Virus record (IMG/VR): IMGVR_UViG_3300033985_000038
Coordinates: 1 to 20,150 of that record
Reading direction: 5' to 3' (one strand)
DNA: 20,150 bases
Source: a virus
Shown here: one piece after another, positions 1 through 20,150 of the stretch
How positions within the stretch are numbered: the stretch's first letter is position 1
How the letters are laid out: each line of letters opens with the position of its first letter
Translations under genes and position numbers: made by a program
The notes under the pieces: generated by a model
What the model was told of the DNA's origin: nothing
What the model saw: only the letters and a program-made list of their open reading frames with translations
The model's database searches: none

Positions 1-239
1 ACGGTAAAGCAAAAGCTGATGCCCTGCTTCAACTATACAATAGAAAAACTCGTAATCTTACCATCAGTAATGCTTTTGGTGATGTCAGGGTTCGTGCTGG
101 CTGTTCCCTTCCTGTCAAGCTTAATTTAGGAGATATAAATGTTCAGAATTTCATGCTTGTTGAAAAGGTGCAACACATCTTCAAAAATGATGAACACATG
201 ATGAACTTGACATTAAGAGGGGGTGACTTCAGTGCCTAA
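1..239 (+). CDS. XkdQ-like tail/baseplate hub protein, C-terminal end (partial)
   Basis: The gene runs in from the left edge; 78 complete codons are visible (frame starting at base 3), ending in TAA at 237-239. The visible tail reads as a beta-rich domain with VRAGCSLPV, LNLGDINVQNFMLVEKV and a final NLTLRGGDFSA. This fits the C-terminus of XkdQ/YqbQ-type proteins, the hub next to the tail tube in PBSX-like contractile tails. The assignment rests partly on position: the next four genes are in the standard order XkdR-S-T-U. The next gene starts inside its last codons, so the two are translationally coupled. The family call from so short a piece is an inference. Confidence 0.65.
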   Translation, partial: GKAKADALLQLYNRKTRNLTISNAFGDVRVRAGCSLPVKLNLGDINVQNFMLVEKVQHIFKNDEHMMNLTLRGGDFSA

Positions 240-624
240 TCTAATTGAGATTATAAAGCAAGCTGCTATTGAAGCAGTTGCTACTTCAAACCCTTGTGCA
301 ATTATGTTCGGCACAGTCACCAGCATAAACCCATTAAAAATAAATGTAGAACAAAGATTGACATTGGATGCTTCACACTTAATTTTAACAAGCCTGGTAA
401 AAGATATTGAAGTTGATATGACATTAAACCATTCAACGGAAGAACATACCCATAAGCATACCATACCAGGCGATAGTTCAACATCTAATGAAACACATAA
501 ACATGATATTAAAGGAAAAAAGACCATAAAAGTTCATCTGGGGCTTAAAGTTGGTGAATCAGTTATGTTACTTCGGGTTCAGGGCGGGCAGAAATATATT
601 GTTTTAGATAGGGTGGTGATTTAA
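232..624 (+). CDS. DUF2577 / XkdR-like baseplate protein
   Basis: About 130 residues. It matches the DUF2577 (XkdR) family of small baseplate proteins in length, in place between XkdQ-like and XkdS-like genes, and in its pattern: an N-terminal helix (PNLIEIIKQAAIEAV), then beta strands such as FGTVTSINPLKINVEQRLTL, and a C-terminal VGESVMLLRVQGGQKYIVLDRV. A His-rich stretch (HSTEEHTHKHTIPGD, later ETHKHDIKGK) could bind metal. I prefer GTG at 232 because the AGAGGGGG ribosome site lies about 8 bases upstream. A GTG at 223 is too close to that site. The stop overlaps the next start (TAATG). Confidence 0.8.
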   Translation: MPNLIEIIKQAAIEAVATSNPCAIMFGTVTSINPLKINVEQRLTLDASHLILTSLVKDIEVDMTLNHSTEEHTHKHTIPGDSSTSNETHKHDIKGKKTIKVHLGLKVGESVMLLRVQGGQKYIVLDRVVI

Positions 625-1025
625 TGCTTCCAGCGGTAAATGATGATTTACAAAAGGACTTTGAAATTGAAGAAGAAACTTCGCATACTTACAAATTAGA
701 CTTGAATAATTCAACAATTGCTGGGTATGTTGATGACCTTGAAGCCATGAAACAAGCAATTTATTTAATTTTGAACATTGAAAGATATGAATATCTAATT
801 TATAGCTGGAATTATGGCATTGAATTAAATGACTTATATGGTCAACCAATACCCTTTGTTCTTCCTGAACTCAAAAGAAGAATTACTGAAGCATTGGTTC
901 AAGATTCAAGAATACTTGGAGTTGATAACTTTTCTTTTGAAACTAACAAGGGAAAAGTTCATGCAACTTTCACTGTTCACACCATATTTGGTGATGTTGA
1001 AGCAGAAAGGGTGGTGACAATTTAA
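624..1025 (+). CDS. DUF2634 / XkdS-like (gp25-like) baseplate wedge protein
   Basis: 133 residues, ATG overlapping the previous stop. The sequence shows the DUF2634/gp25 pattern: an N-terminal acidic segment, TYKLDL, then VDDLEAMKQAIYLILNIERY and the WNYGIELNDLYGQ segment, followed by a helix (LKRRITEALVQDSRILGVDNF) and a beta hairpin. Proteins of this family are small wedge components that initiate or anchor the sheath on the baseplate, which implies a contractile tail. It lies one base before the baseplate J gene. Confidence 0.82.
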   Translation: MLPAVNDDLQKDFEIEEETSHTYKLDLNNSTIAGYVDDLEAMKQAIYLILNIERYEYLIYSWNYGIELNDLYGQPIPFVLPELKRRITEALVQDSRILGVDNFSFETNKGKVHATFTVHTIFGDVEAERVVTI

Positions 1026-1026
1026 T

Positions 1027-2085
1027 ATGTTTGAACACATGACTTATGAAGTTATACTTCAAAGGATGCTTGACAGGGTTCCACAAAATTTAGATAAACG
1101 GGAAGCATCTATAATTTATAATGCACTTGCCCCTGCTGCTGTTGAATTACAGAATATGTATATTGAATTTGATTGGATATTAAATCAATCATTTGCAGAT
1201 ACAGCACAAAGGGAATATCTAATCAAACGGTGTGCAGAAAGGGGAATTTTCCCTGAAGAAGCAACAAAAGCAATCCTGGAAGGACATTTTAATATTGATA
1301 TTCCCATTGGTTCAAGATTTTCCCTTGATAATCTAAATTACAGGGCTATTGCAAAGATTTCAGATGGTGTTTTTCAAATGGAATGTGAAACCCCTGGTGA
1401 AATCGGAAATCAAAAACTTGGAACTCTTATTCCAATTGATTACATTGATGGTTTGACCACTGCTGAATTGACTGCTGTTCTAATACCAGGTGAAGATGAA
1501 GAAGATACTGAAGTTTTAAGGCAAAGATATTTTAATTCATTTGAAACTAATCCTTATGGTGGTAATAAACAAGACTATATTCAAAAAACCAATGCCATCC
1601 CTGGGGTTGGTTCAACTAAAGTTACACCAGTTTGGAATGGTGGTGGAACAGTTCTTATTACCATACTGGATGCCAATTTTAGTAAAGCATCTAATGTTTT
1701 AATTGACACTGTTCAAGATATACTTGACCCTGCTGGAAATCCAGGTAAAGGTGATGGAATTGCCCCAATTGGTCATGTTGTAACAGTAAGTACAGCAGAT
1801 GAAGTGATAGTAAACATATCAACAACAGTTACATTGGATACGGGTTATAACTGGTCAATGGTTGAAGCTGATGTAATTGCAGTTATTGATGAATATTTGC
1901 TGGAAATCAGAAAAGAATGGGCAAACAATTCATTAAATATTGTAAGGATTGCCCAAATTGACACAAGAATATTAACTATTGATGGAATTATTGATATTAC
2001 AGGAACCAAAATAAATGGGGTTGCTGAAAACTTAAACCTTGGAGAATATGAAATTCCTGTATTAGGAACGGTGGTGAATGTATGA
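1027..2085 (+). CDS. Baseplate J-like / XkdT wedge protein
   Basis: 352 residues, the usual size for XkdT/baseplate J proteins. Visible hallmarks are the N-terminal YEVILQRMLDRVP and KREASIIYNALAPAAVEL segments, LIKRCAERGI, and the central VLRQRYFNSFETNPYGGNKQDYIQ followed by IPGVGSTKVTPVWNGGGTV, where the NPYGGN-type motif is characteristic of this family. It forms the baseplate wedge around the hub. ATG 1027 directly follows the previous gene, and the stop (TGA 2083-2085) overlaps the next ATG as ATGA. Confidence 0.92.
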   Translation: MFEHMTYEVILQRMLDRVPQNLDKREASIIYNALAPAAVELQNMYIEFDWILNQSFADTAQREYLIKRCAERGIFPEEATKAILEGHFNIDIPIGSRFSLDNLNYRAIAKISDGVFQMECETPGEIGNQKLGTLIPIDYIDGLTTAELTAVLIPGEDEEDTEVLRQRYFNSFETNPYGGNKQDYIQKTNAIPGVGSTKVTPVWNGGGTVLITILDANFSKASNVLIDTVQDILDPAGNPGKGDGIAPIGHVVTVSTADEVIVNISTTVTLDTGYNWSMVEADVIAVIDEYLLEIRKEWANNSLNIVRIAQIDTRILTIDGIIDITGTKINGVAENLNLGEYEIPVLGTVVNV

Positions 2086-2792
2086 AAAGGGATGCAAATT
2101 TAATTTCATATCTTCCCCCCGTTCTTCAAAAAGTTAGAGAATATCAAGCCATTACCAATGCTGAAAACCCTGAATTTCAACAAGTGTTTGATACTTCAGA
2201 AAAAGTTTTAGGTAATTTATTTATTCATGATGCTGATGAAGCTGGAATTGCAAGATATGAAAAAATACTTGGAATAAAGCCTTCGGCAGATGACACCCTA
2301 CAATCAAGAATATTCAGGGTAATTGCAAGGTGGAATGATAGAATTCCTTATACCTGGAATTCTTTATTAAAAAAGCTTGATGTTCTATGTGGTGAAGGAA
2401 ATTACACCATTATTTTAAGAAATGATGAATATACCATTGACCTAACAACTCACATGGGAATTTACGGTGGATTAAATGAACTTTATAACCTGCTGGATAA
2501 GATGATTCCATGTAACTTGATTATAAATGCTGAAAATATTTTATTTGCCCAAAAAGAAACAGCATTGCATCTTGGAAGTGCAACCATTTGTGGTTTGCAT
2601 TATATTCTTACTTCAAATATAGATGAAGATTATGAACTAAAATCTAAAGCAACCCTTGCTTCAGGAATTGTAGATGGTATTCACTACATGTTAACTTCAA
2701 ACATTGATGAAAATTATCAAGTTTCTTCAGATGCAAAATTAGGTTCAACAATTACTGGTGGAACGGTTTATTCATTAAAAAGTGTAGATTAA
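2082..2792 (+). CDS. XkdU / YmfQ-like (DUF2313) tail protein
   Basis: 236 residues. The first 150 or so fit the YmfQ/XkdU (DUF2313) family: MKRDANLISYLPPVLQKVREYQ, then ARYEKILGI, DDTLQSRIFRVIARWNDRIPYTWNSLLKKLDVLCG. It links the baseplate to the tail fibre. The C-terminus carries two similar segments of about 35 residues (GSATICGLHYILTSNIDEDYEL and SGIVDGIHYMLTSNIDENYQV, with a third partial GSTITGGTVYSL). These look like a short repeat used to attach the fibre that follows. The start overlaps the previous stop. Confidence 0.82.
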   Translation: MKRDANLISYLPPVLQKVREYQAITNAENPEFQQVFDTSEKVLGNLFIHDADEAGIARYEKILGIKPSADDTLQSRIFRVIARWNDRIPYTWNSLLKKLDVLCGEGNYTIILRNDEYTIDLTTHMGIYGGLNELYNLLDKMIPCNLIINAENILFAQKETALHLGSATICGLHYILTSNIDEDYELKSKATLASGIVDGIHYMLTSNIDENYQVSSDAKLGSTITGGTVYSLKSVD

Positions 2793-2812
2793 AGAAAGGT
2801 GGTTAATGAACA

Positions 2813-4828
2813 ATGGCAAGTTTTAATAACACAATTATCACAAAGAAAGGTCATGCTTTAATAGCAAAAATAGTTGCCGGAACAGCAACACCAAACTTTA
2901 CAAAAATCAGAACTTCAGATTATCAATACCCAAGTGGAACTAATTTTGAAGAACTAACCAGTCTTTCAAGTATAAAACAGACAACGGATGTTGCTAATGT
3001 AACAAAAGTTTCCCCTGCTAAAATTAGAGTAAGTGGGGTTTTCACAAATGCTGCCTTGGAAGCAGGTTATTATGTTAGAAATATTGGACTTTATGCAGTT
3101 GACCCACAGGAAGGGGAAATTCTTTATTCAATAACCACTGCAATTGAAGCGGATTGGATGCCCCCACAAGGTGGAATATCAGCTTCCAGTATTTTGGTTG
3201 ACATTGAAACAGTTGTTGGTAATGCTGACAATGTGAATATTACAGTCAATCCAAATGCAACTGCAACTGTTGAAATGGTCAATAATTTAGTTGCTGAAAT
3301 AGCTGATGTTAAAGGGTTCATTGGTTATACTGAAAATGATATTGTTGGTGTTGAAGTGGATTTTAAGAATAAAAAGTTTACAAGGCTTGCTAGTGCAGTA
3401 AATAAAACTCCTGGTGCTGATTTTGACAGCATTAAAGCTTTTGGCGGTAGAAGAAGATGTAACCTTGCTGATGATGGAACAGTAAAAGCTTATTATGGTG
3501 AACCAGGATATATTGAAAATGGTTCAAATGGTCAAGTAATGGTTGAACAACCAAAATTTTATTACAAGGTTGTTCCTTTAGAAATTGAACCTATTGCTGA
3601 TTATGCTGAAGTAAATACCTTTAAAATAACAGCAGGATGTAGCACCAGCGGTGATTTAACAATAACTCTTAATGGTGTTAATTTTACGGTTGCTGTTACA
3701 GCAGGTGATGATATAAATACTGTTGCGTCTAAAATAAGAAGTGCAACTTTTAATGGCTGGACAACAAGCGGAAGCGGTGACAGTGTAATATTTACCTGCA
3801 ATGAAACAGGTGTAAAAACAACCGGAACATTTAATGGCGGTTCAACTGGTGTTACTGCGATAGTGACAAAAACTGTTGCTGGTGGAAAAAGCAAAGGTTA
3901 CCACATGAGAAAAGCGAGATATTATATTTCTGATACACCAAAGGTTGGCTTTAAGGTTCATCCTGCTTTTGTTAGAAATGGGGTTGAAGTTGATAAGATT
4001 TATTTATCAGCATATGAAGGCAGTATTTATGATGAATCGGCAGGAACCTATTTATTAGCTGATGAACAAATTGCTGATTTTAATGCAGATAAGCTTTCTT
4101 CAATTGCTTATGCTAAACCAGCAAGCGGATTAACTCAAAACCTTACAAGGGCAAATACAAGAAAGCTTGCTAATAACAGGGGAACTGGATGGCAAATTTC
4201 TGATGTTTTATCTGCCGCTGTAACCCAATTACTTTTCATTATTGAATATGCTTCATTTAATATGCAATCAAATATAGGTTTAGGTGTTGTAAGCAAAACT
4301 GATGACGGTTCAACCAATATGAGTGAACTTACAGGTGCAACAACCAACCTTGGAAATGCTTCAGGAATGGCTGCTGGAACAAATGGATTGGTTTCCGTCA
4401 CATATCGTGGTGAAGAAAACTTTTGGGGCAATATTTGGTATTGGGTTGACGGATTAAATATTGAAATTGGTGGCGGTGTTCATGATGCCTGGTATACTGA
4501 TTATGGTTTTACGGATAATATTAAGACTTCACCATATAAAAATACCGGGTTTACATTAGCAAAAAGAAACGGTTATGTTTCAGCAATCGGTTGGTCAGAA
4601 ACATGTGATTTCTTATTCTTACCAACAAAAACCCTTGGTGATTCAAGTTTGCCTATTGGTGATTATTTTTATCAAGACCATGCTTCATCCGGCTGGCGGG
4701 TTTCTCGGTTGGGCGGTCCGTGGAGTGGTGGTTCTAATGCGGGCGGTTTCTTTTGGAGTGTGAATAGTTCGTCGGCTGCTCGTTATCGTTACGTCGGCGG
4801 GCGGCTGCTGTATGTACCCCAAAGCTAA
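2813..4828 (+). CDS. Tail fibre with DGR-diversified C-type-lectin-like C-terminus
   Basis: 671 residues, ATG 2813 behind an AAAGGTGG site. Residues 1 to about 155 resemble the N-terminal attachment domain of phage tail-collar fibres (NNTIITKKGHALIAKI, ... AGYYVRNIGLYAVDP). Residues about 268-360 are a separate Thr/Gly/Ser-rich domain (SGDLTITLNGVNFTVAVTAG, ASKIRSATFNGWTTSG) that looks like an inserted beta-sandwich module. The last third (FWGNIWYWVDGLN, GWSETCDFLFLP, GDYFYQD, then NAGGFFWSVN) fits the formylglycine-enzyme/C-type-lectin fold typical of DGR target proteins. Residues about 629-668 are the variable region. It probably binds the host receptor. The VR-TR pairing proves the DGR role; the exact receptor role is inferred. 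Confidence 0.93.
   Translation: MASFNNTIITKKGHALIAKIVAGTATPNFTKIRTSDYQYPSGTNFEELTSLSSIKQTTDVANVTKVSPAKIRVSGVFTNAALEAGYYVRNIGLYAVDPQEGEILYSITTAIEADWMPPQGGISASSILVDIETVVGNADNVNITVNPNATATVEMVNNLVAEIADVKGFIGYTENDIVGVEVDFKNKKFTRLASAVNKTPGADFDSIKAFGGRRRCNLADDGTVKAYYGEPGYIENGSNGQVMVEQPKFYYKVVPLEIEPIADYAEVNTFKITAGCSTSGDLTITLNGVNFTVAVTAGDDINTVASKIRSATFNGWTTSGSGDSVIFTCNETGVKTTGTFNGGSTGVTAIVTKTVAGGKSKGYHMRKARYYISDTPKVGFKVHPAFVRNGVEVDKIYLSAYEGSIYDESAGTYLLADEQIADFNADKLSSIAYAKPASGLTQNLTRANTRKLANNRGTGWQISDVLSAAVTQLLFIIEYASFNMQSNIGLGVVSKTDDGSTNMSELTGATTNLGNASGMAAGTNGLVSVTYRGEENFWGNIWYWVDGLNIEIGGGVHDAWYTDYGFTDNIKTSPYKNTGFTLAKRNGYVSAIGWSETCDFLFLPTKTLGDSSLPIGDYFYQDHASSGWRVSRLGGPWSGGSNAGGFFWSVNSSSAARYRYVGGRLLYVPQS
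4697..4814 (+). repeat. DGR variable region (VR)
   Basis: 118 bp in the 3' end of the fibre gene that align without gaps to the template at 4886-5003. There are 27 mismatches and all fall at template adenines: by my hand count 21 A to G, 4 A to T and 2 A to C. No template C, G or T is changed. Homology stops abruptly at base 4814, 14 bases before the end of the gene. Confidence 0.95.
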
Positions 4829-4850
4829 TTGACAATTTATGGAATATTAT

Positions 4851-5041
4851 GGGCAAGTAAAAAGAATATTTTTTTTTACTTATTTCAGGTTTCTCAATTA
4901 GGCAGTCAATGGAATAATGGTTCTAATGCAGGCAGTTTCTATTGGAATGTGAATAATTCGTCAGCTAATCGTAATCGTAACATCAGCAGGCAGCTACTAA
5001 ATGCACTTAAAATAAATTTATATTGTGCTTTTTACTTGCCC
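4851..5041 (+). ncRNA. Putative DGR template RNA core bracketed by a 14-bp inverted repeat
   Basis: GGGCAAGTAAAAAG at 4851-4864 is the perfect reverse complement of CTTTTTACTTGCCC at 5028-5041, so the RNA spanning the TR can close into one long stem with the whole template in its loop. The small hairpin TGCC-TCTT-GGCA follows at 5042-5053. DGR template RNAs are known to need structured sequence around the TR for priming and RT binding. That this stem plays that role is inferred, and the transcript ends are unknown. Confidence 0.55.
4886..5003 (+). repeat. DGR template repeat (TR)
   Basis: 118 bp non-coding donor copy between the fibre gene and the reverse transcriptase. It has about 37 adenines, many in AAT/AAC codon positions of the target frame (for example GGAATAATGG and CGTAATCGTAAC). 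Mutating those adenines yields the widest residue choice without making a stop. An open frame crosses it but is not a gene. The TR lies inside a larger potential stem-loop (see the flanking inverted repeat). Confidence 0.95.
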
Positions 5042-5086
5042 TGCCTCTTGGCAAAACATAGAAATAAAACTAATCCTGTATTGGTA

Positions 5087-5116
5087 GGTTTATTGAAAAT
5101 TAATATTCAATAAACC
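5087..5116 (+). other. 11-bp hairpin between TR and reverse transcriptase gene
   Basis: GGTTTATTGAA (5087-5097) and TTCAATAAACC (5106-5116) form a perfect 11-bp stem with an 8-base loop. It lies about 45 bases before the RT start. It lacks a proper T-run, so it is a poor terminator. It may be part of the template RNA or may set the RT translation level. Confidence 0.5.
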
Positions 5117-5162
5117 GTTTGAAGATTCGGGAATAGTGCATACAACAATTGGTGGGAAGTCT

Positions 5163-6263
5163 ATGAAAAGATACGGTAATTTATATACTAAAATTTATGA
5201 CATGGAAAATCTAAAGCTTGCACATAAAAATGCAAGAAAAGGAAAGGGGTGGTATAAAGAAGTTAAACTTGTCAATGCAAATGAAGAATATTACTTAAAG
5301 AAGCTTCAGGAATCACTAGTAAATAAGACTTATCAAACTTCTGAATACGAAACCTTTCTGAAGAAAGACGGTGAAAAAGAACGGGAAATTTATAAATTAC
5401 CTTATTTTCCTGATAGAATTTGCCAATGGGCAATTATGCAGGTCATAGAACCCATTTTAATAAATAATTTTACTAAAGACACCTATTCAGCTATTCCAGG
5501 AAGGGGTATTCATCAAGTTGTTAAGCGGATAAGGGGTTATTATAAAGAAATAGATGGAAAACAAGTATATGTTCCAGGTATTTTTATGAAAGACCCTTAT
5601 GGAACCCAATACACTTTGAAATTTGATATTAAAAAGTATTATCCAAATATTGACCATGACATTTTGAAAGCCAAATACAGAAGGATTTTTAAGGATGATG
5701 ACCTTCTTTGGCTACTTGATGAAATTATTGATTCAACCCCTGGTGGTGTGGGAATTCCTATTGGAAATTATCTTTCACAATATAGCGGAAACTTTTATCT
5801 TTCATCCTTTGACCATTGGATTAAAGAAGTTAAAAAGGTTAAGTATTACTTCAGATATATGGATGACATTGTAATATTCGGAAGCAATAAAGAAGAACTG
5901 CACAAATTAAGACTTGATATTGAAGAATATTTAAGGGATGAATTAAAGCTTAAAATCAAGGAAAATTGGCAAGTATTTCCCACATTTATTAGGGGTGTTG
6001 ATTTTGTTGGATATAGATTTTTCTTTGATTATACTTTATTGAGAAAATCAACTTGTAAGAACTTCAAGAAAAAGATGAACAAGATTAAAAAGAAATGCTT
6101 CAGCGGTGGACAAATGAATTATTCTGAATGGTGTTCAATCAATTCTTATAAAGGTTGGTTAATGTGGTGTGATAGTTACAGGTTAAGTAAGAAATACATT
6201 GAACCAATCCAACCTTTTGCTGATGAATACTATGAAAAATATGTTAAAAGAAAGGTGGATTAA
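5163..6263 (+). CDS. DGR reverse transcriptase
   Basis: 366 residues from ATG 5163, chosen because GGTGGGA (5151-5157) sits 5 bases upstream; an in-frame GTG at 5136 has no good site. RT motifs are in order: LKFDIKKYYPNID near residue 155 (catalytic Asp), IPIGNYLSQ near 198-206, and FRYMDDIVIFGS with the YMDD catalytic pair at 232-235. The IGN..SQ form of motif 4, in place of QG...SP, is the signature of DGR reverse transcriptases. It copies the template RNA with adenine-specific errors, and the cDNA replaces the VR. No maturase or endonuclease domain is seen. It sits inside the tail operon, between fibre and small tail genes. Confidence 0.95.
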   Translation: MKRYGNLYTKIYDMENLKLAHKNARKGKGWYKEVKLVNANEEYYLKKLQESLVNKTYQTSEYETFLKKDGEKEREIYKLPYFPDRICQWAIMQVIEPILINNFTKDTYSAIPGRGIHQVVKRIRGYYKEIDGKQVYVPGIFMKDPYGTQYTLKFDIKKYYPNIDHDILKAKYRRIFKDDDLLWLLDEIIDSTPGGVGIPIGNYLSQYSGNFYLSSFDHWIKEVKKVKYYFRYMDDIVIFGSNKEELHKLRLDIEEYLRDELKLKIKENWQVFPTFIRGVDFVGYRFFFDYTLLRKSTCKNFKKKMNKIKKKCFSGGQMNYSEWCSINSYKGWLMWCDSYRLSKKYIEPIQPFADEYYEKYVKRKVD

Positions 6264-6264
6264 A

Positions 6265-6522
6265 ATGAAGGATTATGGAAGGGTAAGAAGCACAATAAGC
6301 CCAAAACCCATGATTATTGATGAATTCAGTGTATGGATTTATAAAAACATCACTGAAGTCAGTGAAAATGTTGGTGAAGAAAATGAATTCATTGGTTATG
6401 AATATGACATGATTCAGTATGAAAAAGATGAATATATTGAATTACTGTCAGAACAGAATGAAACATTTTTAGAAACCCTGGACACTTTTATGTCAGAAAT
6501 GATTCCATCTTTAATGATGTAG
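6265..6522 (+). CDS. Small acidic phage tail-region protein
   Basis: 85 residues from ATG 6265, with AAAGGTGG about 6 bases upstream inside the end of the RT gene. An earlier in-frame ATG (6199) lies within the RT coding sequence and has no site. The sequence starts MKDYGRVRSTISPKPMIIDE and has FSVWIYKNI, IGYEYDMIQYEKDEYIELL and a C-terminal helix. I recall similar proteins beside XkdX-like genes in clostridial phages, with no known function. It does not look like the helical-bundle Avd accessory protein of DGRs, being shorter and mostly strand-like at the start. Confidence 0.75.
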   Translation: MKDYGRVRSTISPKPMIIDEFSVWIYKNITEVSENVGEENEFIGYEYDMIQYEKDEYIELLSEQNETFLETLDTFMSEMIPSLMM

Positions 6523-6538
6523 AAAGGGGGATGTTCCA

Positions 6539-6712
6539 ATGAGTAGATTTATTGCAACGGTAATTGAAAGGGCAGCAGATGTTTCACTTGAAAAAGGTCA
6601 AGAAAAATATAGGGCTTACTTCATGAAAACTTCATTATACACACCATATAAAGCGGATGCAGATGCCCTGCTGACAGCAGAAGGCTATGCAGATGTGATT
6701 GTTTCTGAATAA
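6539..6712 (+). CDS. XkdX-like small phage protein
   Basis: 57 residues: starts MSRFIATVIERAADVSLEKG, then QEKYRAYFMKTSLYTPYKAD, and ends in LLTAEGYADVIVSE. AGAAAGGGGG (6521-6530) stands 8 bases before ATG 6539. Small XkdX-like proteins of about 50-60 residues are regular members of this tail segment, just before the lysis cassette. The role is unknown. The family call is from memory and from position. Confidence 0.72.
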   Translation: MSRFIATVIERAADVSLEKGQEKYRAYFMKTSLYTPYKADADALLTAEGYADVIVSE

Positions 6713-6737
6713 CTAATACATTTATACACCTAAAAGA

Positions 6738-6786
6738 TAAACCCCCTTTAGAAGTCAAATTTGGGCTTCTGAAGGGGTTCATTTTT
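6738..6786 (+). terminator. Rho-independent terminator after the tail operon
   Basis: AACCCCCTTTAGAAG pairs with CTTCTGAAGGGGTT, with one bulged base, a short loop around 6757-6763 and a T-run at 6782-6786. It separates the tail/DGR genes from the lysis genes. Confidence 0.8.
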
Positions 6787-6808
6787 GTTATGAAAGGAAG
6801 TGGTGTGT

Positions 6809-7120
6809 TTGACAATTGAAGTAGCACTATTAATTTCAGGTGTGTCAGTAGCCTTTGGTATCTTTGCTGGTATTTCAAATTTAAGAAGAAACCAAAAACT
6901 TGATGATAAAAAAGATGCTACTGAAATGACCACAGTCATTGTTAAACTTGAAAACATTGGCATTGGAATCAGTGAAATAAAAAATGAAATGACCAATGTT
7001 AAAAATGATATAAAGGAATCCAGGGAAAGACTTATCAAAGTTGAAGAATCAGCAAAACAAGCCCACAAAAGAATTGACACACTTGAAAAGTATAAACGGG
7101 GCGGTGATTTGAGTGAATAA
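6809..7120 (+). CDS. XhlA-like membrane-anchored coiled-coil protein
   Basis: About 103 residues. One N-terminal membrane helix (EVALLISGVSVAFGIFAGI) is followed by a charged coiled coil (TVIVKLENIGIGISEIKNEM to SRERLIKVEESAKQAHKRID). This is the layout of haemolysin XhlA-like phage proteins found with holin and amidase in PBSX-type lysis cassettes. I choose TTG 6809 because AAAGGAAG (6793-6800) is 8 bases upstream. GTG at 6800 or 6803 would sit on the ribosome site itself. It overlaps the next gene. Confidence 0.75.
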   Translation: MTIEVALLISGVSVAFGIFAGISNLRRNQKLDDKKDATEMTTVIVKLENIGIGISEIKNEMTNVKNDIKESRERLIKVEESAKQAHKRIDTLEKYKRGGDLSE

Positions 7121-7346
7121 AAGAACCAGGAGAAAGAAAAACAGGTTTTCCAAGTTCATTGTAACAGTGGTAATTCTCTTAAACATTCTTTTCACTGCTG
7201 CGGTTTTATATGTGTTTTTACAAACTGGAAGTGAACCAATGACATTGATTGGGTGCTGGTTTGCTTTCACAACGGGTGAATTATGGATGCTTTCAAGTAT
7301 TAAAAAATCAAAAGTTAAAAAGGAAGGTGAAAACAGTGAAAATTAA
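7113..7346 (+). CDS. Small two-helix membrane protein of the lysis cassette
   Basis: 77 residues from GTG 7113, overlapping the previous stop by 8 bases, with GGGGCGGTG about 8 bases upstream. The basic N-terminus (NKRTRRKKNRFSK) is followed by two hydrophobic spans (FIVTVVILLNILFTAAVLYVF and MTLIGCWFAFTTGELWMLSS) and a basic Lys-rich tail. Its place between an XhlA-like gene and a holin suggests a role in lysis timing or membrane lesions, such as an antiholin. That is inference; the family is not recognised. Confidence 0.65.
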   Translation: MNKRTRRKKNRFSKFIVTVVILLNILFTAAVLYVFLQTGSEPMTLIGCWFAFTTGELWMLSSIKKSKVKKEGENSEN

Positions 7347-7560
7347 CTGGAAACAAAAGTTGACAAGTAGAAAGTTTTGGGCAGCAGTTACAGGCTTTGT
7401 TACTGCAATAATGGTTGCTTTTGGGGCTAATGACTTGACCATTGAACAAGTGGCATCAGTCATTTCTGCAAGTGCAGTTTTAATTGCCTACATCATAGGT
7501 GAAGGAATGGTTGATGCTGCAAGGGCTGGTTCACAATTAAATGAAAAGGAAGGTGAATAA
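7336..7560 (+). CDS. Phage holin (Dp-1-like)
   Basis: 74 residues from GTG 7336, with AGGAAGGTG 6 bases upstream. Longer in-frame forms start inside the previous gene without a site. The N-terminus KINWKQKLTSRKFWAAVTGF, two hydrophobic stretches (FWAAVTGFVTAIMVAFG and VASVISASAVLIAYIIG) and the ending GEGMVDAARA fit small class II holins of the Dp-1 type. It should make the inner-membrane lesion that lets the amidase reach peptidoglycan. It overlaps the preceding gene by 11 bases and precedes the amidase by 2. Confidence 0.82.
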   Translation: MKINWKQKLTSRKFWAAVTGFVTAIMVAFGANDLTIEQVASVISASAVLIAYIIGEGMVDAARAGSQLNEKEGE

Positions 7561-7562
7561 TT

Positions 7563-8336
7563 ATGGCTTATACAAATAGCCCACTTGTATCCTATACCAA
7601 AATATCACCAAATAAGACAAGTCCAAGAAATCATCCCATTGATACCATAACTATTCATTGTGTTGTAGGTCAATGTTCAGTTGAAACTCTTGGTGAAATA
7701 TTTGCAAAAGAAAGTAGAAAAGCATCTTCCAACTATGGTATTGGTGCTGATGGTAGAATTGGAATGTATGTTGAAGAAAAAGACCGTTCCTGGTGTTCTT
7801 CTAATGCAGCAAATGACCATAGAGCAATAACCATTGAAGTTGCAAGTGATACTACACACCCATATAAGGTTAATGATAAAGCCTATGCTGCACTTCTCGA
7901 TTTACTTACTGATATTTGTAAAAGAAATGGTATTAAAAAATTGCTTTGGAAAGGTGATAAATCACTAATTGGTCAAGTTGATAAACAAAATATGACGGTT
8001 CATAGATGGTTTGCTAATAAGTCTTGCCCTGGTGATTATCTATATAACAAACACTGGGAAATAGCGGAAGAAGTTAATAAGAGATTAAATGCAGATGCTT
8101 CCCCTTTAGAACCTGAAAAAATACTTTATAGGGTTCAAACTGGTGCTTTTAAGGTTAAATCCAATGCTGATAAGCTTGCAGCGGAACTTAAAAAGAAAGG
8201 TTTTGACACCTATATTGTTCAAGCTGATGGACTGTTTAAAGTGCAAGTTGGAGCTTATAGCATAAAAGCAAATGCCGATGCCATGGCTGCAAAATTAAAA
8301 GCTGCTGGATATGATACTTTTATAACAACAAATTAA
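7563..8336 (+). CDS. Endolysin: N-acetylmuramoyl-L-alanine amidase with C-terminal SPOR domain
   Basis: 257 residues. Residues 25-160 are an amidase_2/PGRP zinc amidase: ITIHCVVGQ (His32), SSNYGIGADGRIG, ITIEV, and HRWFANKSCPGD (His147, Cys155), giving the zinc ligands His-His-Cys. It cleaves the bond between MurNAc and L-Ala of the stem peptide. Residues about 187-256 form a SPOR domain (ILYRVQTGAFKVKSNADKLA ... FKVQVGAYSIKANADAMAAK), which binds glycan strands stripped of stem peptides. There is no signal peptide, so release depends on the holin. A terminator follows directly. Confidence 0.95.
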   Translation: MAYTNSPLVSYTKISPNKTSPRNHPIDTITIHCVVGQCSVETLGEIFAKESRKASSNYGIGADGRIGMYVEEKDRSWCSSNAANDHRAITIEVASDTTHPYKVNDKAYAALLDLLTDICKRNGIKKLLWKGDKSLIGQVDKQNMTVHRWFANKSCPGDYLYNKHWEIAEEVNKRLNADASPLEPEKILYRVQTGAFKVKSNADKLAAELKKKGFDTYIVQADGLFKVQVGAYSIKANADAMAAKLKAAGYDTFITTN

Positions 8337-8343
8337 AATGATA

Positions 8344-8378
8344 AACCCACACCTTTAACCTGGTGTGGGTTCTTTTTT
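8344..8378 (+). terminator. Strong Rho-independent terminator after the lysis cassette
   Basis: AACCCACACC (8344-8353) and GGTGTGGGTT (8362-8371) form a perfect 10-bp stem with an 8-base loop, followed by C and six T (8373-8378). It ends late transcription before the attP-like region and the convergent integrase gene. Confidence 0.93.
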
Positions 8379-8384
8379 ATTACC

Positions 8385-8665
8385 CTTTTTAGGTTGGCAT
8401 TGTCTACGAACTGCCAACGGTGAGGACATTTTTATATAATATTGTAGGTAATAATAAGTAAAGAAAAATAAAACAGTTTCCTTCAAAAGCCTTGATTTTC
8501 AAGCATTACAGGTAATAATAAATAAAAGTGAGTAAAGCAAAATAATTTTAGTTCAATTTACGGCTCATATAGAAACTGTTTGCTTACTTACCAGTAAAAT
8601 CAAGGCTTTTGAGTAATAAAAATATCAATCCTTGTTGATTTGCCTACCATTTGCCAACGGAATTT
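8385..8665. other. Non-coding attP-like region with core and arm-type repeats
   Basis: No gene is seen here. The stretch holds GTTGGCA (8393-8399) facing TGCCAAC (8412-8418); TGCCAACGG is repeated directly at 8412-8420 and 8652-8660; and AGGTAATAATAA is repeated at 8446-8457 and 8510-8521, with a related inverted copy in CTTACTTACC (8583-8592). Two inverted repeats cross each other: AAACAGTTTC 8471-8480 with 8572-8581, and a 17-bp repeat 8483-8499 with 8596-8612. Clustered arm-type repeats around a short dyad, next to the integrase gene, are what a tyrosine-integrase attP looks like. The exact crossover site cannot be fixed without the bacterial attB. Confidence 0.6.
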
Positions 8666-8681
8666 TTATTTGGTAGGCAAA
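8624..8681 (-). terminator. Hairpins at the end of the integrase gene
   Basis: TTTGCCTACCA (8639-8649) and TGGTAGGCAAA (8671-8681) form a perfect 11-bp stem across the integrase stop codon, with a loop of about 21 bases. Next in the minus direction is a small stem (ATCAA 8624-8628 with TTGAT 8635-8639) leading into ATATTTTTATT. Together they could end integrase transcription. The large loop makes the first stem equally likely to be a protein site tied to attP. Confidence 0.45.
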
Positions 8682-9901
8682 TTATGATTGACTGCATTTT
8701 CAAATATTTCAACTGATTGTTCAGCCATTTTTTCAGTTGAATGGGTGTATGTTCCAAGGGTGGTTTCAATGTTGGCATGACCAAGTCTTGTTTGAACATC
8801 CTTGATATTTGCACCATTTTCAATCAGGGTTGTTGCGTGGGTATGTCTTAGTGAATGGAAGTTGAATAATATTCCCAAGCTATAATGAATTACCCTGGAA
8901 GCATATTTGAAGGTGTCAGGAGTTACCATGTCTCCATCTTCTTTGGTGCAAACCATGTTTATTGGTTGCATTACACCTGCATCAACTGAAACAGGAAGGG
9001 AATATATTCTTCTTAATTTTTCATTCCCATCCATTTCTTCAACTTCATACTGCTGAATATAATGCTGACCATATTTCAAGCGATTTTCAGCTTGCCATTT
9101 CTTATGCTTCTTTAAAGCATCAATCAAAGTTTTTCCAATCTTTATATTCCTGACTGATGATTCTGTTTTAGTAGAACCGAAATACCAATTCTTATTCCTC
9201 TTATATAGAATCTTATTTACATCAATTGTTCCTTTTTCCAAGTCAATATCATCCCATGTTAGACCAGTAACTTCACCAATTCGGCAGCCGGTATAATATC
9301 CAATCATGATTGGAATATAAAAAGTTGTTCCAGGTGGGAATCTTTCAATAATTCTTTGGAATTCATCTGTTGTAATAACCTTATGGTCAGTTTCAAGCTT
9401 TGAATGTTCATACTTTGGATATTTTACATACTGCATTGGGTTTTCTCTTATAAATTTACTTGGATGCACTGCATACTTTAATGAACCACTTAAAACCGTC
9501 ATGATGTTTGTAAGATGATTTTTACTCATTCCACTTAAATATTTACCATTAATAAATTCCTGAAGTACAGCAGGGGTTAAGGATTTAAGCTTATAAACAC
9601 CAAGAGCAGGTTTAATGTGATTTTTAATTATAGCTTCATAACCACATTGTGTATTATATTTACAATTAACCTGCACATAGTTCTTGAACCAGTAATCCAT
9701 ATAATCAGCAACAGATATTTCACTTGGTTCAAAGTGCAATCCTGCATTTTCATATTCTTGAAGTGCAATTCTTAAAGCTGCTTCAGCTTCTTTCTTGGTT
9801 CTACCACCAACCCTTTCAATTCTTTTTCTTTTACCATCAACACTGGAAGCTTCAAAGGAATAATACCATTTGTTCCCACGCTTCCTTACATGACCTGCCA
9901 T
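8666..9901 (-). CDS. int: Tyrosine site-specific integrase
   Basis: 411 residues from ATG at 9899-9901, chosen because AAAGGGTG precedes it and MAGHVRKRGNKWYYSFE is the usual family start; a start 36 bases earlier has no site. An AP2-like arm-binding N-terminus (KWYYSFEASSVDGKRKR) and a SAM-like core-binding domain (SVADYMDYWFKNYV) precede the catalytic domain: Arg207 in GYYTGCRIGEVTGLTW, Lys245 in GSTKTESS, His349 and Arg352 in FHSLRHTHATT, His375 in RLGHANIETT and nucleophile Tyr385 in GTYTHST. All catalytic residues are present. It integrates and, with the excisionase-like protein at 12725, excises the phage. The gene sits beside the attP-like region, opposite in strand to the late genes. 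Confidence 0.96.
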   Translation of the reverse strand: MAGHVRKRGNKWYYSFEASSVDGKRKRIERVGGRTKKEAEAALRIALQEYENAGLHFEPSEISVADYMDYWFKNYVQVNCKYNTQCGYEAIIKNHIKPALGVYKLKSLTPAVLQEFINGKYLSGMSKNHLTNIMTVLSGSLKYAVHPSKFIRENPMQYVKYPKYEHSKLETDHKVITTDEFQRIIERFPPGTTFYIPIMIGYYTGCRIGEVTGLTWDDIDLEKGTIDVNKILYKRNKNWYFGSTKTESSVRNIKIGKTLIDALKKHKKWQAENRLKYGQHYIQQYEVEEMDGNEKLRRIYSLPVSVDAGVMQPINMVCTKEDGDMVTPDTFKYASRVIHYSLGILFNFHSLRHTHATTLIENGANIKDVQTRLGHANIETTLGTYTHSTEKMAEQSVEIFENAVNHNLPTK

Positions 9902-9925
9902 ATTATCACCCTTTCTTTTAATTTT

Positions 9926-10200
9926 ATCTTGAACCATCTTGAACTATCTTGAACCAATCTTGAACCGTAACAAACCTTTATTTTATAAGGGTTTTATTAA
10001 TTTGAGTTCAAGAAGTTCAAGATAAATTACTATATTATAAGATTATTTTTATAGATATTTTTTTTAATAAGTATTTTTTTTTTAATTTTTACTTTTATTA
10101 ATAAATATATAATTTATCTTGAACCATCTTGAACCTTCCCATAAAATAAGGCTTTTCATCTTGAACCAAATCTTGAACCATCTTGAACTTATATTGAACC
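9926..10200. repeat. Iteron-like ATCTTGAACC repeat field flanking a very AT-rich core
   Basis: Ten-base repeats of consensus ATCTTGAACC (reverse GGTTCAAGAT) occur at 9926, 9936, 9946, 9957, 10116, 10126, 10158 and 10170, plus the variants ATCTTGAACT at 10180 and ATATTGAACC at 10191. Two copies in the other orientation start at 10005 and 10014. Spacing is mostly 10-12 bases, about one helical turn. Between the clusters, 10021-10115 is almost only A and T. It lies in the 300-base gap between the integrase and the PH-like gene. It could be an operator field for integrase control, a replication origin or a partition site; I cannot decide which. Confidence 0.8.
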
Positions 10201-10202
10201 AA

Positions 10203-10598
10203 TTAAAGAGTATAAGAAGAAGGTGCAGCTTTTGCCATTATTTCTTCTCTTAAATTCAAAATTTGTTTCATTGTTTTAGCACTGACATCCCAAAAGGCAA
10301 TATGTTTTTGTTCACCTGCGGATGATATATATTTGATAACATAATAAAATTTTGTTCCAGCCTTGCCGGTTATTCCAGTAGTATTATGATATTGTGCCAT
10401 GAAATTTTGTTCAGGCATTGTATCAATAGATATAACCTGGTTGATTGGTAATTTTACAGTTAAATCAGGTTTTGTTTTACGAATGATGATTGCTTCATCT
10501 TCAAAAATAATTGTACAAGGAAAATCTTGAATAAAACCCTGTAAGCCTTCATAATACATAACTGTTAATTGATTAGATTCTTTTTTCTTTCCAAACAT
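10203..10598 (-). CDS. Small PH-like phage protein of unknown function
   Basis: 131 residues; AAAGGTGTG precedes the ATG at 10596-10598. The sequence is strand-rich (FPCTIIFEDEAIIIRKTKPD, TVKLPINQVISIDTM, KFYYVIKYISSAGEQKHIAF) and ends in one helix (AKTMKQILNLREEIMAKAA). This is the strand-then-helix layout of bacterial PH-like domains. It starts MFGKKKES. It is co-directional with the repressor, 19 bases downstream of it, so it is probably expressed in the lysogen, where it might affect superinfection or phage fitness. That role is inference; I do not recognise a named family. Confidence 0.65.
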   Translation of the reverse strand: MFGKKKESNQLTVMYYEGLQGFIQDFPCTIIFEDEAIIIRKTKPDLTVKLPINQVISIDTMPEQNFMAQYHNTTGITGKAGTKFYYVIKYISSAGEQKHIAFWDVSAKTMKQILNLREEIMAKAAPSSYTL

Positions 10599-10617
10599 AA
10601 TAAATCACACCTTTCTT

Positions 10618-11253
10618 TTAAATTACATCACTTTGAAAAGCGATAGCTTTCCCTAAAATTCTTATTTCATTAAGTTCTTCATTTTTATAAACCAGTGGTG
10701 GATATGCTGGATTTTCAGCAACCAATATAATTTCATTCTTCTTTTTGTAAACTCTTTTAAGGGTTGCTTCATTTCCAATTAAAACAGCAGCAATTTCACC
10801 ATCATTAACATCAGGTTGCTTTCTAATAAAAACAATGTCACCATCACAAATTCTGGCATTTATCATGCTATCACCTTTAACTTTTAAGCAAAAATCAGCA
10901 CGAATATTAGCACCTGCTTCAACATAGGATTCAAATTGTTCTTCGGCAAATATTGGTTCTCCAGCAGCAATAGTTCCTAATAACGGGAACTTTTTTGTTT
11001 CAATCTTTAAAATATTATCAGGATATTCACTATCAGTTCTTTCCATTGGAACATCATAACCCATTAACCAGGCTTCATTTACATTCAAAGCTTTGGCAAT
11101 TAAATATATTCCTTTTTGCTTTGGCTCATATTTACCTGAATAATATTGACTTATAGCTGATTTTGGAAGACCAGTTTTTTTAACCAGGTCAGCTTGCGTC
11201 ATATTTCTTATTTCCATAGCTTTTCTCATTCGGTTTGCAAAAGAATCTTTCAT
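10618..11253 (-). CDS. CI/LexA-type phage repressor (XRE HTH + S24 peptidase)
   Basis: 211 residues. Residues 5-65 are an XRE helix-turn-helix (MTQADLVKKTGLPKSAISQY). After a linker, residues 88-205 are an S24 self-cleaving domain: the cleavage site Ala97-Gly98 in LLGTIAAGEPIF, nucleophile Ser129 in VKGDSM and base Lys166 in EATLKRV. It should hold the early promoter shut in the lysogen and cleave itself on RecA filaments after DNA damage, so the phage is likely SOS-inducible. The divergent early promoter and dyad operators lie 40-150 bases upstream. GAAGGAAGG is the ribosome site. Confidence 0.95.
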   Translation of the reverse strand: MKDSFANRMRKAMEIRNMTQADLVKKTGLPKSAISQYYSGKYEPKQKGIYLIAKALNVNEAWLMGYDVPMERTDSEYPDNILKIETKKFPLLGTIAAGEPIFAEEQFESYVEAGANIRADFCLKVKGDSMINARICDGDIVFIRKQPDVNDGEIAAVLIGNEATLKRVYKKKNEIILVAENPAYPPLVYKNEELNEIRILGKAIAFQSDVI

Positions 11254-11270
11254 TCATCAACACCTTCCTT

Positions 11271-11310
11271 CTATATCATATTATACACTAAAGTTCAAGA
11301 AATTATAACT
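11271..11310 (-). promoter_or_regulatory. Probable repressor promoter with operator half-site
   Basis: Read on the minus strand, TATAAT lies 17 bases after a weak TTATAA. Between them sits TTGAACT, the operator half-site (AGTTCAA at 11292-11298 on the plus strand, followed by an imperfect partner TTATAACT). Its place inside the promoter fits self-regulation. It is read by eye and the -35 is weak. Confidence 0.4.
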
Positions 11311-11347
11311 ATTTTTCAAAAAAAGTTAAGGAAACTGAAAAATTTTC

Positions 11348-11376
11348 TTGACAAACTTTTTTATAAGGTGTATCAT
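11348..11376 (+). promoter_or_regulatory. Early rightward promoter
   Basis: TTGACA (11348-11353), a 17-base spacer and TATCAT (11371-11376): a near-consensus sigma-A promoter driving the early genes, divergent from the repressor. The operator dyad begins 7 bases after the -10, over the expected transcription start. Confidence 0.8.
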
Positions 11377-11382
11377 AAAGGT

Positions 11383-11410
11383 AGTTCAAGAAGTTGAACT
11401 AAAAGTTCAA
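11383..11410. promoter_or_regulatory. Repressor operator dyad AGTTCAA-N4-TTGAACT plus extra half-site
   Basis: AGTTCAA (11383-11389), GAAG, TTGAACT (11394-11400) is a perfect 7-bp dyad. A further AGTTCAA follows at 11404-11410. It covers the predicted start of early transcription, so binding there would block the promoter. The same dyad with GAAA as spacer recurs at 12683-12700. Confidence 0.7.
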
Positions 11411-11430
11411 GGAAAGGAAGTGGATTGGAT

Positions 11431-11694
11431 ATGATGAAACAACAATTTGTTTTCAATGATGGAAGCAGACCTGAATTATATGTAGTTAGTCAAAAATCAT
11501 TCAAATATGATGCAACGTCAATTCAAATTTCAAAAGTGCTTGATATGGAAGCAATAACTTTTGGAAAAGAAGCTGCAACAGTTCCTTATAAATGGGTTTA
11601 TGAAGAAATTGATGATAATGACTTTGTAACTTATGCAAGGTATATGGATGAAGAATATATCAAAAGAAATTATCCCTGGGCAAGGGAAATGTGA
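11431..11694 (+). CDS. First early gene, unknown function
   Basis: 87 residues from ATG 11431, with GGAAAGGAAG ending at 11420; TTG 11425 and ATG 11434 are possible alternative starts. Visible segments are QQFVFNDGSRPELYVVSQKSF, SIQISKVLDMEAITFGKEAA, WVYEEIDDNDFVTYARYMDE and a C-terminal NYPWAREM. It is acidic and soluble, with no signal peptide or membrane span. I do not recognise a family. Being first behind the repressed promoter and next to a CRISPR-repeat-like element, it is in a place where phages often keep anti-host or regulatory proteins. That is position only. Confidence 0.6.
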   Translation: MMKQQFVFNDGSRPELYVVSQKSFKYDATSIQISKVLDMEAITFGKEAATVPYKWVYEEIDDNDFVTYARYMDEEYIKRNYPWAREM

Positions 11695-11715
11695 AAAAAG
11701 TGATGATAAAAGTAA

Positions 11716-11745
11716 GTTTTTAGTCTACCTATGAGGGATTGAAAT
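11716..11745 (+). CRISPR. Solitary CRISPR-repeat-like unit (type I-B style)
   Basis: A 30-base stretch starting GTTTTTAGTCTACC and ending TATGAGGGATTGAAAT. It matches in length and nearly in sequence the clostridial/thermophile type I-B repeat family I remember (GTTTnTAGCCTACC... TATnAGGAATTGAAAC), including the small CCT-ATG-AGG stem and an 8-base 3' handle ATTGAAAT. There is no second copy one repeat-plus-spacer length away on either side, and no cas gene in the window. It lies in the 152-base gap between two early genes. It could be an RNA anti-CRISPR (solitary repeat unit) or a relic of an array. Resemblance is from memory, not a search. Confidence 0.7.
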
Positions 11746-11765
11746 ACTGTACCTTGAAAACTAAA

Positions 11766-11819
11766 TATAGACCAGTAAAAGGCATGGAACAATCCCCATG
11801 TTGTAATAATCTGGTTATA
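11766..11819 (+). ncRNA. Folded element downstream of the CRISPR-like repeat
   Basis: Nested complementary segments: TATA 11766-11769 with TATA 11816-11819, ACCAG 11771-11775 with CTGGT 11811-11815, and CATGG 11783-11787 with CCATG 11796-11800. They give one compound hairpin with an internal loop. Nothing codes here. Placed 20 bases after the repeat, it could be the 3' domain of a small RNA that starts with the repeat. It could also be a leader of the SprT-like gene, whose ribosome site starts at about 11831. Confidence 0.45.
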
Positions 11820-11846
11820 AAATTTGTGAAGAAAGGTGGTGAAACA

Positions 11847-12455
11847 ATGTCAAACGTAAGTTTACAGGAAGTCATTGGACAACTTGAAAATTTATTTTTA
11901 AATTTCAACAAGCGGTTCTTTAATGGTAAGCTTGAAAAACCAGTTATAACGGTATCACCTGATACAACCAGGGGTGCTTATGGTTGGTGTACCAGTTACA
12001 AGGCTTGAAAAGAAGATGCTAATTCTGATGGCTATTATGAAATTAATATGTGTGCTGAACACTTGAATAGACCTTTTGAAGAAATCTGTTCTACATTGAT
12101 TCATGAAATGGTTCATTTGATGAATCTTTTAAATGGTGTTCAGGATACATCAAGAAGCGGTTTATATCATAATAGGAAATTTAAACAAACTGCTGAAGAA
12201 CATGGTCTTATAGTTGAAAAAGATGCAAAATATGGTTGGTGTATTACTTCATTAAATGATGATGCTTTACAGTATGTTAAAAGTCTTGATGGACAAGCTT
12301 TCACACTTTATAGAAGCAAAATTCCTAAAGTGAAATCATCTGGTTCTTCAGGTAAGAAATATGTTTGTCCTGGGTGTGGTACGATTATAAGGGCAACTAA
12401 AGAAATAAATGTTATGTGTGCCGATTGTGAACTTCATTTTGAATTACAAGAATAA
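11847..12455 (+). pseudogene. SprT-like zinc metalloprotease interrupted by in-frame TGA
   Basis: GAAAGGTGGTG stands just before ATG 11847. The frame reads VIGQLENLFLNFNKRFFNGK and RGAYGWCTSYKA, meets TGA at 12006-12008 (codon 54), then continues in the same frame without another stop: KEDANSDGYYEINMCAEHL, TLIHEMVHLMN (HExxH zinc site, residues 86-90), YHNRKF (likely third ligand) and a Cys4 zinc ribbon (YVCPGCG ... VMCADC). Related SprT-like phage proteins, as I recall them, have Trp at this point (KAWK), so one TGG-to-TGA change explains it. The 53-residue product would lack the active site. The rest of the frame is well preserved, so the mutation is recent, is read through, or is a sequencing error. 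An internal ATG at 12048 lacks a ribosome site. Confidence 0.8.
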
Positions 12456-12473
12456 AGTAAAGGTGGTGAAATT

Positions 12474-12710
12474 ATGGCTTTTAATTACAGCAAATTAAGG
12501 GGTAAAATCAGGGAAATCTTCAGAACTCAAAGTGCATTTGCTGAAGCAATGGGTATATCAAGCACTTCCCTTTCTGCTAAGCTAAACAACAACGTTGAAT
12601 TTACTCAAAAGGAAATTGATAAAGCTGTTGAACTTCTTAAAATTGCAAAAGAAGATATTCCTGCATATTTTTTTACCCTGGAAGTTCAAGAAATTGAACT
12701 AAATAAATAG
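12474..12710 (+). CDS. DUF739 phage transcriptional regulator (Cro-like)
   Basis: 78 residues behind AAAGGTGGTG. The pattern FNYSKLRGKIREIFRTQ, SAFAEAMGISSTSLSAKLNN and FTQKEIDKAVELLKI is that of the DUF739 family of small phage HTH proteins, which usually sit in the early operon opposite the CI-like repressor and act like Cro. Its last codons contain a full operator dyad (AGTTCAA 12683-12689 and TTGAACT 12694-12700), so this regulator or the S24 repressor may also bind inside the gene. Confidence 0.82.
   Translation: MAFNYSKLRGKIREIFRTQSAFAEAMGISSTSLSAKLNNNVEFTQKEIDKAVELLKIAKEDIPAYFFTLEVQEIELNK
12683..12700. promoter_or_regulatory. Second AGTTCAA-N4-TTGAACT dyad
   Basis: AGTTCAA-GAAA-TTGAACT, identical in both arms to the operator at 11383-11400, lies 25 bases before the excisionase-like gene. 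It overlaps codons for EVQEIELN, so coding chance is possible, but the 14 arm bases match fully. Confidence 0.45.
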
Positions 12711-12724
12711 GGGGGAGTGAGTAT

Positions 12725-12952
12725 ATGGAAGATGTTCTTTATACAGTATCAGAAGTTGCAAAGCTTATTAAAACCAATCCTGCTTATGTGTATGAACTAA
12801 TAAAAGCTGGGCATCTTCAGGTACTTAAATTAGGCAGTATGAAAATAAGAAGAACAACCCTATTAGAATTCCTTGAAAAATATGAAGGATATGACCTGAC
12901 AAACCCATATGAAGTTAAGAAATTAGATGCAATTGGTAATGAAAATTCATAA
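12725..12952 (+). CDS. Excisionase-family (MerR-like HTH_17) DNA-binding protein
   Basis: 75 residues behind GGGGGGAGTG. LYTVSEVAKLIKTNPAYVYELIKAGHLQVLKLGSMKIRRTTLLEFLEKY is a winged-helix HTH_17 domain, the form found in phage excisionases and small regulators. It could steer the integrase at 8666-9901 toward excision, or act as a regulator. The family alone does not decide. It sits right behind the second operator dyad. Confidence 0.8.
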   Translation: MEDVLYTVSEVAKLIKTNPAYVYELIKAGHLQVLKLGSMKIRRTTLLEFLEKYEGYDLTNPYEVKKLDAIGNENS

Positions 12953-12970
12953 ATGAATGGTGGTGATTTA

Positions 12971-13330
12971 ATGGCAGGATATAAACCAGTAACTGAACAA
13001 GATGCAGAATTATTTTTAAAGCTATATAGAAAATACCTTCTTTCAAAAGTTGATGAAATGAAAAATATACTTGAAACACTTCCAACTGATGTAATTGAAA
13101 GATGCTTTGATGGTGCTAAATTTATTGATAAAGATTTTGACTTATCAAAACTGGATGAAGCAACATTTGGGATTGGTGGGCTATGTGGATATAAAAAAAT
13201 TTTAGATATTGCTGGTAGCCTTATATATTATCGTGGCTTATATGAACAAGGGGAAGAAATTCTTGCGGAAGCACTTGAAAGGTTTGGTCATAAAGTAAAC
13301 TTTAAAAAGGTTGGTGTGCGTAAAAAATGA
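12971..13330 (+). CDS. Early phage protein of unknown function
   Basis: 119 residues from ATG 12971, chosen because GGTGGTG (12959-12965) lies just upstream; an in-frame ATG at 12953 has no site. The protein is mostly helical (EQDAELFLKLYRKYLLSKVD, MKNILETLPTDVIERCF, SLIYYRGLYEQGEEILAEAL) with a basic end (KVNFKKVGVRKK). No motif or membrane span is recognised. The stop overlaps the start of the helicase gene (ATGA), so the two are coupled. Confidence 0.65.
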   Translation: MAGYKPVTEQDAELFLKLYRKYLLSKVDEMKNILETLPTDVIERCFDGAKFIDKDFDLSKLDEATFGIGGLCGYKKILDIAGSLIYYRGLYEQGEEILAEALERFGHKVNFKKVGVRKK

Positions 13331-14604
13331 ATAAAATTCAGCTATTACCACACCAGCAAAAAGCACTTGATGAAACCAAAAACTTCAACAGGGTTGCTTA
13401 TTACCTGGATATGGGACTTGGTAAAACCTTTGTTGGAAGTGAAAAGTTGAAGGAATTAAATAGTAAAGTGAACCTGGTTATATGCCAAAAATCAAAAGTT
13501 GATGATTGGATTGAACATTTCAAAACCTATTATTTTAACATTGCAATTTGTAATTTGACTGAAAAGAAAGGTTTTGAAAACTTCTTTACTTATGTATCTC
13601 AGGGTTATCCGGTTATTGGTGTTATCAATTATGAATTAACTTTCAGAAGAAAAGAATTGCTTAATTTAAGCAACTTTACCTTGATGCTTGATGAATCATC
13701 TATGATACAAAATGAAACAGCCAAGCGGTCAAAGTTTATTTTAAAAATGCAGCCTGACAATGTAATTCTTCTTTCAGGAACACCAACAGCAGGTAAGTAT
13801 GAAAATCTATGGTCACAGCTTCACCTGCTTGGATGGGATATTAGTAAAGACCTTTATTGGAAGCATTACATTGAAACTGAATGGGTTGAAGAAGAAGGTG
13901 GTTTCTTTAGAAAGAATGTTATTGGCTATAAAAATGTTGACAGATTAAAAATGAAACTGGCACAACATGGGGCAATCTTCATGAAGTCAGAAGAAGTGGT
14001 TGACCTTCCTGAACAAGTTTTCATTGATGTAATGGTTAATACATCTAAAGAGTATAAGCAATTCATGAAAAAAAGAATTATCATCATCAATGGAAAAGAA
14101 ATGGTTGGTGATACTGCACTTACAAAAAGACTTTATGCAAGAATGCTTTGTGGTCATTACAATAAGGACAAGCTGGAAGCCTTTATGGATTTAATTAATT
14201 CAACAGATGATAGGTTAATTGTATTTTATAACTTTAATGATGAAGTTGATACTTTGCGGAAAATGCTTAATGGAATTAGACCCATTTCCTATGTTAATGG
14301 AACAGGTCAGCATCTTGATTGCTATGAAAAATATAATAATTCCATTACCTTTGTTCAATATCAAGCTGGGGCTATGGGGTTAAACTTTCAAAAAGCTAAC
14401 AAGATTATTTATTTCACCCTTCCTGAAAGCAGTGATTTATTTGAACAAAGCAAAAAACGAATACATAGGATTGGGCAAACCAAGCGGTGCTTTTATTACC
14501 ACATGATATGTAAAAACAGTGTTGAAGAAGATATTCTTCAAAATTTAAAAATGAGGAAGGATTATACTGATGAATTATTCAAAGCGTATGAAGCGAAAAA
14601 TTAA
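13327..14604 (+). CDS. SNF2/DEAD-like superfamily 2 helicase
   Basis: 425 residues. Motifs run in order: LLPHQQKALD (Q-like motif), YYLDMGLGKTFVGS (Walker A, residues 27-36), VICQKSKVDDWIEHF (Ia), LMLDESSMIQN (Walker B DEss, 120-129), ILLSGTP (III), VQYQAGAMGLNF (V) and EQSKKRIHRIGQTKRC (VI, with both arginines). The DESS form and the RIGQ ending are typical of phage SNF2-family proteins. It is an ATP-driven DNA translocase, probably remodelling DNA for replication or recombination. It is compact, without accessory domains. It overlaps both neighbours. Confidence 0.92.
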   Translation: MNKIQLLPHQQKALDETKNFNRVAYYLDMGLGKTFVGSEKLKELNSKVNLVICQKSKVDDWIEHFKTYYFNIAICNLTEKKGFENFFTYVSQGYPVIGVINYELTFRRKELLNLSNFTLMLDESSMIQNETAKRSKFILKMQPDNVILLSGTPTAGKYENLWSQLHLLGWDISKDLYWKHYIETEWVEEEGGFFRKNVIGYKNVDRLKMKLAQHGAIFMKSEEVVDLPEQVFIDVMVNTSKEYKQFMKKRIIIINGKEMVGDTALTKRLYARMLCGHYNKDKLEAFMDLINSTDDRLIVFYNFNDEVDTLRKMLNGIRPISYVNGTGQHLDCYEKYNNSITFVQYQAGAMGLNFQKANKIIYFTLPESSDLFEQSKKRIHRIGQTKRCFYYHMICKNSVEEDILQNLKMRKDYTDELFKAYEAKN

Positions 14605-14791
14605 ACAAGTTTGTTGGTGGATTTTTATAGGCTTCTGCCTTGGAATTACACCTTATATGTTTTATATTGCAGACCTTGAAAGGGGTTATAATGCAACAGG
14701 TGGTGAAATCTTTGTTCCCTTAATTCCATTCCTGGTGTGGGCAATCAAAGATTCCATAAAAGAAATGAAAGGGGTTTTCAAAAATGATTAA
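14570..14791 (+). CDS. Small two-helix membrane protein
   Basis: 73 residues, ATG 14570 behind GAGGAAGG, overlapping the helicase end by 35 bases. A basic N-terminus (NYSKRMKRKIKQ) and two hydrophobic spans (VCWWIFIGFCLGITPYMFYI and IFVPLIPFLVWAI) suggest a small inner-membrane protein with both ends inside. The function is unknown. A membrane protein in a replication operon could be a superinfection or host-takeover factor, but nothing in the sequence shows it. Confidence 0.65.
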   Translation: MNYSKRMKRKIKQVCWWIFIGFCLGITPYMFYIADLERGYNATGGEIFVPLIPFLVWAIKDSIKEMKGVFKND

Positions 14792-15224
14792 ATGTAAAAA
14801 TGCTTGTCCCACAGGTCAATATGAAGGATGTTGTTTTGAATGCGACCTAAAAGAAAATTGTGAAGAAGCTTGCCAATTAAATCCTTTTGAATGTGGTAAT
14901 TCCATTATGGAAGATATTGAAGAAGCTGGACTTCAAGTATTCAAACAAGGACAAATGGCGGTACTTAAACAAATAGCTGATATTATTACCACAAAAAAGA
15001 GGCTTGAAGAACAGGAAGCTGAATTAAAAGCTAAATTGAAAGATGCTATGGAAAAGTGCAACATCAAGAAATTTGAAAGTGACATCCTGGACATTACTTA
15101 TGTTGCTGAAACAACCCAAACCAGTATTGATTCAGCAAAATTAAAAAAGAAATATCCTGATATTGCTGAAGAATGTTCCAAGGTTTCAAAGAAATCAGCT
15201 TATGTGAAGGTTGTTGTCAAGTAA
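14784..15224 (+). CDS. Cys-rich, coiled-coil early protein of unknown function
   Basis: 146 residues, overlapping the previous stop by 8 bases. The N-terminus has eight cysteines in 35 residues (CKNACPTGQYEGCCFECDLKENCEEAC then C), a likely zinc or disulfide-free metal site. A coiled coil follows (TTKKRLEEQEAELKAKLKDA), and the C-terminal half (FESDILDITYVAETTQTSID, LKKKYPDIAEECSKVSKKSA) resembles small phage proteins that accompany recombination nucleases. I know no function for it. The stop overlaps the start of the nuclease gene. Confidence 0.7.
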   Translation: MIKCKNACPTGQYEGCCFECDLKENCEEACQLNPFECGNSIMEDIEEAGLQVFKQGQMAVLKQIADIITTKKRLEEQEAELKAKLKDAMEKCNIKKFESDILDITYVAETTQTSIDSAKLKKKYPDIAEECSKVSKKSAYVKVVVK

Positions 15225-15604
15225 TGGCAGCAGAAAAACAGTTTGAAAATAAGGTTAAGGGTTGGTTACATCAACTGAAACAAGAAGGTTATCCAATCAA
15301 ATTTATTAAAATTTGGGGTGGTGGTTTTCAAAAGGCTGGGATTCCTGACCTGATATGTTGTATCAATGGTATTTACTTTGAAGTTGAATTAAAGGCTTCC
15401 AATAATAAACCAACTGAACTTCAAGAATACAACATCAAAGTGACCAATCAAGCAAATGGAATTGGAATAATCCTTTATCCTGAAGGATTTGAACAATTCA
15501 AAAATATAGTGAAAGGGGTGATAAATTGCAATACTCATATTCAAGACTTGATTGCTTTGAAAGCTGCAAATTCAAGTACAAGATGCGTTATATTGATGGA
15601 ATAA
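15224..15604 (+). CDS. VRR-NUC-type PD-(D/E)XK nuclease
   Basis: 126 residues from ATG 15224 (TAATG overlap). IWGGGFQKAGIPDLICCING and IYFEVELKASNNKPTELQ give the core G-x-PD ... E-x-E-x-K of VRR-NUC nucleases, with the downstream Gln (TELQEYN). These are structure-specific or Holliday-junction nucleases, common beside phage helicases. It is close to the usual length, but the last 26 or so residues overlap the next gene by 79 bases and look less family-like (NCNTHIQDLIALKAANSSTR). The original stop may have been lost near GVINC. Confidence 0.85.
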   Translation: MAAEKQFENKVKGWLHQLKQEGYPIKFIKIWGGGFQKAGIPDLICCINGIYFEVELKASNNKPTELQEYNIKVTNQANGIGIILYPEGFEQFKNIVKGVINCNTHIQDLIALKAANSSTRCVILME

Positions 15605-17157
15605 AAACTTTACCACTAACTGATGCAGATAATTCACTTATCCTTGGAACAGCAATTCATACCGGCATTGAAAAGGGTGTGGATGCTGCTATTAAAGAAT
15701 ATTGCAATAGTTTTCCAATCATTGATGATTTACACATTAATGAAATCATCAAGCTTGAATATCTAATTCCAAGGGTGCGTGAACTGCTTCCAGAAGGTTT
15801 ATATGAAATAATGGTTGCAGATACTGATTTTATAGGTTTTATTGACTTGCTGGTAAAGATTGATGATGAAACTTATGACCTATACGACTTCAAGTATTCA
15901 AATAATACGAGAAGTTATATTGAATCTGCACAGCTTCATCTTTATAAATACTTCTATGAAAAGCAAACAGGGAACAAAATTAGAAATATGTATTTTGTCT
16001 TTGTTCCAAAAATTAAAATTAAGCAAAAGAAAGATGAAGATTTATATTCTTTCAGGAAGCGGTTAAAGGCTGAACTTGAACAATCTGAAGTGAAGTTGGT
16101 ACAAGTAGAATATGACTACAAGAAAGTAATTGAATTTATGGCTGGCATTAAAAAAATATTAGAAACTAAAGAGTTTCCCAAAGAACAAAGTCATTTATGT
16201 AACTGGTGTGAATACCAAGATTATTGTGAAAAAGGAGTGGATTATATGTTATTACCTGAAAATAAGAGAAGGAACATTGAAAAAATCAATAAAAAAGTGA
16301 TATGGCTTTACGGTGCACCATTCAGTGGTAAGACTTTTCTGGCAAATAAATTCCCTGACCCATTGATGTTAAATACTGATGGAAACATCAAGTTTGTTGA
16401 TGCACCTTATATTTCAATTAAAGACCAGGTAAAAGTTGAAGGAAGGCAAACAAAAAGAACCCTTGCATGGGATGTGTTTAAAGAAGTAATTGCAGAACTT
16501 GAAAAGAAGCAGAACGATTTCAAAACAATAGTTGTTGACCTGCTGGAAGATATTTATGAACATTGCAGATATTACATCTATGAACGTGAAGGAATTTCTC
16601 ATGAATCAGATGATTCTTTCAAAGCCTGGGATATGGTAAGAACTGAATTCTTATCAACATTAAAACGATTGTTGAACCTGGATTATGAAAATTTCATCTT
16701 AATATCTCATGAAGATAGAACCAAGGATATTACCAAAAAAACCGGTGATAAGATTACTTCTATTAAACCAAACCTTCAGGACAAAGTTGCAACCAAAGTT
16801 GCCGGTATGGTTGATATTGTAGCAAGGGTTGTTGCTGATGGCAATGAAAGAACATTATCTTTTAAAACCAATGAAGTTATCTTTGGCGGTGGAAGACTTA
16901 ATGTTTCATCAACAGATATACCACTGGATTATGATGAATTAATGAAAGTATATGAAGAAGCCAACCTGAATGTAGTAAAAGAAACTTCAGAAGATGAAGG
17001 TAAAGTTCATAAGAACACAACTGAAGAACCTAAAAAAATTGAAGAAACTGAACAAGCGGATTCTTTTACCCAAAAAGTTCAAGAAACTGAACCTGCATCA
17101 ACCAAAACTGAAGAACCAAGACCTGAAAGAAAAACAAGGAAAAGAAGGGGTGAATAA
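15526..17157 (+). CDS. Cas4/RecB-like Fe-S nuclease fused to Sak4-like ATPase
   Basis: 543 residues from TTG 15526, behind GAAAGGGG. Residues 1-235 are a PD-(D/E)XK nuclease of the Cas4/AddB type: SRLDCFESCKFKY with Cys14, GTAIHTGIE (His45), FIGFIDLLV (Asp107), YDLYDFKYS (Asp121, Lys123), AQLHLYKY, and HLCNWCEYQDYC (Cys225, 228, 234), which completes a 4Fe-4S cluster. Residues 255-470 are a RecA-like ATPase: Walker A GAPFSGKT (263-270), Walker B TIVVDLLED and LISHEDR, in the style of Sak4 single-strand annealing/recombinase proteins. The tail from about 488 is Glu/Lys/Thr-rich and ends RKTRKRRGE. One chain may both resect DNA ends and load on single strands. Confidence 0.88.
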   Translation: MQYSYSRLDCFESCKFKYKMRYIDGIKTLPLTDADNSLILGTAIHTGIEKGVDAAIKEYCNSFPIIDDLHINEIIKLEYLIPRVRELLPEGLYEIMVADTDFIGFIDLLVKIDDETYDLYDFKYSNNTRSYIESAQLHLYKYFYEKQTGNKIRNMYFVFVPKIKIKQKKDEDLYSFRKRLKAELEQSEVKLVQVEYDYKKVIEFMAGIKKILETKEFPKEQSHLCNWCEYQDYCEKGVDYMLLPENKRRNIEKINKKVIWLYGAPFSGKTFLANKFPDPLMLNTDGNIKFVDAPYISIKDQVKVEGRQTKRTLAWDVFKEVIAELEKKQNDFKTIVVDLLEDIYEHCRYYIYEREGISHESDDSFKAWDMVRTEFLSTLKRLLNLDYENFILISHEDRTKDITKKTGDKITSIKPNLQDKVATKVAGMVDIVARVVADGNERTLSFKTNEVIFGGGRLNVSSTDIPLDYDELMKVYEEANLNVVKETSEDEGKVHKNTTEEPKKIEETEQADSFTQKVQETEPASTKTEEPRPERKTRKRRGE

Positions 17158-17483
17158 TGGCAGATACTTTATACTTACCTGATGGTTCAATGGAAGTTAT
17201 ATTTTCAAGGGATGACTTTCAAAGGCTTATATATGAAAAGCTTGGCAGTGATGCTGAACAGAAGTTAATTGAAATCATCAAAGAAGCTGATTACACCAAA
17301 GCAAAGGTTGATACTGACCTTGAAGCTTATGAAGCTTCCCTTGAAAGCAACACAGCTTGCTTCAATGATTTATTGGACAACATTGAAGAATTGAAAAAGC
17401 TGTTACAACAACAGAGGATTGACAGAAGAAAAATTTATAAAGTGCTTGACCGAATGGAAACACAAATTACAAACCAAATTTAA
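17157..17483 (+). CDS. Small coiled-coil early protein, unknown function
   Basis: 108 residues, ATG overlapping the previous stop (TAATG). A short strand segment (LYLPDGSMEVIFSRDDFQRL) precedes a long helical region (LIEIIKEADYTKAKVD, CFNDLLDNIEELKKLLQQQR). It is acidic and soluble. It lies between the nuclease-ATPase and the DUF669 gene, a place where phages often carry a helper of the recombination set. I do not recognise the family. Confidence 0.7.
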   Translation: MADTLYLPDGSMEVIFSRDDFQRLIYEKLGSDAEQKLIEIIKEADYTKAKVDTDLEAYEASLESNTACFNDLLDNIEELKKLLQQQRIDRRKIYKVLDRMETQITNQI

Positions 17484-17516
17484 AAAAAAAATAAGAAAGG
17501 ATAAGGTGATTGTATT

Positions 17517-17969
17517 ATGTCAAATATTTGGGATAAATTCGATAAGGCTATTGATGTTGAAAGTTTAGCAAAGGATGTTGAGGAAGCAGCAGAAAATGGT
17601 TCTAATTTCAGGGAAGTTCCTCATGGAGAATATGAAGTAAAGATTGAAAAGTTGGAACTGGTTGAATCAAAAGCTGGTGACCCAATGGTTAGCTGCTGGA
17701 TGAAAGTTCTTGCTGGTGAGTACAAAGGCAGCATGATTTTCATGAATCAGGTTATTACTAAAGGCTTTCAAATTCACATTGTCAATGAGTTTTTAAGAAG
17801 CCTGGATTCAGGATTGGAAGTTGAATTTAAAACGTACAAACAGTATGGTCAGCTTCTTATGGATATTCATGAAGCAATTGATGGAAGGCTTGAATATGGT
17901 TTGAAATACGGTGAAGGTAAAAAAGGTTTCAGCACTTATGAAATCACTGATGTTTGGGAAGTTGAGTAA
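17517..17969 (+). CDS. DUF669 phage protein (single-strand DNA-binding-like)
   Basis: 150 residues behind AGAAAGGATAAGGTG. NFREVPHGEYEVKIEKLELVESKAGDPMVSCWMKVLAGEYKG and FMNQVITKGFQIHIVNEFLRSL are the hallmarks of DUF669. Its members are found next to Sak4-like recombinases and phage polymerases and are thought to act as ssDNA-binding proteins. The context here, nuclease-ATPase before and polymerase after, fits that. A hairpin follows the stop. Confidence 0.85.
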   Translation: MSNIWDKFDKAIDVESLAKDVEEAAENGSNFREVPHGEYEVKIEKLELVESKAGDPMVSCWMKVLAGEYKGSMIFMNQVITKGFQIHIVNEFLRSLDSGLEVEFKTYKQYGQLLMDIHEAIDGRLEYGLKYGEGKKGFSTYEITDVWEVE

Positions 17970-17981
17970 TTAATGCATGGT

Positions 17982-18007
17982 GGGGATGTAATTAAATTTA
18001 CATCCCC
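17982..18007 (+). other. Perfect 10-bp hairpin before the DNA polymerase gene
   Basis: GGGGATGTAA (17982-17991) pairs with TTACATCCCC (17998-18007) over a 6-base loop. No T-run follows (AATTTCCCC), so it is more likely an mRNA stabiliser, attenuator or leader structure of the polymerase gene than a full terminator. Confidence 0.6.
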
Positions 18008-18049
18008 AATTTCCCCACACTTCAACCTATATGGAAAGGAAGTGATAAA

Positions 18050-19840
18050 GTGTTATTTTATGACTTTGAAGTTTTCAAATATGATTGGTTAGTTGTAATT
18101 ATTGATGTTACTAACAAAAAAGAATATGTAATTGTTAATGATGTGGAAAAGCTTCAAGAAGTTTATGAAGATAATAAACATGATATTTGGGTTGGATACA
18201 ATTCAAGAACTTATGACCAATATATTTTGAAAGCTTTGTTATGTGGTTTTGATGCAAAGAAAATAAATGATTACATCATTGTTCAAGGAAAACCAGGGTG
18301 GAAGTTTTCAAGTTTATTAGCCAAAATTCCTTTGAATAACTATGACATCATGACCAGTTTTCATGGTTTAAAACAGCTTGAAGGGTTTATGGGGAATAAC
18401 ATTAAAGAAAGTTCAGTTTCATTTGATATTGATAGAAAACTTACACCTGAAGAAATTGAAGAAACTATTAAATATTGCCGGCATGATGTGGAACAAACAA
18501 TTGAAGTATTTATCCAAAGAAAAGAAGAATTTGAAAGTCATTTATCATTAATTAAAGCTTTCAAGCTTCCATTAGCTTATATATCAAAGACTAAAGCACA
18601 ACTTGCAGCAATAATTCTTGGTGCATCAAAAAAGAACCATAATGATGAATTTGATATTGAATTCCCTGATACATTAAGAATTCAAAAATATAAAGAAGTT
18701 CTAAACTGGTACAAGAACCCATTAAACAGGGATTACAAAAAAGAATTAAATATTAATATTGCCGGTGTACCACATACATTTGCTTGGGGTGGACTGCATG
18801 GTGCAATAAATAAATATCATGGTGAAGGTTATTTTTTAAGTATTGACGTGGCTTCTTATTATCCAGCATTGATGATTGAATACAATTTCATCAGTAGAAA
18901 TATTTCAGACCCATCCAAGTATAGAAGAATCAGGGATAAGAGATTGCAGTTAAAGGCAGAAAAGAATCCAATGCAATTACCATATAAGATTGTTCTTAAT
19001 TCAACCTATGGTGCAATGAAAGATAAGAACAATGATTTGTATGACCCAAGGCAAGCAAACAATGTTTGTGTTGGTGGGCAGCTTCTATTACTTGACCTGA
19101 TAGAAATGCTTGAAGACCACTGCCAATTGATTCAATCCAATACAGATGGCTTGATTGTTAAACTTCATAGTATTGATGATTATGAATTGATTGATGATAT
19201 TTGTTGGGAATGGGAACAAAGAACCAGGATGCAGCTTGAATTTGAACTTTATAAAAAGATATTCCAAAAGGATGTAAACAACTATATCATTGTTGATTTT
19301 GACGGTAATTACAAGTCAAAAGGGGCTTATGTGAAAAAGTGGACTAAAAAGGATAAAAACAATAATGAGGTTAATGATTTACTTGATTATGATTGTGTAA
19401 TATTGCGTGAAGCATTGGTGAATTACTTTCTTCATGGAATCCATCCAAAACAAACTATTGAAGAATGCAATGAATTACACAAATTTCAAAAGATAGTAAG
19501 GGTTAGTAACAAGTATATGTATGCTTTATACAATCCAAAGGTCACAGAAGAAAAGGTTCGGGATAAAGATGGAAAGCTGAAAACAATAAAAGTCTTCACA
19601 GGGGGTGAAATCCAAAAAGAAAAAACATTCAGGGTATTTGCTTCAAAATTACCTTCAGATGGTGGAATATACAAGGTCAAAAACCATGATAAAAACCCTG
19701 AAAAATTTGCTGATACACCTGAAAATTGTTTTTTCATCAATGAAGACATAAACGGAATAAAAATACCGGCTAAGCTTGATAAGAATTGGTACATTGAACT
19801 GGCAAAGAAAAGGCTTGAAGATTTCGGGGTGGTTTTATGA
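18050..19840 (+). CDS. Family B DNA polymerase with 3'-5' exonuclease
   Basis: 596 residues from GTG 18050, behind GGAAAGGAAG. Exonuclease motifs: FYDFEVF (Asp5, Glu7), VGYNSRTYDQYI (Asn51, Asp56) and YCRHDVEQT (Tyr142, Asp146). Polymerase motifs: A SIDVASYYPALM (Asp266), B YKIVLNSTYGAM (Lys313, Asn317, Tyr320) and C IQSNTDGLIV (Asp366). Motif C has Asn where most family B enzymes have the first Asp of DTD; this form occurs in related small phage polymerases as I recall. It replicates the phage genome with proofreading. No terminal-protein region is evident, and the primase-like gene follows. Confidence 0.92.
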   Translation: MLFYDFEVFKYDWLVVIIDVTNKKEYVIVNDVEKLQEVYEDNKHDIWVGYNSRTYDQYILKALLCGFDAKKINDYIIVQGKPGWKFSSLLAKIPLNNYDIMTSFHGLKQLEGFMGNNIKESSVSFDIDRKLTPEEIEETIKYCRHDVEQTIEVFIQRKEEFESHLSLIKAFKLPLAYISKTKAQLAAIILGASKKNHNDEFDIEFPDTLRIQKYKEVLNWYKNPLNRDYKKELNINIAGVPHTFAWGGLHGAINKYHGEGYFLSIDVASYYPALMIEYNFISRNISDPSKYRRIRDKRLQLKAEKNPMQLPYKIVLNSTYGAMKDKNNDLYDPRQANNVCVGGQLLLLDLIEMLEDHCQLIQSNTDGLIVKLHSIDDYELIDDICWEWEQRTRMQLEFELYKKIFQKDVNNYIIVDFDGNYKSKGAYVKKWTKKDKNNNEVNDLLDYDCVILREALVNYFLHGIHPKQTIEECNELHKFQKIVRVSNKYMYALYNPKVTEEKVRDKDGKLKTIKVFTGGEIQKEKTFRVFASKLPSDGGIYKVKNHDKNPEKFADTPENCFFINEDINGIKIPAKLDKNWYIELAKKRLEDFGVVL

Positions 19841-19885
19841 CTAAAAATTATTTAAACAATACTTGAAAGGGGGTGCGGTTGACAG

Positions 19886-20150
19886 ATGCAATTATTCAAA
19901 GGATATGTTGAAATAAAGAACAAAAAATGCATAGAGAAATTTAAAGGTAAACATAATCTGAAAACCCTTGAACAAGTTCAACAGCTTCCTGAATATGCAG
20001 GTATTCTTGGTGATGAAACCATTTTAATAGATATTGATGATTTTGAAAGCAGTGAAATCCTATTTAAGATGGTAAAAGATTTAAAGATTCAATGCCGGAT
20101 TTATAAAACCACCAGGGGCAAGCATTTCTTGTTTAAAAATAAAGGTGTTA
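19886..20150 (+). CDS. Phage primase/helicase, N-terminal part (partial)
   Basis: Open from ATG 19886 to the right edge, 88 codons. GAAAGGGGG lies 12 bases upstream, somewhat far. The sequence starts MQLFKGYVEIKNKKC, then LPEYAGILGDETILIDIDDF and IQCRIYKTTRGKHFLFKNKG. This matches the N-terminal part of phage AEP-type primases fused to D5/P4-like helicases; ILIDIDDF and the TTRGKHFLF motif are typical of the start of such proteins. It would prime synthesis for the polymerase just upstream. The helicase part lies outside the window, so the fusion is inferred. Confidence 0.75.
   Translation, partial: MQLFKGYVEIKNKKCIEKFKGKHNLKTLEQVQQLPEYAGILGDETILIDIDDFESSEILFKMVKDLKIQCRIYKTTRGKHFLFKNKGV

Follow-up and report, generated by a model that had tools for sequence, protein, structure and literature searches.

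We analyzed a window of 20,150 nucleotides (positions 1 to 20,150 of the virus record IMGVR_UViG_3300033985_000038), which carries a DGR on its plus strand. The target gene (2813-4828) encodes a tail-fibre/tail protein of 671 amino acids, recognized by profile and fold matches, with the variable repeat (VR, 4697-4814) at its C-terminus. Downstream lie the template repeat (TR, 4886-5003), a match to the RT-17 RNA (RF03020, 5037-5145) between TR and the reverse transcriptase gene, and the gene for the DGR reverse transcriptase itself (RT, 366 amino acids, 5163-6263). Baseplate_J and gp48-like baseplate genes are found upstream of the target. The neighbouring genes include an integrase, a repressor and a lysis amidase, which indicates a temperate phage. 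Short tandem ATCTTGAACC-like repeats between the integrase and repressor genes (9926-10200) are perhaps operators. In addition, a solitary CRISPR repeat (11716-11745, Rfam CRISPR-DR2, 43.7 bits, GTTTTTAGTCTACCTATGAGGGATTGAAAT on the plus strand) lies between early genes with no array. Two near-identical phages (L178 and L179) have it singly at the corresponding position and L180 has three copies; the repeat is reminiscent of the single repeats found in RNA anti-CRISPRs (Racrs, PMC10651486).

The N-terminus of the target matched Phage_tail_fib slightly under the Pfam cut-off, and the whole protein matched the tail protein family phrog_5302 (E 3.6e-137). For the last 330 amino acids, the predicted model (pLDDT 89.6) had as its top PDB match TaqVP, the DGR variable protein of Thermus aquaticus (5vf4, E 2.3e-10), followed, weakly, by BPP-1 Mtd. 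VR thus forms the 3′ end of a gene whose product has a predicted CLec-type fold, the location expected for a DGR. While the target C-terminus is similar to TaqVP in fold, the two proteins share 17% identity and the target here has a phage tail-fibre N-terminus.

The RT (RVT_1) contains both the catalytic YMDD and a GxxxSQ-type motif (IGNYLSQ), as DGR reverse transcriptases do. Its best PDB match by sequence was BPP-1 bRT (8ub7, E 4e-31), and its predicted fold (pLDDT 93.6) matched the same structure with E 7.4e-22 and a TMt of 0.90. We found 80 viral loci encoding relatives of this RT, most of which share the order VR, TR, RT and a VR-TR offset of ∼170-280 bases. Among deposited phages, the nearest RTs (44-57% identity) belong to crAss-like phages (cr55_1 and others) and to the Psychrobacillus phage Perkons. 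The relatives in bacterial genomes (61-69% identity) come from Clostridia or Ruminococcus-type MAGs, and a Firmicutes host is therefore likely. In a quick tree, 75 sampled RTs of this kind were separated from the RTs of 24 Avd-bearing DGRs, that of BPP-1 among them (SH-aLRT of the branch, 100), with their monophyly partly by construction because the two sets came from different queries. The bAvd model (PF22296, a single Pfam model) had no match in the window or in any of 14 viral records related to it (15 in total, partial contigs). The DGR therefore appears not to be of the Avd type (BPP-1 subtype): it has no detectable Avd, although the records may be fragments and a divergent Avd is possible.

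VR and TR align with an offset of 189 over 118 bases without gaps. These 118 bases of TR comprise 37 adenines and 81 other bases; the repeats differ at 27 positions (21 A>G, 4 A>T and 2 A>C), every one a TR adenine, while 10 adenines are unchanged and 0 of the 81 other positions differ. If mismatches fell at random, the chance that all 27 would be on A is ∼(37/118)^27, roughly 2.5e-14. Our recount exactly reproduced the numbers of the preliminary description (118 gap-free bases, 27 substitutions, all at A and none at about 81 other positions). It had taken them as evidence of adenine-specific mutagenic retrohoming, and this reading is well supported by the DGR-type RT, the CLec-type target, the turnover of VR (see below) and the near clade of related loci, where the differences are likewise restricted to A. 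In 43 distinct near-clade VR/TR pairs, 1082 of 1598 TR adenines were changed compared to 17 of 3487 other positions.

The adenine restriction holds for all 27 differences, but not all of them appear to be random mutations. The ungapped match extends to ∼5006 with one mismatch, C>T at 4815 (TR 5004), the first beyond the counted span. This position is part of the IMH-like 3′ end of VR (4808-4817), which reads GTATGTA where TR has AAATGCA (4810-4817 against TR 4999-5006). The changes 4810 A>G, 4811 A>T and 4815 C>T are nearly unchanged across most relatives, which suggests that VR and TR differ here in a fixed manner, at the end where cDNA is initiated (IMH), and not through mutagenesis. The GTATGTA/AAATGCA difference probably marks the IMH/IMH* boundary where cDNA would start. 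A BPP-1-like inverted-repeat stem-loop was not found directly 3′ of VR/IMH, where hairpin scores equalled those of shuffled sequences (5.02 versus 5.08). In addition, at 9 of the 21 A>G sites the TR adenine stands before G, and since these sites are G in nearly every relative, they do not represent random diversity. Free diversification is plausible for ∼16 of the 27 differences.

TR is bracketed by a perfect 14-bp inverted repeat. The 5′ arm (GGGCAAGTAAAAAG, 4851-4864) is complementary at 14 of 14 positions to the 3′ arm (CTTTTTACTTGCCC, 5028-5041), which adjoins the first hairpin of RT-17 (TGCC-TCTT-GGCA, 5042-5053). The RT-17 match scored 48 bits by cmscan (gathering threshold 40.4) and spans the full model (positions 1-95 of 95), but the Rfam model starts at the 3′ arm and excludes TR and the long-range helix seen here. 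The complement of the 8 bases adjoining the RT-17 hairpin was present in the VR-TR spacer of 47 of 58 loci versus 0.40 expected from shuffles, a count that is free of pairing-selection bias because the 8-base query was fixed beforehand. In 37 distinct rows, two-sided changes occurred in 6 of 7 helix pairs, and the two helices contained 68 double-change cells compared to 13.5 after shuffling; the 5′ arm of these rows was chosen by pairing, so that the percentage paired is inflated. A similar helix, from upstream of TR to ∼60-80 nt downstream, is present in the Avd-bearing loci L156, L158, L161 and L124, and we therefore rejected the helix as a trait specific to this clade. A TR-clamping helix is probably a general DGR trait, and it may serve as a clamp presenting TR to the RT. 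With an RT of bRT-like fold, a VR that ends a tail-fibre gene with a TaqVP-like C-terminus and structured RNA around TR, the element is a bona fide DGR.

We then grouped the TR adenines according to their 3′ neighbour in the template, the base that the RT copies immediately ahead of the adenine, and left out the last 24 nt, where the fixed IMH-like differences fall. In the 43 near-clade pairs, an adenine before G was G in VR in 169 of 172 cases. Adenines before C were mostly G (74/101) and almost never C (2/101). The other two contexts were variable: adenines before A gave 149 G, 112 T, 46 C and 198 A, and those before T gave 143 G, 77 C, 36 T and 216 A. As the VRs have passed selection, these frequencies do not equal misincorporation rates. 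The change of A before G to G was also seen in Firmicutes genome loci (29/29) and in other relatives of the RT (43/47), and all nine such adenines in the window are G in VR. In contrast, in Avd-bearing DGRs (27 pairs, a small set that comes partly from related elements) only 8 of 53 adenines before G were G and 41 of 53 remained A. The difference persisted after thinning to RTs with <85% identity (36) and to one locus per related Avd-bearing group (143/146 versus 8/28, Fisher 5.5e-17). In some distant members the rule is weaker or absent: L066 keeps A at 2 of 2 sites, and L069, L072 and L078 include T or A. In the sub-branch of L077, L078 and L079, most TR adenines that precede C are G (30/33), possibly a different context preference.

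The preliminary description had also remarked on the bias to G. Its count of 21 of 27 was confirmed, but it gave no cause, and the cause is the context: 9 of the 21 are adenines before G. A uniform G bias was rejected because the share of G depends on the 3′ neighbour. G makes up 65% of changes overall and 55% without the before-G sites, so that the bias is in good part the before-G rule; the latter value is close to the ‘about half’ reported in a general survey (PMC6642488).

The rule also has a counterpart in the spelling of the template. Where VR is GG, the near-clade TR reads AG 168 times and GG 247 times, whereas in Avd-bearing DGRs it reads AG 8 times and GG 185 times. In the near clade it therefore makes almost no difference whether the template has A or G in front of a G. 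The frequency of AG in TR did not track genome GC significantly (rho −0.20, p 0.17). In the window, TR spells SQLGSQW and NAGSF where the VRs read xLGGxW and xAGGF. With before-G recoding, the scaffold motifs LGG.W and AGGF can thus stand as LGS.W and AGSF in the template and be recoded in each copy. Taken together, the data from ∼50 relatives suggest that the RT randomises some template adenines and reads almost every adenine before G as G, and we infer that this misreading is near-deterministic. On balance we favour the view that the Avd-less clade has two kinds of template adenine: one, before A or T, undergoes diversification, and the other, before G (and largely before C), is copied as G with hardly an exception, which would recode conserved scaffold residues that TR does not spell and leave TR positions before G free to drift between A and G without effect.

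Could the invariant G instead reflect protein selection only, so that just those VRs with LGG, AGGF and GGRL survive? Many before-G sites do belong to motifs that are conserved in the CLec fold (consensus LGG.W, AGGF and GGRL). However, selection on the protein cannot see third positions where A and G are synonymous (codons TTA, GCA, TCA, GTA, ACA and GGA were counted), such as TTA versus TTG, and there VR was still G in 63 of 64 cases before G compared to 6 of 29 in other contexts (p 2.8e-15). This was true of TTA|G (32/32), GCA|G (20/20) and TCA|G (5/5), and it survived thinning (43/44 versus 6/18, p 1e-7). A drift toward G-ending codons would also be unexpected in these mostly AT-rich genomes. 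We therefore regard selection alone as an improbable explanation of the before-G sites.

Nor is it at all likely that these G's are fixed VR/TR drift in stretches that retrohoming leaves unreplaced. The extreme 3′ end does carry fixed differences, some of them at bases other than A, but the before-G sites are interspersed with variable sites along the whole of TR and so lie within the overwritten tract, and the rule holds with the last 24 nt dropped. Drift would also have produced non-A differences, which are rare in the near clade (the 17 of 3487 positions given above), and TR is A or G by lineage while VR remains G. We give equally little weight to A-to-I editing of before-G adenosines in the template RNA by a host or phage deaminase, with inosine read as G. 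The idea comes from the neighbour preference of ADAR, and such editing would yield near-complete A to G change with a preference for a 3′ G. However, we noticed no deaminase among those ORFs of the window that we inspected, and the distribution of the rule, in Clostridia as well as Bacteroidota, matches a single RT clade, as that of an RT trait would. Editing thus seems less likely than misreading by the RT.

L004, a near-identical phage from another sample, differs from the window at 11 VR positions, all of them TR adenines, but at none in TR, in the spacer and in the 160 bases after TR, and at one in the 100 bases before VR. VR has therefore diversified while TR stayed constant, as is typical of DGRs, and on this comparison the DGR is, or recently was, active. 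L083, with a TR identical to that of the window, differs from it at 9 VR positions, of which 8 are TR adenines and the ninth is a T>A change. Differences at non-adenine sites in other isolates, which would speak against adenine-specific mutagenesis, thus amount to a trace (this one T>A), and the claim stands. Two contigs with 100% identical RTs, L002 and L003, start just upstream of TR; assemblies tend to break at repeats such as VR/TR. That VR and TR are old duplicates in a dead element is scarcely credible, given an open RT with intact YMDD and a full predicted fold and the 11 differences from L004.

From the repeats, the adenine restriction, the context rule, the helix covariation, the predicted folds of RT and target and the turnover of VR, all read from the sequence, we consider it highly probable that this is the DGR of a temperate phage (probably of Firmicutes) with the order VR-TR-RT, no detectable Avd, a TR-clamp helix and an RT for which the 3′ neighbour sets the class of each adenine. 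The transcript, its priming, the steps of retrohoming, the rule as an RT property and the effect on receptor binding are what we infer beyond this. A transcript would run from the VR-TR spacer into RT and fold, so that the helix 4851-4864/5028-5041 clamps TR beside the RT-17 structure, which would replace the spacer RNA of BPP-1. The RT would copy TR into cDNA, the cDNA would replace VR, which encodes the tail-fibre tip, and the replacement would alter receptor binding. The class of an adenine would be set by its 3′ neighbour, copied just before it: G almost always before G, mostly G before C, and a variable base before A or T, where ∼40-45% would stay A. The RT would insert C opposite A wherever the last base of the primer is a C that pairs with a template G. 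As the template has both diversifying and silently G-recoded adenines, scaffold motifs need not be spelled in TR. We also rejected the idea that, in AA, a wrongly copied second A passes its error on to the first: the first A was G in 51 of 175 cases if the second had become G and in 56 of 254 if it had stayed A, a small increase in a comparison that is confounded by protein selection.

DGRs are usually described as making template adenines random bases. If the rule is true, a near-deterministic adenine context in a natural RT clade would separate ‘is mutated’ from ‘is randomised’, change the way in which DGR diversity is counted and give a workable approach to the failure of these RTs at adenine; in the design of templates for them, AG should be either avoided or put to use. 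The 2012 DiGReF survey described substitutions as essentially random and made a case against strong bias of the enzyme (PMC3521204), and Roux et al., in the portion of their paper considered here, treat the bias as A versus non-A (PMC8144416). The first context map of BPP-1 reported partial biases, in other contexts (PMC12875486). We found no report of the AG rule in the surveys and the BPP-1 context map consulted here, and its priority is not certain.

Finally, we compared the element with known systems. Perkons shares the VR-TR-RT layout and the helix but has a different target protein (an ORF of 357 amino acids). The DGR of BPP-1 (Mtd/TR/Avd/bRT; PDB 8ub7 series) shares the adenine-restricted differences, the RT fold and a CLec-type tail target, and it also has a structured RNA between TR and RT and a possible TR-flanking helix (L124, TCGCCGAAGTGGGGCG/TGTCCTGCTTCGGCGA). 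It differs in that here no Avd was found and the order is VR-TR-RT with a short spacer. In BPP-1, where the overall error is ∼31%, the strong context effect is NAC, which gives G misincorporation (C in VR) and for which slippage has been proposed (PMC12875486). Here, in contrast, both NAG and NAC give G in VR, and C is almost absent at both. Slippage, in which the previous template base is reused, would explain AG (as GG) but not AC, because the predicted AC to CC change is almost absent (2/101 in the near clade), and we rejected it as a general cause. Thus, the element is ordinary as a DGR; the context rule is its new aspect, and this rule fails in the better-known DGRs.

Follow-up and report, generated by a model that had tools for sequence, protein, structure and literature searches.

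The stretch of DNA analyzed here (the window) is an entire IMG/VR virus record of 20,150 bases, in which a template repeat is enclosed by a perfect inverted repeat. This arrangement raises the question of whether the bracket is a genuine structural element of the template RNA and, if so, what it does for the reverse transcriptase (RT) encoded nearby. Diversity-generating retroelements (DGRs) are powerful natural systems for diversifying proteins in a targeted manner, and the way in which the limits of their template RNA are set matters both for DGR biology and for engineering.

The window carries a DGR. The template repeat (TR) and the variable repeat (VR) differ only at TR adenines (27/27 mismatches), a DGR-type RT gene adjoins the TR (RVT_1, 8ub7_A, phrog_1423), and the VR is located at the 3′ end of the target gene (VR 4697-4814 within ORF 2813-4828). 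The components of the element are as follows:

2813..4828, + strand: target gene encoding a phage tail fibre protein, with the VR at its 3′ end (PF12571 slightly below the cut-off; phrog_5302 tail protein, 4e-137)
4697..4814, + strand: variable repeat (VR), 27/27 mismatches to the TR at TR adenines
4886..5003, + strand: template repeat (TR), from the TR/VR comparison (27 mismatches, all at TR adenines)
5163..6263, + strand: DGR-type RT gene, 366 aa (RVT_1; nearest solved chain 8ub7_A, 4e-31; phrog_1423)

The solved chain 8ub7_A is presumably the BPP-1 bRT of the RNP structures. The accessory protein Avd is present in BPP-1 and is not known to be universal among DGRs, so it was not treated as defining. 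No match to bAvd (PF22296) was obtained in the window or in the records of 12 relatives (which are possibly fragments), and a tblastn search with BPP-1 Avd against the 65 loci described below gave nothing. The small gene directly following that of the RT (6265-6522), which matches phrog_18126 (function unknown) and has no Pfam match, is a possible accessory gene at this locus, where no Avd was found. A DNA search of a phage collection with the TR region of the window gave no match. Elsewhere in the window, perfect inverted repeats of 17 bp (8483-8499/8596-8612) and 15 bp (10015-10029/10110-10124) flank a predicted integrase gene (8666-9937, so called from a reading of the ORF alone).

According to the original prediction, the TR is bracketed by a perfect 14-bp inverted repeat, and this proved correct: segments 4851-4864 and 5028-5041 are exact reverse complements, with the TR (4886-5003) inside. 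The bracket and the adjoining parts of the spacer are listed below:

4851..4864, + strand: left arm of the template-closing helix, GGGCAAGTAAAAAG (exact reverse complement of the right arm; covariation in relatives)
5028..5041, + strand: right arm of the template-closing helix, CTTTTTACTTGCCC (its final 5 nt coincide with positions 1-5 of Rfam RT-17, unpaired in that model)
5037..5145, + strand: Rfam RF03020, RT-17 RNA (48.0 bits, gathering score 40.4)
5042..5053, + strand: P1 hairpin UGCC(UCUU)GGCA, directly abutting the right arm (two-sided changes at 3/4 pairs, 100% of cells paired)
5069..5137, + strand: P2 hairpin of the spacer, with its consensus core at about 5074-5132 (two-sided changes at 7 of 12 consensus pairs)

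The left arm lies between the stop codon of the target gene and the TR, starting 37 nt downstream of the VR end, and the two arms are approximately 160 nt apart. The window exceeds the gathering threshold of RT-17 (RF03020; 48.0 vs 40.4 bits), and Phage_DGR (RF03022) was not among the matches for positions 4600-5400 even at E values of up to 1. The Rfam RT-17 model begins within the right arm, whose last 5 nt it includes but marks as unpaired; the left arm and the TR-closing helix are both absent from it. The second hairpin that had been pointed out, in which GGTTTATTGAA (5087-5097) pairs with TTCAATAAACC (5106-5116) over 11 bp around an 8-nt loop, exists as described, but it is not a separate device: it is the apical stem of P2 (the main stem of RT-17), and P2 is conserved in 25 aligned sequences.

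A perfect pair of at least 14 bp occurred in only 1 of 2,000 second-order Markov sequences of the local 332 nt. The repeat alone is nevertheless not decisive, because the whole window contains three pairs of at least 14 bp within 300 nt, against 0.18 expected. Similarly, the hairpin at 5087-5116 is by itself not significant, since 4.5 stems of at least 11 bp are expected per window. For the last 8 to 14 nt of the right arm, the window offers a single complement, at 4851. The fold of the window was modestly better than that of shuffled sequences (z −1.67, 4/100 as good), and the mean bracket pair probability in unconstrained folding was 0.60. A rival local 9-bp hairpin of the left arm (4855-4863/4873-4881) can form in the window and is not conserved in relatives. 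It is the relatives, and not the length of the repeat, that decide whether the bracket is real.

Relatives of the RT were taken from 23 loci in genomes and 80 in viral contigs. TRs were located by adenine-specific mismatch in 91 of the 104 sequences (103 loci and the window); the 13 sequences without a TR were dropped, and dereplication of the 91 left 65 loci. Rfam was run on the window and on 60 of the 64 other loci (L014, L017, L018 and L019 were left out), and RT-17 (RF03020) was matched at 43 of the 60 relatives' loci, in the same place between TR and RT. The P1 anchors of the 65 loci were set by Rfam (44 loci), by pattern (12) or by hand (9). In the 44 loci, the right arm was fixed by the Rfam match, independently of pairing, and the left partner was sought between the VR and the TR. 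As a control, arms were swapped between loci in 20,000 permutations; this control is conservative, because related loci have arm sequence in common. Loci with RT identity below 55% (22 loci, whose 14 genome records are mostly of the Bacteroidetes group by title) were treated as distant.

The results of this comparison revealed that the bracket is a conserved RNA helix, which compensating changes have maintained in many relatives. Among the 36 Rfam-anchored loci with RT identity of at least 55%, the mean score of a locus's own arms was 26.2, vs 16.4 for exchanged arms (sd 0.57, maximum 19.2 in 20,000 permutations), and in 34 of them (the exceptions being L006 and L086) the bracket was the best complement within 700 nt upstream. 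The own arms also scored higher across all 65 dereplicated loci (25.1 vs 16.8) and in the 22 distant loci (22.4 vs 16.3), and in neither case did any of the 20,000 permutations reach the own score. In the 36-row alignment, 93.6% of bracket cells are paired and 9 of the 11 pairs show two-sided changes, i.e. the compensatory changes in related DGRs by which the original prediction proposed to check the bracket. The whole-structure covariation score of this alignment was 0.533, vs 0.164 after shuffling and 0.052-0.103 after sliding, the signal being lost when the partner was slid by 1 to 3 columns. The window and L027, whose RTs are 98% identical, differ in their arms, and each pair of arms is fully paired. 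The bracket encloses the TR in 65/65 loci, and in unconstrained folding its mean pair probability exceeded 0.5 in 41 of 43 loci.

The form of the helix varies. In distant loci, it often consists of two G-C pairs, a small internal mismatch and then a further helix, and in some relatives it is short (7 bp in L037 and L059). Low predicted bracket pairing (0.11) was found in L039 and L088. At L037, L056, L059, L086, L073 and L077, an extra strong hairpin is present between the TR end and the right arm; it is sometimes terminator-like (a GC-rich stem followed by a T run) and, if it acted as a terminator, the template RNA would end short of the right arm.

A peculiar template was observed in L029 (2677-2990; 84% RT identity). 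Its TR is adenine-poor (19 in 130 nt, vs 37 in 118 nt in the TR of the window) and carries VR-like changes at sites that are usually adenines, as though mutagenized cDNA made from this template had been written back over it. The bracket arms are still perfect over 13 bp.

The spacer of BPP-1 matches the other Rfam class, Phage_DGR (RF03022; 104.7 bits). We found 67 BPP-1-type loci, sought a TR in 63 and found one in 54, which were dereplicated to 40; one of these (L170; 36% identity, no GGTCAGC) was removed prior to testing, leaving 39 loci. The original prediction regarded a stem closing the TR as a distinct layout. This view has to be abandoned, as all of the BPP-1-type loci tested (39/39) form this clamp too, and at the corresponding position next to a small hairpin (duplex energy 18.7 kcal/mol for own vs 14.3 kcal/mol for exchanged arms, 0/20,000). 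An earlier anchoring, with 15 of the 39 loci usable, gave 19.25 for own and 15.26 for exchanged arms (0/20,000). The left arm of the BPP-1 type is located just before the TR, in the last ~20 nt of avd, while the right arm follows the GGTCA motif immediately and is itself immediately followed by a UGC(UUCG)GCA-type hairpin. In BPP-1, the A of this motif occupies position 56 of the spacer, which we take to be the priming adenine.

The relatives of BPP-1 support pairing of avd about −20..−8 with the part of the spacer that immediately follows GGTCA; the 30 nt preceding the TR gave a z of 6.8 against the first 140 nt of the spacer. A 16-bp candidate for the bracket of BPP-1 (avd −71..−56 with Sp 65-80; z 1.9 for this region) was rejected, the relatives supporting the other helix instead. 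A covarying helix between the upstream flank and the spacer, located directly 5′ of a small hairpin, was found in both the RT-17 type and the BPP-1 type, and the bracket and the P1 hairpin look like one core common to both RNA classes. The TR-closing helix appears to be a regular component of DGRs that has largely gone unannotated. No description of it was recognised in the literature searched, the scope of which did not extend to the primary BPP-1 RNA papers (2017, 2018, 2021, 2025), and the helix may well be visible in the solved BPP-1 RNP.

What the helix does can be approached from BPP-1. For this DGR, a figure legend of one report (PMC12875486) attributes recruitment of the RT complex to the spacer, the priming of cDNA synthesis at the TR 3′ junction to an adenine inside the spacer, and the termination of reverse transcription to a motif in the avd 3′ end. 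We consider it probable that the bracket is a core DGR RNA element, which ties the template ends together beside the RT-binding spacer, placing the 3′ end for priming and blocking the RT at the 5′ end. Pairing of the arms would loop out the whole TR and set its base beside the spacer fold, which, by analogy with BPP-1, may be bound by the RT. The clamp would then bring the TR 3′ end to the enzyme, where an RNA duplex could prime cDNA synthesis, and the left strand, held in the helix, would act as the enzyme's stop at the template end, so that only the TR and short flanks would be copied.

A stop at the left arm is proposed because the left arm of the BPP-1 type lies where the termination motif in the avd 3′ end is reported (PMC12875486). 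In Rfam-anchored loci, the left arm is located 7 to 86 nt upstream of the TR, and a stop there would leave a tail without VR homology. By analogy with BPP-1, the suggestion in the original prediction that the helix helps to set the template ends is plausible; we infer from its position that the clamp both places the template and stops the enzyme.

Several other explanations of the bracket were considered. When G-U and A-C were scored alike, the 65 helices contained 31 G-U vs 6 A-C (p=4e-5), and exchanged arms under the same symmetric scoring gave 510 G-U and 462 A-C. Because G-U exceeds A-C, it is the RNA of the + (coding) strand that does the pairing. Such a bias would not be produced by pairing in DNA, which makes it extremely improbable that the inverted repeat is a DNA element, extruded or bound near the VR like the BPP-1 target-recognition hairpin. 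The left arm does lie on the VR-downstream side, where DNA hairpins of DGRs are reported (PMC3240598), but the distance of about 160 nt between the arms also argues against a DNA element, as does the placement of the right arm, which is set by the RNA hairpin P1 and not by the VR. An RNA helix could instead regulate the translation or termination of a transcript reading through from the tail fibre gene into the RT gene, with no bearing on the template. The location of the arms between two genes of the same strand and the terminator-like hairpins between the TR and the right arm in some relatives would suit this role, which we nevertheless judge very unlikely: the TR is enclosed in all 65 loci, and the place beside P1 is kept though the upstream gene differs (avd in the BPP-1 type, the tail fibre gene here).

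It is also conceivable, although in our opinion rather unlikely, that the helix is purely architectural, assembling the spacer RNA with the RT and protecting the TR RNA while taking no part in the start or stop of cDNA synthesis. In favour of this explanation, the right arm abuts P1 of the RT-17 fold, and an arm-to-TR distance varying from 7 to 86 nt is odd for a precise stop. This explanation is opposed by the position of the left arm in the BPP-1 type, at the avd 3′ end, the site of the termination motif reported in PMC12875486. We prefer the reading in which the helix, besides joining the template to the spacer, sets the template ends.

A weaker lead concerns a candidate pairing between the 3′ ends of the TR and the spacer, formed in the window by two segments:

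5001..5007, + strand: segment ATGCACT at the TR 3′ end, candidate partner of the spacer 3′ end (permutation tests; mixed control)
5135..5141, + strand: segment AGTGCAT at the spacer 3′ end, candidate priming duplex (exact complement of 5001-5007; mixed control)

The two ends change together in L005, L064, L088, L089 and L097, and the pairing gave z values of 4.7 and 6.1 in two permutation tests (0/20,000 each). In the 22 distant loci, it was weaker (687/20,000 and 430/20,000 in the two tests), and across the 65 loci it showed no RNA-type bias (G-U 11 vs A-C 28). In 27 of the 65 loci, the putative duplex begins immediately 3′ of the last variable adenine, vs 13 expected (at most 20 in 100 permutations); among 43 loci, it does so in 24, vs 16 expected (at most 22). 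Together with the bracket, it would form a pseudoknot. Pairing of the TR 3′ end with the segment just 5′ of the right arm was tried in RT-17 loci and rejected (no covariation, z −1.1), while the BPP-1 type shows a weak pairing of the TR end with the stretch immediately preceding the priming adenine (z 2.9, 59/20,000).

We tentatively propose, with more doubt than confidence, that the two Rfam classes share the core composed of the TR-closing helix and the small hairpin and that the TR 3′ end of RT-17 elements pairs with the spacer 3′ end, and not with the segment preceding the right arm. This would create the pseudoknot and move priming to the spacer 3′ end, and the mutagenized stretch would begin just upstream of the duplex.

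Two short motifs are enriched at the inner edge of the bracket: TGTGA on the right side (12/43 loci, 0.5 expected) and CTGAT on the left side (12/43 loci, 0.8 expected). TGTGA(A) just before the right arm faces (G)CTGAT just after the left arm in the manner of an internal loop (e.g. in L038, L056 and L044), and the pair may be a further motif or a homologue of the BPP-1 priming site.

A recodable helix common to two RNA classes offers a direct handle on the template RNA, as its arms are exchangeable in pairs. The Rfam models of RT-17 and Phage_DGR could be extended 5′ across the TR, and the RNAs of RTs without a recognised Avd could be found and reconstituted with the right ends.

Among the closest known systems is the RNA of the BPP-1-type DGRs, which resembles that of the window in having a helix of ~12 bp, pairing of the sequence preceding the TR with the spacer, and a right arm directly before a small hairpin. 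The BPP-1 type differs in that its helix usually contains a one-base bulge, its left arm lies inside the coding end of avd, its right arm is immediately preceded by the GGTCA priming motif and it has an Avd gene; in the window, bAvd gave no match, and the Rfam match is to RT-17 instead of Phage_DGR. The DNA hairpin downstream of the VR of BPP-1 is likewise an inverted repeat near a VR, but it is local and adjoins the VR, whereas the helix of the window spans the TR and behaves as RNA. In retron ncRNAs, the two ends pair (a1/a2) and close the reverse-transcribed region near the RT gene; the bracket may be considered analogous in this respect. Unlike in retrons, the RT of the window is of the DGR type and the sequence that is copied is a TR, to which a VR corresponds. 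The finding is real, but it is part of a known kind of RNA, not a new device.
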